Origin: Haloarcula sp. CBA1129
GTDB taxonomy: Archaea; Halobacteriota; Halobacteria; Halobacteriales; Haloarculaceae
Length of the DNA: 64,000 nucleotides
Assembly (NCBI RefSeq): GCF_008729015.1
Contig: NZ_RKSM01000001.1
Coordinates: forward strand, 1,674,001-1,738,000
Reading direction: 5' to 3'
The notes under the pieces are model-generated. The model saw nothing but the letters and a program-made list of their open reading frames with translations. It was not told the origin of the DNA and did no database searches. Position 1 is the stretch's first letter, and the number at the start of each line of letters is the position of its first letter. A program made the translations under genes and the position numbers. Positions 1-64,000 of the stretch are shown piece by piece.

Positions 1-66
1 ACATCTGTCACAGGAGTGGTCCACGTCAGGGCGCTCACAGAGTTCACACAGTCCGGCGACGCTCAT
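1..66 (-). CDS. zinc-finger protein, N-terminal fragment
   Basis: The first 22 codons of a leftward gene that runs off the window. The ATG is at 64-66 and the readable N-terminus starts MSVAGLCELCERPDVDHSC. It shows two cysteine pairs of the CxxC type (CELC and CDRC) plus a histidine, as in the many small zinc-finger proteins of haloarchaea. The rest is outside the window, so no function can be assigned. Confidence 0.5.
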   Translation of the reverse strand, partial: MSVAGLCELCERPDVDHSCDRC

Positions 67-200
67 GCCAGTAGTTAGCACGCCGATGTGTTTGAATCTT
101 TGGCGACACGATTTCGGCGTGTTTCGTCGACCGATGAACGGGTCACAGCTCGACCGAAACAGCCACGAAGTATTTCCCCGTGGACATTCCTCTCTCTAGT

Positions 201-386
201 ATGTTACCACTCCTCCAACTCGGCTCACTCTCACCGCCAGCGATACTCGTCGGCTTGCTGGCTATCGCCGTGGTGCTGCTGGTCGGGCGACTCGTGATGA
301 AGGTAGCGTGGCGGCTCGTCATCATCGCCATCATCGCGGTCGCCGTCCTTTGGATCCTCGGAGTCCTCGGCTTTCAGGTCATCTAA
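201..386 (+). CDS. small membrane protein
   Basis: A 61-residue protein that is almost entirely hydrophobic, with two likely membrane helices (about residues 12-30 and 34-56) joined by a short basic turn (GRLVMKVAWR). I chose the ATG at 201; an in-frame GTG at 180 would add seven residues. A weak TATA-like stretch (gtattt) lies about 40 bases upstream. It converges on trpG, and the two stop codons overlap by four bases. No family recognised and no function proposed. Confidence 0.55.
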   Translation: MLPLLQLGSLSPPAILVGLLAIAVVLLVGRLVMKVAWRLVIIAIIAVAVLWILGVLGFQVI

Positions 387-1006
387 AGCCCGGAGAGGAA
401 ATTCCGGATCACGTCGTGGCCGACCGCGGTCAGGACCGACTCCGGATGGAACTGGACGGCTTCGATGGGATACTCGCGGTGGCGGACGCCCATCACCAGT
501 TCGGTGCCGTCCTCGGTCTCCGTGGTCGCGCTGACGACGAACTCGTCGGGGACGTCCTCGGCGACCAGCGAGTGATAGCGGCCGCCTTGGAACCCCTGTT
601 CGAGACCCGCGAAGACGCCTTTCCCATCGTGGTTGATGGGGAACGCCTTTCCGTGAATGGGCTCCGGCGCTCGGCCGATGGTGCCGCCGTAGGCGTACAC
701 CGCCGATTCGAGGCCGAGACAGACGCCGAGTGTCGGCACGTCGGGGCTGACCTCACGGAGCACGTCGAGCGTGACGCCGACGTCCCGTTCGTTCTTCGGG
801 TGGCCCGGACCCGGGGAAAGGATGATAGCGTCGGGGTCGAACGCCGTGACGTCGTCGAGCGTCGCGGTGTTGCGGACGACTTCCGTTTCAGCGTGTTCGG
901 ACACGTACTCGACGAGGTTGTACGTGAACGAATCGAAGTTGTCCACGAACAGCACCCGCAGGTCGTCCCTGACAGCGTCCTCGCCGGCCGGCTGTGCCGC
1001 GCTCAT
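383..1006 (-). CDS. trpG: anthranilate synthase component II (glutamine amidotransferase)
   Basis: Glutaminase subunit of anthranilate synthase: it releases ammonia from glutamine for TrpE in the first committed step of tryptophan synthesis. The class I amidotransferase signatures are present: LFVDNFDSFTYNLVEY near the start, the oxyanion strand LSPGPGHP, the nucleophile motif TLGVCLGLE with the catalytic Cys, and the His-x-Glu pair in VQFHPES near the C-terminus. Its 207 residues are normal for the family. It is the last gene of trpDFEG, its start overlapping the trpE stop by four bases (translational coupling). Because anthranilate synthase genes trpE and trpG are adjacent to trpD and trpF, a purely folate (PabA) role is unlikely. 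Confidence 0.95.
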   Translation of the reverse strand: MSAAQPAGEDAVRDDLRVLFVDNFDSFTYNLVEYVSEHAETEVVRNTATLDDVTAFDPDAIILSPGPGHPKNERDVGVTLDVLREVSPDVPTLGVCLGLESAVYAYGGTIGRAPEPIHGKAFPINHDGKGVFAGLEQGFQGGRYHSLVAEDVPDEFVVSATTETEDGTELVMGVRHREYPIEAVQFHPESVLTAVGHDVIRNFLSGL

Positions 1007-2613
1007 CTGGTCACCTCCTCGGGGCTATCGGCACGCTCCGCCGAGTCGGTCGGTTCCCCTTCGATTTCCGCAAGCGCTGTCAGCACGCCGTCCATCTTCT
1101 GTTCAGTCTCGACGTACTCGCTTTCGGGGTCCGAATCCGCGACGATGCCGGCCCCGGCCTGCACGGTGATACGGTCCCGGTCGCCCTCGTCTTCGACCGT
1201 CGCCGAGCGGATGACGATGGCGAAGTCGGTGTCGCCGTCCCAGTCGAAGTAGCCGACGCCGCCGCCGTAGGGACCCCGCGGCGAGCGTTCGAGTTCGTCG
1301 ATTATCTCCATGGCGCGGATCTTCGGCGCGCCCGAGAGCGTCCCCGCCGGGAACGTCGCACGGGCGGCGTCGAAGGCGTCCTTGTCTTCGGCGAGTCGGC
1401 CCGTCACCGTGGACTCGATGTGCTGGACGTGGCTGTACTTGAGGACGTTCATGAACTCCGGGACCCGGACGCTGCCGGCTTCGGCGACGCGGCGCACGTC
1501 GTTGCGCGCGAGGTCGACGAGCATCGTGTGCTCGGCCCGCTCCTTGCCGTCGGCGAGCATCTCGCCAGCGAGGCGTCGGTCCTCGACGGGGGAGTTCCCG
1601 CGCGGGCACGTCCCCGCGATGGGGTTCGAGACGACGTGGTCGCCCGCGACAGAGACCAGCGTCTCCGGACTCGCCCCGACGATGGTCAGGTCGTCGTAAC
1701 CCAGCAGGTACATGTACGGCGACGGGTTCACCGCCCGGAGCGCCTCGTAGAAGCCCAGTGGGTCGACTTCGCCGTGCAGTTCGCGGGTCCGCGAGATGAC
1801 GCCCTGATAGATGTCGCCCGAGAGGACGTACTCCTTGGCGCGTTCGACAGCGTCTTCGTACTCGTCCTGTGGACCGGCGACCTCGTCATCGCGGCGGAAG
1901 CCACCGGTCTCCAGTGGTGACAGGTCCGAGAGGACATCCTCGACCCGCTCGGCCTCGGCGGCCAGTTCGTCGTAGCGCTCGCCGGCGTCCTCGTCCTGCC
2001 GGAGGACGGGCGTGAACACCAGCGAGACGGTCTCCTCGACGTGGTCGAAGCGGACCGTCGACGTCGTGAGGACGAACTGCGCGTCCGGGAACCGTGAGTC
2101 CGGGCGGTCGAGCCCCACCTCGTCGAGCCAGAGGTCGTAGACGGCGTCATACGAGAGGAAGCCGACCAGACCGCCTTCGAGGTGCTGGCGGTCCATCTCG
2201 GGGAAGTTCCGGAGGGTCACGTCCGGCATCGCGGCCCGGAGGTCGTCGACCACGTCGCCGCCGTCGGTCGTCACGAGGTCGGCGTAGCGGTCGTCAAAGG
2301 CCTCGACCTCGCTTTCGTCGCCAGTCACTGTGACGACGGCGCGGGGGTCGTAGCCGACGAAGGAGAAGCGTGCGTGGCGGTCGTCCGTCTCCGGCGCGAA
2401 CGCGCCGTCGGGGTCGCTGGAGGCGACCTTCTCGGCGCTTTCGAGCAGGAACGTGTAGTCGTTTGCGGCCACGTCGCTTGTGCGACCGGTCAGGGCCGCG
2501 TACGCGGTTAGTGGCTCCACATCCACGTCCAGTTCGGCGGCCGCGCGGACGACAACCGGGCGGTCTGCCGTGGCGTGTTCGACAAACTCCTCGCGGGTGA
2601 TATCGAGAGTCAT
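1003..2613 (-). CDS. trpE: anthranilate synthase component I
   Basis: Chorismate-binding subunit that converts chorismate plus ammonia to anthranilate. 536 residues, as expected. The C-terminal chorismate-binding domain is clear, with the motifs NPSPYMYLL, IAGTCPRG, HTMLVDLARNDV, FPAGTLSGAPKIRAME and YGGGVGYFDW in order. The acidic N-terminal part carries the regulatory domain that usually binds tryptophan. Its start overlaps the trpF stop by four bases and its stop overlaps trpG, so the genes form one tightly coupled operon. The ATG at 2611-2613 is the only sensible start. Confidence 0.95.
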   Translation of the reverse strand: MTLDITREEFVEHATADRPVVVRAAAELDVDVEPLTAYAALTGRTSDVAANDYTFLLESAEKVASSDPDGAFAPETDDRHARFSFVGYDPRAVVTVTGDESEVEAFDDRYADLVTTDGGDVVDDLRAAMPDVTLRNFPEMDRQHLEGGLVGFLSYDAVYDLWLDEVGLDRPDSRFPDAQFVLTTSTVRFDHVEETVSLVFTPVLRQDEDAGERYDELAAEAERVEDVLSDLSPLETGGFRRDDEVAGPQDEYEDAVERAKEYVLSGDIYQGVISRTRELHGEVDPLGFYEALRAVNPSPYMYLLGYDDLTIVGASPETLVSVAGDHVVSNPIAGTCPRGNSPVEDRRLAGEMLADGKERAEHTMLVDLARNDVRRVAEAGSVRVPEFMNVLKYSHVQHIESTVTGRLAEDKDAFDAARATFPAGTLSGAPKIRAMEIIDELERSPRGPYGGGVGYFDWDGDTDFAIVIRSATVEDEGDRDRITVQAGAGIVADSDPESEYVETEQKMDGVLTALAEIEGEPTDSAERADSPEEVTR

Positions 2614-3254
2614 ACCGCGCCCTCCGTCGCTTGCGTGGCGTTCCGGACGAACCGCTCGATAGCGTCGTGGTCTTTCGTGCCGCCCGAGGATTCCACGCCG
2701 CTCGCTACATCGACGGCGAACGGCCCGACCGTCTCGACAGCAGTTGCGACGTTCTCCGGCGTCAGTCCGCCGGCCAACACGACGGGCACGCTCAGCGAGT
2801 CGACGAGGTCGCGCGTGCGCTCCCAGTCGTGTGTCTCGCCCGTGCCGCCGCCGCCGTCGGCGTCGACGGAATCGACGAGGAGGGCGTCGGCGTGGTCGGC
2901 GTAGGCCTCGATGGCCGGCGCGTCCGCCTCGACCACAGCGACGATGTCCTGAGTGATTCGGCTGTCGAGGGCCCCGAGTTCCGCCGGCGAGAGCCCGTCG
3001 TGGACCTGTACTGCGTCCGGCTCGATCCTGTCGATGCGCCTGACGGCCTCTTGAACCGTTGTCGGCATCGTCACCAGCACGCTCGTCACGAACGGTGGGA
3101 CGCCATCGACAAGCAGCTCAGCGCTTTCGTCGTCGACTTCGCGCGGTGTGTCGACCGGGACGCCGTGGATGACGCCGACCGCGTCAGTGCCGGCCGCGAC
3201 GACAGCGTCGCGGTCCGCATCGCACGTCACACCACAGACTTTCACGCGCGTCAT
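2610..3254 (-). CDS. trpF: phosphoribosylanthranilate isomerase
   Basis: A (beta/alpha)8 enzyme catalysing the third step of tryptophan synthesis, the Amadori rearrangement of phosphoribosylanthranilate. The N-terminal strand TRVKVCGVT supplies the catalytic Cys (VKVCG), an acidic residue follows in AVQVHDG, and the phosphate-binding end reads PVVLAGGLTPENV then FAVDVASGVE. 214 residues. It sits between trpD and trpE with four-base overlaps at both ends, so it is co-translated with them. Confidence 0.93.
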   Translation of the reverse strand: MTRVKVCGVTCDADRDAVVAAGTDAVGVIHGVPVDTPREVDDESAELLVDGVPPFVTSVLVTMPTTVQEAVRRIDRIEPDAVQVHDGLSPAELGALDSRITQDIVAVVEADAPAIEAYADHADALLVDSVDADGGGGTGETHDWERTRDLVDSLSVPVVLAGGLTPENVATAVETVGPFAVDVASGVESSGGTKDHDAIERFVRNATQATEGAV

Positions 3255-4246
3255 GCCCCGATCAAGTCGTCGAGTTTGTCGGCCGCCGCGCCCGACTCGA
3301 TGGCCTGCCGGGCCAGTTCGACTCCCTCTTCGTGCGTATCGGCGACGCCAGCGACGTAGATCGCCGCGCCGGCGTTCGCGAGGATGATGTCCCGCTTCGC
3401 GCCGGTGACCTCGCCGGTGACGATACCACGGAGGTCGGCGGCGTTCTCCGAGGGCTCGCCGCCTGAAATGTCCTCGATGTCGTGTGTTTCCAGACCCATG
3501 TCCTCTGGTGTGATGGTGTACTCCGCGATTCGGTCGCCGGTGACCTCCGCGACAACCGTCTCACCGTGGATGGCGATCTCGTCGAGGCCGTCGCCGTGGA
3601 CGACCAGCGCCCGCTCGACATCTAGCCGAGCCAGCGCCTCCGCCATCACGGGAACGAGGTCCGGGTCGTAGACGCCAAGCACCTGTGCGTCCGCATCAGC
3701 GGGGTTCGTCAGCGGCCCGAGGATGTTGAACACAGTCCGCATCCCGAGTTCCTGACGCGGGCCGATGACGGCCTTCATCGCCGGGTGGAACACGGGCGCG
3801 AGCATGAAACCGATGCCCTCGCGCTCGATGGTCTCCTCCACATCCGGCGGCTCGGCCTCGATATCGACGCCGACCTCTTCCAGCACGTCGGCGCTCCCCG
3901 AAGACGAAGAGACAGAGTAGTTGCCGTGTTTGGCGATGGGGACGCCGGCCCCGGCCGCGACGATGGCGCTCGTCGTGGAGACGTTGATCGTGTTGTAGTC
4001 GTCGCCGCCGGTCCCGCAGGTGTCGACCAGTCCGTCTCGATCAGGCCGGATGGTGCGTGCGGCATCGCGCATCCCCTCGGCGAAGCCGGCGATCTCGGCC
4101 TCTGTTTCCCCTTTCGCTCGCAGTGCCGTCAGGAGCGCACCGATCTGTGCCTCGGTCGCATCCTCGAAGACAGTCGTCGCAACGGCTCGTGCCTCGTCCT
4201 GTGTCAGGTCCTCGCCGTCTGTGACGCGTTCGATATACTCTTTCAT
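3251..4246 (-). CDS. trpD: anthranilate phosphoribosyltransferase
   Basis: Transfers phosphoribosyl from PRPP to anthranilate, step two of the pathway. The N-terminal helical part and the PRPP loop are plain: LVDTCGTGGDDYNTINVST, followed by KHGNYSVSSSSGSADVLE and NILGPLTNPA. I chose the ATG at 4246, giving 331 residues starting MKEYIERV. The frame stays open upstream to 4345, but that extension is not family-like and would swallow the promoter palindrome at 4279-4294. First gene of trpDFEG. Confidence 0.94.
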   Translation of the reverse strand: MKEYIERVTDGEDLTQDEARAVATTVFEDATEAQIGALLTALRAKGETEAEIAGFAEGMRDAARTIRPDRDGLVDTCGTGGDDYNTINVSTTSAIVAAGAGVPIAKHGNYSVSSSSGSADVLEEVGVDIEAEPPDVEETIEREGIGFMLAPVFHPAMKAVIGPRQELGMRTVFNILGPLTNPADADAQVLGVYDPDLVPVMAEALARLDVERALVVHGDGLDEIAIHGETVVAEVTGDRIAEYTITPEDMGLETHDIEDISGGEPSENAADLRGIVTGEVTGAKRDIILANAGAAIYVAGVADTHEEGVELARQAIESGAAADKLDDLIGA

Positions 4247-4278
4247 TGTATTCGCCAATGGACTATTTCGTGTTGTGA

Positions 4279-4294
4279 TGTACAAATCCGTACA
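4279..4294. promoter_or_regulatory. TGTACA-type palindrome upstream of trpD
   Basis: The sequence TGTACAAATCCGTACA is an inverted repeat (TGTAC-n6-GTACA) lying 33-48 bases before the trpD start, which is where TATA/BRE or an operator should be. The TrpY repressor of Methanothermobacter binds TGTACA (TRP boxes), so a tryptophan-responsive operator is a reasonable inference. Nothing in the window encodes a TrpY. Confidence 0.45.
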
Positions 4295-4424
4295 TTGACT
4301 TAAGCCTATCGGGACCCTGCCTCGCTGACCCATCTGTGTGGACAATCAACAGACAACGTGCCGATACGGAATCCGAAACCTTCAATTATACCCACCGGAT
4401 ACAATGAGGTGTACCTCGCAGTGA

Positions 4425-4499
4425 GGGTTCGTGGTCTAGGTCGGTTATGACACCTCCTTGACATGGAGGAGGCCGGCGGTTCAAATCCGCCCGAACCCA
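4425..4499 (+). tRNA. tRNA-Val (GAC anticodon)
   Basis: A complete 75-nt cloverleaf. Acceptor stem GGGTTCG pairs with CGAACCC, with discriminator A. The D-arm is GTC...GAC. The anticodon stem CCTCC/GGAGG holds loop TTGACAT with anticodon GAC (valine). A five-base variable loop is followed by T-arm GGCGG-TTCAAAT-CCGCC. CCA is not encoded and there is no intron. An AT-rich stretch (caattatac) about 40 bases upstream may be its TATA box. Confidence 0.95.
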
Positions 4500-4588
4500 C
4501 TACTTCTGTCGCGAGCAAACCGCGAGCGACGGATCCGTCGATGAGTGCGAATTTGAATCAGGGAGTGAAAGCGGAGCGGAACGACCGT

Positions 4589-4674
4589 GGTGCAAATCCG
4601 CCTGAACCCATTTCTGACGACACAATCGACGAGCAGAGCGTGTTTTTCTTTGGGTCACAATCCGTCTGCACCCA
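4589..4674 (+). repeat. two degenerate copies of the tRNA-Val 3' end
   Basis: The last 22 bases of the tRNA (4478-4499) recur at 4589-4610 with 20 of 22 matches and at 4653-4674 with about 16 of 22. Such partial tRNA 3' copies are what tyrosine-recombinase integration into a tRNA leaves behind (attL/attR). No integrase lies nearby, so these are read as scars of lost elements. Confidence 0.5.
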
Positions 4675-4791
4675 CGGCTACTGTCATCGAAACTGTTGTT
4701 CCGACAGCAGTGTCCGCTTCAACAGCATCGAAACGGGACTGACAGATTCCGTCCCATACTTTCTTGCCCTAACCGCGTTAGAGTCATCTAT

Positions 4792-5145
4792 ATGAGAGAT
4801 CAGGTCCAGTCGGCGAACGCGTTCGAACAGTTCGTGTTGCTGGCAGTCGCAGAACTCGAAACGGCCGGCGAAACACCAGCCCACTCCTATCATGTGACGC
4901 AGACAGCGAAAGCACATCTCGCAGATATCGACCGACAGCCGTTCGGCGGTGTCGAGCGCCAGAAAGTCATTTCGGCGCTGGGCCAGCTCGCTGACAGGGG
5001 GCTGTTGCTCGACGAAAAGACGGAGTCACCGGCGGGAAAAGGGCGGCCGGGGTATGAACTGGCCGGAGACCCGGAAGAAGTACTCGAAGCGCTGTCGGAG
5101 ACGGACGAGTTCGAACCGTACGTCGAGGCAGTCTGGTCCTCGTAA
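4792..5145 (+). CDS. winged-helix protein
   Basis: 117 residues from an ATG at 4792. The pattern is a winged helix-turn-helix: an N-terminal helix (FEQFVLLAVAELE), a recognition region (RQKVISALGQLADRGLL), then a basic wing (SPAGKGRPGYELAG). This resembles the winged-helix domain at the C-terminus of Orc1/Cdc6 proteins and PadR-like regulators, but there is no ATPase part. The frame is open upstream to 4696, but codon pattern and spacing favour this start. It stands alone, converging on 5158-5649. DNA binding is inferred; the target is unknown. Confidence 0.6.
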   Translation: MRDQVQSANAFEQFVLLAVAELETAGETPAHSYHVTQTAKAHLADIDRQPFGGVERQKVISALGQLADRGLLLDEKTESPAGKGRPGYELAGDPEEVLEALSETDEFEPYVEAVWSS

Positions 5146-5157
5146 GCGACTCCCCCG

Positions 5158-5649
5158 TTAGACGACACTCACACCGCCGCGCTCCTGATCGAGAGCGGGT
5201 GGCCGGCCCGCTTCGAGGCGTTCGAGACGGTCCATGATCGTGTGGACGACGTCGTCTTTCGTACAGGGAGCGACGTGGACGAGTTCGCTGCCGTCGTACT
5301 CAGCCAGCCCCATGACGGGAAGCGCCATGGCGTCGTACGCTGACTCCGCCACTTCCGAGTCAACAGTAGTGTTCTGGTAGAACGATTCGAGCGAGACGTT
5401 GTTCGTCAGCGCCCACTGCTTGAATTCGGCGACGCGATTCAGGATGTACTTGCCCTCCTCCGTCCGTGCGGCGGCCGACTGCGGTGCGATCTGTTTGCCC
5501 CAGACGATGACGTTGAACCCGTCGATGTGGTCGTTCTCGTCGAGCGTCTGGAGACGGTCGATGACCGCTTCCTGTCGTTCGTGTGCACCGTCGGGCAGCA
5601 TCGACCGGACATACAACTCGATGTGAGGTGTCGGGATAGTATCACTCAT
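5158..5649 (-). CDS. conserved haloarchaeal protein of unknown function
   Basis: 163 residues starting MSDTIPTPHIELYVRS at the ATG 5649. I recall similar proteins annotated loosely as HTH-domain proteins in haloarchaea: a ferredoxin-like start (IELYVRSMLPDGAHERQEAV), a middle part with AARTEEGKYILNRVAEFKQWA, and an end with LPVMGLAEYDGSELVHVAPC. No catalytic motif is visible. An upstream extension to 5706 would run into the promoter (cacatatagat, about 30 bases before the chosen ATG), which supports the shorter form. Confidence 0.6.
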   Translation of the reverse strand: MSDTIPTPHIELYVRSMLPDGAHERQEAVIDRLQTLDENDHIDGFNVIVWGKQIAPQSAAARTEEGKYILNRVAEFKQWALTNNVSLESFYQNTTVDSEVAESAYDAMALPVMGLAEYDGSELVHVAPCTKDDVVHTIMDRLERLEAGRPPALDQERGGVSVV

Positions 5650-5829
5650 AGCTATCAGACGACACTCCCGGCTGACACATATAGATACTGTGAGAGATGT
5701 CTGCATAGTACAGCTGGCGCTATCAGGGCCGAAAACCCGTGAAATAAGCAGTTTCTGTGATTAGTGTACTTCCAGTTGTAACGCTAACCTAGGAGGAGTT
5801 AACAGCTGAAAGTAGTATACGATTACTGA

Positions 5830-6150
5830 CTATTCGGTGTTTGACCCGGACGAAAGACTGTGGAGGTTCTCGTGGATGCCGAGAATAAGCGCCGGAACGA
5901 CAATCATGAAAATATGCTCCTCGATGGGAATTCCCAGCAGGTCAACACCGGTTCGGAGTTTGATTGCGAAGACACCGACAGTAAGTGTGTACCAGTCCCA
6001 GACGTACGCAATCGGATAGAGCACGACAATCGTCTTGGCTGCCATCTTGAGAGCGTTCGCACGCCAGAGTAACGCGAGGGCAACAGTTCCCCAGACAACT
6101 TCTGTGACCAGATAGGTGTAGGGGCCAAAGACGCCGATGTCGGGCAGCAT
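5830..6150 (-). CDS. lycopene cyclase-domain membrane protein
   Basis: 106 residues with three hydrophobic helices. The core YVWDWYTLTVGVF followed by GIPIEEHIFMIVVPALI matches the repeated half-domain of the heterodimeric (CrtYc/CrtYd, CarR-type) lycopene beta-cyclases, in which WD and P-x-E-E residues are conserved. Authentic archaeal cyclases are usually two such halves fused (about 230 residues), so this is a single-half paralogue. It may act in carotenoid cyclisation with a partner or do something else. Starts are ATG 6150; it diverges from the CBS gene. Confidence 0.7.
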   Translation of the reverse strand: MLPDIGVFGPYTYLVTEVVWGTVALALLWRANALKMAAKTIVVLYPIAYVWDWYTLTVGVFAIKLRTGVDLLGIPIEEHIFMIVVPALILGIHENLHSLSSGSNTE

Positions 6151-6259
6151 ACACCGAACCTTAGATCCAAGGGCCTAAAGCTTCGTTCGTCTCTCGGTTT
6201 CCGGGGACTAAACCAACCTTGATAACCCCACACGTCGAATCTACGAACTGTGAAGAACG

Positions 6260-7402
6260 ATGGATATTGCTGATATCGCCACCAGAGAGTTTGTCGAGGT
6301 TGACGCCAACAAGCGCCTGGGGAAAGTCCGGTCTATCTTCGAACGCGAGAACCCTAAAGGCATCATCGTCACGGAGGACGGTGACTACGCTGGCGTTATC
6401 ACGCAGAAACAGCTGGTCCAGTCCCATGTCGAGGACAACGCGAAAGCGGGGGCGATGACGCGCTCGGCGCCGAAAGTCGAGCGCACCGACGACGTGCGCG
6501 AAGTCGCGCGCGTCCTCGTGGAGGGTGGAGTCAAGCTCGCCCCGGTGTTCGAGGCGGGCGAACTCTGGGGTATCGTCACCGAGGACGATATCCTCGACGC
6601 GGTTCTCGACAACCTCGACGCGCTAAGCGTCGAGGACATCTACACACGAGATGTCATCACGGTCTCGGAAGACACTAACGTCGGGCAGGTCGTCAACCTC
6701 CTCCGGAAACACGGCATCTCCCGGCTTCCGGTACTCGGTGACGACGATGGCCTGACCGGGATGGTCACGCGCCACGACATCGTCGACGTCGTCGTCCGGG
6801 ACATGAACAAGACGACGCGGGGCGACCGCTCAGGCGAAATCGAGCGCGTGCTCGACATGCCGGTCTACGACGTGATGAGCAGCCCGGTCGAGACGGCGAA
6901 GCTCGGCGACTCCGTCGAGGACGCCGTCGCGCGGATGCTGGAAAACGACTTCGCCGGCCTCGTCGTCACGCCGGAAGACGAGGACACCCATGTCGCCGGC
7001 ATCCTCACGAAGACCGACGTGCTCCGCGCGCTGACCTACACGGAGGAAGAACACATGGACGTCCAGATCACGAACATCAAGCTGCTGGACACCATCTCCC
7101 GTGCGGACATCCGGGCCGACATAGAGACGGTCGCGGACAAGTACGGCGCGATGCAGGTCCAGCACGCCCACGTCCGGTTCCACGAGCACAAGGAGAAGCT
7201 CCGTGGTACGCCGCTCATCCAGTGTCAGATCCGTCTTCGGACCAACAAGGGTCAGGCGGCCGGCTCCGGCGAGGGCTACGGCGCTGAAACCGCGTTCAAC
7301 GTCGCGCTCGATAAGCTCGAACGCAACGTGCTCGAACTGAAAGGCGTGCAGGCCGACGAGGAGTACCGCGGCCAGCTCCTCCGCAAACTCGGCGAGCTAT
7401 AA
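6260..7402 (+). CDS. four-CBS-domain protein with HPF/RaiA-like C-terminus
   Basis: 380 residues. The first ~285 are two Bateman modules (four CBS motifs); typical segments are GIIVTEDGDYAGVITQK, LAPVFEAGELWGIVTEDD, SRLPVLGDDDGLTGMVTRHD and GLVVTPEDEDTHVAGILTK. CBS pairs normally bind adenine nucleotides. The last ~95 residues (AHVRFHEHKEK, QCQIRLRTNKGQ, AFNVALDKLERNVLE) have the beta-alpha-beta-beta-beta-alpha look of ribosome hibernation factors. Together this suggests an energy-sensing, possibly ribosome-associated protein; that is inference. Leaderless-type promoter upstream. Confidence 0.75.
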   Translation: MDIADIATREFVEVDANKRLGKVRSIFERENPKGIIVTEDGDYAGVITQKQLVQSHVEDNAKAGAMTRSAPKVERTDDVREVARVLVEGGVKLAPVFEAGELWGIVTEDDILDAVLDNLDALSVEDIYTRDVITVSEDTNVGQVVNLLRKHGISRLPVLGDDDGLTGMVTRHDIVDVVVRDMNKTTRGDRSGEIERVLDMPVYDVMSSPVETAKLGDSVEDAVARMLENDFAGLVVTPEDEDTHVAGILTKTDVLRALTYTEEEHMDVQITNIKLLDTISRADIRADIETVADKYGAMQVQHAHVRFHEHKEKLRGTPLIQCQIRLRTNKGQAAGSGEGYGAETAFNVALDKLERNVLELKGVQADEEYRGQLLRKLGEL

Positions 7403-7421
7403 CCGGATACTCGCTTTTTAT

Positions 7422-8435
7422 CTATCGCTCGGCGACCTGCACGAGCTGCTTGCCGATGTTCTCGCCCTCGAATAGCCCGAGGAACGCATCCGGTGCGTTC
7501 TCGATGCCTTCGGTGACGGTTTCTCGGTAGGAGATATCGCCCGAAGCGACCCACTGGCCGAGCTGCTTCGTCGCTTCCTCGAACCGCGGCTCGAAGTCGG
7601 AGACGAGAAGCCCTTCGACGGTCGCCCGGGACTGGATGACTTGGGTCAGTTTTCGGGGCCCCATCGGGACTTCCTCGCTGTTGTACAGTGAAATCTGTCC
7701 GCAGACGGCGACACGCGCGTCGGTGTTGAGTCGCGTGAACACCGCGTCGGTGATCGGTCCGCCGACGTTGTCGAAGTAGGCGTCGACGCCCTCCGGCGCA
7801 GCCTCGTCCAGCGCGGCCCGATAATCGTCGGTCGTCTTGTAGTTGATGCCCACGTCGAAGCCCAGATCGTCTTCGAGGAACGAGACCTTTTCATCAGAGC
7901 CGGCAAAGCCGACGACGCGTGCGCCCTGAAGCTTGGCGAGCTGGCCCGCGACAGAGCCGACAGCCCCAGCAGCCCCGGTAACGACGAACGTATCGCCGGC
8001 CGACGGCTGTGCCACCTCTCGGGTGCCGAAGTACGCTGTCAGGCCCGGCATCCCCAAGACACCGAGTGCCGTCGAAATCGGTGCGAGTTCGGGATTGACC
8101 TCTGTAAGTACTGGGCCGGGTGCTGTGGCGTACTCCGCCCACTCTAGCTCGCCGGTGACAACGTCGCCTTCATCGAAGCGTGCACCGTTGGATTCGACAA
8201 CCTCACCGACGACTGCACCCTTGAGCGGGTCGCCCACGTCCCACGGCTCCTCGTACGATTCGCTGTCGCGCATCCGGTCGCGCATGTACGGGTCCACAGA
8301 GAGATACAGGGTCTTGATGAGCACCTCGCCCGGCCCCGGTTCAGGGATTTCCTCCTCGGAAAGTTCGAACGTATCGTGGTCTGGAGTCCCTTCGGGCCGC
8401 TTTGCTAGCCTGTAAACGCGGTTAGTGTTCGACAT
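7422..8435 (-). CDS. zinc-independent NADPH-dependent medium-chain oxidoreductase (CurA/leukotriene-B4-dehydrogenase type)
   Basis: 337 residues from ATG 8435 (8438 is also possible). It belongs to the MDR superfamily branch without zinc: no GHE catalytic-zinc motif. The N-terminal GroES-like part has LYLSVDPYMRDRM, the substrate side has GMPGLTAYFG, and the Rossmann fold reads VTGAAGAVGSVAGQLAKLQGARVVG with YFDNVGG later. Family members reduce the double bond of alpha,beta-unsaturated aldehydes and ketones using NADPH. It faces the CBS gene tail to tail with a 19-base gap. Confidence 0.88.
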   Translation of the reverse strand: MSNTNRVYRLAKRPEGTPDHDTFELSEEEIPEPGPGEVLIKTLYLSVDPYMRDRMRDSESYEEPWDVGDPLKGAVVGEVVESNGARFDEGDVVTGELEWAEYATAPGPVLTEVNPELAPISTALGVLGMPGLTAYFGTREVAQPSAGDTFVVTGAAGAVGSVAGQLAKLQGARVVGFAGSDEKVSFLEDDLGFDVGINYKTTDDYRAALDEAAPEGVDAYFDNVGGPITDAVFTRLNTDARVAVCGQISLYNSEEVPMGPRKLTQVIQSRATVEGLLVSDFEPRFEEATKQLGQWVASGDISYRETVTEGIENAPDAFLGLFEGENIGKQLVQVAER

Positions 8436-8620
8436 CATCCCCTATACACTTGGGACCCGAAAGGGGGCTTCGAAAGGAGAAACAAACACCGGTTGTATAG
8501 TTTATCTAATAATTATACACGGATATTGTGCGGTCACGGGGATTACATCGCTGATCGAAAGCAATGAAGCCGAAAACGCGTTCGAATAGCGGCCAAAAAC
8601 AGGTATCGAGGTCTCCGGCG

Positions 8621-10846
8621 TTACTGGAAGCCGATCCGGCCGCCGGTTCCGGCCTGACGCTGTGGGCTGGAGCCGCCTCTGAACTCCTCTTCCATCTGCT
8701 CGTAGTAGTCGCGGATGTCGTCGGTAATCGTCGGGCGGACGCTGTCCATCGCCTGCCGGAAGTGGCGCATCTCGACTTCCTCCGCGTCGTCGTCCTCCCG
8801 GAGCGCCTCGATAGCGGCTTCTCGGGCAATGGATTCCAGATCCGAACCAACGAACCCGTCGCTGACTTCGGCCAGTTCGCGCAGGCTCACGTCGGGCGAC
8901 AGCGGCGTGTCGTCCGTATGGATCTTCAGGATCTGCTCGCGGCCCTCGACGTCGGGCTCGCCGATCATCACCAGGCGGTCGAACCGGCCCGAGCGGATTA
9001 GCGCCGGGTCGATCATGTCCGGTCGGTTGGTCGCGCCGATGACCATCACGTCCTCCATCTCTTCGAGCCCGTCGAGTTCGGTCAGGAGCTGATTGACGAC
9101 GCGCTCGGAGACGTTCGACCCCATCTCGCCGCCTCGACCCGGAGCCAGCGAGTCAAGCTCGTCGAAGAAGATGATGGTCGGAGCCACCTGTCGGGCCTTC
9201 CGGAACGTCTGGCGGATGGCCTTCTCGCTCTCGCCGACCCACTTCGAGAGCAGTTGCGGGCCACGGACCGAGATGAAGTTCGCGTCCGTCTCGTTGGCGA
9301 CGGCCTTCGCCATGAGCGTCTTCCCGGTGCCGGGTGGGCCGTACAGCAGCACCCCCGAGGGCGGCGTCACGCCCATGCGCTCGAACTTCTCCGGGGAGTT
9401 CATCGGCCATTCGACGGCCTCCTGAACCTGCTCTTTGGGGCCGCTGAGGCCGCCGACGTTGTCCCAAGACATCTTCGGGAGTTCGACCAGCACTTCCCGC
9501 ATCGCCGATGGACTCACCTCGTTGAGCGCCCCCTTGAAGTCGTCTCGTTTGATGATCATCCGGTCGATGAGGCTCGGCGGGATGTCCTCCTCGTCGAGGT
9601 CGATTTCGGGGAGGTAGCGCCGGAGCGCCTTCATCGCGGCCTCCTTGGTCAGGCTCTCGATGTCGGCCCCGACGAAGCCGTGCGTGTCCGTCGCCAGCTT
9701 GGCGAGGTTCACGTCGTCCGACAGCGGCATCCCGCGGGTGTGGATCTGAAGGATTTCCTCCCGACCCACCTCGTCGGGCACGCCGATTTCGATTTCGCGG
9801 TCGAACCGGCCCGGGCGACGCAGCGCCGGGTCCACGCTGTCGACGCGGTTCGTCGCGGCGATGACGATGACCTGACCCCGCGATTCGAGGCCGTCCATCA
9901 TCGTCAGCAACTGGGCGACGACCCGGCGCTCGACCTCGCCGGTCACGTCCTCGCGTTTGGGCGCGATGGAGTCCAGTTCATCGATGAAGATAATGGAGGG
10001 CGATTCCTCGCTGGCGTCCTCGAATATCTCGCGTAACTGCTGTTCGGACTCACCGTAGTATTTCGAGATAATCTCGGGGCCGGCAATAGAGAAGAAGCTG
10101 GCGGAGGTTTCGTTGGCGACGGCTTTCGCAAGCAGCGTCTTCCCGGTGCCGGGCGGCCCGTGGAGCAACACCCCCTGTGGCGGCTCGATGCCGAGCTTCT
10201 TGAATATCTGGGGGTGTTTCATCGGCAGCTCGACCATCTCACGGACCCGCTGGATCTCGTTTTGCAGACCGCCGATGTCCTCGTAGGTGATACCGCCGCC
10301 GGTCTTCTCGAAGCCGGAGATGGGTTCTTCGCGGAGTTCGACCTCGGTGTCCTCGGTGATGAGACAGACGCCCTCAGGCTCGGTTTCGACCGCGATGAGC
10401 GGGATAGCCTGTCCGGGCGAGCGCATGAACGGGTGGTTCGTCGAGGACATCACCGGGACGATGTCGCGCTCGACGACCGGCCGCTTGAGGATCTGCCGTT
10501 TGACCATGCCAGCGGCGTCGGAGCCGAACTGGACCGACGCCTCCTCGGGCGGGGCAAGCACGAGTTTGTCGGCCTTCTCGGCCTCGGCCTTCCGGATAGT
10601 GACGCGCTCGCCGATGCCCACGTCGGCGTTCTGGCGCGTGAAGCCGTCGATACGGACGGTATCGGTGTTCCAGTCCTGTCGGTCGGCGCGCCACACCTTG
10701 GCCGCGGTCGTATCGCTCCCTTCGATCTCGATGATGTCGCCGGGAGAGAGCTTGAGATGCAACAACGTATCGGGGTCGAGTCTGGCGATACCGCGTCCCG
10801 AGTCGTTCGGGTACGCCTTCGCCACTTCCAATTGGACTTCGTTCAT
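8621..10846 (-). CDS. cdc48: AAA+ ATPase Cdc48/p97 (VCP-like)
   Basis: 741 residues, full-length archaeal Cdc48, a hexameric unfoldase that feeds substrates to the proteasome and remodels complexes. The N-terminal double-psi barrel covers residues 1-180. D1 has Walker A GPPGTGKT at 230-237 and Walker B IIFIDELD at 285-292, with arginine fingers in [11 protein letters not shown]2 repeats these with GPPGTGKT at 503-510 and IIFFDELD at 558-565. The tail ([11 protein letters not shown]) ends with a hydrophobic aromatic that can dock the 20S proteasome. It is monocistronic, with its promoter in 10847-10950. Confidence 0.96.
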
Positions 10847-11046
10847 AGTAGAGCCTGCTTACAACGAACTCGGGTAGCCCCGGAGATATGCTTTATGCTA
10901 CCGGCGGGCAAGACGCACGGCGACGGGTTTATATGGTACTTAATAACACACCTCGGAGCGGAGTCAAATATCTCCCGGCTTGAGTGCCGGTGACACAGGC
11001 TGCCGGCATCGCCGCGTTTCATAAGGCTGGACGCGATAGCGCCGAT

Positions 11047-11448
11047 ATGGTATTTCTCGTTCCCTTCGATGGGTCACCGCTTGCAGACGCCGCACTCGAC
11101 CGTGCCGTTTCCTACGCTGCGGCACTCGACGAGGACGTCGTCGCTGTCGCGTTCATCCCCACCGGGGCCGACTACGCCGAGCGTCGCCGCCGCGTTGACC
11201 CCACCGAGGACTTCGCCGCCGAGACCGCCGCTGATGATCTCCGGCGCAAAATCGAGGAGGCGACCGACGATTCCGAACTCCGGTATGACGACGTGAGCGC
11301 CCACTCCACCAGCGAACTGTCGACGACGATCAGGCAGACCGCTCGCGACGTCGACGCAAGCGTCGTGTTCCTCGGCAGCGACGACACCGAAGACATCGTC
11401 GTTCCCATCGGCGAAGACTACGACGTGCACATCGTCCGCCGGACCTGA
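11047..11448 (+). CDS. universal stress protein (UspA-like)
   Basis: 133 residues from ATG 11047, beginning MVFLVPFDGSPLADAALDRAV, the usual first strand and helix of a Usp fold. The end (ASVVFLGSDDTEDIVVPIGEDYDVHIVR) is close to the family's VVxxPVxVVR finish, but the ATP-binding G-x2-G-x9-GS motif is not intact, so nucleotide binding is doubtful. The open frame extends upstream to 10984, but Usp homology begins at 11047. Confidence 0.75.
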   Translation: MVFLVPFDGSPLADAALDRAVSYAAALDEDVVAVAFIPTGADYAERRRRVDPTEDFAAETAADDLRRKIEEATDDSELRYDDVSAHSTSELSTTIRQTARDVDASVVFLGSDDTEDIVVPIGEDYDVHIVRRT

Positions 11449-11519
11449 TCGCTGGCAACGCGTCGCTGCAGTGGAATCGTGTATGAGGGCTTTTACTCGC
11501 GGGGCGCGACGCCCCGTGT

Positions 11520-12821
11520 ATGCGAACACTCGCTTTCGACGGCCGGATGGGTGCTGCCGGCGATATGCTGCTTGGCGCGCTACTGGCTGCCGGGGCTGAC
11601 CGTGAGGCCCTGTCGCCGGTCGAGGACGCGCTTGCTATCGAGTACGCCGTCTCCGAAGTGGACCGCTGTGGCATCGCCGCCACGCGTGTCGAGGTACTGC
11701 TGACCGACGCTGACAGCGACGGCAAGTCACACGGTCACAGCGAGGGACACGGCTACGCTACGGACGAGCACTCACATTCCCACGGTCACGACCATAGCCA
11801 CGGTGACCACGACCACACCCACGCCGAGGGCCACGGGCCGAGCCGAACGTACGCCGAGGTCGTCGAACTCGTCGAGGAGATGGACCTGCCGGCGGGCGTC
11901 AGGTCGGACGCGCTGGCGATTTTCGAGATACTCGGTGCGGCCGAAGCGTCGGTCCACGGAACGGATCTCGACGACACACACTTCCACGAGGTCGGTGCTG
12001 ACGACGCCATCGCTGACATCGTTGGGGCCTGTCTCCTGCTGGATGACCTCAATCCCGAGCGGGTCGTGACGACGCCGCTATCGACCGGTGGCGGCACCGT
12101 AGAGATGAGCCACGGCAGCTACCCGGTCCCGACTCCCGCGGTAGTCGAAATTGCCGAACGGGCCGACTGGTCGTTGCAGGGCGGCCCCATCGACAGGGAA
12201 CTGACAACGCCGACCGGCGCGGCGATTCTCGCACACATCGCTGCGGGAACTGAATCACTGCCGCCGCTCGATATCGACGCGTCGGGCTACGGTGCTGGCG
12301 GCTGGAACCTCGACGACCGTCCCAACGTTTTGCGGGCGCTAGTCGGTGACGGGACGGGACGGCTCCGTCGCGACGAAATCACGGTCCTCGAAACGAACGT
12401 CGACGATGCCCCACCCGAGGTGCTGGGGGACCTCCAGCGCTCGCTCTCGGAGGTCGGCGCACGCGACGTGTCGATAGTGCCGACAACGATGAAGAAGTCC
12501 CGCCCCGGCCACATCGTCAAGGTCATCTGCAGACCGGAGGACGCCGAGCGGGTCGCGCGTCGTCTCGCCGAGGAAACCGGGACACTCGGCGTCCGCGAGT
12601 CCGGGGCCGGTCACCGTTGGGTCGCCGACCGGGAGTACGAGACGGTTTCCCTCTCTATCGACGGCGAGGAGTTCGATGTCACGGTCAAGATCGCAAGCGA
12701 CACCGACGGCACGGTGTTCGACGTGAGTGCAGAGTACGACGACGCCGCGGCTGTCGCGGACGCGACCGGACTCCCCGTCCGCGAAGTGATGCAGCGGGCC
12801 GAACAGATGGTCCGAGGGTAG
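11520..12821 (+). CDS. larC: nickel-pincer cofactor biosynthesis protein LarC
   Basis: 433 residues. LarC inserts nickel into the pyridinium-dithiocarboxylate mononucleotide made by LarB and LarE, yielding the cofactor of lactate racemase and other LarA-like enzymes. The N-terminus reads AFDGRMGAAGDMLLGALLAAGAD. A histidine-rich metal-storage stretch lies at about residues 70-105 (HSHSHGHDHSHGDHDHTH). Later motifs include HFHEVGADDAIADIVGAC and LETNVDDAPPEVLG. In Bacteria LarC is often split by a programmed frameshift; here the frame is continuous. The ATG follows a TATA-like ctttta by about 35 bases, so it is probably leaderless. larB, larE and larA are not in the window. Confidence 0.92.
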   Translation: MRTLAFDGRMGAAGDMLLGALLAAGADREALSPVEDALAIEYAVSEVDRCGIAATRVEVLLTDADSDGKSHGHSEGHGYATDEHSHSHGHDHSHGDHDHTHAEGHGPSRTYAEVVELVEEMDLPAGVRSDALAIFEILGAAEASVHGTDLDDTHFHEVGADDAIADIVGACLLLDDLNPERVVTTPLSTGGGTVEMSHGSYPVPTPAVVEIAERADWSLQGGPIDRELTTPTGAAILAHIAAGTESLPPLDIDASGYGAGGWNLDDRPNVLRALVGDGTGRLRRDEITVLETNVDDAPPEVLGDLQRSLSEVGARDVSIVPTTMKKSRPGHIVKVICRPEDAERVARRLAEETGTLGVRESGAGHRWVADREYETVSLSIDGEEFDVTVKIASDTDGTVFDVSAEYDDAAAVADATGLPVREVMQRAEQMVRG

Positions 12822-12824
12822 CCG

Positions 12825-13628
12825 CTACTCGTCGGCTGTTGCGTCTTCTGAGTGGACCGCTCCTTCGTCGGCTTTCCCCTCGCTCTCGTCAGTCGAACTG
12901 TCGCTGTCGTGTTCCACCAGCGCCTCCTCGACGGTGAGCGCGCCGGTCGCGACCTGCCGGGCAAGTTCCTCGCTGATCGCCCGGTTCGTGTCGCTTTCCT
13001 CCCGCGAACGGTCCTTGATTTTCTGGAGTTCGCCGGCCGTGGGCTCGATTGTCCGGCTCTCGATTTCCTCGCCCTCCAGACGGGCGATGTTGACCGCGGC
13101 CAGCACGTCGCCCATGCCGCGCGTGCCGGAGCCGAGATACGGCGTCGTGCCCGTCTCGTCGACCAACTCCACCGGCACGGACTGGATATCGTCGATGATG
13201 CGCGCGCCGACGAGCCGCGCGCCGTCGCCAATCCGAACGACCGGGTCGACGGCGTCCTCGACCTCCTCACGGACGATCTCTCCGGCCTCCGCCGCGGGCA
13301 CCTGAAACGCTGCGACGACCATCTCGCCGTGGAGAATCGCGACGCCCGGCCGCTCGCCGGGATCGATACCGATGACGGTGCGACCGTCGCCACCCCTGAG
13401 CGTCGAGATAACGGCTTCGACGGCTCGACGCGGTGCGTCCGGGTCTGCCTGCACACAGTCTACGCCGTCGGGGATTTCGACTGCCTCCCCGGCCGCGATG
13501 ACCGCGACATCCGCCCCATCAGGCCATTCGTCGCCCGGCTCGATAGTCGTGAACGCCACGCCACGGTCGCGGAGCTCGTTGACGACACCGTGGTACACTT
13601 CGAAGTCTTCGGTGGCGACGACAATCAC
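12825..13628 (-). CDS. RNase H-fold (RuvC-like) protein, haloarchaeal
   Basis: 267 residues with a GTG start. The middle contains RTVIGIDPGERPGVAILHG, a typical first strand of the RuvC/YqgF class (acidic residue after a GIDPG turn), and further acidic positions follow in GSGTRGMGDVLAAVNIARLEG. The N-terminal 75 residues look like a small alpha/beta domain, and the C-terminus is a low-complexity acidic tail common in halophiles. A nuclease or Holliday-junction role is possible but not shown. It converges on larC with a 3-base gap. Confidence 0.6.
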   Translation of the reverse strand: MIVVATEDFEVYHGVVNELRDRGVAFTTIEPGDEWPDGADVAVIAAGEAVEIPDGVDCVQADPDAPRRAVEAVISTLRGGDGRTVIGIDPGERPGVAILHGEMVVAAFQVPAAEAGEIVREEVEDAVDPVVRIGDGARLVGARIIDDIQSVPVELVDETGTTPYLGSGTRGMGDVLAAVNIARLEGEEIESRTIEPTAGELQKIKDRSREESDTNRAISEELARQVATGALTVEEALVEHDSDSSTDESEGKADEGAVHSEDATADE

Positions 13629-13791
13629 GACCGGATTTCGGACGCCGATTACTTACAGATATGGGAGTCCGGTGATCCGCGTCTGTGTTCCAAGTAGTAG
13701 CGAGAAGCTTAGCGAGACAGTCGGATAGGCGCAGTCTCAGCATCGGTTACGTTTAAGAGGGTTTTTGTGACAGGTGAGTGAACTGTGAGTG

Positions 13792-14622
13792 ATGGGTTCG
13801 GCAGCCGTCACTGACCGAGAGACTGCGGACTCCGACCCGCTGTTTGGTGGAGCCAGCGGCGCGTATCTGGGCTTGCTTCTGGCACCGCCAGTCATACCGA
13901 CTCTGGAGTGGGCCGGCGTCACTGAAGTCTGGGCGCTATACGTGGCGCTGATCGGGACGTTCGCCGTTGTGACCGCTGTGACGGGCTGGGTGCTCTCCAG
14001 TCGCCCAACGGTGACCGTCACACTCGGCGCGACTCGCACACGCTGGCTTCCGATGGCGATTGCGGTCGGATACGCCGCCGCCGGCTTTGCGTCACTGGGA
14101 ACGACTGGAATCAGCGGCGTGCTGGCGTTCTTTTTCGGCCTGCTGGCCTTTCTGCTAGGAATGGCTCTCGCGGTCATGGCACAGACGCGGTACACCGCTG
14201 CGGTCACCGCCCGAACAGATGAACTGACCCGCTGGCGAGCGAGCTGGCCCGAGTCCGCACGGCGGCGACGCTTATACCTCAGTGGGGCCGTCACCGGCGT
14301 CGCGATCATTGGCTTTGCCGTCGGCGCAGTGTTCGACCATACCCCCCTCCAGTACATCGGTCAGATACTGTTTCCGTTCGGGTTCATCCTCCTCCCGACG
14401 GACGGGACCCGGACCGCCGTTGCGACCGATGCCGGCTTGGAGATCAGACTCCCGGTCGCCAGACGGTTCTACGCTTGGGAGACCCTGAAGTCGTACGACT
14501 TAGACTCCGAATCGCTCGTCATCACCCGCAGATGGGGGCCGAACCTGCAGTTCGCGACGGCCGAAATCGACGATGTGTCGCTGGTCGAATGGACGCTGGC
14601 CGAGCGGCTTTCGGACGACTGA
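13792..14622 (+). CDS. multi-pass membrane protein with PH-like C-terminus
   Basis: 276 residues from ATG 13792 (GTG 13789 is one codon upstream). Hydrophobic helices are visible at roughly residues 17-40, 44-64, 82-100, 105-128, 163-185 and 190-205. The C-terminal ~70 residues are soluble and beta-rich (GLEIRLPVARRFYAWETLKSY, LVITRRWG), resembling the bacterial PH-like domains of YdbS/YdbT-type proteins. A TATA-like gtttaag lies about 40 bases upstream. Function unknown. Confidence 0.6.
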   Translation: MGSAAVTDRETADSDPLFGGASGAYLGLLLAPPVIPTLEWAGVTEVWALYVALIGTFAVVTAVTGWVLSSRPTVTVTLGATRTRWLPMAIAVGYAAAGFASLGTTGISGVLAFFFGLLAFLLGMALAVMAQTRYTAAVTARTDELTRWRASWPESARRRRLYLSGAVTGVAIIGFAVGAVFDHTPLQYIGQILFPFGFILLPTDGTRTAVATDAGLEIRLPVARRFYAWETLKSYDLDSESLVITRRWGPNLQFATAEIDDVSLVEWTLAERLSDD

Positions 14623-14676
14623 CAGCAGTGCCGTCAGGTACCAGTGTTTTTATCTGAACCTGACCAAGCCCTGCCC

Positions 14677-15387
14677 GTGAGCGAGTACGTCCCGACCGGG
14701 TGTGACGCTATCGACGACCTTCTGGGTGGTGGGCTGGAACGCGGCGCCGTCACGCAGGTGTACGGCCCGCCGGCGGCCGGCAAGACTAACTTCGCCCTGT
14801 CGGCGGTGATGGAAGTCGCCGCTGCCGGCGATGCGGCACTGTACATCGACACCGAAGGGCTCTCTGCCGACCGGATGGAGCAGGTCGCCAGCGGCCGCGC
14901 ACGCGGGACCGCCCAGACCGTCGACGACCTCGCCGGGCGGCTCATCATCACTGAGGCGCTTGACTACGACGAGCAGTCCGAGGCCGTGCAGGACGCCGCC
15001 GAGTTCGCCGCCGAGGTCGAACTCATCGTGCTAGACAGCGCGACTGGGTTCTATCGGCTCCGCCGGGATGACGAGGACGGCGGTGAGACGCTGCGGGACG
15101 TGGCCCGCCAGATAACCCATCTGCTCTCATTGGCCCGCAAACACGACATCGCCGTCCTGTACACGAATCAGGTGTTCACCGACCCGGACAGTGACCGCTC
15201 GACGGCGCTTGGCGGCCACACCCTGAATCACTGGTCCGGCGCAATCGTCCGACTTGATCGGTTCCGGGGTGGCAACCGCCGCGCGACGCTGGAGAAACAC
15301 CGCGCCAAACCGGCCGGCGACACAGCCCAGTTCCGCATCACCGACTCGGGACTTGTGGGCGACGACACGCCCGACGCACCGCAGTAA
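14677..15387 (+). CDS. radB: DNA repair and recombination protein RadB
   Basis: RecA-family paralogue that assists RadA in homologous recombination. The GTG at 14677 was chosen because the protein then begins VSEYVPTGCDAIDDLLGGG as RadB proteins do, and a box-A-like tttttat lies ~25 bases upstream, which fits leaderless transcription. Walker A is GPPAAGKTN, Walker B is LIVLDSATG, and the L-loop region includes YTNQVF and GGHTLNHWSGAIVRL. About 236 residues and no N-terminal DNA-binding domain, which separates it from RadA. Confidence 0.93.
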   Translation: MSEYVPTGCDAIDDLLGGGLERGAVTQVYGPPAAGKTNFALSAVMEVAAAGDAALYIDTEGLSADRMEQVASGRARGTAQTVDDLAGRLIITEALDYDEQSEAVQDAAEFAAEVELIVLDSATGFYRLRRDDEDGGETLRDVARQITHLLSLARKHDIAVLYTNQVFTDPDSDRSTALGGHTLNHWSGAIVRLDRFRGGNRRATLEKHRAKPAGDTAQFRITDSGLVGDDTPDAPQ

Positions 15388-15581
15388 GTCAGTCAATAAC
15401 AAATACTGCTGTCAGGCGCGCACCGTCGCGGCGACGGCCGCGTCGCAAGCGCGAGGGACGAGTCGCACAGGCGAGCAGAGCGAGGCGAGCAACGCAGTCG
15501 GCTGGGGAGGCGTGTGGCTGTCGTGGTTTTGTGGCTGTCGTGATTAAGGCGTACCGCGCGAGCGGAGCGAGCGCGGTTTCG

Positions 15582-15671
15582 CTCCGAGCGCGGCCTTGGC
15601 CGCGACTCGGAGGTCGTTTTTAGCGTAGATTTTTGCGAACCCACTCCCCGCAGCGCGCTCTCTGAGCGCGC
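15582..15671. repeat. GC-rich hairpins in the radB-phoU intergenic region
   Basis: The 314-base gap 15388-15701 has no gene. It holds a long hairpin at 15582-15612 (CTCCGAG CGCGGCC / GGCCGCG CTCGGAG, one bulged A, TT loop) followed by a T-rich run (gtcgttttta), then an 8-bp hairpin at 15653-15671 (GCGCGCTC-TCT-GAGCGCGC) nested in a CTCCCC/GGGG outer stem. It could be a pair of facing terminators for radB and the phoU-like gene, or a small RNA. The upstream part (15400-15540) is GC-rich with no open frame I trust. Confidence 0.5.
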
Positions 15672-15701
15672 GAGGAGAGGGGGTGACGTAAAAAGGTACT
15701 C

Positions 15702-16382
15702 TCAGTATATGAGGTCGTCGTCGTTCTCGACCATGTACAGGGTGCGTGCGGCGATGTTGACAGCATGGTCGCCGACCCGCTCAATGTCCCGAATCGTCAG
15801 CAGAAGCCGCGAGACATCGGCCATCAACTGCTCGATGTCTTCCTCGCTCGAATCAGTGTCTATCTCCCGCTCGATGAGGTCGCGTACGACCGTCTCCGAG
15901 GCGGCTTCACAGCGTTCGTCCACCTCGTCGTCGATATCGGCGATGGCGTAGCACTGGTCGGCGTCCTCGTCGCCGTAGGCTTCCATAGCGTTTTCGACCA
16001 TCTCGATGGTCACGTCGGCGACATCCTGAATGTCGACTTCAGGATACACATCGCGTTCAGCAGTGAGCGAGTACTCGCCGAGGTTCGTCGCAAGATCACC
16101 GATTCGTTCGAGGTCGGTAATGATCTTGAACGACGCGGCGATAAAGCGGAGGTCGGAGGCGACCGGCTGTTGCAGCGCCAGCAGGTCGATACAGTCCTGT
16201 TCGAGGTCGAGATACAGTTGGTTGATCTCGTGATCGCCCTCAATGACCTCTCGGGCCATCTCCTCGTCTTTCTGTTCGAGCGCGTCAAGACCAAGCCGGA
16301 GCCGCTCGAGGACGATCTCTGACATATAGAGGACATCCTCGCGGAGCGAGTTCAGTCCCTCCTGATAGGAATCACGTGGCAT
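15702..16382 (-). CDS. PhoU-like regulator
   Basis: 226 residues from ATG 16382 (MPRDSYQEGLNSLREDVLYM). It is all-helical with the two PhoU repeats; the metal-coordinating signature E/D-x3-D-x3-D appears in ITDLERIGDLATNLGEY and again in IRDIERVGDHAVNIAAR. PhoU proteins gate phosphate transport or, in this setting, potassium transport: in haloarchaea PhoU-domain proteins often accompany TrkA/RCK partners, and trkA lies 500 bases further on. No pst genes are in the window. Confidence 0.9.
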   Translation of the reverse strand: MPRDSYQEGLNSLREDVLYMSEIVLERLRLGLDALEQKDEEMAREVIEGDHEINQLYLDLEQDCIDLLALQQPVASDLRFIAASFKIITDLERIGDLATNLGEYSLTAERDVYPEVDIQDVADVTIEMVENAMEAYGDEDADQCYAIADIDDEVDERCEAASETVVRDLIEREIDTDSSEEDIEQLMADVSRLLLTIRDIERVGDHAVNIAARTLYMVENDDDLIY

Positions 16383-16508
16383 AGTGCGGAATGTGCTGGT
16401 GGTATGCATCAGCCTTTCCCTTTTCCCAATATCTCCCGATACCGACTGCCGTGACGGTGGCGGTGGGCGTGCTCTGTAGAGACAGGCACGCTCGACAGCA
16501 AGAAACGG

Positions 16509-16820
16509 CTACTGGGGCACTGCCTCGGCGTCGTCACGGGGCTGAACGGCCAGCGTCGTCGCGTCGCCGAGTACCGTTCCGCCCTCGACGCGCTCGACGC
16601 GCAGCGCCACGTCTTGTGGCGTTGCACAGCCACAACTCACGAACTCGTCCCACTCCTCGCCGGCGGCTACCGGGCCGCCGTGGGCGCGTCTGAGGTACTG
16701 TTGGTAGGTGTCCCCGCGGAGTTCGTCGGCTAGCCACTCGGTATCGACGCCGGACCACGGGTCTCCATCGGCGGCGCTGGGGGCAAACGAGAGGACGATG
16801 CGGTCCGCAACGGAAGCCAT
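16509..16820 (-). CDS. small acidic protein of unknown function
   Basis: 103 residues (MASVADRIVLSFAPSAADGD...). The composition is typical haloarchaeal cytosolic, with a central TYQQYLRRAHGGP and a single CGC near residue 63. No family is recognised. It lies between the phoU-like gene and trkA, all leftward, with a start at ATG 16820 just after a short AT-rich patch. It may be transcribed with the phoU-like gene. Confidence 0.5.
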   Translation of the reverse strand: MASVADRIVLSFAPSAADGDPWSGVDTEWLADELRGDTYQQYLRRAHGGPVAAGEEWDEFVSCGCATPQDVALRVERVEGGTVLGDATTLAVQPRDDAEAVPQ

Positions 16821-16874
16821 ACGCTAGCTGAGGCGAGAGCGTGGCTTAGTCCCTTGGGAGTGGCCTTACCACGA

Positions 16875-18206
16875 TTACAGTTTGTCGTTGACCGCTTCTA
16901 GACAGTCAGCTTCGACGAACACCACGACGTGGTCGCCGGGTTCGATGACAGTGTCACCACGGGGGATGACCAGTTCGCCGTCGCGGCTGATGGCCCCGAT
17001 GACCACGCCGGTCGGCAGTTCCTGCACCGATTCCCGAATCGGCCGCCCAGCAAGGACGCTGTCGGCTGATATCTCGATTTCCAGCACCTCGGCGCGGTCG
17101 GATTCGATGATGGCGACTTTCGTTGCATCGTACTCCCGAGTGAACCGCGTAATCTCCTCGGCGGTCGTCTCGCGGGGATTGACGGCCACGTCGACGCCGA
17201 CAGCCTCGAACAGGCCGACGTATTCACCGGAGTTGACGACCGCGACGGTTCGCTCCGCACCGAGTCGCTTGGCCAGCAGCGTCATCAGGAGGTTCTTCTC
17301 GTCGCTGTCGAGCGTCGCAACCACAGCGTCGGCGTCTGAGATGTGTTCCCGTTCGAGAAAGTCGCTGTCAGTCGCGTCGCTCTCCAGCACAGTGGTTCCC
17401 TGCAGGTCCTCAGCGAGCTCGCGCGCCCTGTCGTGGTCCTGTTCGATGAGCCGCGGCTTGATGCCACGATCTTGGAGCAGTCGCGCCGTGTGATAGCCGA
17501 CATCACTCCCGCCGACGATGAGGACGTTTTGGGTTGTTTTCGACTTCGGCGTGATCTCAGACGCAAACAGGCGAACGCTTTCACAGCTGCCGATGACGAC
17601 GAGATCGTCACCTGCTTTAATTACTGTCTCCCCACGCGGGATGATGACTTCGTCATCGCGCAAGACGGCGGCAAACGTCAGCGACTCGTAGCGGTCAGCC
17701 TCCGCGACGGTCTGGTTCGTGATAGGACTGGAGTCACGCACCTCGAACTCCCCCATCTGGACCTGCCCGTCGACGAACGTTTCGACATCACGCGCGCCGG
17801 GAAGCCCGATCACGCGGGCAATGTTCTCCGCAGTGAGCAGGTTCGTTGCGACCATGTGGTCCACCCCGAAAGCGCCCACAGATTTCTCCCATGTCCGGAG
17901 AAACTTCGCGCTCTTGACGCGGGAAATGGTGAACGGGTCAGCAGCCGTTACCGCCGTCCCGCAGGTGACGATGTTCGTCTCGTCGTCGTCGGTACTGGCA
18001 ATGAGTACGTCGGCTTTCTCGATACCGGCCTCCGCGAGCGTGTCGAGTTCCGCGCCATCCCCTTCGACACCGAGGACGTCAGCTTCGTACATCAGGGCCT
18101 CAACACGGTCAGGGTCGATGTCCACGACAGCGACTTCGTGGCTTTCAGCGAGGCTCTCGGCGATGTTCGAACCGACCTCGCCCGCGCCGACAATTACGAT
18201 ATACAC
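16875..18206 (-). CDS. trkA: Trk potassium uptake regulator TrkA
   Basis: Cytoplasmic NAD(H)-binding regulator of the Trk/Ktr potassium channel. The GTG at 18206 gives the canonical start YIVIVGAGEVGSNIAESL; an upstream ATG (18269) would put 21 unlikely residues in front. Two RCK modules in tandem: N1 has GAGEVG and the acidic VDIDPD, N2 has LIVGGSDVGYHTARLL and LIEQDHDRARELA. Each is followed by a TrkA-C domain (VIIPRGETVIKAGDDLVVIG and LVIPRGDTVIEPGDHVVVFV). 443 residues. Potassium control matters because haloarchaea balance salt with molar KCl. Confidence 0.94.
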   Translation of the reverse strand: MYIVIVGAGEVGSNIAESLAESHEVAVVDIDPDRVEALMYEADVLGVEGDGAELDTLAEAGIEKADVLIASTDDDETNIVTCGTAVTAADPFTISRVKSAKFLRTWEKSVGAFGVDHMVATNLLTAENIARVIGLPGARDVETFVDGQVQMGEFEVRDSSPITNQTVAEADRYESLTFAAVLRDDEVIIPRGETVIKAGDDLVVIGSCESVRLFASEITPKSKTTQNVLIVGGSDVGYHTARLLQDRGIKPRLIEQDHDRARELAEDLQGTTVLESDATDSDFLEREHISDADAVVATLDSDEKNLLMTLLAKRLGAERTVAVVNSGEYVGLFEAVGVDVAVNPRETTAEEITRFTREYDATKVAIIESDRAEVLEIEISADSVLAGRPIRESVQELPTGVVIGAISRDGELVIPRGDTVIEPGDHVVVFVEADCLEAVNDKL

Positions 18207-18364
18207 AGCTGCGCCTCCGCCTGATACATATCCGTCTGGTTTCCGCCGATGGGTCAAGTGTATTTTCATCCGGCCGGCGAGCCAGCCTCATCGTGCAGAC
18301 TGGCTACTGAACCCAACTGTGAGCAACTGCCGATCAATCGGTCAAGATCTCGCGTTCGAGGTGC

Positions 18365-18493
18365 CTATTGTTCATCCCGGAGCGACACGTCTAACCAAGG
18401 ACAGAGGGCTGACCGACGTTGGAACCGTTCGACCGCGTCGAACGACTCTTTCGTCTCTTCAATCGCCTTTCGCATACTGGCGTAGTCGGTCAT
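18365..18493 (-). CDS. 42-residue acidic/basic small protein
   Basis: A short reading frame MTDYASMRKAIEETKESFD... ending WLDVSLRDEQ, with haloarchaeal codon use and a helical, charged composition. A TATA-like catataatc lies 35-45 bases before the ATG on the same strand, the usual distance for a short leader. It is alone in the trkA-DUF7344 gap. No family recognised. Support is composition plus promoter only. Confidence 0.4.
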   Translation of the reverse strand: MTDYASMRKAIEETKESFDAVERFQRRSALCPWLDVSLRDEQ

Positions 18494-18945
18494 ACGCAGT
18501 TCATCCGTCTTCCCACCGTTTGATTATATGCTTCTTTACGCCCGCTATCTACCCGGTAGACGCGTACTTCTGCCAGTCAATTCAGGGCGCACTCAAAAAC
18601 TGTGCTACAACTACTACACAGGTCTTCGGTCTTCGGCCCCGTCCAGCACGCAGCGGTTGTCAGACGGAAATCTAACGAAAGTAATAGGTGGCTACTATCC
18701 ATCGCTGGTCAGCGTGTCTGTCATTTCCAGCCACATGGACAGGCTCAGTGACTAGTTGTAGATGCGGACAGAGATATGAGACCGAGAGCGTGAACCGCAG
18801 TGCGTCCGAAAAGCAGTTCCGTTCTGGTCTGAGGCCTCGGGTGTCTCCCCGGTATCGAGAACGCCGTCGAGTCCGACCGTCGGTCGCATGCGCTTATCAC
18901 CCGCCGAATGTGCCGCTGTGTACACGCATCTGTCCAGTTCGTAGC
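18494..18945. other. intergenic, no gene seen
   Basis: About 450 bases upstream of the small 18365-18493 frame and downstream of the DUF7344 gene. It contains the promoter of the small frame near 18525-18535 and a short palindrome TCTACCCGGTAGA near 18547. Nothing else is supported. Confidence 0.4.
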
Positions 18946-19626
18946 TTACCGCTCCGTCTCGAAAGCGGCCCGTAGGCGGTCCGCAAGTGAGTGCGGTGAC
19001 GACAGTGAGAGCCGATGGCTCAGCGCCAGTGCTACAAACACCCCGCTCACGACGAGCGCGACGGCGACGCCTGACACTGTGGTCCCAGTGAGTGTGAGTC
19101 CACCAGCCGCAATCACTGTGGCACACGCAGTCCCGAGATACCTATTTGCCCACCGCTCATCGGCCGACGTATGAGCATCCGCCCGGCCACAATCAGCGAC
19201 GGATTCGCTCGCCGGCGTCGACAGGAGCGATGGCTCCTCGTCGAGATACCCGTCGAAGGAGTCCGCAAGTGCGGTTGCTTCGACGAGTCCGCGGTCCTGA
19301 TTGTAGTTGATGACACCAGCATCGTCCATCTTTGGGAGGTGTGACTGGTATAGCGCGATGTAGACGCGCTGGCGCTGTTTCGAGCGGAGCGAGTCGACCG
19401 TCGTGTCGTGCTCCAGAGCCGCGATGTGTTCGGCGATGTCGCTCATATCGGCCGGCTCATCGCCGGGATACTCATGGAGGTACTTGAGGACAAGGCGGCG
19501 GCGACGACACTGGAGGACGTGGAAGAGGTCGTCGCGGGTGAGTTCGCTGTCCGACGTGGACTCCGCTGTCGCGGACTCCTCGGCCTCCGTTGTCGTGGGT
19601 TCGGAAGTCGTTTCAGCTATCGACAT
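18946..19626 (-). CDS. DUF7344-type winged-helix membrane protein
   Basis: 226 residues from ATG 19626. Residues ~28-110 carry the haloarchaeal winged-helix pattern of DUF7344: ELTRDDLFHVLQCRRRRLVLKYL, DMSDIAEHIAALEHDTTVDSL, KQRQRVYIALYQSHLPKMDDAGVINYNQDRG. The C-terminal third has two membrane helices (ATVIAAGGLTLTGTTVSG and ALVVSGVFVALAL). A transcription regulator held at the membrane is the likely role; its signal is unknown. The Thr/Ser/Glu-rich N-terminus is a flexible linker. Confidence 0.75.
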   Translation of the reverse strand: MSIAETTSEPTTTEAEESATAESTSDSELTRDDLFHVLQCRRRRLVLKYLHEYPGDEPADMSDIAEHIAALEHDTTVDSLRSKQRQRVYIALYQSHLPKMDDAGVINYNQDRGLVEATALADSFDGYLDEEPSLLSTPASESVADCGRADAHTSADERWANRYLGTACATVIAAGGLTLTGTTVSGVAVALVVSGVFVALALSHRLSLSSPHSLADRLRAAFETER

Positions 19627-20108
19627 GTTCGCTCGTTCCTTTTCCGGCACCCGACATATACCGAGTCGACTGTTCCGCCGGTTGCGACTGTTTCACTGAT
19701 TTAATAGGTCGATAACGACTGCCTTACTCGGCCCAACGAGTCATAAAACGATGTCGTGAAGTGCTCTTACACCGATATGCCGGGTTTGCGGATCCGGAAC
19801 CCTGTTCCATCGCTGTTTCACACAGCATACTGCATTGTTTCGCCACTGCGACGGGAAACAGTGTATCCAAAGGTCCATATCCGCGGTTGCGGCAGGGGTT
19901 GTATATCGGACTGAGCCCACCGTTTGCTGGTGGTCGGTGCGCAGAATCCAGAAATGCTTGTTTCCCTGTGTCTGCCGGCTATTGGTGTGGCTTCAGTTAC
20001 GACTGCTGTGCTAGTGATAAACAGGTACCTGACGGGGGCACGCCGGAAACACGCCGGTAATGAACGGTGACACCACTATCCATCCGCTATCCCGGTCTGT
20101 GAGCCGGT
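19627..20108. other. intergenic, no gene seen
   Basis: About 480 bases between two leftward genes. The first ~120 bases should hold the DUF7344 gene promoter (gatttaataggtcg near 19698). The open frames here have cysteine/proline-rich translations unlike haloarchaeal proteins, so none is called. Confidence 0.4.
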
Positions 20109-21812
20109 TTATCCGCCGGGCGTTGGTGGTCTGACATCGCCCGCATGGGGCGAGGTCGCCGCTGCGGGCGTTGCCCGCTCTAGACAGATGAGGTTCTCCC
20201 TGCCGAGACAGATCTTTACCACCTCGTCGTCGTCGACCATCTTCGAGAGGAGGCGGCTAACCTTCGCTTTCGACCAGTCCGTCGCCTCAACGATGTCGGT
20301 CTGGTGCATGCGGCCGCTCTCGACTTGCAGCATCAGTTTCACGAGTCGCGCGTCAGGAGTGAGTTCCCGGTTCGCTTGCTCGAAGGCTTCAGCCGCAGTG
20401 TCCACGTCGACGTCCGCACCGTCAGTTTTGGCCGCCCTATCTGTGGCCTCAATTTCACGGTTGACTTCGATGATCTCCCGGTCCAGTTCGAGGCAGCGAT
20501 AGATCAACAGTCTGGCCGCCACAGAAAGTCCCGCGATCCAGCCGCGCCTGATCGCCGCGATTGTCAACCCAGTCCCGACGAGGAACCCGAGAATCGAACT
20601 CGTCACCCAAGCTGGCGTCAGCACGCTGCTCGGGTTCGTTCCCCAAGCGACTTCCTGCCGGTCGGTCAGGAAATCACCGTCCGAATCGGCCGCAAGCGGG
20701 TCCGTTCCGAGGCCCGAAACCTCTCGCCCGTCACGGAGACCATCGCCGTCGGTATCAGTGGTGGTTGGAGACGTGCCAGCCGCCAGTTCCCTTCCGTCAT
20801 CGAGGCCGTCACCGTCCGTATCGCTCTCGGTGGGCACGGTCCCTGTTTCGAGTTCTGTCCCATCTGCCACCCCATCTCCGTCAGTGTCTGTGACCGTCGG
20901 GTCCGTGCCCAGAGACAGCTCTCGCCCGTCAGCGACTCCGTCGTCGTCAGTGTCGGCCTGCACCGGGTTCGTGCCGACATCTAGCTCTTGGCCGTCAACG
21001 ACGCCGTCGTTGTCCGTGTCCGCCTCAGTCGGATCGGTCTTTCCGGACGCCTCTCGCTGGTCGGGCAATCCATCGCTGTCAGTATCAGTGACGGTCGGGT
21101 TCGTTCCGAGCGCCAGCTCGCGTTCGTCCGATAGCCCGTCGCCGTCCGTGTCACCCTGTCGCGGATCGGTGCCCTGTTGAATCTCAATTCTATCGGTGAC
21201 GCCGTCCTCGTCAGTGTCTGCGGCCGTTGGGTCCGTCCCGTGCTGGTGGACCTCCGCACCGTCCGACAGCCCGTCGCCGTCAGTGTCGGCATCAGTGAGA
21301 TTTGTTCCCTGAGATACCTCATTGCTGTTGTTGAGTCCGTCGTCATCAATATCACCGGCACGCTGAATCGGCTGCAGAGACACCGCCTGCCGATCTATTG
21401 TGGCATTAGCGCTCGTGTTGTAGAGAGAGACAGAGAGATTATCGAGTCCCGCAGTTCCGGGTGTCGTGAGGGCTGCAGTTCCGTTCGGGCCGACCGACGT
21501 ACAGGTCGCCGACCCGTTCGCACGCGTACAGACCGAGAGACTTTCTTGTGGCGAACTAACGGTTACGGCGATTCGATACCCGCTGGGCCACTCGCCGTCT
21601 AGCTGTTCCCAGACGAACACGGTCCCGTTCGGTCCATCCGCAGTAGCCTGTGTGGGTTGGGCTGACTGTATCGCTGGCGCTGTTTCGTTGCCCGGTGCTG
21701 TGTATTCAGCATACTGCCCGGCGTTCTCGGCGGCAGCGACACCGACGGAGACAGACGCGACTGTCAACAGGAGAAGCAAAGCGCATATTCCGCTCACGAT
21801 TCGGCGTCTCAT
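20109..21812 (-). CDS. secreted calcium-repeat membrane protein with cytoplasmic winged helix
   Basis: 567 residues. Signal peptide at 1-27 (LLLLLTVASVSVGVAAA). Residues 30-150 are extracellular with N-x-S/T sites. Residues 154-394 contain eleven thrombospondin-type-3-like repeats of about 22 residues, each with D-x-D-x-D-G (DTDGDGLSDG), known in other proteins to bind calcium. A single membrane helix follows (402-421), then a soluble part ending in a winged helix at about 486-546 (LVKLMLQVESGRMHQTDIVEATDWSKAKVSRLLSKM). The layout suggests a one-piece sensor: calcium or wall contact outside, DNA binding inside. That role is inferred. Confidence 0.8.
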   Translation of the reverse strand: MRRRIVSGICALLLLLTVASVSVGVAAAENAGQYAEYTAPGNETAPAIQSAQPTQATADGPNGTVFVWEQLDGEWPSGYRIAVTVSSPQESLSVCTRANGSATCTSVGPNGTAALTTPGTAGLDNLSVSLYNTSANATIDRQAVSLQPIQRAGDIDDDGLNNSNEVSQGTNLTDADTDGDGLSDGAEVHQHGTDPTAADTDEDGVTDRIEIQQGTDPRQGDTDGDGLSDERELALGTNPTVTDTDSDGLPDQREASGKTDPTEADTDNDGVVDGQELDVGTNPVQADTDDDGVADGRELSLGTDPTVTDTDGDGVADGTELETGTVPTESDTDGDGLDDGRELAAGTSPTTTDTDGDGLRDGREVSGLGTDPLAADSDGDFLTDRQEVAWGTNPSSVLTPAWVTSSILGFLVGTGLTIAAIRRGWIAGLSVAARLLIYRCLELDREIIEVNREIEATDRAAKTDGADVDVDTAAEAFEQANRELTPDARLVKLMLQVESGRMHQTDIVEATDWSKAKVSRLLSKMVDDDEVVKICLGRENLICLERATPAAATSPHAGDVRPPTPGG

Positions 21813-21918
21813 ACCGCATGAGTGTCACAGCGAGACAATATCCCTTTTGCCATATAGCCTCCCTGTCATATCTAACCACACCTGACAATTCAGTGGTAGC
21901 TTGGCAGATACAAACTAC

Positions 21919-22677
21919 TTACTCATCGGATAGTCCGAGTTCCGATCCAACGACCTGATCCATCCCACGCCGAATCCGTTGTGACATCGCCGATGGGGAA
22001 ATATCGAGTTTGTCCGCCAGCTCAGCCTGTGAAATGCCGCGAGGCACGTCGAAGTAGCCCTCCCTATGTGCCGTCTCAAGTGCGACTTGCTGATCCGCAG
22101 TCAGCCCGCACGCACCGGCGTTTGCTTCGCCGGTGGTCCAGTACAGTCGGTCGAGTCTAAATGTGACATTCCGCTCGGAACACTCGGATCGGAACTGTGA
22201 CAGTGCCGCCCGCGACCGAAACTGTGCGTGTACCAACCACTGTCCACCTGTCCCTTCGATGTTGAGTGCCCGTCCCCCAGCACGGACGAGCGAAGGCGTG
22301 ATACGAACGGCGCTGTCAGCTACCTCGATCCGATAGACACGGTTCGTCTCTGTCCAGTCTAACACCGTGGGAGCACACACTGTGCTATCCCGCTCCAGTG
22401 CTGTTTCGAACTGGTCGAGGGTCTCACCTGCGGCCGCTATCACCAGAAAGCTCGACGTACCGTCGTCGACCATTTGCTCCGGACAGACTGTTACATCCGG
22501 ACTGCTCTCGATTGCATCCGTCAGAATCAGCTCCGGATGACTCAAACACAGATCGACACCGAGGCTTTTCTCCCGTGGTTCCCCATCTGTCTCCGATGGA
22601 TTTGCCGGCCCGTAGCCCGTGCCATCAACTGGCCGGTCCGCCTCGGTTGTCGACCCCTGATCGCCGGTGTTGCGCAT
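21919..22677 (-). CDS. bacterio-opsin-activator-type HTH regulator (HTH_10)
   Basis: 252 residues from ATG 22677. The C-terminal domain is the haloarchaeal HTH_10: LTADQQVALETAHREGYFDVPRGISQAELADKLDISPSAMSQRIRRGMDQVV. The N-terminal ~180 residues form the BAT-like sensor half (CLSHPELILTDAI...SSFLVIAAAG, FRSRAALSQFRSECSERNVTFRL). A strong AT-rich promoter (attaatatagtgata) sits ~35-45 bases before the ATG. The target gene is unknown; such proteins often regulate neighbours. It is the last intact core gene before the insertion-sequence scar. Confidence 0.85.
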   Translation of the reverse strand: MRNTGDQGSTTEADRPVDGTGYGPANPSETDGEPREKSLGVDLCLSHPELILTDAIESSPDVTVCPEQMVDDGTSSFLVIAAAGETLDQFETALERDSTVCAPTVLDWTETNRVYRIEVADSAVRITPSLVRAGGRALNIEGTGGQWLVHAQFRSRAALSQFRSECSERNVTFRLDRLYWTTGEANAGACGLTADQQVALETAHREGYFDVPRGISQAELADKLDISPSAMSQRIRRGMDQVVGSELGLSDE

Positions 22678-22756
22678 ACGGACACCAGACGAACCTTGCA
22701 CAAGGCCATTATCACTATATTAATAGTACTCTCTGATAGAGAGGCTATATTGAAGC

Positions 22757-22963
22757 CGTTCTATGTTTGTGATGGCGAACATTAGGACAATCTCTCGGAA
22801 TTGTCGATACCAGCTAAGCGCTCGCACGGCATCGCCGAGCGAGCGCTTTGTTGTCAAATACGAATCTTCAGCCATCCAGCGCTGAGTGTCTCCCTTTGAC
22901 CGGATAAGCGAGTTATTCGCGGTCACGTTCAGTGACGAATCGCGGTAGTGAACAAGGTATACA
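22757..22963 (-). pseudogene. IS5-family transposase, C-terminal fragment
   Basis: The readable part (NNSLIRSKG...RWMAEDSYLTTKRSLGDAVR...WYRQFREIVLMFAITNIE) is nearly identical to the last ~65 residues of the intact IS5-type transposase at 44617-45468. The homology stops at about 22757 and at about 22963, so only about a quarter of the gene remains and no terminal repeats survive. Confidence 0.8.
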
Positions 22964-22990
22964 CTAAGACTCGATTAGCTCAATCTCTGC

Positions 22991-23637
22991 CTAGTGGTAG
23001 CACCACCGGTGGATGTGGTCACGATGCTGGAGTTTCGTAAGGGAGGAGCGTGTCCGAGAAATCAACTCCTCGAATCCTCGAGGAGTGACGTTCCCCATGT
23101 CGTTCAGTTTTGACCAGTCCCAGACTCCTTCACACGGGTTCAGCCCAGGACACGCCGTGGGTAAGCGGATCTCGTCCATCCGGTCGAATCGCTCAAAGAA
23201 TCGCTCTATTCTGTTCGCCGTATGGACAGATGCACGGTCCCACAGGACCGTCATCTGTCCGTCCAGTTGCAGTCGCACCTGATGGAGAAAATCACGAATC
23301 AGGTTGCTTGTCACGTTCTCATCCGGATGGAGCCGAAAGAACACCCTCGTCTGAAGTGCGTCATCCTCTTCGAGTCGAAGTGCAACTGCACCGATAGCAG
23401 AGACCTTTCGCCAGTCGCTCCGGACTGGCGAAATGGTCGGATACGAGTCTTCTTTGGCCCATCGCTCGCTCGTCACTGGGACGTGACGGTAAGGCGATTC
23501 GTCGATACAAAGAATTGTCTCGCCGTCGGTCAGCTTTTTTTGAGCTGTTCAGCTTCCTCGTTGAGCCAGCGTTCCTTCTCTTCAGGATCTTTCTCAGCAG
23601 CACCTTCTCTGGGCTTGACGGGGCGATAGCCAAGCTC
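22991..23637 (-). pseudogene. IS630-family transposase, truncated
   Basis: Contains the DDE core of IS630/Tc1: CIDESPYRHVPVTSERWAKE (first Asp), TVLWDRASVHTANRIERFF (second Asp region) and PTACPGLNPCEGVWDWSKLN (the LNPxE signature). The N-terminal helix-turn-helix part is missing; the frame stops at LELGYRP where the ISH3 element begins (23638). A run of seven A (about 23535-23541, minus strand) separates a frame ending EEAEQLKKS-stop from the -1 frame that continues KKLTDGETILCIDE, so translation needs a -1 shift or the copy is mutated. Confidence 0.75.
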
Positions 23638-25038
23638 CAGTACCTCACAAAGCCTGTTAGTTGAGAGGTCTGCTTGCTGAAGTGTGACCAAACAACAGCA
23701 GCAAGCAGACGGTGAAATCCACGAGGACCAGCTCCTTAACTTTCTCGTCAACGCGCTCACTGGCGCATTTGGTGTGAGTCTCGCTGAGAACGCCGATATC
23801 GATCCCGAAGATATCTACGAGGTCCTCGTCGGCGCGACCGCCGACGGGACCTCGATCTCCACGCTCTGTGACCGGAGTAAAGACAGCCCATCCAGTACAG
23901 ACATCCTCTATCACCTCCGAACGAAATTCGACCTTGAGACGGTCAAAACCGTTGGCAACACGCTTCTCCAAGAGTACACCCTCGATGTACTCCCCGAGCA
24001 GGTGGAGATCGTCGTTGATCTCCACCTGCGGCCCTACTACGGTGACGAAGACGAAACAGACGGTCTCTACTACAGCGAAGCGAAGGACGGAACAACCGCG
24101 TTTCACGCGTACGCAACACTCTACGCCCGGGTCCGAAACAAACGCTACACGCTGGCGGTGCGCCGTCTCACCGACGGCGACACCGCCAGCAGTGTCCTCG
24201 CGGAGTTTCTTGGGCTCGTCGATAACTTCGACTTCGAAGTCAAAGCGCTGTACGTCGATAGTGAATTCTACGATGGGAAGTGCCTCACGCTGATGCAGGC
24301 GCACAACTGCGCCTACGTGGTTCCGGTCATCGCATGGGGAACCGAGATCCAGCAGGAACTCTCGGAGGGATGGAGTCGTGAGAGCGAACACGACCTCACG
24401 ACGGAATTCGACGGTCACGAGTGGACCGTCGAATTCCCTGTCATGATCGACTGTACCTACAGAATGGGGCGCTACGACGACCATGGGGTGGCGCGTCACG
24501 GCTACGCCGTCGACGCGCCGTTCATCGACACACCGCGACAAGCTCGTCGCCATTACAGCAAGCGGTTCGGGATCGAAGCGACGTACCGCCTGTCAGAGTC
24601 ATCGCTGATTTCCACGACAGTGACCGATCAGGCTCGGCGGTTGCTGTTCGTAGTGATTAGCCTGCTCGTCCAGAACGTCTGGCGGTACCTCCACTGGGAA
24701 TACGTGGCGACGCCCCGCCGGGGCGGGCGTCGCCTCTGGTGGTGGCCCTTCGAAGAATTCATTCGCATGGTCACCCGCGCAGCGTGGAACGCGCTCTCAG
24801 TTCGGCGGTCGATTCCAGCGAACCGCCCTCCTGACGATCGGTTCGAGCGGTAATCACAGGCCTAGACGGGTCTTTGAGCAGTGGCAACGCTGTCGTGTCG
24901 GCGGCTTTCCGCCGCCGACTCGGACAGTTTCGTGGTATCACTGGCTATGAGTGAGCGTCAACGCCAGGTCCGACTACCGTTTCAGCAGTGACCTCACTCG
25001 TCAGAGGCAGTTGGCCGAAGACGCTTTGTGAGGTACTG
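23638..25038 (+). mobile_element. ISH3-family insertion sequence, complete
   Basis: Bounded by 16-bp perfect inverted repeats: CAGTACCTCACAAAGC at 23638-23653 and GCTTTGTGAGGTACTG at 25023-25038. Total 1401 bases, the usual ISH3 size (~1.4 kb). No clear 5-bp target duplication is seen (left flank agctc, right flank agacc), and the left flank is an interrupted IS630, so an adjacent deletion probably followed insertion. Confidence 0.8.
23684..24853 (+). CDS. ISH3-family transposase
   Basis: 389 residues with a GTG start. Hallmarks are ADGEIHEDQLLNFLVN at the start, VVDLHLRPYYGDEDETDGLYYS with the first catalytic Asp, KALYVDSEFYDGKCL with the second, HYSKRFGIEATYRL with the Glu region, and the family ending EYVATPRRGGRRLWWWPFEEF. 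It lies whole inside the 16-bp inverted repeats, so it could be active. Confidence 0.93.
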   Translation: MTKQQQQADGEIHEDQLLNFLVNALTGAFGVSLAENADIDPEDIYEVLVGATADGTSISTLCDRSKDSPSSTDILYHLRTKFDLETVKTVGNTLLQEYTLDVLPEQVEIVVDLHLRPYYGDEDETDGLYYSEAKDGTTAFHAYATLYARVRNKRYTLAVRRLTDGDTASSVLAEFLGLVDNFDFEVKALYVDSEFYDGKCLTLMQAHNCAYVVPVIAWGTEIQQELSEGWSRESEHDLTTEFDGHEWTVEFPVMIDCTYRMGRYDDHGVARHGYAVDAPFIDTPRQARRHYSKRFGIEATYRLSESSLISTTVTDQARRLLFVVISLLVQNVWRYLHWEYVATPRRGGRRLWWWPFEEFIRMVTRAAWNALSVRRSIPANRPPDDRFER

Positions 25039-25039
25039 A

Positions 25040-26226
25040 GACCCTTTCCTCGTCCCAGTATCCATCGTACGGTCAGCGATCGACGACCGAGACGTTCCCG
25101 CTGTGACAAGAGGACTCAACGTCATCGACAACCAAGTCGAAGAACTTCTAAAATTCGTATCTACAGAGCAGGTCGAAGACGAAACACCCGTAGGAGACTC
25201 CCTTGAGGAACTGTGTACGAATAGGCTGCCAAGTGCCGGTGAAAAAGCAGCAGACGAAGACTTGGGCGAAGCCGGATCCACAACCGTCGACACACTATCT
25301 TCCGTCGGAAGCAATGCCGTCGAACAAAGCCACGGCCCAGTCGTAGTCCACAGTTCACAAGGCCTCGGAAAACTCATCAGCAACGTCAACTTTGAAACAA
25401 CCGGTGAGAAAATCCGGAAGGAAGCAGTCGAGAAATCTACAGAGGTTCTCACAGAAGCAGCCGAGGCAAAACTCTGGGACGCGACAGGTACGGGGACACG
25501 AATCCTGGGTTGGCGGGCCGCTCAATCTGTTATGCAGCGAGGTCCTACTGAAAACTTTGATCGGCCATACACCAGTCTAATCCTCCGATACCTGCCCAGT
25601 ATCTTGAAGGAAGTTGTTGAGGGTGTACCTGATGATCTAAGTACAAATCAGCTTCAGAAGGGGCTGATAGGCCGAGACAGTGAACACGTGACCTCACCTG
25701 AGCAGTGGGCGTTATGGTGTTGTTATGCCGCAATGTCAGAAGCCACATCATCAGTTATCCGGTACGAGTTAAACCACGGTGAAGAGATTGTCAAATGGGA
25801 GAGAGCAGGGAACGGCTGGTCCCAATGTATCTCCACACTGGAGAACTCCAACTTTGATTACTTGCTCCGACTCTGGCTCGGAACCCTTCTCTATATAGAG
25901 TACATCAGCTTTGAGACAGACGATCAGCACTTGTCTGATTTTCATTCTTCAGCACGATTCGATGTCTCTCGAGATACCTTTATGCAGACTATCGATGATA
26001 TCCTTCAAGAACGGTTTGACCCACGGTCCCGAGTCGACTTGTTACCAGGCTATTTCGATCCCATTGAAACCCCCCAGACAGGCTATCCAGCGCCGCCCCT
26101 CTCTGACGCAGACCGCACTTTCGAAGAGTGGTTGAAGCATCAAAAGAAAATTATGCCAGACAGCCCCTCCGGATGGGGGATTTCAGTAGAGAGGACGGAG
26201 GAAGAGATTAAAGAGGACGCTCTTCT
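25040..26226 (+). pseudogene. gene broken at both ends by insertion sequences
   Basis: An AT-richer coding stretch open from the ISH3 border onward; credible protein (VSIVRSAIDDRDVPAVTRGLN...) precedes the first possible start (GTG 25103), so the true N-terminus was removed by ISH3. It reads about 390 codons to VERTEEEIKEDA, where the IS1595 inverted repeat begins and supplies a stop. A matching acidic tail (KEEIEEGEDGQEDNGG...) resumes beyond the IS at 27222-27284. The N-terminal segment recalls the cytosolic part of haloarchaeal DUF2254-like membrane proteins, weakly. Otherwise unrecognised. Confidence 0.65.
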
Positions 26227-27212
26227 GTAGAGGATTGTTGGTGAGTTGGAGCAGTAGCTGGAATTCACAGCGGGCAAGGGTGGCGCGACCGCGCCACCCG
26301 ACGAACAATGTTCCCATTGAAGACGTTCGTCTCGGAACGTCGAGCCGCGAATCTGCTGGCACAGATTCGCTGGCGTGACGGCATCTATTGCCCGCGCTGC
26401 CGTGCCGAATCAGCGATTCGGTACGGCAGCTATCGGGTGTTTCAACGGTATCTGTGTAAGGATTGCGGCCGCACGTTCAACGACAAGACCGGCACGGTCT
26501 TTGAATACTCGGCGATACCGCTCAGAAAGTGGTATCTCGCCGTCTACACCTACATCCGGCTGAACACGAGCATTCGGCAACTCGATGCCGAGCTCGCCGT
26601 CTCCTACAAGACAGTCTACCGGCGCGTCCAGCGCTTCCTCCGGGCGCTGGACGCGCCTCAGCCACAATTAGAAGGGCCGGTAGAAATCGACGAACTGTAC
26701 GTGTCTGCGGGGAAGAAGGGCCGCGAGCGCGACCGACCGTCGCGCTCGCGTGGCCTGTCTACACGCGGTCGTGGAACGTATCATGAGGACAAGCCACCAG
26801 TGTTCATTCTCGCCGACCGCAGCACAGGAGAGAAGTACGTTCACCCGGCGAAAGCCGCCGAAGAATCGACAATTCGACTCCTGCTCGGCGATCGCCAGCA
26901 GGAGTCGCTGACTGTCTACACCGACGGCTTTCGGGCGTACGAACCACTCGACGGGGACGACGCCTTCGACCGGCAGTACGTCGTCCACGGCGAGGGTGAA
27001 TACGTTGACGGAGACGTGCACGTCAACACGTGCGAGAGCCACGCGTCGCTGGCGCGACGGTGGCTCTCGCCCCATCGAGGCGTCTCCAAAGACAAACTCA
27101 CACCCTACCTCAGAGCGTTACAGCTTCGGAAGCGCGTCCGCCGCAAACCCGGCGACGAAGCGCTCAAAACCATCCTCAAAACTGCGCTGTGATTTCACCA
27201 ACAATCCTCTAC
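26227..27212 (+). mobile_element. IS1595-family insertion sequence (ISH4-type), complete
   Basis: 986 bases between 18-bp perfect inverted repeats, GTAGAGGATTGTTGGTGA at 26227-26244 and its complement at 27195-27212. IS1595 elements normally make 8-bp target duplications; the flanks here (gctcttct, ccatgagc) do not match, so the element has recombined or lost flanking DNA. It interrupts the 3' part of the preceding gene. Confidence 0.85.
26308..27192 (+). CDS. IS1595-family transposase
   Basis: 294 residues. An N-terminal zinc ribbon (CPRC...CKDCGRTF), then a helix-turn-helix region (RQLDAELAVSYKTVYRRVQRFL), then the DDE core: EIDELYV with the first Asp, VYTDGFRAY with the second, and NTCESHASLARRWLSPHRGV near the end, typical of the ISXO2/IS1595 domain. 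Complete and lying inside intact ends. Confidence 0.92.
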   Translation: MFPLKTFVSERRAANLLAQIRWRDGIYCPRCRAESAIRYGSYRVFQRYLCKDCGRTFNDKTGTVFEYSAIPLRKWYLAVYTYIRLNTSIRQLDAELAVSYKTVYRRVQRFLRALDAPQPQLEGPVEIDELYVSAGKKGRERDRPSRSRGLSTRGRGTYHEDKPPVFILADRSTGEKYVHPAKAAEESTIRLLLGDRQQESLTVYTDGFRAYEPLDGDDAFDRQYVVHGEGEYVDGDVHVNTCESHASLARRWLSPHRGVSKDKLTPYLRALQLRKRVRRKPGDEALKTILKTAL

Positions 27213-27284
27213 CCATGAGCGAAAGAGGAAATCGAAGAAGGCGAGGACGGCCAAGAAGACAATGGCGGAGACGTCGATTCGTGA
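27213..27284 (+). pseudogene. detached C-terminal tail of the IS-broken gene
   Basis: Immediately after the IS1595 right end, one frame reads KEEIEEGEDGQEDNGGDVDS then stop. It matches in character the acidic end of the upstream fragment (EEEIKEDA). I read it as the displaced 3' end of the gene at 25040-26226. Confidence 0.5.
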
Positions 27285-27878
27285 CAGCTAAGCCTCTTAA
27301 GACAAGTTTTTAGTTCTAATTGCATTTTAATTCCCCAGTTAGCATTCTACATCTATCAAGCCGGTTATGTTAGTTCTGAAGGCTTCAACAGACCTACTCC
27401 CCTCAGGATTTCAATAATTGAACTACAGACTAGAATCAAATTCTTCTGAACCCCCGTCGAGCTATTTTCAGCATCTAATACGACCGAAACCGGGGGAATT
27501 GGCGGTATTTCTCGATTCGAAGTGCCGAACAGAAGGACCTCGAAAGACTCAGAACAGGTAAGGTACCGGTTCCATTGTACCCAGATACGGCCGTAATCAC
27601 CTTCGTTACCCCGCCGTCGAGCAATTTTTGAAATCACAGGATTATCCCGGAACTCGTCGAGGTACTTTCTACGCCCTCAAATCGGCCCGACGGGCCTCTT
27701 CTGCAATTTGAGTTCGTTATTTCGGCTTGCATATCGCGGTTTTCGTCCAAAGAAAGAGGCGATATGCAATGTGCGAAGGCCGCCGGCTCTCTCAGGCCGA
27801 GGGGCCATCACAGGGGTAGCGGAGTCGCGGAAGTATCAGATATAGCGCATAGGTTGACGGGGTGCGTTTCGGTGGTGT
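27285..27878. other. AT-rich intergenic, weak frames only
   Basis: About 600 bases, AT-richer than the rest. A leftward frame at 27365-27637 (GTG start, 90 codons, ...RRRGNEGDYGRIWVQWNRYL...) has plausible codons and continues upstream without a start as RKYLDEFRDNP, so it may be the remains of a truncated gene. It is too weak to call. This is the boundary between the IS scar and the hairpin-leader backbone. Confidence 0.35.
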
Positions 27879-27907
27879 CTGTTGCCCCCGCGAGGGGCTG
27901 GCGGGGC
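27879..27907 (+). promoter_or_regulatory. hairpin leader (family copy 1)
   Basis: Stem GCCCC (27884-27888) / GGGGC (27903-27907), purine loop cgcgaggggctggc. The T-tract is poor here (tctgtt). The ATG of the next gene follows 23 bases later. Confidence 0.5.
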
Positions 27908-27930
27908 GCATCACGTGCCCCCGATAGACG

Positions 27931-28371
27931 ATGGCTTCGGAACGACGCAGCAAGTCACGAGCAGCGCATCAGGCAGGAACTACCACCGACGGTGAGGCGC
28001 CGTGGGCGGACCTCGAGATGACGGTTCCGACCGACCGGGATCACGCGTCGGTCGTCGCCCTCGTGGAGTGTGCTCTCGTCGAACTCACGCACGAAACCGT
28101 GGGGGCCGTCTTCATCTCCCGGCAGGTCGGGCGGTCGACGCGGACGCAGTACGTCGCCGCCGACGATGTCGGCGAGCAGTTCCAGAAACGACACTTCGAC
28201 GACCGGCAGGGCTGGTACGAGACCACCGTCCCTCGACGAGCCGTTCGCGATGAGCTCATCACTCAGCTCACGCGGTCGCCTTCGACGTCGGCGGAGCGGT
28301 CAGGTGAGAGAGCAGCCAGCGAGCCAGATACCTTCGTCGTGAAGTCAGTTCGAAAGCTCCGAACGCCGTAG
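27931..28371 (+). CDS. backbone protein of unknown function
   Basis: 146 residues from ATG 27931. The central half is compact alpha/beta (HASVVALVECALVELTHETVGAVFISRQ, QYVAADDVGEQFQKRHFDDRQGWYETTV), flanked by polar tails. No family recognised. It carries a hairpin leader and is followed ten bases after its stop by the first 42-bp palindrome, the same arrangement as the gene at 63295-63516. Confidence 0.6.
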   Translation: MASERRSKSRAAHQAGTTTDGEAPWADLEMTVPTDRDHASVVALVECALVELTHETVGAVFISRQVGRSTRTQYVAADDVGEQFQKRHFDDRQGWYETTVPRRAVRDELITQLTRSPSTSAERSGERAASEPDTFVVKSVRKLRTP

Positions 28372-28380
28372 CAGCTAGAC

Positions 28381-28422
28381 TTAACCAACATTCCGAACCG
28401 ATACCGACACAATGTTGGTTAA
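28381..28422. repeat. 42-bp palindrome, copy 1 (TTAACCAACATT)
   Basis: Perfect 12-bp arms TTAACCAACATT (28381-28392) and AATGTTGGTTAA (28411-28422), 18-base spacer. Related copies of 41-42 bp are at 51181-51222 and 63526-63566. Confidence 0.75.
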
Positions 28423-28553
28423 CGCTGGGACCGGATCCACTCCCTCGCCCCCACCCACCGCCCGACTCCTCGAGTGAGTGAACCCTGGCGGCCGGTCGGA
28501 TCGAACGGTCGTCGCGACGGGTTTTATCGGGCCGCTACTCTTCGAGAGCGAGT

Positions 28554-29099
28554 ATGGTCGTCGTCGATGAGGTCACCAAACTGAGCGAGCGCCGCACCCA
28601 AACCTCGTCCGAGGCGTTTCCGGACGATGCGCTGGCGTCGATTCGGTCGGCCGTCGAGGCCGTCCCAGCAAGCGTCTTCGACGGGTCGACGAAGCACACA
28701 GAGGTCGGCGGCTTCGATGCCGCGATCGCCGACAAGCTCTCGCAGTACGAGTACGAAGGGGACGCCGCCGGCGGCTACAACCCGAACTGTAAGCTCTGGT
28801 CGCATCAGGGGTTCAACTACAGCGTCGACCTCTACGACGCCGACGCCCGCATCGCCATCGAGGTCGAGAAGAGCGAACGGAAGAACGTTAGCGACGACCT
28901 CCTCAAGTTCCAGAAGGGGTACCGCACCCAGAAGGACGGCCGGTCGAAGATCGAGTTCGGCTGTCTGGTGGTGCCGGTGAACTACCTTGGCCGGCATAAC
29001 CTGTACCAGCACAGTCTGACCAAGCTCGACTTCATGAAGGGCGTCCTGTTCATCGACGACGTCGCCGTCATCGGCTATCGCGACCCGCGACCGGACTGA
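28554..29099 (+). CDS. restriction endonuclease-like protein (BglII-type fold)
   Basis: 181 residues from ATG 28554, preceded at ~30 bases by a TATA-like ttttat. The segment YSVDLYDADARIAIEVEKSERKNV is a PD-(D/E)XK-type core: an Asp (about 92) ending a strand and E-x-E (103/105) on the next, as in BglII, where the third catalytic residue is not Lys. DLLKFQKGY and KIEFGCLVVPVN also fit that family (DLLAF..., IxxGVIITR). No cognate methylase is adjacent. A stand-alone nuclease of the island is likely; substrate unknown. Confidence 0.6.
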   Translation: MVVVDEVTKLSERRTQTSSEAFPDDALASIRSAVEAVPASVFDGSTKHTEVGGFDAAIADKLSQYEYEGDAAGGYNPNCKLWSHQGFNYSVDLYDADARIAIEVEKSERKNVSDDLLKFQKGYRTQKDGRSKIEFGCLVVPVNYLGRHNLYQHSLTKLDFMKGVLFIDDVAVIGYRDPRPD

Positions 29100-29117
29100 T
29101 ACTGTCGGCGCTGACTG

Positions 29118-29147
29118 TTTATCTGCGCCAGGAGGCGTGCAGCGCGC
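29118..29147 (+). promoter_or_regulatory. hairpin leader (family copy 2, weak)
   Basis: TGTTTATC followed by GCGCC-agga-GGCGT (29127-29140), one G-T pair. ATG 33 bases further on at 29173. The weakest member of the family. Confidence 0.4.
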
Positions 29148-29172
29148 AATAGCGTGCGCTGCGTGACTCACC

Positions 29173-29463
29173 ATGCCGGGACCCGATCCGCACGACGACA
29201 CGAGTCGCGACTACGAACGGTTCGAGAAGGAACAGCTCGCCCAGGACCGCGACGCCATCGGCGACGACACGGCGGACGTCGACGACGCGACTGCCCAGAA
29301 CCTGGTCAAGGACCTCATCGACACGGACATCGTCACTCCGGTTCCCGAGGACCAAGTATTGATCCACGAGCCGAGCGGCGCCGCATTCGACTCATCGATA
29401 CAGCTGGCCGTCTTCCACCGTGGCTGGACGGCCGGCCGCGACGCCGCCGGGGAGGGCGAGTGA
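29173..29463 (+). CDS. small acidic backbone protein
   Basis: 96 residues (MPGPDPHDDTSRDYERFEKEQ...). Strongly acidic helices, then a C-terminal part IQLAVFHRGWTAGRDAAGEGE. No family recognised. Its stop overlaps the start of the zinc protein at 29463 (TGATG), so the two are translationally coupled. Confidence 0.6.
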   Translation: MPGPDPHDDTSRDYERFEKEQLAQDRDAIGDDTADVDDATAQNLVKDLIDTDIVTPVPEDQVLIHEPSGAAFDSSIQLAVFHRGWTAGRDAAGEGE

Positions 29464-29789
29464 TGCAGCAGACCCTCGTCGGCTGTGCGTTCTGCGACGC
29501 CCCGCCCGGTACTGAGACTGGCGAAGCCCACACCTGGGGACAGGACGAACGGGTCACTCACCCGATCTGCATCGACTGCGCGATTCAGGCGGAGCCGGAT
29601 CCCGACGAGCGCGATCACGTCGCCTGTGACGGCTGTGGGCTGGTCGTCGACACGCTTGCGGCGCTCACCCGGTTCCGGGTGGAACTCGGGCACCTCGAAG
29701 GGCCGTTGCAGCTGTGCGCCCGCTGTAGTCCGGGCGGGCTCGCGACGTACTGGACACGTGACCTGGAGGAGCATATGGTTGAGCAGTAG
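29463..29789 (+). CDS. zinc-ribbon protein
   Basis: 108 residues from ATG 29463. Four cysteine pairs are visible: CAFC, CIDC, CDGC and CARC, enough for two treble-clef or ribbon zinc sites. The rest is charged and probably helical (RFRVELGHLEGPLQL). Its start overlaps the stop of the previous gene. DNA or protein binding is a guess; nothing catalytic is seen. Confidence 0.65.
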   Translation: MQQTLVGCAFCDAPPGTETGEAHTWGQDERVTHPICIDCAIQAEPDPDERDHVACDGCGLVVDTLAALTRFRVELGHLEGPLQLCARCSPGGLATYWTRDLEEHMVEQ

Positions 29790-29873
29790 TTGGCTTCTCA
29801 CCCGATAGCCCCGCGCACCATCACGTTGAAATACGCCGATACACCTAATACATTCACCGACAAAGAAATACAT

Positions 29874-30239
29874 ATGCCCATCGACATCGAGACCTTCGAA
29901 GCCTCCCCCGAGGACCACCTCCAGCGCTCCGGGGAGACGAACGCGGACCGCGTGATGCGCTTCCTCGCTGCGCACCCTGACCAGGCGTTCACGCAGAGCG
30001 AGATTCGCGACGCAACTGACGTCAAAGCAGGGAGCATCAGTGTCGTCCTCTCCCGCCTCGAAGACCGAGGGCTCGTCCGGCACAAGGGCAATTACTGGGC
30101 GCTCGGTGAGGTCGATGATGTCGCCGCGTACGCCAGCATGCTCGAGAGTACGCGAGCGGCCAACGACCGTTTCGGTGAAGAGGACATAGACGAATGGTTG
30201 GAGCACGCTGTCGACGACGAGGACGAGGCGACTGAATGA
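29874..30239 (+). CDS. winged-helix antitoxin/regulator
   Basis: 121 residues from ATG 29874 (an upstream frame to 29790 lacks homology). A MarR-like winged helix occupies about residues 22-75: ADRVMRFLAAHPDQAFTQSEIRDATDVKAGSISVVLSRLEDRGLVRHKGNYWALG. The acidic C-terminal tail (EEDIDEWLEHAVDDEDEATE) is suited to neutralise a basic toxin. Its stop overlaps the start of the MazF-like gene (ATGA), the standard arrangement for an antitoxin-toxin pair; the complex would repress its own promoter. Confidence 0.75.
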   Translation: MPIDIETFEASPEDHLQRSGETNADRVMRFLAAHPDQAFTQSEIRDATDVKAGSISVVLSRLEDRGLVRHKGNYWALGEVDDVAAYASMLESTRAANDRFGEEDIDEWLEHAVDDEDEATE

Positions 30240-30577
30240 GCTATCAGCGTGGGGATGTCGTCTGGGGACCTGACCCGTTCAAGTCGGGAGAGAACCCTCG
30301 TCCGTGGCTGATTCTCAACAACGACACGCATCCATTCGGTGAAGAGGAGTATATGACGGTCACACTAACGACGACACCCCACGACGAGGGGATTCCCCTC
30401 GACGACACCGACTGGGTCGAGGGCGGGATGCCTCGGCAGAGCTACGCCTCGCCGTGGGCCGTCGCGTCGCCGAAGCACGCCGCGATTGTTCGACGCCAGG
30501 GCCGCCTCGAGGAGTCGTTCGTCCAGACCGTCGTCGACGCACTCGAAGCGTATCTCGAATCACCGACCGAGGACTGA
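30236..30577 (+). CDS. MazF/PemK-family toxin
   Basis: 113 residues. The MazF fold start is clear: YQRGDVVWGPDPFKSGENPRPWLILNND, with the loop G-x-x-R-P-W-L-I and then MTVTLTTTPHD; the later strand PSHAAIV-type reads ASPKHAAIVRRQGRLEE. MazF proteins are ribosome-independent mRNA endonucleases. It is the second gene of a pair with the winged-helix protein and probably helps maintain the island. Confidence 0.8.
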   Translation: MSYQRGDVVWGPDPFKSGENPRPWLILNNDTHPFGEEEYMTVTLTTTPHDEGIPLDDTDWVEGGMPRQSYASPWAVASPKHAAIVRRQGRLEESFVQTVVDALEAYLESPTED

Positions 30578-30591
30578 CCGATCACACGACC

Positions 30592-30897
30592 GTGTACGAC
30601 GTCCAAGAACGAACTGGCAATCCCGCGCATGCATCTGTCGACAGGGTTTGTGAGCGACTGCTCGACCGTGCGGCTACTCCGCGAACGGATCACCCGGATG
30701 CACATCTCGATGAAACGATGGCCACGGTTGTCGATCGATACGGGGACGCAGTCGTCCAGGCGGTCATCCGCCGGATCCTCGTCGACGGCGTCCCGTTTCG
30801 GACGGCTGCTGCAGATCACGATGTGGCGGCACTGGATGGTGTTCGGATCGGAACTGTCGCAACGCAGGTTCTCCGTGAACTGAACACGGACCCGTAG
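30592..30897 (+). CDS. small protein downstream of the toxin pair
   Basis: 101 residues if read from GTG 30592, 14 bases after the toxin stop. The translation (VYDVQERTGNPAHASVDRVCERLLDRAA..., then VVQAVIRRILVDGVPFRTAAADHDVAALDG) is helical and charged with good haloarchaeal codons. No family recognised. The frame remains open upstream inside the toxin gene, so the start is uncertain. Confidence 0.45.
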   Translation: MYDVQERTGNPAHASVDRVCERLLDRAATPRTDHPDAHLDETMATVVDRYGDAVVQAVIRRILVDGVPFRTAAADHDVAALDGVRIGTVATQVLRELNTDP

Positions 30898-31456
30898 CCG
30901 TCTTTGAAAGCCCTCGGCCGCTCGACGTCCCGCGACCGCCGCTGCGCTCCTCGTCCCTGCGGTGCTTGCGGGGTCGGGGGACGATCGAGACGGCCTCGCC
31001 CTTTCTGAGTCCGCCAGGACTGTAGATGGCTCACCGAGCAATGTGGCCGGTTGGACAGGTGTGTACGTAGCGGCCCGCCCCGCTCGCCGCTGCCGCCCTC
31101 CGCGTCGCTCGCGACCGACCATTCCGGGCGTGCGGGCGCTCTCCGCACCGCCCGCGCCCGTTCCGGGCTAAAGTGAATCTGGCCTCGACGCCAGCGGGTA
31201 AGCGCGGGGGGTTGCGCGGCGTGGCTGCTCACCCCCCACGCTTTCTCCGCTGGTCGCTCGCTTCGGGCGGGTCGGCGCGCGGTGCTGGTTGGGGCCACCT
31301 CATGCAGGCGCGCTCTCGCTCGCGCCCGGTAGGGCGCTCGCGAAGGCGCGAGCGAGAGCGCGCAGATGGTTCTGTCGGTCGTTGTCGTCGGAAAACCGCG
31401 ATGTAGGAGCATCGCGGAGTCGGCGCGTGAGCGCCTTCGGAATCAGGTCGATTCCA
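30898..31456. other. GC-rich intergenic with a 19-bp inverted repeat
   Basis: About 560 bases with no trusted frame and strings of cgctcg/gcgagc. It contains a perfect 19-bp inverted repeat, left arm 31308-31326 (GCGCGCTCTCGCTCGCGCC), right arm 31345-31363, 18-base spacer, 94 bases before the OB-fold gene. Its position before a single-strand-binding protein suggests a replication or regulatory site, but this is speculation. Confidence 0.5.
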
Positions 31457-32356
31457 ATGTCTAGTAACAACGCTAGCGGAAAGGTCGTTTCGGTCGATGA
31501 ACAGGCATTCGAGAAAGCGGGCGGTCAGGCAGTCGATGAAGACGGCTTCCCAGTCGTCGACGAGACGCCGGAGTTCGAGGCCGCGGTCGAGCAGGAGACC
31601 CAGGCGAAGGTGGATGCGAACCACCCGGACGGAATCGCAGACACGAGCGAGGACCGAATTCACGGTGTCACCCTCGAACAGGAAGAGCGCATTCGGGCGC
31701 GGGAAGCCGAACTGGAGCGCATCAGTGCCCAAGCCGAGCTGGGAACGCAGGACGGTCGCGAGCAGCGCACGCGAGAGGTCGCCGCGCAAGGAAGCAAGCA
31801 GCGCCGGCGGGAGTTCCAGAAGCGGGCCGCGATCGTGGACCCGATGGCCGACCCCGAACGGGATGATCCTCGCACGGAACTTTCCCAGGATGAACTGGCG
31901 ACGGTGAACACCGAGGCAGACAGGCTCGCGACGCGGGTGGATGGCTGGTCGCGTGCGGCGATCAGTCGACGCCTGGCCGAAGCAGTCGTTGACGGCACGG
32001 ACATGACGAGTGCGGTCGTGCGGGTGTTCGAGGAGTTGCAGACGGCCCCGGGGGGCACCGTGCCCATCGACGCCCTCGAGGACGTCGATCGCGGCACGGT
32101 CACGATCGAAGGTCGTGTGGAGACGCTCTGGGACAGTGATTCGCCGGCCATCCAACAAGTCGGGCTAATCGCGGACGAGAGCGGGCAAACGAAGGTGACA
32201 ATCTGGAAGGCATCGGACGCGCCGTGGATCGAGGAAGGCGAGAAGGTGCGCATCCACGAAGCGGCCACGAACTGGTACGAGGGCCGGATCTCGGTGGCCG
32301 TGACGGGGTGGAGCATCATCCACTTCCCGGAGCGCGGTCGCTGGTGGGAAGCATAG
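31457..32356 (+). CDS. RPA-like OB-fold single-strand DNA-binding protein
   Basis: 299 residues from ATG 31457. The first ~130 residues are an acidic, coiled-coil-like region (EERIRAREAELERISAQAEL, QGSKQRRREFQKRA). The C-terminal ~100 form an OB fold of the RPA type: VTIEGRVETLWDSDSPAIQQVGLIADESGQTKVTIW, then EEGEKVRIHEAATNWYEGRISVAVTG. The closing FPERGRWWEA and its 3' flank recur, degraded, at 37826-37970. Such proteins are regular parts of haloarchaeal plasmids, where they coat single strands in replication or transfer. Confidence 0.75.
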   Translation: MSSNNASGKVVSVDEQAFEKAGGQAVDEDGFPVVDETPEFEAAVEQETQAKVDANHPDGIADTSEDRIHGVTLEQEERIRAREAELERISAQAELGTQDGREQRTREVAAQGSKQRRREFQKRAAIVDPMADPERDDPRTELSQDELATVNTEADRLATRVDGWSRAAISRRLAEAVVDGTDMTSAVVRVFEELQTAPGGTVPIDALEDVDRGTVTIEGRVETLWDSDSPAIQQVGLIADESGQTKVTIWKASDAPWIEEGEKVRIHEAATNWYEGRISVAVTGWSIIHFPERGRWWEA

Positions 32357-32471
32357 CCAGTCGGAGCTGCCTTCTTTTTTGCTGTGTGCCGGACCGACCC
32401 AGACCCCACCGCCCCACCCTCCGCTCCGTGCTCGCTCCTACCGTCGCTGCGCGCGCAGCCACGACCTTACG
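32321..32471. repeat. ~150-bp direct repeat, copy A
   Basis: Covers the last ~36 bases of the OB-fold gene and ~115 bases of its 3' flank (..ttcttttttgctgtgtgccggaccgacccag..). Its partner is at 37826-37970. The two share long identical blocks including the 3' coding end, the T6 tract and gccggaccgacccaga. Confidence 0.7.
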
Positions 32472-32527
32472 CACCAGTCCAACATTTATCCGGGAAACCG
32501 CGGGAAGGGATGTGCGACCCGAGCGGG

Positions 32528-32556
32528 TTTATCGAGCCCCAGAGGGGTGCGGGCGC
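32528..32556 (+). promoter_or_regulatory. hairpin leader (family copy 3)
   Basis: tttatcga, then GCCC (32536-32539) / GGGC (32551-32554) around cagaggggtgc. The HNH gene ATG follows at 32583. Confidence 0.55.
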
Positions 32557-32582
32557 GACAACATCGCGCTCTTGAATCAACC

Positions 32583-33554
32583 ATGTCCAATGATTCGCAT
32601 GAGTACGTCTGTGAATTCTGTGGGGAAGACTTCGAAACAGGGAGCAAGAAAGCCGGACATATCTCGTGGTATCACCGCGATGATCGCCAAGAAGAGGACT
32701 TGATAACCGAACTCCAACGGCTTGCCACCGAGAAAGGGCATCCGCCGGAGATGAGTGAGATGGACACCGAGGGAGAGTACTCGCGAAGTACGTATCTGAG
32801 TCACTTTGGAACGTGGAATGACGCGCTACGGGCAGCAGGTCTCGAGGTCAGACGTCCCACAAACGTCCCGAAAGACCGGATTATCGAAGCCATCCAGGCG
32901 CTTGCCGACCAACTCGGCCATCCACCAACGGTCGACGAGATGAACAACCACGGGAAGTACTCGCGGAAGACCGCCAGCAAGCGGTTTGGCAGCTGGAACG
33001 ACGCTCTACGGAGTGCTGGGTTCGAACCAAATAACGAAGAAATCCCACGGGAAGACCTTCTTGCAGAGATTCACCGACTCACAGAGGAGCTCGGTCACGT
33101 CCCAGCCATTGCTGATTTAGACGAGCACGGCCAATACTCGATCAAGGGCTATCTTCGAGAGTTCGGTGGATGGGATGCAGCAATCACGACGGCAGGCTAC
33201 GAACCACATACTCCGTTTCGCGGCTCTGACCATCCGCGGTGGGTCGGTGGCAAAGAGCGGGATCGCTTGTGGTATGGGCCAAAGTGGAGTCAGCAGCGTG
33301 AACGAGCAGTACAACGAGATGGGTTCGAGTGCCAGCGGCCGAACTGTGACCACACACGGGCAAGCCACCGGAACCAGTACGGACGCGACCTCCACGTACA
33401 CCATATTGTTCCGCTGCGGTCATTCCGAGACGAGAATGGAGAGATCGACTACGAGCAAGCGAATGCACTCGAAAATCTAGTCACACTCTGTATTGAGCAT
33501 CACGCGCGGTGGGAGCAGATTTCACCACTACAGCCTGACGTTCGACATTCGTAG
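32583..33554 (+). CDS. HNH endonuclease with three homing-endonuclease-associated repeats
   Basis: 323 residues from ATG 32583, which the hairpin leader supports. N-terminal C2H2-like finger (YVCEFCGEDFETGSKKAGHISWYH). Then three ~50-residue repeats at about 37-88, 97-147 and 154-206, each of the form ...LxxxxGHPPxxxEM..GxYSxxTxxxxFGxWNDALRxAG, the DNA-reading repeats seen beside homing nucleases. The C-terminus is an HNH domain: CQRPNCDH, LHVHHIVPL, NALENLVTLCIEHH. Probably a selfish or defence nuclease. Confidence 0.85.
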   Translation: MSNDSHEYVCEFCGEDFETGSKKAGHISWYHRDDRQEEDLITELQRLATEKGHPPEMSEMDTEGEYSRSTYLSHFGTWNDALRAAGLEVRRPTNVPKDRIIEAIQALADQLGHPPTVDEMNNHGKYSRKTASKRFGSWNDALRSAGFEPNNEEIPREDLLAEIHRLTEELGHVPAIADLDEHGQYSIKGYLREFGGWDAAITTAGYEPHTPFRGSDHPRWVGGKERDRLWYGPKWSQQRERAVQRDGFECQRPNCDHTRASHRNQYGRDLHVHHIVPLRSFRDENGEIDYEQANALENLVTLCIEHHARWEQISPLQPDVRHS

Positions 33555-33634
33555 CCAGCTAATAACGTCAGAACTCGTCTAAACCCTTAGTCCACATCTG
33601 CGGTTGACTTGTGGTGAATCCGCATATGGAGATG

Positions 33635-33663
33635 TTTTTGCGCCCTCAGGAGGGCTGGAGGGC
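33635..33663 (+). promoter_or_regulatory. hairpin leader (family copy 4)
   Basis: gtttttgc then GCCCTC (33642-33647) / GAGGGC (33658-33663), loop aggagggctg. ATG at 33690. Confidence 0.6.
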
Positions 33664-33689
33664 ATCTGTTCGGTCCTCCGGAACTCGTT

Positions 33690-34079
33690 ATGAACAACCA
33701 GCATTCAACGACAAGCCGTGAGCGGCTACGAATGCATCTGGTACAGGCATTGACCCGTGCAGAATCAGACGCTGTTCAGCAGCATCTTAGAGCCGCGTTA
33801 GAAGAGTGGGAGCCCCAACCGCCAACGCACATGCAGGAGTGCCCAGTCTGTGGGAAGGTCGGGTTATCCGAACGAATTCAGCAGCATCGGTGCGGGAGAC
33901 AAGGCAGAGACGGTTACGGAGAAACTGGATTTATTCGTCATAGTACATCTCTTCTTGCCTCTCTACACTATCTAGGAGGTGGTCTTCAGCTTCTTCAGCG
34001 AACAGTCGGACAGAGGATGGAAGTGAAGGATCTTCTTGCCAGTCGCGGAGCATCTCTATCTCGTCTTCCTTTTTGCTGA
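33690..34079 (+). pseudogene. backbone gene truncated by the STAND cargo
   Basis: The first ~75 codons (MNNQHSTTSRERLRMHLVQAL..., ALEEWEPQPP, then the zinc-ribbon half CPVCGKVGLSERIQQHRCG) look like a genuine backbone protein with a hairpin leader. From about 33925 the frame runs antisense into the end of the STAND gene and the translation turns nonsensical. I infer that the cargo replaced its 3' end. The listed end is only the next stop. Confidence 0.55.
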
Positions 34080-37000
34080 CCCCGGACAGACTCCGAGTAG
34101 CGAGAGCGTCTGTGTATAGAGCTCCATGAATCACGCTTGAAACGGATTCTGCATCTCGGATGTCGTTAACGCCTTCGGTCACAACTTTACGGTAGATTTT
34201 CTCTGTGTTCTCGGTTACGGGGAGGAACTTGCAATACCAGATGACTCGGAGTAACTGGTCCTCAGAGCAATCTGGGATTCTTGCTACGAGTCGTTCAGCA
34301 ATATCTGCTATGGGGAAGCATGCGGTGAGGTCTGAAAACGCCATAGGGGTGTAGTAGTCGGTGTCGAGAATCCGTTGGCAGACTTTGTTTACTGCGGCGT
34401 CGTAGCTGTCCGCTTCTTTCATCCGGTCTGTTTCTACATCCAGGTGTGTCGGTAGGAGTGATAGGCCGGTGTATTCGTTTTCCAGTCGTTGGAGAGTGAA
34501 GTTGACGAACTGTTCTGGGTTTCGCTCAGCGACTTCTGCGATTACGAGTTGAACGCTGTGTGGTTCCGAGGCCAGGTTTTCTCTTTTCTCGGCGTAGTCT
34601 AACACCCCTTCGAGAATTTCTCCATCTACGTTCTCTGAGTCATCATTGTGTAACGGGAGGGGACGCAGCACCATTTCTACCGACTGCGAGTCAAGTGATT
34701 CTGCATCGTGTAGAAGCGTGCGAAGCACTGATTCTGTCCATTCTTGGTGGTCGTCCCAGTACCCGTTCAAAACTTGGCTTAGACCGGAGATAAGTTCCGG
34801 AGAGTACGGAGAGTGGTTTTCTAGTAGTTCTTCGGTTTTCTCTTGTACGTAGTCTAGATCCTCTGTGGCTAGTGACCGGAGACCGGCTGGAGCCAGGCTG
34901 AACCGTTCTTCTTCGATATACTGGTTGACGAAGTCCTTTCCCTTCTCAGGGTCAGCAGAGCAGATCCCCATCAAGACGTGCGGTTTGTAGGGTGTGAGAT
35001 CGGGATCATCTGCTTCGAGAAGTTGTTCGCCGAAATCCGGGCGCTCATCTGCGAGTATCATGAAGAACCGATTGAATGAGGAGTCCCGAATTCCTGCGAC
35101 AATATCCTTGAAGTCGCCTGGTTCGAGTTCCTCTTCATCGATTCCTTCTGCGAAGCTCCGGATTTCAGCTTCCCGTTCCTCCATCTTTTTCGGCCCCCCG
35201 CGCCGCATTTGTTGAAGAAGTTGGTACCGCTCGTTATCCTCTAATTCTTCCTGGAGTTCCTGGGTTTCCTCTTCGATTCCAAGTTTATCCGCATTTTCTC
35301 GCTTGGCTAACCGGCTCAGTGCATCGATACATGGCAAGTCTTCGTCTTCGGAGACGTATTCAGCGGCGAATTCGAGTACTCGGGCCAGTTCCTTCTGGTT
35401 GAATACTTCTTGGTGTTCGTCGTAATACCGGGCCTGCGAGTTCTCGAAACTCCCGAGTTTCTCGGCAGCAGTTTTCCGTATCTCCGGGTGTGGATCTTCC
35501 TGGATTATCTCGATGAGAAGAGCGACTGCTTGTTCGCGGAGTTCCAGCCAGGGCTCCGTAACAGGGACTTTCCCCTGCCAGGATCGCATCTGGGAACTGT
35601 TGATTGGGTCGACAGAGAAATCGTGTATTTCGGTGCTTGAAACCTCTCCGATGACATCAAGCAGATCAAGTCTGAGTTCGTCGTCGAGATCTCCCGAGAG
35701 GAAGTGTTCACCGACCACTCCCAGAATCTTCTGCTGGGCCCCCGGAGATTTATTGAATCCTGGCCGCAGCGCCTGCCGTAGTTTTTGATCAGCGCTACCG
35801 GTCTGGAGCTGTGACTGAGGCGGATAATTAACTGCAATCCAGAGCAGCCACCACGTGGCGTCTTCTGGCTCTCCCTGTAAGGCGTTGGAAAGCAGGTCGG
35901 TTGACTCTATAATGAGATCTCCTGCTGGAGAAGCGGTATACATCGAGCTCCGGAAAAGCTGTTCTTCATCCGGGTCTTCTGGTAGTTCTTTGCGGTGTGC
36001 AGCTTTGACGAGTTCTATTGCGTAATGGGGATGCGTTGACGCCAGAATCTTGAACCGGCGAAGAAGTCGGACTCTTTTTGCGAATCCGTATTCGCCTATG
36101 TTCTCTATCTCCGTATTTAGAGCGTCTCGAATCGTTTTCCGGGCCTCTCTACAGTTGTAGCGTCGGTGAATTATCGCTAGCTGGTTGATCTGATTCTTTC
36201 CGGTGAACTCACTGAAGTTGTCGTAGATTTCGTCTTGGTAATCGCGTGGGGAGTCGGAGAAGAAGCTGTTGTAGACAATGTATTCTTGGAGCGCATCAGG
36301 CTGGACAGTTAGACGGTTCGAATGCTCGGCCACGAGTCCGATGTTTTCAGTCAGTATTTCCCTTAGCTCGATCTCGGTGGACCTGTCCACCGATATAGCT
36401 TCTCTGAACTGCTGTAGCAGGTCCTCATTGTTCGTGTCCAGTTCACCGATGGCAGAAAGATACTTGACGTAGGTCTCCAGCTTCTGCGGATTGCCAACTC
36501 CTTGTTGCTCCCCCAATTTCTGGATGTCGGAAAGAACGTCTTCGAAGACGGTTTCAAGTGATTCATCCTGGGCAACAGGGTCTGATGTATGTTCGTCGCC
36601 GGAGAACTGCTCCGCAAGGAGATGGGCGAAAAGAGGCAGGCCCTCACTTATCGATACGATCTGATCAAGTGTAGTCGGGTGAGTAACCCCGTAATATTCT
36701 CGTAAGATTTCGTGGACGTCCTCCGTGTTCAACGGCTGAAGTTCGACTGTCTCCGTTTCTACATCATTGAATCGGTTGCCGTAATCTTGTAGTGAGGAGA
36801 TGAAATGCGGTCTCTCTGCAAATATGAGTTTGAGATGGGGCTGGTACTGTTCTGCGAGGTCGAACAGACGCTTGATCTGGTTCGCGTTCCGGGCATCGTC
36901 TACGAAGAGTAGAGTGTTCCTCTCATCCTCCAGTTCGAGTTCCTCCAGTCCGTCATCGATGTTTCCGGCGTGTATATCTGTCCAGTATACCTGCCAGTCC

Positions 37001-37707
37001 GGTTTTTCGGCCTCTAAGAGTAGGCTGCCTTCAACGACGAGCCTTGTCTTGCCGATCCCTGCCCGTCCCGCGAGAATGAGTACGTCTTCCCCGGAGTTCG
37101 GGAAGTCGGTGATCTTATTCAGTTCACTTTCCCGGCCAAAGAACGGGAGATCGTACCTATCATGCGGATGTTCTCCGTTGAGCCGTTCCTGAAATCGTTC
37201 CGGAATAGACTGAAAAATCCTGTATTTCTTGTCCGTCGGAAGTCGGCCCGCTATCTCCTGGATCTCAAGAAGTATCTCCGTTTGACCTTCCTCTAAATCT
37301 TCTGTATGCTGGTGGATTCGCTGCGAATAGTCCATGATCAGCTTGTGACCAAGTTCCTGGTTTTCACTGATCTCCACCTCCAGTTGATTCAGAAATTCGT
37401 TCACGAGGTCCTCTGGCGTAGCTTCGATCTCTTCGCCGAGCATCTCTTCGTTGAACGACTCCGCAATATCTGAAGGAGTAATCAAGTCGCCTCCGTCATC
37501 AAATTCTTCGACGAGGTCAACTACATGGTCATCCTCGAAAATAGTGATAAAGACGTCAGCATCCAAACCCTCGTGACTCTCCGCTACGTGAGAAGCTGCG
37601 TTTTCTACAGCTTCATTCAGAAAGTGCATTCGCTTGCCTTTCCCATAGAGGTGTTTCGCTGTAGAAGAAGCAATAATACTGGCGCTGATAGAGACCGGAT
37701 CAACCAT
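33931..37707 (-). CDS. large STAND-type P-loop NTPase, candidate defence protein
   Basis: 1258 residues. The N-terminal ~175 residues are a helical domain of unknown type that starts with a hydrophobic stretch (VSISASIIASSTAKHL). Then comes a STAND NTPase opened by DLPFFGRESELNKI, with Walker A GRAGIGKTR at 214-222, Walker B LLFVDD at 266-271 and a GLPLFAHLL helix typical of NACHT/AP-ATPases. The remaining ~750 residues are helical repeats, the usual ligand sensor. The architecture matches Avs-like anti-phage sensors, but no known effector domain is recognised. AT-richer than its neighbours; standalone, with an A/T-rich promoter upstream. Confidence 0.75.
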   Translation of the reverse strand: MVDPVSISASIIASSTAKHLYGKGKRMHFLNEAVENAASHVAESHEGLDADVFITIFEDDHVVDLVEEFDDGGDLITPSDIAESFNEEMLGEEIEATPEDLVNEFLNQLEVEISENQELGHKLIMDYSQRIHQHTEDLEEGQTEILLEIQEIAGRLPTDKKYRIFQSIPERFQERLNGEHPHDRYDLPFFGRESELNKITDFPNSGEDVLILAGRAGIGKTRLVVEGSLLLEAEKPDWQVYWTDIHAGNIDDGLEELELEDERNTLLFVDDARNANQIKRLFDLAEQYQPHLKLIFAERPHFISSLQDYGNRFNDVETETVELQPLNTEDVHEILREYYGVTHPTTLDQIVSISEGLPLFAHLLAEQFSGDEHTSDPVAQDESLETVFEDVLSDIQKLGEQQGVGNPQKLETYVKYLSAIGELDTNNEDLLQQFREAISVDRSTEIELREILTENIGLVAEHSNRLTVQPDALQEYIVYNSFFSDSPRDYQDEIYDNFSEFTGKNQINQLAIIHRRYNCREARKTIRDALNTEIENIGEYGFAKRVRLLRRFKILASTHPHYAIELVKAAHRKELPEDPDEEQLFRSSMYTASPAGDLIIESTDLLSNALQGEPEDATWWLLWIAVNYPPQSQLQTGSADQKLRQALRPGFNKSPGAQQKILGVVGEHFLSGDLDDELRLDLLDVIGEVSSTEIHDFSVDPINSSQMRSWQGKVPVTEPWLELREQAVALLIEIIQEDPHPEIRKTAAEKLGSFENSQARYYDEHQEVFNQKELARVLEFAAEYVSEDEDLPCIDALSRLAKRENADKLGIEEETQELQEELEDNERYQLLQQMRRGGPKKMEEREAEIRSFAEGIDEEELEPGDFKDIVAGIRDSSFNRFFMILADERPDFGEQLLEADDPDLTPYKPHVLMGICSADPEKGKDFVNQYIEEERFSLAPAGLRSLATEDLDYVQEKTEELLENHSPYSPELISGLSQVLNGYWDDHQEWTESVLRTLLHDAESLDSQSVEMVLRPLPLHNDDSENVDGEILEGVLDYAEKRENLASEPHSVQLVIAEVAERNPEQFVNFTLQRLENEYTGLSLLPTHLDVETDRMKEADSYDAAVNKVCQRILDTDYYTPMAFSDLTACFPIADIAERLVARIPDCSEDQLLRVIWYCKFLPVTENTEKIYRKVVTEGVNDIRDAESVSSVIHGALYTDALATRSLSGVSKKEDEIEMLRDWQEDPSLPSSVRLFAEEAEDHLLDSVERQEEMYYDE

Positions 37708-37825
37708 ATTCGATGGTTTTGCAGGTGAGTGGTTTAATACTCGGTCTTTGAGTCTGGTCCAGCGCCTTTGCTGGTTGGAACTGGCTTACTCCCCATTGCT
37801 TGAGTAGTGTTCATTACACCGACCA

Positions 37826-37970
37826 CATAGTTCCCAGAGCGCGGCTGGTGGTGGGACGAATAGGCGAGTGCGGTGCCATTCTTTTTTGTTGTGCGCCGGA
37901 CCGACCCAGACTCCACCGCCCACCCTCCGCTCCCGGCCTCCCTGCGGTCGGCCGGCAGCCACGACCGTAC
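37826..37970. repeat. ~150-bp direct repeat, copy B (remnant of an OB-fold gene end)
   Basis: Begins catagttcccagagcgcgg, corresponding to the OB-fold gene's cacttcccggagcgcgg, and continues through tggtggga..atag, the T6 tract and gccggaccgacccaga. The 308-base gap around it (37708-38021) contains nothing else. It shows that a second copy of the OB-fold region once stood here. Confidence 0.7.
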
Positions 37971-38021
37971 TCGGAGTTCGAAGAAAGAGTTTCCTGTGAT
38001 AAATTGAGGGCTAGATGGCCC

Positions 38022-38222
38022 TCAGGGAGCAGCAGCCCGTACGAAGGATAGGATGACAGCCGCAAAGACACCAATAACAGCGACACCAGCGGCCAACTTG
38101 ACAACAACGGTAATCAGGCCGCTCACAACTCCCGCATTCGCCCCGAGAATGATAGCGGCAGCACCGAAACAAACAGCTAGAACCATAGCCGCGACTGCTG
38201 CTTCGACGATCTGTTCGGTCAT
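38022..38222 (-). CDS. small two-helix membrane protein
   Basis: 66 residues. Two long hydrophobic helices, AAVAAMVLAVCFGAAAIILGAN and VVVKLAAGVAVIGVFAAVIL, with short polar ends; no signal-cleavage motif. It lies 43 bases after the 38266-39225 gene on the same strand, so it is probably in one operon with it. Small membrane proteins next to ATPases are common effectors in defence loci, but nothing here proves that. Confidence 0.55.
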   Translation of the reverse strand: MTEQIVEAAVAAMVLAVCFGAAAIILGANAGVVSGLITVVVKLAAGVAVIGVFAAVILSFVRAAAP

Positions 38223-38265
38223 ACCAGTATGTTTGAGGAAGGCTTCATAAGTTTTCTGTGGGATT

Positions 38266-39225
38266 TTATTTAGTTACGGCCTGTCGAGCCTCGAAAAAGT
38301 GATTGAGAGCTGTATTGGCCACTGTACGCCGCTCTTTCTCAGGGATGGACTCATCACACACGCTGAGCAGTTTGGATACTCCCTCACGTCGCAGGTCCAA
38401 CAGTGTCGCGTATTGTTCGAGCGAAAGACCGGCATTAGACAAGCGGTAGGAGAGTTCAGTTCGTGGAATTCCTGATGAGAGCGTCTCACGGGCTTGACTC
38501 AGTTTGGACCGAGCCGTATCGTATCGTGACTGTTCGTGGGCTCGGATACCTGATTCGATCGTCATGGCCGTACCAAGGTAGGTTTGCTGCGCAGTAAGGT
38601 GTCGGCCGAACACATCACGCTGAATGCGAAGGGAATCGATGACTTGGCTCTGATTTGGAACAAGCTTGCGACCGTTTGAGGTGACCGTCTCAGGATCCTT
38701 TTTTGACTGGCTAAGTCGGGTGATAGACTCCTCGAATGATCCAAGGTCGAATGCGGTTACAGGTTCATACCCGAGGCTTCGCTTGTGGTGGAGTACTTCC
38801 AGTTCAGAATCAGCCACCTGTGACAGGAGGGTTGTCCCTGTATTGAGCGTCCTCGCGAGCGTGTTGTAGTAGTCTATCGCGGCATTAAGAGAGGCGACCC
38901 GCTGCTCGGTTTGGGGTCCACCCGGGTCGTACTGATCGAGAGCATCAGTAACCGATTTCACCGCTTGGGTGATCTCATTGTGGAGGAAAGAGGCTTCCCG
39001 AGGATTGGCAAGATCTGCGTCGTGGATCTGCCCAGCAACGCCTACAAGCCGGGTTTCGGCCTGAGCGAGTTCGTCGGTATCTTCCTTTTGTGTGGAATCC
39101 GATTGGGTAATGAGAAGTGACCCACCGCCCAGCACGGCCACACCCAACAATAATTTCCGACGGGCAACCTCTTCACGGAGGTCTTCGAGATCGAATCCGC
39201 CAGTAGATCGATCCGGATCTTCCAC
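38266..39225 (-). CDS. membrane-anchored helical protein of unknown function
   Basis: 319 residues with a GTG start. A basic stretch and one membrane helix (RRKLLLGVAVLGGGSLLI, about residues 22-40), then a long helical exterior or cytosolic domain with heptad-like character (ETRLVGVAGQIHDADL, LSQARETLSSGIPRTELSYRL). No family recognised. Its start lies only 21 bases from the start of the divergent gene at 39247, so their promoters must reach into each other's coding sequence. Confidence 0.55.
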   Translation of the reverse strand: MEDPDRSTGGFDLEDLREEVARRKLLLGVAVLGGGSLLITQSDSTQKEDTDELAQAETRLVGVAGQIHDADLANPREASFLHNEITQAVKSVTDALDQYDPGGPQTEQRVASLNAAIDYYNTLARTLNTGTTLLSQVADSELEVLHHKRSLGYEPVTAFDLGSFEESITRLSQSKKDPETVTSNGRKLVPNQSQVIDSLRIQRDVFGRHLTAQQTYLGTAMTIESGIRAHEQSRYDTARSKLSQARETLSSGIPRTELSYRLSNAGLSLEQYATLLDLRREGVSKLLSVCDESIPEKERRTVANTALNHFFEARQAVTK

Positions 39226-39246
39226 TACTCCAGCCTACTGTCTATA

Positions 39247-40206
39247 ATGTTTAAATTCTTCCGGGGCAACCATCCGATAGTGGCAGAACCGATCCCGGAA
39301 CGGGTGGCTGATGTTCAGTCAACCATCAGATCAGGACTGCGAGTGCACGCACGGGGAGAGCGACGCGTTCAGTCAGTCCGACTGGCCGATGATCTGGCTT
39401 CGGTTCATGATCAAATCACCGACCCTCAGCTGCCGGCCATTGACGAGACTACAGACATCAGAGCGTTCTTCAGTGGTGTCGACAGAGATCTACAACGGAC
39501 ACGGAAGACGGTCGAAGTCGTAGAAGATAGCCTCCAAATCGGACTGGGCCACAGCAAACTGGCTCGTATTGCGATGACGGGCGCACAGTTGAGTTCCGGA
39601 GTAGCACTGGTGATTGCCGGACACAATCTTTTGATAAGCGCAGACAAACTAGATCGTGCGCACACCTCTATCGGGTCAGTTCAGGATATCGCTGCAAAAC
39701 GGTTTCACGAATTCTATCGCGCCATCGGTTTGTTCGTTGCGGAAGCAATTCTGTTCACAACTCCCCTCAATTATCGGATGGCCTGGAAGGGAACGCGTTA
39801 TCTAAACAATAGGTTCCTGTACTCGCTTCGTCATAGTGGGTTCTCTGGCTCAGTAGATGTGGCGTTGAAAGGCCTTCATCGCCTAATGCTCAGCGAGATT
39901 CATTACGCGATCCGGGGGATTCTGCCCGCAGCACTCCGAACCCCCGATGAGTTCGTAACATATCTAACCTCGATGGCAACGCAGACACTCGCGATACTCC
40001 GCGAATTCTCGGATCTAGGCCTCGAAGACATTCCGGCCAAGGCAGAGGAAGTCGTCCACGAGTACCGGAAATTTGCCGAGAATACGTACGAGGTGGTGAC
40101 TGCCGATGTTAATTTTGAATCGGTGATTCAGAATGTGATCTCACAAATCTCTGAGGATATCGATCTCTTCGCAATCTCATCTCCTTACAGGAATCCGGAT
40201 CTGTAG
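39247..40206 (+). CDS. putative membrane protein of unknown function
   Basis: 319 residues from ATG 39247. The start is polar and basic (MFKFFRGNHPIV). Two hydrophobic segments lie near residues 108-131 (IAMTGAQLSSGVALVIAGHNLLI) and 155-178 (FYRAIGLFVAEAILFTTPLNY), and the C-terminal 120 residues are helical and acidic. Divergent from the 38266-39225 gene and tail-to-tail with the ATPase at 40238. Unrecognised; assigned to the same cargo block by base composition. Confidence 0.55.
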   Translation: MFKFFRGNHPIVAEPIPERVADVQSTIRSGLRVHARGERRVQSVRLADDLASVHDQITDPQLPAIDETTDIRAFFSGVDRDLQRTRKTVEVVEDSLQIGLGHSKLARIAMTGAQLSSGVALVIAGHNLLISADKLDRAHTSIGSVQDIAAKRFHEFYRAIGLFVAEAILFTTPLNYRMAWKGTRYLNNRFLYSLRHSGFSGSVDVALKGLHRLMLSEIHYAIRGILPAALRTPDEFVTYLTSMATQTLAILREFSDLGLEDIPAKAEEVVHEYRKFAENTYEVVTADVNFESVIQNVISQISEDIDLFAISSPYRNPDL

Positions 40207-40237
40207 TCTTTCCGCCGCAAGCAGCTAAGATCTTGAT

Positions 40238-42364
40238 TTATTCCGTCAGCTGGCGGTCTCCATCGCTACTGGCGATCTCGTTCATCAAGTCAGGGAAGTC
40301 CATGTCGTAGACTTCGAACTCTTCGATTTCATAGATAGGATTATCCAGATCTTCTTCGTACTCCATACGGACCTCTGCATAGTGCTGAGCAGCTTCTTCC
40401 AGCTCCCTTGTGGAATCCGCATTCGGGGCGAACATCCGGTAGACGTGGGCAGCGAACGAGTACCACGCAGCAACGAAGAATGGATTATCTGCTTGCTCCA
40501 GACTGTCACCGCACTCGTGGATGAACTCCAGTAGGCGGTCGGACTCTGAAATCATCGCAGTGAACGCCGAGTTCGCCAGTTCCATCATCTCGCTGTAGAG
40601 GTCTGACTGCATTCGAATGAGGGTATTCCGGGTCGCGTCGTCTTGGTCAAACTGTCCGAAGAATTCCTCCATCTGGCCCTCTATCATCTCTTCCGCCTGC
40701 TCGCCTGCTTCGTACTCCTCAGCCAATTCGCGGCAGTTGTCAATGACTCCCTCGATGGCAACCCGATTCAGTCCATACTTCTCCAGTACGTCGTATGCTG
40801 CAGCCAGATGTTCACCGTCGCGTTCGCCCTCCTCAAGGTCTCTGTGGGCAGATACGTGTACACAAAGACGGAGCATGTCTGGGATAATCTGGGCCGCGTC
40901 TTGCTCGTCTTCATCGAAGAACGCGACGAAGTCGAAGTCCTCGACCCGCTGTAACGTGGACTCGTAGATCTCCACAGAAGACTCCTCGAAGTCGACATCG
41001 GAATTGGGTCGGACTGTGGCTCGCATCAAATCGAACAGTACTCCGACGAACTCGAATTTCAGCTCTTCCCCGTCATCTTCTGGTTCCAGACCACGAATCC
41101 ATTCCGTATAGTCATCTAATTCCAGAGCGAGCAGTGTAGCGGATTGGTCTCCAGGAGTAGGTGCGTATGGAGCGTACCCGAACATGAGCTGGAGACGTTC
41201 ATGAGGCTCAAACTCCAACCGATCTACTTCCTCACGAAATTGTTCGACCTCCGGGTCTCCGTCGTAGATCTCCTCCAAGTGGGCATTCCCAAGCAACCCG
41301 TACACGAATCCCTCCAGCATTGGTGCTTCACTCCCCTCAACCTCATCGTAGAGCCTCCCTGCGTAGTATTGGAACGCTGCTCGATGGAGTTGTTCTGGGT
41401 TATCGAGTTGCTCGTAGAGGAATTCTTGGAAGAGGTCGTGGACTTTGAATACTCTATCTCCAGTGTCCTCTGAACGACCTAATTCCTGAACCACCGCCTT
41501 GGTGCTCAGAGAGTCGAGGATTCGCCGAGCCTGTGTACTACTTACATCGTCCAATACTGCCGAACAGATGGCCTCGTCCAATTCAGCAAGTCCCGCGGTC
41601 TTCCGAATGAACTCTTCCTCTTCCGCCGACATAGAGTCCAGGTACGCTCTCTCGATGAAGTCTCGTGTGTCCTCTGTGGGAAGTTCGAACGTACTGTCGT
41701 CACCTGCAGCCTCCCTAAGTAGACCGAGATAATAGGGATGGCCCTCTAAATTCTCGTAGACGCCGTCAATCGTTTCGTCGTCGACGTTCGGGTACTCTTC
41801 TTGGAGATAGTTCGCAGTCTCCTCGCGTGAGAACGTTTCCAGGTGGACAGTGTAGTCAGCGTCCTCAAATGTCAGGCGGCCTGCCGTGATGAGGTGAACG
41901 TTCTCTCCGAGAGTTGAAGATAGTTCACGGAGGAAGTCTCGTGTGACCTCCGGTTCGTCGAGCTTGTGTACGTCGTCGACGAAGAAGATGAGTCGTTTGT
42001 ACTCGTTGACGGACTCCGAGAGACTGGCTAACTTTCGAAGGTGTCGTGCGCGGTCGTCGGTGGAGACACCGCCACTTACAGGACCAATTCCTACGCTTAC
42101 CCCAGTTGCTCTGTTTATGAGAGCACTGAGAGTCCCGACCGCGTCTCGGGCTTCGATGAGGAGATCTTGGGAGAGTGTTGTAGGAGTGTTGCCTTCACGG
42201 ACGTAGAGCACTCGGGTTCGGTACCACTCCGAGAGTTCATCTTCCAAGTCCTCCAGAAACGTACTCTTCCCGACGCCCGGTTGCCCCGAGATGTGAACAG
42301 TCTGGACACCGTCATCCACAGCTTGAAGAACGGAGTAGAACTCGTCTTCACGCATCCGAGGCAT
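40238..42364 (-). CDS. STAND-like P-loop ATPase
   Basis: 708 residues from ATG 42364; a GTG at 42412 is in frame but a TATA-like ttcttatc sits about 25 bases before 42364, which favours the shorter, leaderless form. Walker A is GQPGVGKST (27-35), Walker B LIFFVDDVHKLDE (about 125-137). A helical lid (ETANYLQEEYPNVDDETIDG... GHPYYLGLLREA) and a winged-helix-like part (RRILDSLSTKAVVQELG... FKVHDLFQEFLYEQL) follow, then ~350 residues of helical repeats. This resembles archaeal ATPase_2/MalT-like STAND proteins. Probable partner of the membrane proteins beside it. Confidence 0.7.
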   Translation of the reverse strand: MPRMREDEFYSVLQAVDDGVQTVHISGQPGVGKSTFLEDLEDELSEWYRTRVLYVREGNTPTTLSQDLLIEARDAVGTLSALINRATGVSVGIGPVSGGVSTDDRARHLRKLASLSESVNEYKRLIFFVDDVHKLDEPEVTRDFLRELSSTLGENVHLITAGRLTFEDADYTVHLETFSREETANYLQEEYPNVDDETIDGVYENLEGHPYYLGLLREAAGDDSTFELPTEDTRDFIERAYLDSMSAEEEEFIRKTAGLAELDEAICSAVLDDVSSTQARRILDSLSTKAVVQELGRSEDTGDRVFKVHDLFQEFLYEQLDNPEQLHRAAFQYYAGRLYDEVEGSEAPMLEGFVYGLLGNAHLEEIYDGDPEVEQFREEVDRLEFEPHERLQLMFGYAPYAPTPGDQSATLLALELDDYTEWIRGLEPEDDGEELKFEFVGVLFDLMRATVRPNSDVDFEESSVEIYESTLQRVEDFDFVAFFDEDEQDAAQIIPDMLRLCVHVSAHRDLEEGERDGEHLAAAYDVLEKYGLNRVAIEGVIDNCRELAEEYEAGEQAEEMIEGQMEEFFGQFDQDDATRNTLIRMQSDLYSEMMELANSAFTAMISESDRLLEFIHECGDSLEQADNPFFVAAWYSFAAHVYRMFAPNADSTRELEEAAQHYAEVRMEYEEDLDNPIYEIEEFEVYDMDFPDLMNEIASSDGDRQLTE

Positions 42365-42427
42365 TTCTTGGAATACTGTTCTGGCCTGATAAGAAAGAAC
42401 CTTCGGACACACCGACTCTTCTGCTCG

Positions 42428-42464
42428 TTAGGTTAATGGGTGTAAAGGAAACATTCTAACCTAA
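42428..42464. promoter_or_regulatory. inverted repeat in a divergent promoter
   Basis: TTAGGTTA (42428-42435) and TAACCTAA (42457-42464), 21-base spacer, between the divergent starts 42364 and 42464; the right arm touches the ATG at 42464. A plausible operator for a regulator controlling both genes. Confidence 0.45.
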
Positions 42465-42850
42465 TGAATCGGGAGGAATTCATCGGGGATGTCGTCAAGC
42501 ACACTACTGGAGGTGTCGTCCACTGTCAGGGGCACCCACAGATGGGGAAGGTCGACTACGGTCGCCACAACTGCAAGGAGAGTATGGAGGGTGGTGATGG
42601 CGTCATCATTTCCTACGTCAAAGACCACGAACGGGGTGACGAAGACTGGTATCAACGGTTTCGGTTCTGTGCGAACTGTAACGATGCTCGACGGCTTCCA
42701 AAAGAGGGCCGGCAGGTGGGCAAGGAACAAGCAGTAGTAGAGGGGACCTTGGAGCACTTCGAGGGAACCGTGGAGGGAAAATTCTACGATGACGCGGTTC
42801 GTCTCATCGACGCTGAAGTACTGGCATACAGTCCCGAAACCGAGGGATAA
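42464..42850 (+). CDS. cysteine-containing protein of unknown function
   Basis: 128 residues from ATG 42464. It has CANCNDARR and an earlier HCQGHP/HNCKE pair that could form a zinc site, then a soluble beta-rich end (VVEGTLEHFEGTVEGKFYDDAVRLIDAEVLAY). No family recognised. It diverges from the ATPase gene with the inverted repeat between them. Confidence 0.55.
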   Translation: MNREEFIGDVVKHTTGGVVHCQGHPQMGKVDYGRHNCKESMEGGDGVIISYVKDHERGDEDWYQRFRFCANCNDARRLPKEGRQVGKEQAVVEGTLEHFEGTVEGKFYDDAVRLIDAEVLAYSPETEG

Positions 42851-43016
42851 GTTGAGGGCTGTCTCTGCGGGTCTCGCAAAATCACTCAGCTACATTGAGT
42901 ATGATCACTCCAAGTCAGAAAACGAGTGAACCAAGACTAGCATGTAATGCCTCATAAGCGCGCTCCCGAATCTTCGCCGAAACGCTCATTCCACGTCTAT
43001 CCATTTGTGAGAAAGA

Positions 43017-43142
43017 ATGTCAAGGACCGAAGAAAGGATTGATACTGCGAAGGTGGGGGCGACGCTACAGGAGCTCCACGCCCCCCGTGACATCATCGGG
43101 CTGCACATCGGCGCACTCATCAAGGAAGATGTCAAGGGCTGA
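43017..43142 (+). CDS. 41-residue small protein ahead of the DUF429 gene
   Basis: Frame MSRTEERIDTAKVGATLQEL..., ending ALIKEDVKG, from ATG 43017. It overlaps the start of the DUF429 gene by 14 bases in another frame, which suggests translational coupling. Helical and charged; the codons look real. Not recognised; support is composition and coupling only. Confidence 0.4.
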   Translation: MSRTEERIDTAKVGATLQELHAPRDIIGLHIGALIKEDVKG

Positions 43143-43851
43143 GAGCGCGGTCGGTGTCGATGCCTGCCCATACGGATGGTTCGCGACTGCCCTTACCGAA
43201 GGCAGCATCGAAACGGAACTATACGAGGACTTTTCGGAAGTTCAATCAGACTTCCAGGAGGCTCGAGTGTTCGTGGATATCCCAGTCGGGCTCCCGACGG
43301 GGGGTAGGCGCCGCTGCGACATCAAAGCGCGTGACCTACTCGGCTGCCGTGGTAACTCCGTGTTCTTTCCGCCGTGTGAGTCTGCAGCCGCCATTGAGGA
43401 TTACGACGAGGCGAACGCGATGCATCGAGAGCAGATGATGCACGGTCTCTCCCAGCAAGCCCACGCGATCAGCGACAAAATCAACGAGGTACGAGAGGTC
43501 GTGGGCGAGACCTACGACGGGCCAATCTACGAGAGTCATCCGGAGCTCTGTTTCTACGCGCTCAACGGGCAGCCGATCGCTTACTCGAAGTCTTCGAAGC
43601 GAGGACTCGTGTTCCGTCGGCACCTCCTCGAACAGAGGCACTCTGGCATGGACGACGGGTACGAACAGGTACTTGACGACACTCTCCGGAAGGACGTCCG
43701 TCGAGACGACATTCTCGATTCAATGGCCCTCGCACTCGCCGCGCAGAGTGAGGAGTTACAGAGCGTCCCAGAAGACCCAGATCCGGAGGTCCCGCGTATC
43801 TACTACCCGACCACACCCGCGCTTGCAGATAGCTCGTGGAGTAAACTATGA
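43129..43851 (+). CDS. DUF429 (RNase H-like) protein
   Basis: 240 residues from ATG 43129. Typical DUF429 features: VGVDACPYGWFATAL at the start (Asp on the first strand), VFVDIPVGLPTGGRRRCDIKARDLLGCRGNSVFFPPC in the middle, YESHPELCFYALNG, then DDILDSMALALAAQ. The fold is related to RuvC/RNase H. No activity is established for the family that I know of. It overlaps the next gene by four bases (ATGA) and so is paired with the nuclease-like protein. Confidence 0.85.
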   Translation: MSRAESAVGVDACPYGWFATALTEGSIETELYEDFSEVQSDFQEARVFVDIPVGLPTGGRRRCDIKARDLLGCRGNSVFFPPCESAAAIEDYDEANAMHREQMMHGLSQQAHAISDKINEVREVVGETYDGPIYESHPELCFYALNGQPIAYSKSSKRGLVFRRHLLEQRHSGMDDGYEQVLDDTLRKDVRRDDILDSMALALAAQSEELQSVPEDPDPEVPRIYYPTTPALADSSWSKL

Positions 43852-44534
43852 CGGTTCAGGAGGCAATCAATCGACTAGACGCTGAGTTTCAAGAGACACC
43901 TCTGGGGTTCACAGTCGAGACCGCGCTTCAAGCCCGGCTCCTCGAACTCCTACGGGCAAAGGTGGGAACGACGATTCAGGTACGCGGGGGCTACAACACG
44001 GCCGATGCAACCGGGTATAAGCGAAAGTATCTCGACCGAATCGCGAAGCCACAGTCCATCAGTAGTGTTCAACCGGAGGTGAATTTCGGCATGTCCGGCG
44101 ACGGGAATCGGAGCCTCGATATCGCAATTCTAGAACCGCATCACGAGTCGGAGTATGATGACCTCGAATGCCTGCCGACTGTAGAGAGCCCAAGCGTCAC
44201 AGTCCGCCTGATCGACGGAAGCAAGTACTTCTCGGCCGCGTCGGTCAAACACGCAATCGAGCTCAAGTACATCAAGAACGTGGACGTCGCCGGTGCGAGG
44301 TTCGAACGCAACAATATCGACGAGTGGCCGCATTTCTCCGCGGATTTAGCCAAGCTAGGCGATCTCTCGAATGCCGAATCAAGGCACCTCATCGTCGTCT
44401 CAAACAAGAACCTATTCCAGCAGGGAGAGGACGATAGTCAGAGTACGGCGAAGGCTCAGCGGCGCTACGAGCGAGTAGAGATGGAATGTGAAAAGCGGGC
44501 CGTCAAACTCACCGAGATCCATCCACGGGAGTAG
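43848..44534 (+). CDS. PD-(D/E)XK nuclease-like protein
   Basis: 228 residues, coupled to DUF429 by an ATGA overlap. The nuclease core is visible as RSLDIAILEP (Asp 91) and KHAIELKYIKN (E138-L-K140), with a preceding helix carrying acidic residues (ETALQARLLELLRAK). Many restriction or repair nucleases share this core; nothing identifies the target. With DUF429 and the 41-residue protein it forms a compact rightward operon, whose downstream side is occupied by an IS5-type element. Confidence 0.65.
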   Translation: MTVQEAINRLDAEFQETPLGFTVETALQARLLELLRAKVGTTIQVRGGYNTADATGYKRKYLDRIAKPQSISSVQPEVNFGMSGDGNRSLDIAILEPHHESEYDDLECLPTVESPSVTVRLIDGSKYFSAASVKHAIELKYIKNVDVAGARFERNNIDEWPHFSADLAKLGDLSNAESRHLIVVSNKNLFQQGEDDSQSTAKAQRRYERVEMECEKRAVKLTEIHPRE

Positions 44535-44567
44535 CGGGCAAACCAGCTGTCTGAGGGGTACATTACT

Positions 44568-45498
44568 GTGCTGTGTTGAATAGCAGTCTAATCTACTGAT
44601 ATCACGGAGTAGAAGGATGAAGCCGAGGAAATCGACTCTGTCCATGGAGATCGACATCCTCGACTTCGTTGAACAGTGTCGGCATCTAGCTAAACAAGCG
44701 TTAGGGAAGCACGCGGGCGAGCCCGCCAGCGGCGGGTTCGCCCGCTGGGTCCACGTCGTCTTGCACTGTTTCCGGGTCGAAGAAGAGTACAGCTACCGTG
44801 AAACGCCGAATCGGCTGGAATATATGGCTGAACTCCGTGAGCTTCTTGATCTTGACCAGGACGAGCTCCCGGACTACACAACGATCTACAAGTCCTTCGA
44901 CCGGCTGAAAATGTGGGTCTGGCGGGCGTTGCTGCGCGTTTCAGCGCAGCAACACCCGCAGTCCGGTCATGCAGCACTCGACAGCACGTTCTTCGACCGC
45001 CGCATCTCTTCATCGTACTACCGCCAACGCTCTGGAAACAGTGTTCAGACGGTGAAAGTGACGACATTAACCGATGTGGAGTCCCTTGCTGTGCTTGACG
45101 TGCACATCTCTGCACGGTGGCAACACGACACCAAGACTGGACCGCAGGTCGTCCGCCGGAACGCGGACGACCTGCTGTCCGTCGCCGCTGACAATGCTTT
45201 CCAAGACTGGAACACCGAGTACGAGATTGCCGCACTAGATATCGACTACCTCGTTCATTACCGTGGTTCGTCACTGAACGCCACTGCGAATAACGCGCTC
45301 ATTCGGTCAAAAGGCTACTTTCAGCGGTGGATGGCCGAAACCTCGTATTCGACGGTCAAGCGCTCGCTCGGCGATGCCGTGCGAGCGCTTGGCTGGTATC
45401 GGCAGTTCCGTGAAATCATCCTGATGTTCGCCATCACAAACATAGAACCGCTCTGTGAACCGCTCTAACTGTGACTCAGCATCTATTCAACAGAGCAC
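44568..45498 (+). mobile_element. IS5-family insertion sequence, complete
   Basis: About 930 bases with imperfect inverted ends, GTGCTGTGTTGAATA (44568-44582) and TATTCAACAGAGCAC (45484-45498). The flanks share an 8-bp direct repeat acattact (44560-44567 and 45497-45504, overlapping the terminal AC), consistent with a target duplication and a recent insertion. Confidence 0.8.
44617..45468 (+). CDS. IS5-family transposase
   Basis: 283 residues from ATG 44617. Helical N-terminus, then the DDE core: GHAALDSTFFDRRISS (first Asp), LSVAADNAFQDWN with the second acidic region, and the family C-terminal block YSTVKRSLGDAVRALGWYRQFREI with the catalytic-helix Tyr/Arg pattern. Complete and between intact ends. 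A C-terminal fragment of a near-identical copy is at 22757-22963. Confidence 0.93.
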   Translation: MKPRKSTLSMEIDILDFVEQCRHLAKQALGKHAGEPASGGFARWVHVVLHCFRVEEEYSYRETPNRLEYMAELRELLDLDQDELPDYTTIYKSFDRLKMWVWRALLRVSAQQHPQSGHAALDSTFFDRRISSSYYRQRSGNSVQTVKVTTLTDVESLAVLDVHISARWQHDTKTGPQVVRRNADDLLSVAADNAFQDWNTEYEIAALDIDYLVHYRGSSLNATANNALIRSKGYFQRWMAETSYSTVKRSLGDAVRALGWYRQFREIILMFAITNIEPLCEPL

Positions 45499-45545
45499 AT
45501 TACTGAACCACAAGCCAATTAAGCCGAGGGCCGTACTCGATAGCG

Positions 45546-45573
45546 TTTATCGACCCCTCGATGGGTGAGGGGT
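45546..45573 (+). promoter_or_regulatory. hairpin leader (family copy 5)
   Basis: tttatcg then a perfect 7-bp stem ACCCCTC (45553-45559) / GAGGGGT (45567-45573), loop gatgggt. ATG at 45611. Confidence 0.65.
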
Positions 45574-45610
45574 TCGCCGTACTGGCGAGTTCCTGAACAC
45601 GGTGAGAACA

Positions 45611-45868
45611 ATGGCAACCAGAGATATCTACGAAACTGGCTTCGACGAATTCAAAAGACGGAACGGCAACCTCATCGCCAAATTCGACGACTCACTCGGC
45701 GTCTACAGCAGCGTCAGAAAATACGCCCGCACACTACCCAGCGAAGCACGCGCAACACAAGACGGCAACCACATCCAAATCAAAGCCGACGAAACACTCC
45801 AAAACTGGTTCCCCTTCAACATCAACCAAAACAAGGGTCTCCTGTCACGGATAGTTCAGCTCGGATGA
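45611..45868 (+). CDS. small protein, probably 3'-truncated
   Basis: 85 residues from ATG 45611 (MATRDIYETGFDEFKRRNG...). Helical with a beta tail; the codons prefer A at third positions less typically haloarchaeal (caa, aaa, aca). It ends two bases before the stop of the convergent methylase gene and its last residues (SRIVQLG) look like read-through, so I suspect that the cargo insertion cut off its end. Hairpin leader present. Unrecognised. Confidence 0.5.
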   Translation: MATRDIYETGFDEFKRRNGNLIAKFDDSLGVYSSVRKYARTLPSEARATQDGNHIQIKADETLQNWFPFNINQNKGLLSRIVQLG

Positions 45869-45870
45869 TA

Positions 45871-48408
45871 TCAGACGGATACTCCGATTTGATCTTCCTC
45901 AGCTAGCCGCACGTATTCGTTCAGAGAAGCGTTGCAGAGTGCATAGAATGATATGAAGAAGTAGATCGAGAGCTCGCGGCTGTTCTCTATAATGTCGCCG
46001 TGGGCGATCTTGTTACGTCTCTGCCTTACAGTCTCATCTAAGAAAGTGCTGAATACGCCATCAAAGAACTGCGATATCAGACTACCCAGATTCTTCGTCT
46101 GGGTCCGGCCTCTTCCCGGCATCTTGAATTTCGTCTCATGATCCTTCTCGATAATCTCCCCGCCTGTTTCTTCCACTAAATCTCCCAGCACCCCCTCAAA
46201 TTGGAGAACAATACCAGCAAGAAAACCTCTGTAATGCCCCTGCTCAAACTCCATCAATAAGTCGTTCAACAACTCACTCCGATCCTCAAAGAACCCGATA
46301 TTCTCGAATGTATTCCGAGCCTTGTCGAGAAGCTCTTCCTCAAATCGTTCAACAATGAACTCACGGGCTGCTTCCTCATCTGACTCCAGTAACTGTTGAA
46401 ACTCTTCAAACTCAGATGGAGTCATAAACCAGGACCATGCGAAATCATCTCTGGACGCAAGGTACCGGCGGATTGATTCCTTCTCACTATCACTCTCACA
46501 GCTCTCTATCAAGAGCTGGTTCAAACTGACCAGGTCTCCGTCATCCTCGGGAGGGAAGAACGGCTCCATACGGTTGAACAGGGCCTGGCTCAGGGCACCC
46601 TTGATAACGGGGATATCTCGTAGAGATCCAAAATTGAGCCGGTACCAGTCCAAGTCTATCGGATCGGCATACGTCTGGAAGAATTCCTTATACAACGGCG
46701 TATTCAATAGCCGAGCCAGAGAATCCCGTATCTCATCGGTCTCTGCCTGCAATCCGATCATAGCAGTATCAAACAACGCATCCTCAACCTCAACCCTGTA
46801 ACAACGCGGGTTATCGAAAATCTTAGGGATAACCAGGTCTGGATTCCTGAACACACCCCGATAATCTACTTCGAATACCGGGCCCTCCTGGTTGTAGCGC
46901 CTTGGTTCATTTTCGATATACTCTGCCAATTCGTTGTGGCCATCCTCTCTCAATTCCTCTACTACATTAGCTTCAGTAATCTCTACTCCCTCTGATTCGA
47001 GTTCGTCCGTGTAGGACTGGAGATCTAGAAGGTACAGATCAATGTCATCAGAGGTGATAGCCCTGATTTCGCTGGATGGGTTCTTGATTACCGGTCGGAA
47101 GAACTTGTCATCGATACCGGAGTCCTCCCGTTCCTCTTCGCTGAAATAGAAGAAGTCGTTGTTACCTGTACTGAGCCCGCTTCCTGCCTCGACACCTGAG
47201 AGATCGCCGAAACGAGTGAAGCCGTCAGAAGTGATGATATCATAGATAGGCGGGTTCGACAGGATCCGCACCACGTTCCTACCTTCCAAATCCTCGTGGG
47301 ACGCCTTTACCAACTCCACGTTGTAGGGGTTGTAGCGATTCTGGAGTATCTTGTCGAGCGGCTGCTCGAACAATCCCCGAGCGTTCTCAGGTAACTCCGT
47401 CTGATTGAATTTCCCAATCCCTGTCTCACGTACATCTCGTGGTCTATCTTCCTTGATTACCGTGAGCAGTACCAACTCCGTGGAACGAGCACTGCCTATC
47501 GGACCAACAGGCAGTTCAATTACCCGGTGGATCCCGCAGCTTTCAGTCAACTCCTCTAATAAGCCCTGCTTCAATGCACTTTTCGGAAGCAAGAACGCCC
47601 CTCTACCACCCTCTTTCAGGTGTGAAACAGCTTTAGTGACAAAGGCTGCTGAAGCGATCTTTCCTCTGCCAGGAGCCCATTTTTGGATCCTTTCACGTCT
47701 TTCTGGGCTGACGTGGAACAGCCTTCCCATGGGCGGGTCGCCAATGACCGCATCAAACTTCTCCGCCTCCTCGTCACCTGAAGATGTCCCAGGTAGTTGC
47801 CATTCAAAGAAGTCTTGAGTAACTATTTCGGCGTTCTCATTCTCTTTTAGCCTGTTACGGGCTAAATCAGCGTACAGTGGTTCGATTTCGATGCCTACCA
47901 ATTTCGAGCCTTCTGTGTATTCAGCGGCTTTTTGCATTAGAGATCCTGTTCCCGCAGCTATATCGAGCACCGAATAGTCCTTCTCTGAAACGGCCCAACC
48001 CGCCATCAGTTCTCTCAGAGGCTCCGGAGTGTAAGGCGGCAAATAGCCTGCATCAGCAAGCAAATCCATCATCTCAAACGAATCTATCTCTCTAGAGCTT
48101 CCTTCTCCAGTAACGATCTGGGTTAGCAGTATGCTGTGGTCCGTGGAGTCCGATAGTTCGTACTGAAAGAATCCCTCCTCACTGAGCTCGATAAAGCCGT
48201 TTTTAGTTGCATACAGCACATTGTCCGTGTCTTCCGGCTCTCCCTCCGCCGAATGGAAACGATCTGTAGGGATCACCCGGAGAGACTGGTCCTCCAGCTC
48301 GACGACTAAACCGCCTCTATCAAGCGTCGCAGATAGTACCTCAGAGACCGACTCCAATTCCTCAGAAACTGAATGAAGATCTATTTCCGGAGACCGCTCA
48401 CGAATCAT
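45871..48408 (-). CDS. N6-adenine-methylase-like protein with C-terminal HEPN-like domain
   Basis: 845 residues from ATG 48408 (the frame extends 8 codons to a TTG). The SAM motif I is LDIAAGTGSLM (148-158), followed by VGIEIEPLYADLARNRL and the catalytic motif region IGDPPMGRLF, where N6 methylases have (D/N)PP(Y/F); Met in place of the aromatic is odd and may impair catalysis. A long specificity-like middle follows (target recognition like type I HsdM/IIG). Near the end RRNKIAHGD (797-805) is an R-x4-6-H motif in a helical domain, as in HEPN RNases. Single gene, AT-rich. Confidence 0.7.
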   Translation of the reverse strand: MIRERSPEIDLHSVSEELESVSEVLSATLDRGGLVVELEDQSLRVIPTDRFHSAEGEPEDTDNVLYATKNGFIELSEEGFFQYELSDSTDHSILLTQIVTGEGSSREIDSFEMMDLLADAGYLPPYTPEPLRELMAGWAVSEKDYSVLDIAAGTGSLMQKAAEYTEGSKLVGIEIEPLYADLARNRLKENENAEIVTQDFFEWQLPGTSSGDEEAEKFDAVIGDPPMGRLFHVSPERRERIQKWAPGRGKIASAAFVTKAVSHLKEGGRGAFLLPKSALKQGLLEELTESCGIHRVIELPVGPIGSARSTELVLLTVIKEDRPRDVRETGIGKFNQTELPENARGLFEQPLDKILQNRYNPYNVELVKASHEDLEGRNVVRILSNPPIYDIITSDGFTRFGDLSGVEAGSGLSTGNNDFFYFSEEEREDSGIDDKFFRPVIKNPSSEIRAITSDDIDLYLLDLQSYTDELESEGVEITEANVVEELREDGHNELAEYIENEPRRYNQEGPVFEVDYRGVFRNPDLVIPKIFDNPRCYRVEVEDALFDTAMIGLQAETDEIRDSLARLLNTPLYKEFFQTYADPIDLDWYRLNFGSLRDIPVIKGALSQALFNRMEPFFPPEDDGDLVSLNQLLIESCESDSEKESIRRYLASRDDFAWSWFMTPSEFEEFQQLLESDEEAAREFIVERFEEELLDKARNTFENIGFFEDRSELLNDLLMEFEQGHYRGFLAGIVLQFEGVLGDLVEETGGEIIEKDHETKFKMPGRGRTQTKNLGSLISQFFDGVFSTFLDETVRQRRNKIAHGDIIENSRELSIYFFISFYALCNASLNEYVRLAEEDQIGVSV

Positions 48409-48540
48409 TATTGTCACAGGTTTCGACACCAACTCTCTTCAGCGTTAGGTCAATCAAGGGGATACGAACCAGCTTCGAACAACAACACCACGGGCTTAGA
48501 AAACAGGTCAGAAGCAGCTTTGACCGCGTCTCCCTCAACA

Positions 48541-48779
48541 TGTTCGTGCCCCGCCTTGCGTCGGACCTCGAGTGTCCGGACGAAATCCGACAGCGGGCCC
48601 GGACCCTGGCGGAGCAGGCCGAAGAGCGCGGCGTGACGACGGGCGTCCATCCGGCCGGGTTCGCCGCAGCCTGCCTCTACAAAGCCGGTCGCGAAGAGGG
48701 CCGATGGCTGACGCAATTCGAGGCCGCGGACGTGGCGAACGCCTCGAGGGCGACTGTCCGGGCACACCGAGATACGTAG
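48541..48779 (+). pseudogene. transcription factor B (TFB) fragment
   Basis: 79 residues (MFVPRLASDLECPDEIRQRARTL..., TGVHPAGFAAACLYKAGREEGRWLTQFEAADVANASRATVRAHRDT). This is the second cyclin repeat of archaeal TFB with its HTH. The zinc ribbon, B-finger and first cyclin repeat are missing, and the frame ends early at RDT-stop, so it is a remnant. The intact parent is not in the window. Confidence 0.75.
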
Positions 48780-48898
48780 GAGGAACAGGTCGCCTGACGC
48801 AGTCCACTGTCTTTCCGTCTGTACTGCACATCGTTCTATCCACGCTACGATTTAAACACGAAGACGAGCGAAGTTCTCTGTAGACTACTCTGTAACCT

Positions 48899-50203
48899 AG
48901 CCCACCTAAAGAGGCGGACTTTCACCATGGACTCCCGCTCTAACCGAATCTGGTACGGGTTTGATCCCGTTCGCGTTCAGCATCCCGGTGTTCAAGCGCA
49001 CGCCTACGGGTGCGCCTCCTTCGCCGCCAGTTTGGTTGCGAAGGAGGCGATAGCCGATGTTCTTCGCTGCGTTGTAGTCCGCGTGGTTCTCGTATCCACA
49101 GGACTGACAGCGGAAGGTGTCCTGCGACGGGCGGTTGTCCTCGTGGGTGAACCCACACGACGAGCACCGTCGGGACGTGTTCTTCGGGTTTACCTGCTTA
49201 ACCTGAATCCCGCGTCCCTCGCCCTTGTACGAGACGTAGTCGTACAGACGACGGAACGCCCACTCGTGGAACTTACGGGCATCGGGCATCCGATCGCGGA
49301 TATCCGTCAAGTTCTCGAAGGCGATCACCGTGCAGCCATTTTCAGCTGCCTCGTCTACGAGTTCGTTCGCGACACAGTGAAGATACTGCTCGAAACGCCC
49401 TGTCTCCTTGCGCCCGACCGCTTGGACGTTCTCGTGGGCCCACCGCGACCCACACTCTTGGAGCGATTTGCGGCGCTGGACGTACTCTGTTCGCCAGTGG
49501 TTGAGTTCGTCGGCAGACCAGAACGCGCCAGTCGAGGTGACGGCGATGTTCTCGATCCCGAGGTCCACACCGAGAACCGTTCCGTTCTCGGCCGGTTTGG
49601 GATCGTCCACGTCCGCCTTTGTTCGAACGTGGAGGTAGAAGTCACCACGGCGATAGTGGAGTGTCGCGCCTGTCGTCTCCCATCGTTCAGAACGCAGGTA
49701 CTTCGAGTGGGGCGTGTCACGGGTCTTGTCGGGCAAGACGTACTCGGCGGTGACACGCCCATCGACGGTAGACAACACGGCGTGGTCGTCATGGAACGTG
49801 GCGTTGCGCTGGTTGTATTCGCAGAACGCCGAGGAGAACGTCGGAATCGAAGCGTACTCACCGTTCTTCCACTCGGCGACGACGCTCTTGAGCGCGTCAA
49901 CCGCACGGTTACGAGCCGATTGGACGTGGTTGCTGTGGAGTCGCGTCTGCTCGCGAACCTCGTCATAGGTCATCTCATGCAGGACGGACGAACGGGTTTC
50001 AGCCCACTCGCCGTCCCACGCGGAGTCCACGACGTAATTGGCCGCCCACAGGAACTCGTCAATCGTCTCGTGGAGCAGGTCCGCCTGCTCGTCGGTCACG
50101 TCGAGTTTGACCGGGACAGTTCGACGGACCTCCATACAACTCACAACTCAATCTATGCTTAAATGTATTAATATAGTCAGGTGGGGGATGCTGCCCTCCA
50201 CCG
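48899..50203 (-). mobile_element. IS200/IS605-group element with tnpB only
   Basis: Around tnpB: a subterminal hairpin at the 3' side, AGCCCACCT...AGGCGGACT (48899-48920), and one at the 5' side, GGTGGGGGATGC..CCTCCACC (50181-50203). No tnpA and no inverted ends, as for IS1341-type elements. The exact borders are uncertain. Confidence 0.55.
48906..50135 (-). CDS. tnpB: TnpB, RNA-guided nuclease of an IS605-type element
   Basis: 409 residues from ATG 50135 (GTG 50144 is in frame). The RuvC-like catalytic acids are present: D191 in [14 protein letters not shown]274 in [11 protein letters not shown] and D353 in [12 protein letters not shown]. The zinc finger is CSSC...CQSC (324-346). All catalytic parts look intact, so it may be active. 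TnpB uses an omega RNA encoded at the 3' end of its own gene and beyond, here about 48800-49050, to cut DNA at the donor site. With no tnpA in cis it would need a trans-acting transposase to move. Confidence 0.9.
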
Positions 50204-50279
50204 GCAACGGCGGTAGCGTAGGCAAGCGAACACACTCCTTCCCTCAGCTGCGGGAATCGGTTTCCACAGGGTGGTATCT

Positions 50280-51161
50280 ATGAACGGTCGTTACTCCGAC
50301 TTTGAGGAACTGCGGCCGACCGGCGAGGCGTCCCACATTCCGGACACGAGGCTGGACGACGGGTGTGAAGGTGCCCCCCGGCGGCAACGCGTCGCGACGA
50401 GCGCTGGTGGCTACCCTGATGCGCCGACGGTAACCGACGGCGAGTGCCAGTCGTGTGGGGCGTCAGTCCCAGATGCCCAGACGAAATGCCGGTTCTGTCT
50501 CACCAACCATCTCGATGGTGACGCCACTAGCACCAACGAGACAGCGTCGACGACGGTCCTCGGCATCATCCACCTGGTCGTCGAGTCGACCACGTTCTAC
50601 GGCGCCGTGGCGAAGGGCGGCGCCGCGGCGAACCTCCTTTCCGCCAACGAGGCGGAGCCGACCGTCGACGACTATACGCTCATCTACGATCTCGACGAGG
50701 CGCCGGCGCGCCAGCTGGCCGAACAATGGCCCTTACTCCCCGACGCGGTACAGGTGTCGTCAGAGAAGGGAGAGCGGCTTCTCAGTGCCGCCCGTGACCG
50801 GACTGGGTGGCGCGGGCAGGAAGCGTCGGAGCGTCAGGAACAGGCCCCGACGCGGCTCTACGACCAGCGTGGGGACGGCATCCGCGGCGCGTCGCGTCTC
50901 GACGCGGTCCTCGACGACGCCGACGACGCGGTGTGGCTGGTTCCAGCGATGGCGCTGACCGAATCCGCTGGCGAAGCTGGGGCTGATCAGCAGGAGTGGT
51001 CGGTACCGACGGCTCAGGAACTCGACTGTCAAAACTGTGGCCGGGCAACCGACCACCGGTTCAAGACCCATGAATCAGTCCCAGATGAGGTATGGACGGG
51101 ACAACCGATCTGGGAGTGCCGGGTGTGTGGCTCGGCTCGCTACGGACCTGGTCTCGAGTAG
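50280..51161 (+). CDS. backbone zinc-ribbon protein of unknown function
   Basis: 293 residues from ATG 50280. Two zinc ribbons, CQSCGASVPDAQTKCRFC near residue 60 and CQNCGRAT...ECRVCGSARYG at the end, flank a mostly polar middle with a hydrophobic strand-helix (TTVLGIIHLVVESTTFYGAVAKGGAAANLL). I recall similar proteins in haloarchaeal plasmids but not a function. It starts just after the TnpB element and ends 20 bases before the second 42-bp palindrome. Confidence 0.65.
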   Translation: MNGRYSDFEELRPTGEASHIPDTRLDDGCEGAPRRQRVATSAGGYPDAPTVTDGECQSCGASVPDAQTKCRFCLTNHLDGDATSTNETASTTVLGIIHLVVESTTFYGAVAKGGAAANLLSANEAEPTVDDYTLIYDLDEAPARQLAEQWPLLPDAVQVSSEKGERLLSAARDRTGWRGQEASERQEQAPTRLYDQRGDGIRGASRLDAVLDDADDAVWLVPAMALTESAGEAGADQQEWSVPTAQELDCQNCGRATDHRFKTHESVPDEVWTGQPIWECRVCGSARYGPGLE

Positions 51162-51180
51162 GGCCAGTGCTAGGCGTCGA

Positions 51181-51222
51181 TTAACCAACAATCTGCGAGT
51201 ACCGTCGAGTTTCGTTGGTTAA
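51181..51222. repeat. 42-bp palindrome, copy 2
   Basis: Arms TTAACCAAC (51181-51189) and GTTGGTTAA (51214-51222), total 42 bases as in copy 1. It lies between the zinc-ribbon gene and the next hairpin leader. Confidence 0.7.
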
Positions 51223-51265
51223 GACTGTGATTTCCTGCAAGCCCGATGCCAATCTCGCTAGGGAG

Positions 51266-51294
51266 TCTTTCCGCGCCGGCGAGCGGTGAGGCGC
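51266..51294 (+). promoter_or_regulatory. hairpin leader (family copy 6)
   Basis: tctttcc then GCGCC (51273-51277) / GGCGC (51290-51294), loop ggcgagcggtga. It lies directly before ATG 51300 and argues for that start. Confidence 0.5.
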
Positions 51295-51299
51295 TTCCG

Positions 51300-51488
51300 A
51301 TGGAGCAAGAGTTCAAACAGGGCTACCGGATGCATCGTATACTCAGCAATCTCAACCGACTCGACGTCGACCGGTTGGACGACGCGGATCGAAAGCGAGT
51401 CGAGACCGCGAGAGACCTCCTGGAAGAGGTGAGCCTTCTCACGCGGCCGGGCGACGGAGCTGGGGCGGACGCCCACGCAGACTCCTAA
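51300..51488 (+). CDS. small helical backbone protein
   Basis: 62 residues from ATG 51300 (MEQEFKQGYRMHRILSNLNRL...RVETARDLLEEVSLL). An upstream ATG at 51246 is in frame, but the hairpin leader occupies that stretch, so I take the shorter form. Two amphipathic helices, acidic tail. Unrecognised. It is the last backbone gene before the 51.5-54.3 kb cargo. Confidence 0.55.
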   Translation: MEQEFKQGYRMHRILSNLNRLDVDRLDDADRKRVETARDLLEEVSLLTRPGDGAGADAHADS

Positions 51489-51550
51489 CTGCGTCTCCAG
51501 TTGTGCTCAGGAGATCGCCTTAGCGTCGTTTTATCCACCCTGCCAGCCGG

Positions 51551-51718
51551 TTAGAACCCCCCAATCCCGAGTACCATTAGGATTCGTACCCCTAGAGCGC
51601 CTAAACTTGCGGCAACACATCCAACCATGTACCGTAGATCGAAATATTCGTTTTTAGAGTGGTAGTACCAGATACCGATCAATCCGACTAGAGACACGAT
51701 GCCTACGATGGTCTGCAT
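51551..51718 (-). CDS. small two-helix membrane protein
   Basis: 55 residues from ATG 51718. Hydrophobic helices VGIVSLVGLIGIWYYH and VGCVAASLGALGVRILMVLGI around a polar loop (SKNEYFDLRY). It lies 35 bases downstream of the 531-residue membrane protein on the same strand and is likely the third gene of that operon. Unrecognised. Confidence 0.5.
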   Translation of the reverse strand: MQTIVGIVSLVGLIGIWYYHSKNEYFDLRYMVGCVAASLGALGVRILMVLGIGGF

Positions 51719-51753
51719 ACTCACAGCCTCATAACCAACAAAAGACCAGATTG

Positions 51754-53349
51754 CTAAACCCCCCAAATGGTCATCAATAACCGGAATATCAGATCTAGCC
51801 GATCCTGTGCCCATCCCTCCTTCTTCTTCGCTATTCTGATGTAGGAATCCTTTCGTCCTTCTAACTCCTCGAAGTCAAAAATCTGCTCGCTAAATCGTCG
51901 AATCTCAGCTTCATACATCTCATAATCTTTCTCAACCTCCTTCCGCAGTTCGGACAGGTCTTCAATCCGATCTTGAATTAGCGGGAAATAGAAGCCGACC
52001 AGTACAGCGAGGATGAACAGGCTGAATGGTGGTACGTAGGTGACGTTGTTCCAGCGTAGAACGAGAAAGAGATTCGCTATGATTGTCCCGATGAGCGTGA
52101 ACAACAGAGTCTGAATCTGGCGGGATAGCTGAGTGGCCGCGTCAGAAACCCGGTTCGTCAGCCCGGTCATAAAGGAATGAATTTGCTGAATCGCGTCGCT
52201 CAGATCGTCGAAGTTCTTCTCGATAGCATCAACCTGCAAATCCCTGTAGTAGTCCCTTACCTCGTCAACGTGGTTCGGCAAGTCGAGTAAATCATCGCAG
52301 GTGTTAGCAATTGCAAGTCGCCAAAAATCCCGGAACGCCGCCTTATCCTCATGTTCCGCATAGATCTCGTATGCAGATACGAGTTCTTCGATTGCGGATG
52401 AATCGTAGTCTTGACTCACTTCATGAGGATTGACCTGTTTTGTAAAGGTTGTCGGCTCTGAAGTGACTATGAACTTAATCAAGCCGTTTCTGGATTCAAC
52501 TGCCGAAGAGAACACCCCGAAAACGCTGTACACGAGTACAGGACGGAATCCAGAAATCAGGTCAATGACCGAGATTACAGCTGCTGGAGGAACCGGAGAT
52601 AGATCGTCGTGCCAAACGGTGCTCTCTCGGGCACACTGCATAGCCTCCTGATACTTGTCACGACCATCAGCAAGTTCCTCGCCCCCCAGTTCGTTGATAT
52701 CCTCTAAGGATGTTACAACCGAGGCACCGAAAATAGGAGTGACAGAGCTTTCAAAGACAAATATAGGCAGTTTCTCGAACGCAAAAAATGCATCAATTAC
52801 ATCAGTAATCGACTTGGTCTGGATCCACTGGCCAAGAGTATCTGGATCAGGCCAGAGGAACACGGAAATCTCGCCCTGAAGGACGCTTGGAAACGTCGAT
52901 ACCAGCTCCTCCTCAATAGCCGATTTGTCTACAATACCTGTGATTGTAACGCTTTGGCCGTCATCGTTGTGAAGACCGTTAACAAGTGTATAAGCGAACT
53001 CAGCTGCTCGCTCAATATCTGAATCACGGTAGTTGTTGAAACCGCGCTCAGCTCTGTCGTGGTCGGTAGATAAGTCTAATTCGGTGAGTTCCTCAAATCC
53101 ATCACTATGTGTCATGACCCCTGTCCCACTTTTCCCAAAGAGCCGGATTGTGGGGGAACTACATCGGAGTTCGAAATCCGTAAACCACTCAGGATGGTTG
53201 TGAACGGCCTTTACTACGCTAATAAAATCGTTTCTGTCAAGATCGGAGGCTGTAACGGTAAACCCGATGTCGGCTAACGTTGTTTCTACCTCTCCCTCGG
53301 ACTCAAGGGCCTGTACCTGTTGCAATACTTCAGTAACTTCAGCAGACAT
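51754..53349 (-). CDS. membrane protein of unknown function, cargo operon gene 2
   Basis: 531 residues. Residues 1-400 are soluble and include beta-rich segments (VTITGIVDKSAIEEELV, GEISVFLWPDPDTLGQWI). Two adjacent membrane helices follow (about 414-431 and 440-457), then a coiled coil (DLSELRKEVEKDYEMYEAEIRRFSEQI) and a basic end. A soluble sensor fused to a helical hairpin in the membrane is what many abortive-infection effectors look like, but no family is recognised. It starts six bases after the stop of the 321-residue protein upstream. Confidence 0.55.
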   Translation of the reverse strand: MSAEVTEVLQQVQALESEGEVETTLADIGFTVTASDLDRNDFISVVKAVHNHPEWFTDFELRCSSPTIRLFGKSGTGVMTHSDGFEELTELDLSTDHDRAERGFNNYRDSDIERAAEFAYTLVNGLHNDDGQSVTITGIVDKSAIEEELVSTFPSVLQGEISVFLWPDPDTLGQWIQTKSITDVIDAFFAFEKLPIFVFESSVTPIFGASVVTSLEDINELGGEELADGRDKYQEAMQCARESTVWHDDLSPVPPAAVISVIDLISGFRPVLVYSVFGVFSSAVESRNGLIKFIVTSEPTTFTKQVNPHEVSQDYDSSAIEELVSAYEIYAEHEDKAAFRDFWRLAIANTCDDLLDLPNHVDEVRDYYRDLQVDAIEKNFDDLSDAIQQIHSFMTGLTNRVSDAATQLSRQIQTLLFTLIGTIIANLFLVLRWNNVTYVPPFSLFILAVLVGFYFPLIQDRIEDLSELRKEVEKDYEMYEAEIRRFSEQIFDFEELEGRKDSYIRIAKKKEGWAQDRLDLIFRLLMTIWGV

Positions 53350-53355
53350 ACCCAG

Positions 53356-54321
53356 TTAGAAGAGGTCGCTGGGGTGCGGCAAATCGTCAATTTCATCGAA
53401 CACGCTGCGTTTGTTTCTCCCGGACCCGACCGTCATCTGTGGTTGTGTTCCCGATAGAACGACATAGTACGTATTACCTTCTTTCGCCAATTGCACGTTT
53501 TCTTGTTGCTGAAATTCACTCAGTGGAATTTGGAAGGAGGTATTCGCGATCTCTACCGAAACCGTTGCCTCCTGTCCGACCTCGGTGTCGAACTCTTCTG
53601 CGACAAATTCGGTGAAGTCATCCAACGAATCGAACTCTCCATCCCCTTCGTCCATCCGCTGACCAAGGGAGTTCTCTACAAGTTCGTCAGGGTGTTTCTC
53701 TTCTTCGAGTCGGAGAAATCGCCACCAGTATTTCGCGTAGTGTTGACTGCCATCCCGTTGATATACGCGCGCTCGATCAGAGTCCGCCTCATCCTCAAAT
53801 TCATCATAAAAGGGGTAGATGATGCTCTTGTCTGTTTCTTCCCGGATAATTCTCTCGTGCTCGACGAACATTTCGTCGGTATCGATTTCGTGTGCATCAG
53901 GGAGGAACGGGGTCTTAATCACCGCCACAAATTCGCGGTCGTGTTCTTCGAACGGTGCGACTATGATTAGGTCAGAACGAGATTGGATTTCGGTGATATA
54001 CCAGTCAGCAATATGTTTGCTATACTTCTCAAGATCCCCGTCGTTTCTGACTTCCTCGAGTACATCGAGAACTGATTCCCCATCATCGGATCGCTCCACT
54101 TCGGCTTCAGCGCTGAACCGGTGGTTCCTGGCACTCTTAGATTCTCCGTATTTCTTTCCAAGTGCCGTATCGATGAGCTCCTCACAGATACGGGAGGCCT
54201 CGGCGCCGGCGTCATCGTTAAAATCCTCGTTTTCGAGGACGCCTACCGTTGAAGGATCAGGGTTACCGTCACCTTCCGTTTTGACACAGCTATAAACGCC
54301 GATACCCGTTACCTCAACCAT
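53356..54321 (-). CDS. soluble protein of unknown function, cargo operon gene 1
   Basis: 321 residues from ATG 54321, with a good AT promoter (gatataata) ~30 bases upstream. Features are ADWYITEIQSRSDLIIVAPFEEHDREFVAVIKTPFL and KSIIYPFYDEFE, then a C-terminal unit VSVEIANTSFQIPLSEFQQQENVQLAKEGNTYYVVL. The layout is faintly like NdpA/YejK nucleoid-associated proteins (or DUF4868-type KwaB proteins), but I cannot confirm either. With the next two genes it forms one operon bracketed by backbone genes. Confidence 0.55.
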   Translation of the reverse strand: MVEVTGIGVYSCVKTEGDGNPDPSTVGVLENEDFNDDAGAEASRICEELIDTALGKKYGESKSARNHRFSAEAEVERSDDGESVLDVLEEVRNDGDLEKYSKHIADWYITEIQSRSDLIIVAPFEEHDREFVAVIKTPFLPDAHEIDTDEMFVEHERIIREETDKSIIYPFYDEFEDEADSDRARVYQRDGSQHYAKYWWRFLRLEEEKHPDELVENSLGQRMDEGDGEFDSLDDFTEFVAEEFDTEVGQEATVSVEIANTSFQIPLSEFQQQENVQLAKEGNTYYVVLSGTQPQMTVGSGRNKRSVFDEIDDLPHPSDLF

Positions 54322-54397
54322 AGTACGATTTTCTAGGAAATTGTATTATATCTTGTGTGAACGTCCCGCTTGCTTCCCGTCACACCTAATCTGGGGA

Positions 54398-54541
54398 AGG
54401 CGAGAGTTCTTGCAAGAACTCGATACTCAGACGGCCGGGTTCACGAAGTGTTGCTTCTCCGTACTGGCGAAGCGGTACATCGATCGCGACGGCGAAGTCC
54501 TCCACGCGGACATCAGTTCCCCCGACCCGATCGACGAGTAG
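54398..54541 (+). pseudogene. 3' end of a backbone gene cut by the cargo
   Basis: In one frame REFLQELDTQTAGFTKCCFSVLAKRY...LHADISSPDPIDE then stop reads as the natural C-terminus of a GC-rich backbone protein, but it has no start, and the sequence upstream changes to AT-rich cargo promoter. I infer that the cargo operon replaced its 5' part. Confidence 0.5.
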
Positions 54542-54543
54542 CG

Positions 54544-54571
54544 TTGTTCGTCCCCCGGGAGGGGTGCGGGG
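54544..54571 (+). promoter_or_regulatory. hairpin leader (family copy 7)
   Basis: ttgttcgt then CCCC (54552-54555) / GGGG (54568-54571), loop cgggaggggtgc; the 3' arm runs into GGGGTGATCC, complementary to the conserved end of 16S rRNA. ATG at 54609. Confidence 0.55.
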
Positions 54572-54608
54572 TGATCCAGTCGCGGTCGCCCCGTGAGGTG
54601 ATTGCTCG

Positions 54609-55271
54609 ATGGGACACCGCGCGCTCGTTGCGTACGAACGCACAGACAGACAGTACACGCTCCACTACAGCCATTGGGGCGCAGCGAACCTGAAGCTCAA
54701 GCACCGAATCTCGGCTGAGACGCCGTTCGGTGGCGACGACACTGACTCCAAGTGGGCGAAACAGCTGCTGGCGGAACTGGCCGATGGCCTCGAGGCAGAA
54801 GCCGTCGACGGCTACCTCGCCGGCGAGGACCGGCCGTCGACGGTCGTCGAGCCGAAGCCCCGCGCCACCGGGCTCACCCTCGACGAGATCGTCGCTGACC
54901 ATCTCGACTACCTCCACCACGAGGCGTTCTTCGTGGTGTCGACGACGTTCGAGGTGACCGCCTACCGGACGCTGTGGTTCGGACTCCAGTACGACTCGGA
55001 GACGGTCGAACAGGGAGAGACGGTCGGGAACGGTGCGCTCGCGACGGTGCGCTGGTACGACGGCGATCCGGTTGGCGATGGCCACCTACAGGGACAGTTC
55101 GCGGCCCTCAAAGACGTCGTCGGCGATATGCTCGACAAGGGCGTCTTCACGCCGTCGACGGCGAGGCAGTACCTGAAACGGAAGCTCGCCGAGCGGGTCG
55201 GAGACCGGCAGCAGCTGCTCATCCCGACCGGAGAATCACCCTTTGAGAAGGCGAGCCTCAACCACTCCTAG
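54609..55271 (+). CDS. DUF6735-like haloarchaeal protein
   Basis: 220 residues from ATG 54609. The opening MGHRALVAYERTDRQYTLHYSHWGAANL is what I recall of DUF6735, found on haloarchaeal plasmids and integrated elements. Later parts are alpha/beta (TLDEIVADHLDYLHHEAFFVVS, TLWFGLQYDSETVEQG) and end with a basic helix (ARQYLKRKLAERVGDRQQLL). No catalytic motif is evident and its role is unknown. It opens a rightward series of backbone genes, each with its own hairpin leader. Confidence 0.75.
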   Translation: MGHRALVAYERTDRQYTLHYSHWGAANLKLKHRISAETPFGGDDTDSKWAKQLLAELADGLEAEAVDGYLAGEDRPSTVVEPKPRATGLTLDEIVADHLDYLHHEAFFVVSTTFEVTAYRTLWFGLQYDSETVEQGETVGNGALATVRWYDGDPVGDGHLQGQFAALKDVVGDMLDKGVFTPSTARQYLKRKLAERVGDRQQLLIPTGESPFEKASLNHS

Positions 55272-55295
55272 TTGGATCTGCTACGTAGCAACTGC

Positions 55296-55326
55296 TGTTT
55301 TTCAGGGGTCGGAATGGGTGAGCCCC
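55296..55326 (+). promoter_or_regulatory. hairpin leader (family copy 8)
   Basis: tgtttttca then GGGGT (55305-55309) / GCCCC (55322-55326), G-T closing pair, loop cggaatgggtga. Here the stem polarity is reversed (G on the left), yet the loop is kept. ATG at 55346. Confidence 0.6.
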
Positions 55327-55345
55327 GCCATAGGCTCGTGATTCG

Positions 55346-55762
55346 ATGACCTCAAACGACGACCCGTTTCACGACTGCGAGTTGGATCCCGAGGCGATCC
55401 TCGGAACACACACCTTCGAAGACGTCCTGTTCACCGACGACACGGAAACTCCGGTGAACGTGCTGACCGGCGAGACACCGGCACATTCGCAAGCAACCGT
55501 CGAGGAAGCGAAGGAGTTCGCTGCGAGTATCGACACGGAAACGCCCCAAATCGTGCTCCCCGCATCCGTCGAGTCGCAGGTCGAAACACAGAGCAAGCCC
55601 TACACGGCGGCCGCGTTCTTCCACTTCAAGGCGACAGGCTCGCTCGAACGCCACCGTGCTTACCACACCGCCTACGAGTCGGACGCGTTCGCGGTCGACT
55701 TCGCGGCAGACTACGCGTCGGGCGACCTGACTATCACTGTCGAACGAGCGGACGAGGCCTGA
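55346..55762 (+). CDS. acidic backbone protein of unknown function
   Basis: 138 residues from ATG 55346. Acidic N-terminal half (DDPFHDCELDPEAILGTHTFEDVLF), then a more compact half (YTAAAFFHFKATGSLERHRAYHTAYESDAFAVDFAADYASGDLTITVE). No family recognised. It lies between two hairpin leaders in the rightward backbone series. Confidence 0.6.
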   Translation: MTSNDDPFHDCELDPEAILGTHTFEDVLFTDDTETPVNVLTGETPAHSQATVEEAKEFAASIDTETPQIVLPASVESQVETQSKPYTAAAFFHFKATGSLERHRAYHTAYESDAFAVDFAADYASGDLTITVERADEA

Positions 55763-55782
55763 GAATCCGCGGTCACGAGCAG

Positions 55783-55814
55783 GTTTTTCGAGCGCCGGCG
55801 ATGGGTGCCGGCGC
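55783..55814 (+). promoter_or_regulatory. hairpin leader (family copy 9)
   Basis: tttttcga then a perfect 8-bp stem GCGCCGGC (55792-55799) / GCCGGCGC (55807-55814), loop gatgggt. The best-formed member. Confidence 0.7.
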
Positions 55815-55865
55815 AGCTGGAGCGAGCAACGACCCCCGGTGCGTCGGCGTTTCGAGGTGTTCGAG

Positions 55866-56357
55866 ATGCATATGGTGATTTACGCACTGGTAGAGGCATC
55901 GACGCACGACGACGCGCTGGCCACCGGAAAGACGGTGTTCGACCGACTGGTCGGCGCGGACCCACACGCCGGCGCCGTCTTCGATTACTACGTCTGTTTC
56001 GACGAGGAAGACACGTCCGTTGCTGGGAAGGCGCGATGGGGTGAGCTCCCGACTGCAGCCCCCGTCGACTCTGATGACGGCGAAGACCTCCTCGAGCGTG
56101 GCTGGGAGGCGACGAAGGAAGAGTTCAAACGGAATCTCGATCGGGTGAAAGAGGCCATCGACGAGCTCGCCGACGAGGAGATCATGCGCGACGAGGACCT
56201 CGCCCGGCACGCCTTCCACAAGGTCGGTGCGTACGATGGCCCGACGATCTTCCTGTACACCGAACACGGAACCGGCATTCGTCACCGTGGACAGCTGGAT
56301 CGACTCCTCGAGGAGAGTGAAGAGCTCTGGATCGTGCCCGCTGACGTCCACTTCTAA
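55866..56357 (+). CDS. backbone protein of unknown function
   Basis: 163 residues from ATG 55866; a GTG at 55839, 25 bases after the hairpin, is in frame and would fit the usual leader spacing, so the start is uncertain. The fold begins MVIYALVEASTHDDALATGKTVFDRLVG and YYVCFDEEDTSVAGKARWGE, then helices (RGWEATKEEFKRNLDRVKEAIDELAD) and an end FLYTEHGTGIRHRGQLDRLLEE. It reads like a small alpha/beta protein. Three bases separate it from the zinc-ribbon gene that follows. Confidence 0.6.
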   Translation: MHMVIYALVEASTHDDALATGKTVFDRLVGADPHAGAVFDYYVCFDEEDTSVAGKARWGELPTAAPVDSDDGEDLLERGWEATKEEFKRNLDRVKEAIDELADEEIMRDEDLARHAFHKVGAYDGPTIFLYTEHGTGIRHRGQLDRLLEESEELWIVPADVHF

Positions 56358-56360
56358 CCA

Positions 56361-56726
56361 ATGCCTCGCATCACCAACTGGCGACGCGAGAGCCGCTCGC
56401 CGACGCTTGCGTATCGGAACACCGAGACCGGTGCGCGAGCCGTCCTGCATCGAGCCCCGGACTCCTACCGGTACAAATGGCGTGGGGCAATCCTCGTCGA
56501 CGGCTATCCGGTGTGGTCGCGGGGGTACGAGACGAAGGACGCGACGTCGTTCCGTGACGAACTCCGGGAGCGGCCGGCTCCGGACCTCAACTGCCCGGAG
56601 TGTCCGAACAACGACGTTCGCGTCGGCGAGAAGGCAGCAGACGGGGCGAAAGTCCAGCGGTGGTACGACTGCCCCAACTGTGGGTACGAAGCCCCCTCAC
56701 GCATCGTCTACGGCGCCGAACGGTGA
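56361..56726 (+). CDS. zinc-ribbon protein
   Basis: 121 residues from ATG 56361. The N-terminal part is a basic beta-rich domain (RAVLHRAPDSYRYKWRGAILVDGYPVWSRGYETKD). The C-terminal ~45 residues form a TFIIS/RPB9-like zinc ribbon: CPECPNNDVRVG...QRWYDCPNCGYEAP. It probably shares its mRNA with the preceding gene. Function unknown. Confidence 0.65.
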   Translation: MPRITNWRRESRSPTLAYRNTETGARAVLHRAPDSYRYKWRGAILVDGYPVWSRGYETKDATSFRDELRERPAPDLNCPECPNNDVRVGEKAADGAKVQRWYDCPNCGYEAPSRIVYGAER

Positions 56727-56745
56727 GTGAGCGAGCGGTGGGCGC

Positions 56746-56779
56746 TGTTTTTCGGCCGGGCACGAGGTGGTGGCCCGGT
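56746..56779 (+). promoter_or_regulatory. hairpin leader (family copy 10)
   Basis: tgtttttcgg then CCGGGC (56756-56761) / GCCCGG (56773-56778), extendable by a G-T pair, loop acgaggtggtg. ATG at 56799. Confidence 0.65.
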
Positions 56780-56798
56780 ACGACCGGGTAGTCAACCA

Positions 56799-57194
56799 AT
56801 GACCCTCGAAGTACTTGACCGACACAGTGAGGCACTGTTCGATTTCCTCTGGTGTCCCGTCTGCGGGCAGGAGATCTTCACTCACATCCCCTTCGAGGGG
56901 GTGTTCTGCAAGAACTGCAACACCCAGGTCGAACTCCAGGAATCCCGAGAGACGCGCGGCTACGAGGAGGCCGTGCTCGCCTGCTTCGATTCTACCACGA
57001 CCTGGAACCTCCACGTCGACGAGAAACTGCGCCGCGACTTGCCTGATGGGTCGGCGCGCGTGAAGATCCTCGGCACACCGGGCGCCTACAATGTCGACTG
57101 GTGGAGTCCAGAGCCAGGTGAGGACTGGGAACCTGTCGAGCACGGCGAGTTCGACGACGTCGAGGAACCATCAGAGGTGTCGCATCTGGCGTAG
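56799..57194 (+). CDS. zinc-ribbon backbone protein
   Basis: 131 residues from ATG 56799, chosen because the hairpin leader lies just upstream and the longer frame would read through it. Zinc ribbon near the start: CPVCGQEIFTHIPFEGVFCKNCNTQVELQ. The rest is acidic with TTTWNLHVDEKLRRDLPDGSARVKILG. I recall relatives (DUF7567-like) in other haloarchaeal elements; function unknown. Confidence 0.65.
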   Translation: MTLEVLDRHSEALFDFLWCPVCGQEIFTHIPFEGVFCKNCNTQVELQESRETRGYEEAVLACFDSTTTWNLHVDEKLRRDLPDGSARVKILGTPGAYNVDWWSPEPGEDWEPVEHGEFDDVEEPSEVSHLA

Positions 57195-57216
57195 AGCACG
57201 CGTTAAGGCGGTGAAT

Positions 57217-58086
57217 TTACGCCCGACACACGTCGCAGGACCCGCATCCACGAGGGGTTCGCTCGTCGAAGTAGAGACGGCGCCATCGAGCAAACTGATC
57301 CGCATACGTGTCCTTGCTGTACGGGAATTGGTACAGATTGACCCCGTCCGGCAGGTCTGTGATTTCGGGCGCATCTATGCCGGGGAATCCGTTACGAAAC
57401 ACGAGATCTTCTGTTTTGGACACCAGCTCAGGAGCAACTGTGGATGGGTCCGAGGCCTTCAAGAAGTAGAGTGATGGGATGAACTCTTTCGGGTCGAAGA
57501 ATCCGTTTGCGTGAAGAATCCACCCACAGAGCCACAGATACGCCTTCTCACTCGAGAAGAAGACTCCGTAGTGGTTGTCCGATTGCCGGCGTTTGTACAC
57601 GAACACGGGGAGACCATAGCTGAAGCCGACCCGCGTTGGCTCTGCGTGGATATAGCAGTCCTCACGGTCGATGTAGTGGACCAACGGAGCTTGACACAGC
57701 TTGCCCGGGTGCTCACCAGTACCAATCTGCTCCCACAGCTCCGAGACGGAGGCCACGTCGGCGCTTTCGTCCTCGAGAGTCGTATCATCGATTGCACGAT
57801 GGACGGGCGCAGCAGACTGAATCTCCTCGGGGAGATCGTCGCTGGACAGCTTCGCCGTCTCTCGGTCAGGGAGTGTCCGATAGAAGTGTTTATAGAAGCC
57901 CTCACGACGCCGCTTGTCGGCGAGCGTTTCGCACCGGGCGCAGTCCTCGATGAACATCGCTGGTACCACCCGGTCTGGATTCTCGGCGGCCTCCTCGTAC
58001 AGACTACGCTGCCGTTCGGCCCGCCTGGCAATTTCATCTGGATCGGGGAGTGGTGAGCCCCCCTCAGACTCCGATGGCATACGCAT
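57217..58086 (-). CDS. leftward cargo-like protein of unknown function
   Basis: 289 residues from ATG 58086; ATGs at 58107 and 58080 are also in frame. Cysteines are placed as CARCETLADKRRREGFYKHFYR near the start and CGSCDVCRA at the very end, so a metal site joining both ends is possible. The middle has aromatic-rich strands (GFSYGLPVFVYKRRQSDNHYGVFFSSEKAYLWLCGWIL). It is the only leftward gene in a rightward backbone run, which marks it as a separate insertion. Unrecognised. Confidence 0.6.
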   Translation of the reverse strand: MRMPSESEGGSPLPDPDEIARRAERQRSLYEEAAENPDRVVPAMFIEDCARCETLADKRRREGFYKHFYRTLPDRETAKLSSDDLPEEIQSAAPVHRAIDDTTLEDESADVASVSELWEQIGTGEHPGKLCQAPLVHYIDREDCYIHAEPTRVGFSYGLPVFVYKRRQSDNHYGVFFSSEKAYLWLCGWILHANGFFDPKEFIPSLYFLKASDPSTVAPELVSKTEDLVFRNGFPGIDAPEITDLPDGVNLYQFPYSKDTYADQFARWRRLYFDERTPRGCGSCDVCRA

Positions 58087-58236
58087 ACCTTTGGGCTGGA
58101 ACAGCATCAGTTTCCGAGCAAGGACCCCGCCCGACTGCCCTCTTGCGAATTTCGGAATCCATTTTTAATCGGGTTTAAGTTGTCCAGTGACAGCCATTCG
58201 GCGAGATTCCAGCGACTCCACTCGATTCAGGAGAAG

Positions 58237-58267
58237 TTGTTTCTGCGCCGGCGATGGGTGCCAGCGC
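58237..58267 (+). promoter_or_regulatory. hairpin leader (family copy 11)
   Basis: tgtttct then GCGCCGGC (58245-58252) / GCCAGCGC (58260-58267), one C-A mismatch, loop gatgggt as in copies 5 and 9. ATG at 58288. Confidence 0.6.
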
Positions 58268-58287
58268 ACACGCGCCGGCGGTGATCG

Positions 58288-58860
58288 ATGTCGACACGAA
58301 GTCAACTCCGATTCATCCAACGGATCGAGACCGCAGGCGAACAGTCCGATACCGACCGCATCGCACAAATCTACCGCCACTCGGACGGGTATCCCGATAG
58401 CGTCCTCCATGACCTGGACCAGCTGAAGCAGCTGCTTGACGAGACACGAACAGAGCGCGGGGCTGCGTACGCCGCTGCCCAGTTCCTGTTCCTCGACACG
58501 CTCTCGACGATGACCCTCTACGTGGACGAAGGGCGTGACCGGAGCATCCACGCTGACCAACCCTCGGATCTCCTCGACCCGGACAATATGGGGCATCTCG
58601 ACCAGCCGATGTTCCTGCTGGGACACGTTGTCGAGAATCCGGCCGACGGCATCCACGGCGACGAAGAGTACCTCTACGTCGTCGAACTCCCGACCCGGAA
58701 CCCGTTCAAGGAACCCTCCGAGTGGACTGTCAAGGTGAGTGGTCACTCCGCCTTCCCGCGCTGGGATGGCCCGACCGAGGAAGCCTTCGATCGGGCTAGC
58801 TGGCAGTTTGAAGGACCGCTCTCGGCCGCCGTCGACGAACTACTAGCCCAACCAAGCTAA
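58288..58860 (+). CDS. backbone protein of unknown function
   Basis: 190 residues from ATG 58288. A first half of helices (LIQRIETAGEQSD...IYRHSDGYPDSVLHDLDQLKQLLDETR), then beta-rich segments (TLYVDEGRDRSIHADQ, YLYVVELPTRNPFKEPSEWTVKVSG). HSDGYPDSVL recalls small haloarchaeal plasmid proteins with an unknown role. It ends facing the leftward gene at 58948 (87 bases apart). Confidence 0.6.
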   Translation: MSTRSQLRFIQRIETAGEQSDTDRIAQIYRHSDGYPDSVLHDLDQLKQLLDETRTERGAAYAAAQFLFLDTLSTMTLYVDEGRDRSIHADQPSDLLDPDNMGHLDQPMFLLGHVVENPADGIHGDEEYLYVVELPTRNPFKEPSEWTVKVSGHSAFPRWDGPTEEAFDRASWQFEGPLSAAVDELLAQPS

Positions 58861-58947
58861 TCGTTAATTGGAAACTCCCAAGGATCGAGTTCTGAAGAGA
58901 AGGAGCACCCAGTATAGGATTCTTCGGAACGAATGGTTTGCAGATTG

Positions 58948-59289
58948 CTACTGAGAGTTACGAATCCGCCGGCGAGCTCGAGAATCCAATACCTGCTGTG
59001 CATAGAGTGAATCCTCTCGGTCGCTTTCCGCGACCCATTCAAACGCTTGGCGAGAAATTTGTTTCATCAGTAGCTCACCGTTTTCGATTTTCCAGCCAAA
59101 CGGTTCTTTAGGGTCTAATCCCCGCTCTCGAAGGATTTCGTCGTCGACACGCAGAGCCATAACGAGGTCGTCCCCGTATTCAGCTGCTTGTTCCGGGCTC
59201 AGCACCAAGTTATCGAGGTATTCATCGCTGTTCGGCTTGGGCGTCATCCACTCGACGGTCCACTCATCTCCGACCTGATTGGAAGGCAT
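58948..59289 (-). CDS. small protein of unknown function
   Basis: 113 residues from ATG 59289, with a TATA-like ttttatc ~27 bases upstream, so a leaderless start. Acidic and helical (DEYLDNLVLSPEQAAEYGDDLVMALRVDDEILRERGLD), basic at the end (DSRARRRIRNSQ). It diverges from the gene at 59434. Unrecognised. Confidence 0.5.
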   Translation of the reverse strand: MPSNQVGDEWTVEWMTPKPNSDEYLDNLVLSPEQAAEYGDDLVMALRVDDEILRERGLDPKEPFGWKIENGELLMKQISRQAFEWVAESDREDSLYAQQVLDSRARRRIRNSQ

Positions 59290-59433
59290 ACCTGTAGAAT
59301 AGTCGTTGCTCGATAAAATTGACAGGGGGAGCAAAGGGTCGTATCAGAACGAGGTGTTTGCGCTCAGAGCAGACCATTGCCAGGACAACAGAGAACAATA
59401 CCCGTTTTAATCGATAAGTCCGATTGGTCCAGT

Positions 59434-59619
59434 ATGGATTACGTGGATGAGCCGCCGGAAACAGAAAATCCTGTAATGGTGATTCGGGTAACAGCGAAAT
59501 GTACCCTCTGCGAAACCGCTGAGCGGTGTGATTCACCTGGCGAAGCAAAAGAGTGGGCGAGAGATCATCAACATCCTCGAGACTTTATTGAATACCGTCG
59601 GACCTGGGCCGAGCGATAA
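59434..59619 (+). CDS. small cysteine-pair protein
   Basis: 61 residues from ATG 59434, with box-A-like ttttaat ~26 bases upstream. MDYVDEPPETENPVMVIRV then CTLCETAERCDSPGEAKEWARDHQ and a basic end. CTLC plus C and H could bind one zinc ion. Unrecognised; it ends 20 bases before the convergent Mrr gene. Confidence 0.5.
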   Translation: MDYVDEPPETENPVMVIRVTAKCTLCETAERCDSPGEAKEWARDHQHPRDFIEYRRTWAER

Positions 59620-59639
59620 CCAATTCGACACCTCGATAC

Positions 59640-61007
59640 TCAGATTACACCTCCAAGTGCGAGGATGCCAAGCAGTAGTAGAACAGCCGTAACTACTCCC
59701 CCACCAGCAGTGAGGAGCTTATTCTCCATCACCTTCTCGTGGATCGGCATCGCGGCGTACTCCTCGCGGAAGGCCTCGAGATTCTCCTCGTCGTAGAAGT
59801 ACTTCGTCTTCAATGCGAACCGTTCCGTCACCGCGCAGCCCGTACAAACCGGTTCGCCTTCCAGCCGCTCCGTTTTGGTGTGGCTGGAGCAGGCGATGGC
59901 CCCGCAGTTCGGACAGTAGGTGTACGTCTCGGTGACGCCACTCGTGTCACAGTGGACGCACTGATGGATGCCGTTCTCGGCGGTCACTCGTGACGGGCCT
60001 GCCGCGTAGTACTCGTAGGGGTAGGTGTACTCCTGGACGTCGGTAGTGTGCCGAACTTCCGGGAGGTACACTGGTTCGATCGACTGGACAGAGATGTCCG
60101 AGCGGTTCGGCTCACAGGTCTTGTTGTACGTGACGTTGTTGTCGCCGGTGTAGGTGACCGTCGTCGTGTGATGCTGCTGGAGGCGCTCGACGGCCCACTC
60201 CTTGTACTCCGTTTGCGTCTGCCCGAACCGCCGCTCCTCGACGTCGTCGAACACCTCTCCGAACTGCTCGGCATCGAGGTCGACCGTCGCGTGGAGATTC
60301 TCGGTGACCAGCGTCCCGACGTCCTCATCGACGACCTGCGGCTGCCCGCGTTCGGCGTGGACGACGAATCGCGTCCGGTCGTCGATCCGGTGGATGACGC
60401 CCACCGACGTCTCGAAGACAGCGTTCGTGTCCGCGGTGACCGCGACCACCGGGCGGAACGTCACCGATGAGTGTGGGTCTGGGAGATCGGCAGCCTCGAT
60501 GTTCTCGATGTCGCGGAACGCCTCCATGACGGGCGCGTCGACGTCGGCGGCCGGATCGTACGGGCGGAGCGTCTCGTCGCAGAGAATCTCGATGCGACCG
60601 TTGTAGAGGTCGAGGCCGATCTCGTCGGCGATCTCCCGGAGGTCCTCGCCATCGAGCAGATCGATTGGATGTGGGTCGTCGTTCTGCTGGAGGCGGTCGG
60701 CGTACTCCTGAGCAGGGTTCGTAAACCGGCCGGTCGTGACGACCATTCCGCGTTTCGGGCCGTCGAAGTCGAACGTCGCGATCGCCGAGTGAAGCTTCTG
60801 GACGACCGGCCGCCCGACTGTCCCCGTGTGCTTGCACTCGACGATGATCGCACGCCGCGTGCCGTCGACGACCTCCTCCATGATGACGTCGCGACCCTCG
60901 TCAGCCGTGCGGTCGGCCTGGCGGACGTTCTCGTAGCCGAGGTTCCGGAACACGTCCTCCATCACGTCCTCGAACTCGAACCCCGAGATATCGTCCAGTA
61001 CAGCCAT
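59640..61007 (-). CDS. Mrr-type restriction endonuclease with zinc fingers and a C-terminal membrane helix
   Basis: 455 residues from ATG 61007. The N-terminal Mrr catalytic domain reads GFEFEDVMEDVFRNLGYENV, then DEGRD (Asp 40) and IIVECKH (E57-x-K59), with KLHSAIATFDFDGPKRGMVVTTGRFT. A long middle domain follows (VFETSVGVIHRIDD, TEYKEWAVERLQQ). Two CxxC pairs near residues 370-405 (CVHC/CPNC, CTGC) form zinc sites, and a final hydrophobic helix (TAGGGVVTAVLLLLGILALG) would anchor it in the membrane. Mrr proteins usually cut modified or foreign DNA; membrane tethering is unusual. Confidence 0.8.
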   Translation of the reverse strand: MAVLDDISGFEFEDVMEDVFRNLGYENVRQADRTADEGRDVIMEEVVDGTRRAIIVECKHTGTVGRPVVQKLHSAIATFDFDGPKRGMVVTTGRFTNPAQEYADRLQQNDDPHPIDLLDGEDLREIADEIGLDLYNGRIEILCDETLRPYDPAADVDAPVMEAFRDIENIEAADLPDPHSSVTFRPVVAVTADTNAVFETSVGVIHRIDDRTRFVVHAERGQPQVVDEDVGTLVTENLHATVDLDAEQFGEVFDDVEERRFGQTQTEYKEWAVERLQQHHTTTVTYTGDNNVTYNKTCEPNRSDISVQSIEPVYLPEVRHTTDVQEYTYPYEYYAAGPSRVTAENGIHQCVHCDTSGVTETYTYCPNCGAIACSSHTKTERLEGEPVCTGCAVTERFALKTKYFYDEENLEAFREEYAAMPIHEKVMENKLLTAGGGVVTAVLLLLGILALGGVI

Positions 61008-61068
61008 CCTCAATTATGTGGACAGTACGTTGCAACTGCCAAATACGTTGCCGAACGCTACGCCGTCC

Positions 61069-61101
61069 TGTTTGTTGAACCCCTGAGAGGGGTGCGGGGG
61101 T
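61069..61101 (+). promoter_or_regulatory. hairpin leader (family copy 12)
   Basis: gtttgttga then ACCCC (61079-61083) / GGGGT (61097-61101), loop tgagaggggtgcg. ATG at 61125. Confidence 0.6.
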
Positions 61102-61124
61102 CACCGAACCGCCCGCGAGCAACG

Positions 61125-61811
61125 ATGAACGGGAATGTACCTATGGCCAGTTCGGAATCGGTTCCAGTCGCATCGCCCGCTCAGTCTCACCAAGACGCAG
61201 CCGAATACGTCGGCTTCCGCGTCGACGGCCAAGCCGTCGTCCTGAGCCTCTCGGAGCATCGGCGACTCTCCCTCGAGCGCAGTCTGGACCTCGTCAACCA
61301 CAGTCCGAGCGGGTTCGAGTGGGGGTACAGTGGTAGCGGGCCCGCCCAGCTCGCGTGCGCGCTCCTCCTGGACTACTACGACGATGAGCAGTTCGCCCGT
61401 GAGCACTACATCGCGTTCCGGAATCAGGTGGTCTCACAGCTGGAGTGCGACGGTGCCGCGGCGTGCTGGCACCTCCCCGGTGAGGAGATCGACGCCGCGA
61501 TGGCGACCCTTACCGACGACGTCGTCGCCCTCGCCGACGGCGGACGGCCGTCACCGACGCTCCCCGAGAACTGGCGAGCCGTCTCTCGCCCTGATCGAAG
61601 AGTGTTCCAGCGCGCTGATCGCGACCACTACATCGTGCTCGGGGATGGAAGCGACGAGTGGCTGGTCGTGCTCTGCAGCCAGGGTGACCGGGCATATCCT
61701 GCCCCGCTCGTACATCGGACAGTTGTCGAGGAGGCTGACGTGGAACGGGTAATCCAAGAACTCGCCGAAGAGAGCAACGACCTCATCGAACCCCCGGAGG
61801 GGGAGCACTGA
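61125..61811 (+). CDS. DUF6166-like protein
   Basis: 228 residues from ATG 61125; a second ATG (61143) follows. The core YVGFRVDGQAVVLSLSE...SGFEWGYSGSGPAQLACALLLDYY with FNQ-like AFRNQVVSQL matches DUF6166, a small domain of haloarchaeal plasmids with unknown role. The C-terminal half (RRVFQRADRDHYIVLGDGSDEWLVVLCSQ, VERVIQELAEESNDL) is unassigned. Its stop overlaps the start of the 42-residue protein that follows (TGATG). Confidence 0.75.
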   Translation: MNGNVPMASSESVPVASPAQSHQDAAEYVGFRVDGQAVVLSLSEHRRLSLERSLDLVNHSPSGFEWGYSGSGPAQLACALLLDYYDDEQFAREHYIAFRNQVVSQLECDGAAACWHLPGEEIDAAMATLTDDVVALADGGRPSPTLPENWRAVSRPDRRVFQRADRDHYIVLGDGSDEWLVVLCSQGDRAYPAPLVHRTVVEEADVERVIQELAEESNDLIEPPEGEH

Positions 61812-61939
61812 TGGAGACGCTTCGACTGGCGCGAGCCACCCATCAGCTCCTCGAACGTGGTGTCGAGGCGCTCGAGAAAATCGGGCGTGAACTGGAGCGG
61901 TACAACGACCGACAGGAGCGTACCGACGGAGACAGCTGA
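61811..61939 (+). CDS. 42-residue helical protein coupled to the DUF6166 gene
   Basis: METLRLARATHQLLERGVEAL...ELERYNDRQERTDGDS, from the ATG that overlaps the preceding stop by one base. A single amphipathic helix with a charged end. The overlap and codon use make it credible despite its size. Unrecognised. Confidence 0.5.
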   Translation: METLRLARATHQLLERGVEALEKIGRELERYNDRQERTDGDS

Positions 61940-61984
61940 AGATGTGAGGACACTCTCAAGGTCGAATGGTAGTTCGTGAGACGT

Positions 61985-62010
61985 TGTTTTTGCGCCCGGG
62001 AGAGGGGCGC
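61985..62010 (+). promoter_or_regulatory. hairpin leader (family copy 13) with a 9-codon frame after it
   Basis: tgttttt then a perfect 6-bp stem GCGCCC (61992-61997) / GGGCGC (62005-62010), loop gggagag. A nine-codon frame ATG..TGA at 62024-62053 occupies the place where the gene start normally lies; the real gene starts at 62069 after a Shine-Dalgarno-like gaggtga. Confidence 0.65.
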
Positions 62011-62068
62011 AGGACGCGAGACGATGCAGTCGCACGTCGACGAGGATTCCTGAAGTGAGGTGACTGAG

Positions 62069-63229
62069 ATGAAAGATCCAGAGTCCAGAACCATCTTCGC
62101 TGGCGTCGATGGACGTACCGACACCGAACTACCCGAGTGGTATCGAGAGCGCCATGGTGATGCAGACCCCGTGACTTTCGCCGAGGCGGTTCGTGATCTT
62201 CCGCAGGCCGTCGAGACGACCGTGGCGTACCAGAATCCCTACACCGACGAGTGGGTCGAGACAGAGCGGTTCAACGCGCTCGTCGAGCCGAGTCGGGCTC
62301 GAGAGCAGGCCCGAGATGAGGACACGGAGACGGATCCGTTGTTCCACGTGCCCACCGACTCGTACGCGATCATCAACCCGGTCGACGTCTACGGGCCGCT
62401 GGAGGAGGTCCTCCGCGAGGAGACGATCGACGGGACCCCGCTGGGCGAGGTGATGTTCGGCGAGATTCGGCGCTACCGGGGCGGCGGCGAAGTCCATATG
62501 GACATCATGTTCGACGGCCTCGAGGTGCGCCTTCCCGGTCGGTCGGACTCGATTACGATGGGCGTCACGTCGGGCTACGACTTCTTCGGCGAGCACGCCG
62601 TCTACGTTGAGGGGTTCGCTCAGGATGGCTACTGCTCGAACACGATGCGCTCGCTCACCGACAAGGAGGTCATCAAACACGTCGGCGACGTCCGGAACTT
62701 CCGGACCTGGTGGGAGGAACTCCTCGCACAGGTCGAACTCGTCGCCGACGATCTCTTCGAGTTCATCCGGGACGCTCAGGACATCGACCTCGACTTCTCG
62801 GAGCTCCCGTTCACCGTCACGGAGTTCTACACCCTGCTGGGCTTCCCGGACTACCTGGCCGAGCGCGCCGCCGACGATGCAGAAGCCAATGCGGCGTCCC
62901 CCTTCGAGATCGATATGTGGACGCTACATTCCGGTGCGACGTACGCACTCACCCACTTCTTCCAGGGGAAAGAAGGGGCATCTCTCGATCAGTACGTCCG
63001 CATCGCCAACGACATCCTGTTCAATCCGGAAGGCACGATCGAGCGCGTCGAGCAGGCGTACGAGCAGCAGTTAGAGGCGGACGGCGACGACGGGTCACAG
63101 GCGTCGCTGGCCGGCGAACGAGCGCTGGCCAGCATCGAGCGCGTCAGCGACGACCTGCAGGAGAAAGTCGAGCAGTTCGAAGATCGAGAGGACGCGCTGC
63201 GTGAGCGGTTCCAAGAGGCGATGGCCTGA
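62069..63229 (+). CDS. large backbone protein, DUF932-like at most
   Basis: 386 residues from ATG 62069, with gaggtga seven to fourteen bases before it; a GTG at 62060 would overlap that site. Features are PVTFAEAVRDLPQAVETTVAYQN, then FHVPTDSYAIINPVDVYGPLEEVL, GGGEVHMDIMFDGLEVRLPG, and a helical end with a coiled coil (LQEKVEQFEDREDALRERFQE). The middle recalls DUF932 phage/plasmid proteins; the match is weak. It is the largest backbone protein here. Confidence 0.6.
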   Translation: MKDPESRTIFAGVDGRTDTELPEWYRERHGDADPVTFAEAVRDLPQAVETTVAYQNPYTDEWVETERFNALVEPSRAREQARDEDTETDPLFHVPTDSYAIINPVDVYGPLEEVLREETIDGTPLGEVMFGEIRRYRGGGEVHMDIMFDGLEVRLPGRSDSITMGVTSGYDFFGEHAVYVEGFAQDGYCSNTMRSLTDKEVIKHVGDVRNFRTWWEELLAQVELVADDLFEFIRDAQDIDLDFSELPFTVTEFYTLLGFPDYLAERAADDAEANAASPFEIDMWTLHSGATYALTHFFQGKEGASLDQYVRIANDILFNPEGTIERVEQAYEQQLEADGDDGSQASLAGERALASIERVSDDLQEKVEQFEDREDALRERFQEAMA

Positions 63230-63259
63230 CGCCGCGTCGGTGATGTAGTCGTCTGTTCT

Positions 63260-63287
63260 GTTTTTCTCGCCCTGGATGGGTGAGGGC
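63260..63287 (+). promoter_or_regulatory. hairpin leader (family copy 14)
   Basis: gtttttctc then GCCCT (63269-63273) / AGGGC (63283-63287), loop ggatgggtg. ATG follows only eight bases later at 63295. Confidence 0.6.
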
Positions 63288-63294
63288 TACCGAG

Positions 63295-63516
63295 ATGGAA
63301 CAGTCCACGATTAGCGACGGGAGTGACGACGAATTCCCACCTGAGAAGCGTCTTGAAGCACCGAATTACCGATTGATTAAGGCCGGTATCACGACGATCC
63401 CGGATATGGAAACCCTCCAAGAGTGTGTTGCCTACGAGAACGCCCACCAGAATCGGACGCAGATCCTGCGCCGGCTCAAGTGGAAGGCTGAAGAGCTACG
63501 TGAGGACGAAGAGTAA
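63295..63516 (+). CDS. small helical backbone protein
   Basis: 73 residues from ATG 63295 (MEQSTISDGSDDEFPPEKRLEAPNYRLIKAG...). Later helix QECVAYENAHQNRTQILRRLKWKAEELREDEE. Unrecognised; the pattern LIKAGITTIPDMETL resembles short helical regulators. It is preceded by a hairpin leader and followed ten bases later by the third 42-bp palindrome. Confidence 0.6.
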   Translation: MEQSTISDGSDDEFPPEKRLEAPNYRLIKAGITTIPDMETLQECVAYENAHQNRTQILRRLKWKAEELREDEE

Positions 63517-63525
63517 GCTCTGTTC

Positions 63526-63566
63526 TTAACCAACACACTCCGCGTTATTTCCCTATTGTTGGTTAA
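63526..63566. repeat. 42-bp palindrome family, copy 3 (41 bp)
   Basis: Arms TTAACCAACA (63526-63535) and TGTTGGTTAA (63557-63566), 21-base spacer. It lies 15 bases before the next T-tract/hairpin leader. Confidence 0.75.
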
Positions 63567-63580
63567 CAGGCTGTGCCTCG

Positions 63581-63610
63581 GTTTTTCGGGCCCCTGAAAG
63601 GGTGCGGGGC
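63581..63610 (+). promoter_or_regulatory. hairpin leader (family copy 15)
   Basis: gtttttcgg then GCCCC (63590-63594) / GGGGC (63606-63610), loop tgaaagggtgc. ATG at 63640. Confidence 0.65.
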
Positions 63611-63639
63611 AGCCAGCAGCGGCCTCGCGAGCCTAATCA

Positions 63640-64000
63640 TGTCCCTCGAGCTGAGCTCCAGCGCCAGCACCGCCCGCGAAATCGCCGCCGCCAGACAGGC
63701 AGACTACGTGGCGTTTCTGCATCGAGCCCCGTTTGTCGTCGACGCTGTCGACTTCGGCTTCCTTCCCGGCTTTCGCGAGGACTGTGGGTACCAGGAGGCG
63801 CAGTATCAGAACCTCAGCCTCCCCGTCGGGATGCTCGACAACGATTTCCGGAATCCCGATCTGGAGCGGTTCGTCGACCGTTTCTTCGAGTACGAACCTC
63901 AGGTCGGGGTCATCGGGGATGTCGACGAAATCGACGACGTCGACGCCCACGTCGCTGCTGCTCGCGAGATCCAAGCGAGCTATCCCGAGGCCGAGCTCAT
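63640..64000 (+). CDS. DUF6610-like protein, N-terminal part
   Basis: 120 codons to the window end, from ATG 63640. The opening (SASTAREIAAARQADYVAFLHRAPFVVDAVDFGFLPGF, then LPVGMLDNDFRNPDLERFVDRFFEYEPQVGVIGDV) is what I recall for DUF6610, a haloarchaeal element protein of unknown function. The phrase VGVIGDVDEIDDVDAHVAAAREIQASYPEAELI looks like a TIM-barrel-type strand/helix alternation as in DUF7221/queuine-transferase-like folds, not proven. Confidence 0.65.

Follow-up and report, generated by a model that had tools for sequence, protein, structure and literature searches.

A probable partly decayed nuclease cassette of haloarchaea with a RuvC-like DUF429 member

The protein family DUF429 (PF04250; COG2410, COG4328, COG4923) is widespread, and its function has only been predicted. 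A survey of the RNase H-like superfamily placed it in clade D together with RuvC and predicted nuclease activity; in its passages on DUF429, the genomic context is judged to be conserved in close taxa and mobility to be unlikely (Majorek et al. 2014, PMC3985635). The E. coli RuvC residues relevant to the comparison are D7, D138 and D141 (PMC3834835). The other titles and abstracts that name DUF429 contained no pointer to defence.

Here we analyze a DUF429 gene in a stretch of 64,000 nucleotides from Haloarcula sp. CBA1129 (the window), where three ORFs follow each other on the + strand: a 41-codon ORF (gene 1), DUF429 (gene 2) and the gene of a 228-aa PD-(D/E)XK-like protein (nuc2, gene 3; Table 1). 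Our analysis indicates that this is probably a haloarchaeal cassette that moves horizontally and has partly decayed; it would originally have consisted of three overlapping nuclease genes and has kept two of the nucleases.

The cassette and its first gene

The overlaps of 14 bases between genes 1 and 2 (43129-43142) and of 4 bases between genes 2 and 3 (43848-43851, ATGA), which had been noted in the original prediction for this DNA, are borne out by the coordinates. The mechanical ORF of DUF429 begins at TTG 43039; we assigned the start to ATG 43129. The three-gene arrangement recurs in other genomes and is therefore more than chance. We searched 391 Halobacteria genomes and found gene 3 or a relative in 19 of them, ten of these being close (56-100% identity). 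The 15 loci compared below comprise these ten, G336 and G344 from the DUF429 search, two GTDB contigs (Halostagnicola sp. A56, Haloglomus irregulare) and one plasmid (Haladaptatus sp. DYSN1).

Table 1. Features of the cassette and of its surroundings in the window.
Feature	Position	Strand	Basis or remark
1258-aa protein, possibly a STAND-type defence gene	33931-37707		nSTAND_NTPase5 domain (E=1.7e-11), weak HEAT repeats
Divergent pair: 724-aa AAA_16/STAND-like ATPase and 128-aa ORF	40238-42850	- (ATPase), + (128-aa ORF)	128-aa ORF: weak SesA match (E=0.018)
Probable promoter end of the cassette	42972..43016	+	stretch common to loci with otherwise differing upstream context
Gene 1 remnant, 41-codon ORF (41 aa, ATG)	43017..43142	+	ends of a PDDEXK_4 (PDC-S26) nuclease gene
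Deletion junction, CTC microhomology	43074..43076	+	two blastn segments against G213
Gene 2, DUF429, 240 aa from ATG 43129	43129..43851	+	PF04250
Gene 3, nuc2, predicted 228-aa PD-(D/E)XK nuclease with D91, E138, K140	43848..44534	+	alignment, model
DDE transposase	44617-45468		PF01609; 83 bases past gene 3
Apparently interrupted TFB-like gene	45602-48785		N-terminus apparently starts at 45602; C-terminal piece at 48543-48785
N6-methylase gene	45871-48432	-	best PADLOC match mad2
OrfB_IS605 / Cas12f1-like TNB transposon protein	48909-50144		
Mrr_cat restriction endonuclease	59643-61013		PF04471, E=2.4e-26

In the original prediction, a 41-aa protein was one member of a coupled trio. Searches for this peptide in related loci located it at the same position in other genomes, and in one relative (G213) its two halves lie 1 kb apart within a single ORF, an intact 385-aa gene at the gene 1 position (L030:7937-9094). 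The product of this gene matches both PDDEXK_4 (PF14281; E=7.3e-9, 36.3 bits, cut-off 22.3) and the PADLOC candidate PDC-S26 (E=1.3e-24). The 41 codons correspond to the first 20 and the last 21 codons of the G213-type gene, relative to which the window is missing 1,032 bp, or 344 codons, in frame, at a CTC repeat by which the two blastn segments overlap (118-120 / 1150-1152). The deleted part includes the whole matched PDDEXK_4 domain (residues 33-154 of the G213 protein), and the 41 residues left in the window matched no family, PDDEXK_4 included. Proteins about 30-35% identical to the G213 protein match it from close to its start to close to its end, which favors a deletion as the origin of the 41 codons over an insertion into a small gene.

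The same junction is present in 7 of the 15 loci (the window, G170, G169, G218, G344, G336 and Halostagnicola sp. A56). In G140 the alignment spans the same join, but an additional two bases shift the halves into different frames, and two Haladaptatus plasmids carry a separate in-frame remnant of gene 1 with 74 codons (2/15). Only in G213 is gene 1 intact in operon order, and there gene 3 is frameshifted; no single genome among the loci studied has all three genes intact in the window's order. Trees of DUF429 and gene 3 were mostly unresolved in the close group, gave weak support for the order of events and did not settle the oldest state of gene 1, and a scan for direct repeats added nothing informative. 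Upstream of the ORF, the blastn match to the intact G213 gene region starts at window position 42972 (80% over 105 nt). The stretch from there to the gene 1 start also aligns in G355 and G140, both of which lack the window's upstream genes.

The seven 41-codon forms differ by 54 distinct changes, 16 synonymous and 38 non-synonymous. Random placement of these changes leads to an expectation of 16.4 synonymous ones (P=0.62), hence no amino-acid constraint is seen in the ORF. As a control, we used 36-codon segments of DUF429 from the same seven genomes, for which P was below 0.05 in five of six cases and 0.076 in the sixth, showing that the test has power at such length. The ORF is stop-free in the seven loci, but this would occur by chance with P=0.38 under the neutral model and is therefore no evidence that an open leader ORF has been selected for. 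We had considered the ORF as a conserved small protein, given its kept position and its being open in seven loci, but rejected this candidate because the changes fit neutrality. Summed dN/dS was 0.68 for the ORF, 0.26 for DUF429 and 0.16 for gene 3. DUF429 and gene 3 are under purifying selection; the 41-codon ORF is a deletion remnant and not a functional small protein, so that the 41-aa member of the proposed trio is the scar of a PDDEXK_4 nuclease gene.

The folds of DUF429 and gene 3

Gene 2 matches PF04250 with high significance (E=1.2e-47, 162.8 bits, cut-off 23) across positions 1-213 of the 214 in the profile. In an alignment of 23 sequences, D11, E135, D194 and D197 are invariant and D50 is nearly so. 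Judged by these residues, DUF429 would possess the four-carboxylate metal site of the RuvC-like fold, with either D50 or E135 as the counterpart of RuvC E66. In Foldseek, the structure model (pLDDT 90.2) matched phage RuvC and TEFM only weakly (best E 0.046). With VIA-align, all nine rows at Z 8 or more were RuvC or MOC1 resolvases (best Z 8.7, rmsd 3.6, 141 residues aligned). To our knowledge, no resolvase activity of DUF429 is known. By its model, DUF429 is a RuvC-like RNase H fold and a putative nuclease, and the RNase H-like fold assigned to it in the original prediction is thus borne out by the model and by the published prediction for the family (PMC3985635).

The 228-aa product of gene 3 had no match in Pfam, NCBIfam, PHROGs or PADLOC. 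NCBIfam and PHROGs had no match for any of genes 1-3 of the window, and sequence searches of the PDB with the DUF429 profile, the gene 3 profile and G213 gene 1 returned no significant relative. D91, E138 and K140 are located where the original prediction had placed them. D91 and K140 are present in all 15 aligned relatives and E138 in 14 of them, and conservation of the three residues extends to relatives of only 21-30% identity. With the structure model of gene 3 (pLDDT 82.1) as query, the 13 best Foldseek rows were all NucC (E 1.4e-3 to 6.4e-2, probability 0.97 for the best), at TM-scores of only 0.25-0.31. NucC was also the best VIA match, with a middling Z of 7.6 (the tool's clear-match level is Z 8), and the other top rows were mostly PD-(D/E)XK proteins (CdiA-CT, Cdn1, Card1, BstYI, EndoMS, Bse634I). 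A distant relative of gene 3 (L040) weakly matches the PADLOC model of NucC (E=0.0075). Alignment and fold matches together are good evidence for a predicted PD-(D/E)XK nuclease, as originally proposed, and weaker evidence for a kinship with NucC. Among 2.9 million viral contigs, we found no relative of gene 3.

Distribution, piecemeal loss and genomic company

DUF429 (E<=1e-10) was found in 196 and PDDEXK_4 in 85 of the 391 Halobacteria genomes. Gene 3 adjoins only 8 of the 150 DUF429 places listed, and none of the 10 more distant nuc2 places has an adjoining DUF429, the nearest being 7.6 kb away (L040). The refuting condition set in the original prediction, DUF429 as a rule standing alone and a pairing confined to this genome, thus has an intermediate outcome: the pairing occurs in other genomes as well, but the majority of haloarchaeal DUF429 genes do not have this nuclease beside them.

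Both enzymes are intact in 6 of the 15 loci (the window, G170, G169, Halostagnicola A56, QDMS2 and G164). In four further loci DUF429 is intact and gene 3 is truncated (G218), frameshifted (G213) or not found (G344, G336). The converse state, an intact gene 3 with DUF429 absent, reduced or broken at its N-terminus, also occurs in four: in G072 and Haloglomus all but the final 23 codons of DUF429 are lost, and the remnant forms a 26-codon short ORF with an ATGA overlap with gene 3; in G140 the part of DUF429 that carries D11, its N-terminus, is out of frame; and no DUF429 was found in G158. In the remaining locus (DYSN1) both are altered, gene 3 lacking 12 residues including D91 and DUF429 carrying D50A. 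This independent loss across the loci speaks against an obligate complex and against a toxin-antitoxin pair, and the two-component system suggested by the original prediction is not supported.

The loci also bear marks of mobility. In the Haladaptatus plasmids of QDMS2 and DYSN1 (L125, L126), the gene 1 remnant is identical (0 of 222 nt differ) and DUF429 differs at 74 of 717 nt (10%), as expected of a recombination breakpoint; this breakpoint would be located within or near the 5' end of DUF429. Four loci have a gene for transcription factor B (TFB) after gene 3, and fragments of such a gene occur in two more. In L037-L039 (about 9.2-11.1 kb), distant relatives of gene 3 lie divergently beside a TFB gene, which shares 77-89% identity with the TFB gene found downstream of the cassette in Haladaptatus DYSN1. 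The upstream pair of STAND-like ATPase and 128-aa ORF accompanies the cassette in several loci, G355 and G140 not among them. Purifying selection acts on both members (dN/dS 0.12 and 0.07), and the pair is possibly a defence system of its own.

The neighbors of DUF429 elsewhere include further genes of restriction type. Distant members of the DUF429 subclade are located near DUF1156-type methylases (L076, L078, L084), GmrSD (L076, L078), an Mrr nuclease (L077), an N6-methylase (L086) and PDDEXK_4 (L087; also L032). Several DUF429 genes of the subclade thus adjoin restriction-type genes. The pair of DUF429 and gene 3 itself recurs in other genomes. In G164, a divergent DUF429 (59%) and nuc2 (56%) stand head to head; within 7 kb, this locus (L032 8572-15622) combines gene 3 with two genes for DUF429, PDDEXK_4 and a NucS_C-like protein.

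We compared the frequency of such associations with expectation. Pairs of DUF429 and PDDEXK_4 within 5 kb numbered 4, against 0.165 expected under uniform placement (150 DUF429 places listed and 99 of the 102 PDDEXK_4 listed, three under the cut-off having been dropped). As defence genes cluster in islands, the expected value is too low and the excess alone shows no functional link; PDDEXK_4 genes are mostly without a DUF429 nearby. A comparison of neighbors within 5 kb using chosen queries gave 6 of 13 subclade loci and 2 of 19 other DUF429 loci, a result biased by the query families having been picked from the test loci (L075, on a short contig, was left out of the test set and L136, at a contig end, out of the control). 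In an unbiased PADLOC scan of the neighbors of 13 subclade and 19 other loci, defence families were not clearly in excess overall (98 proteins with 109 families in the subclade, 136 with 147 in the others), and only the DUF1156-type methylases stood out (3 vs 0). For the control, 136 of 152 ORFs were scanned; 15 were left out, then one more (L143:611-4759).

Alternative readings and relation to known systems

In the scenario we favor, the ancestral cassette would have encoded, in this order, a PDDEXK_4/PDC-S26 nuclease, the RuvC-like DUF429 and a NucC-like PD-(D/E)XK nuclease. In the window, gene 1 has lost 344 codons through an in-frame deletion at the 3-bp repeat, and the sole role remaining to the 41-codon scar, if any, may be to lead translation into the DUF429 start by the stop-start overlap. 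DUF429 and gene 3, which have kept their catalytic residues under purifying selection, are presumably still active enzymes. Going by folds and residues, each most likely cuts invading or recombining nucleic acid alone: in line with its RuvC-like fold, DUF429 might act on branched or hybrid structures, and gene 3 would be a nuclease of double-stranded DNA. From company and mobility, the role of the cassette is probably anti-viral or anti-plasmid.

The same locus could be seen as an obligate two-component nuclease or defence system, in which DUF429 recognizes or processes the substrate, the PD-(D/E)XK protein cuts it and the 41-aa protein serves as accessory subunit. The 4-base ATGA overlap, the gene order conserved in several genomes, the six loci with both enzymes intact and the head-to-head arrangement of the divergent genes in G164 would agree with such a system. 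It is nevertheless unlikely, as DUF429 keeps its catalytic residues in 4 of 15 loci that have lost the nuclease, the nuclease keeps its own in another 4 that have lost DUF429, no constraint on amino acids is seen in the 41-aa ORF and DUF429 adjoins none of the 10 more distant nuc2 places. One half of these losses also bears on a toxin-antitoxin-like pair with a nuclease restrained by DUF429. While a small overlapping cassette on mobile elements, with a nuclease as the second partner, has the appearance of such a pair, nuc2 is intact without an intact DUF429 in four loci (G072, Haloglomus, G140, G158), which makes this reading highly improbable. Since the genes were lost one by one in relatives, they are better understood as separable modules.

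It is also rather improbable that nuc2 is a NucC-type effector of a CBASS or type III CRISPR-like system, activated by cyclic oligoadenylate made elsewhere in the cell. A search with PF18144 found no SMODS-type cyclase in the genome of the window, no cyclase was seen beside any copy of gene 3 in the loci read, and the Z-score to NucC is middling. These findings have to be set against the NucC matches themselves, that is, the 13 best Foldseek rows (best E 1.4e-3, probability 0.97), the VIA match at Z 7.6, the appearance of Cdn1 and Card1 in the same search and the weak PADLOC match of the distant relative L040.

A more far-reaching form of the decaying-cassette scenario is that the DUF429 of this subclade is an exchangeable anti-viral module with a RuvC fold, inserted beside PDDEXK_4, NucC-like, NucS-like, Mrr or GmrSD partners, and that in-frame deletions have left behind short overlapping ORFs that serve as translational leaders and so keep the surviving module expressed. 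We offer this as a speculation, conceivable but doubtful. Independent of it, the apparent small protein that is a deletion scar is a warning for the annotation of small ORFs in overlapping operons, and DUF429 is now placed in a mobile nuclease cassette. The natural losses in this cassette make it straightforward to test each gene separately.

With the DUF429 family, gene 2 shares the family match, the RuvC-like fold and the acidic residues. Yet the published members are, in the passages on DUF429, mostly single-domain proteins considered unlikely to be mobile (PMC3985635), whereas the present one is part of a mobile, recombining cassette, between two genes of PD-(D/E)XK type. Compared to RuvC, the spacing of D11 ... 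D194-x-x-D197 matches that of D7 and D138-x-x-D141 in the E. coli enzyme (PMC3834835), but DUF429 has 240 residues with inserted helices and its sequence is unrelated by HMM search of solved chains. Gene 1, in its full-length G213 form, matches both PDC-S26 and PDDEXK_4; PDC-S26, however, is modelled as a single-gene candidate, whereas here the gene overlaps DUF429 and only its two ends are kept in the window. Gene 3 shares the PD-(D/E)XK core with NucC, its best structural match, but differs from it in an identity of only 8-14% over the structural alignment and in a genome without SMODS cyclase. In sum, the locus is most likely a mobile restriction-like nuclease cassette, unusual in having a RuvC-like DUF429 member and in its piecemeal decay.
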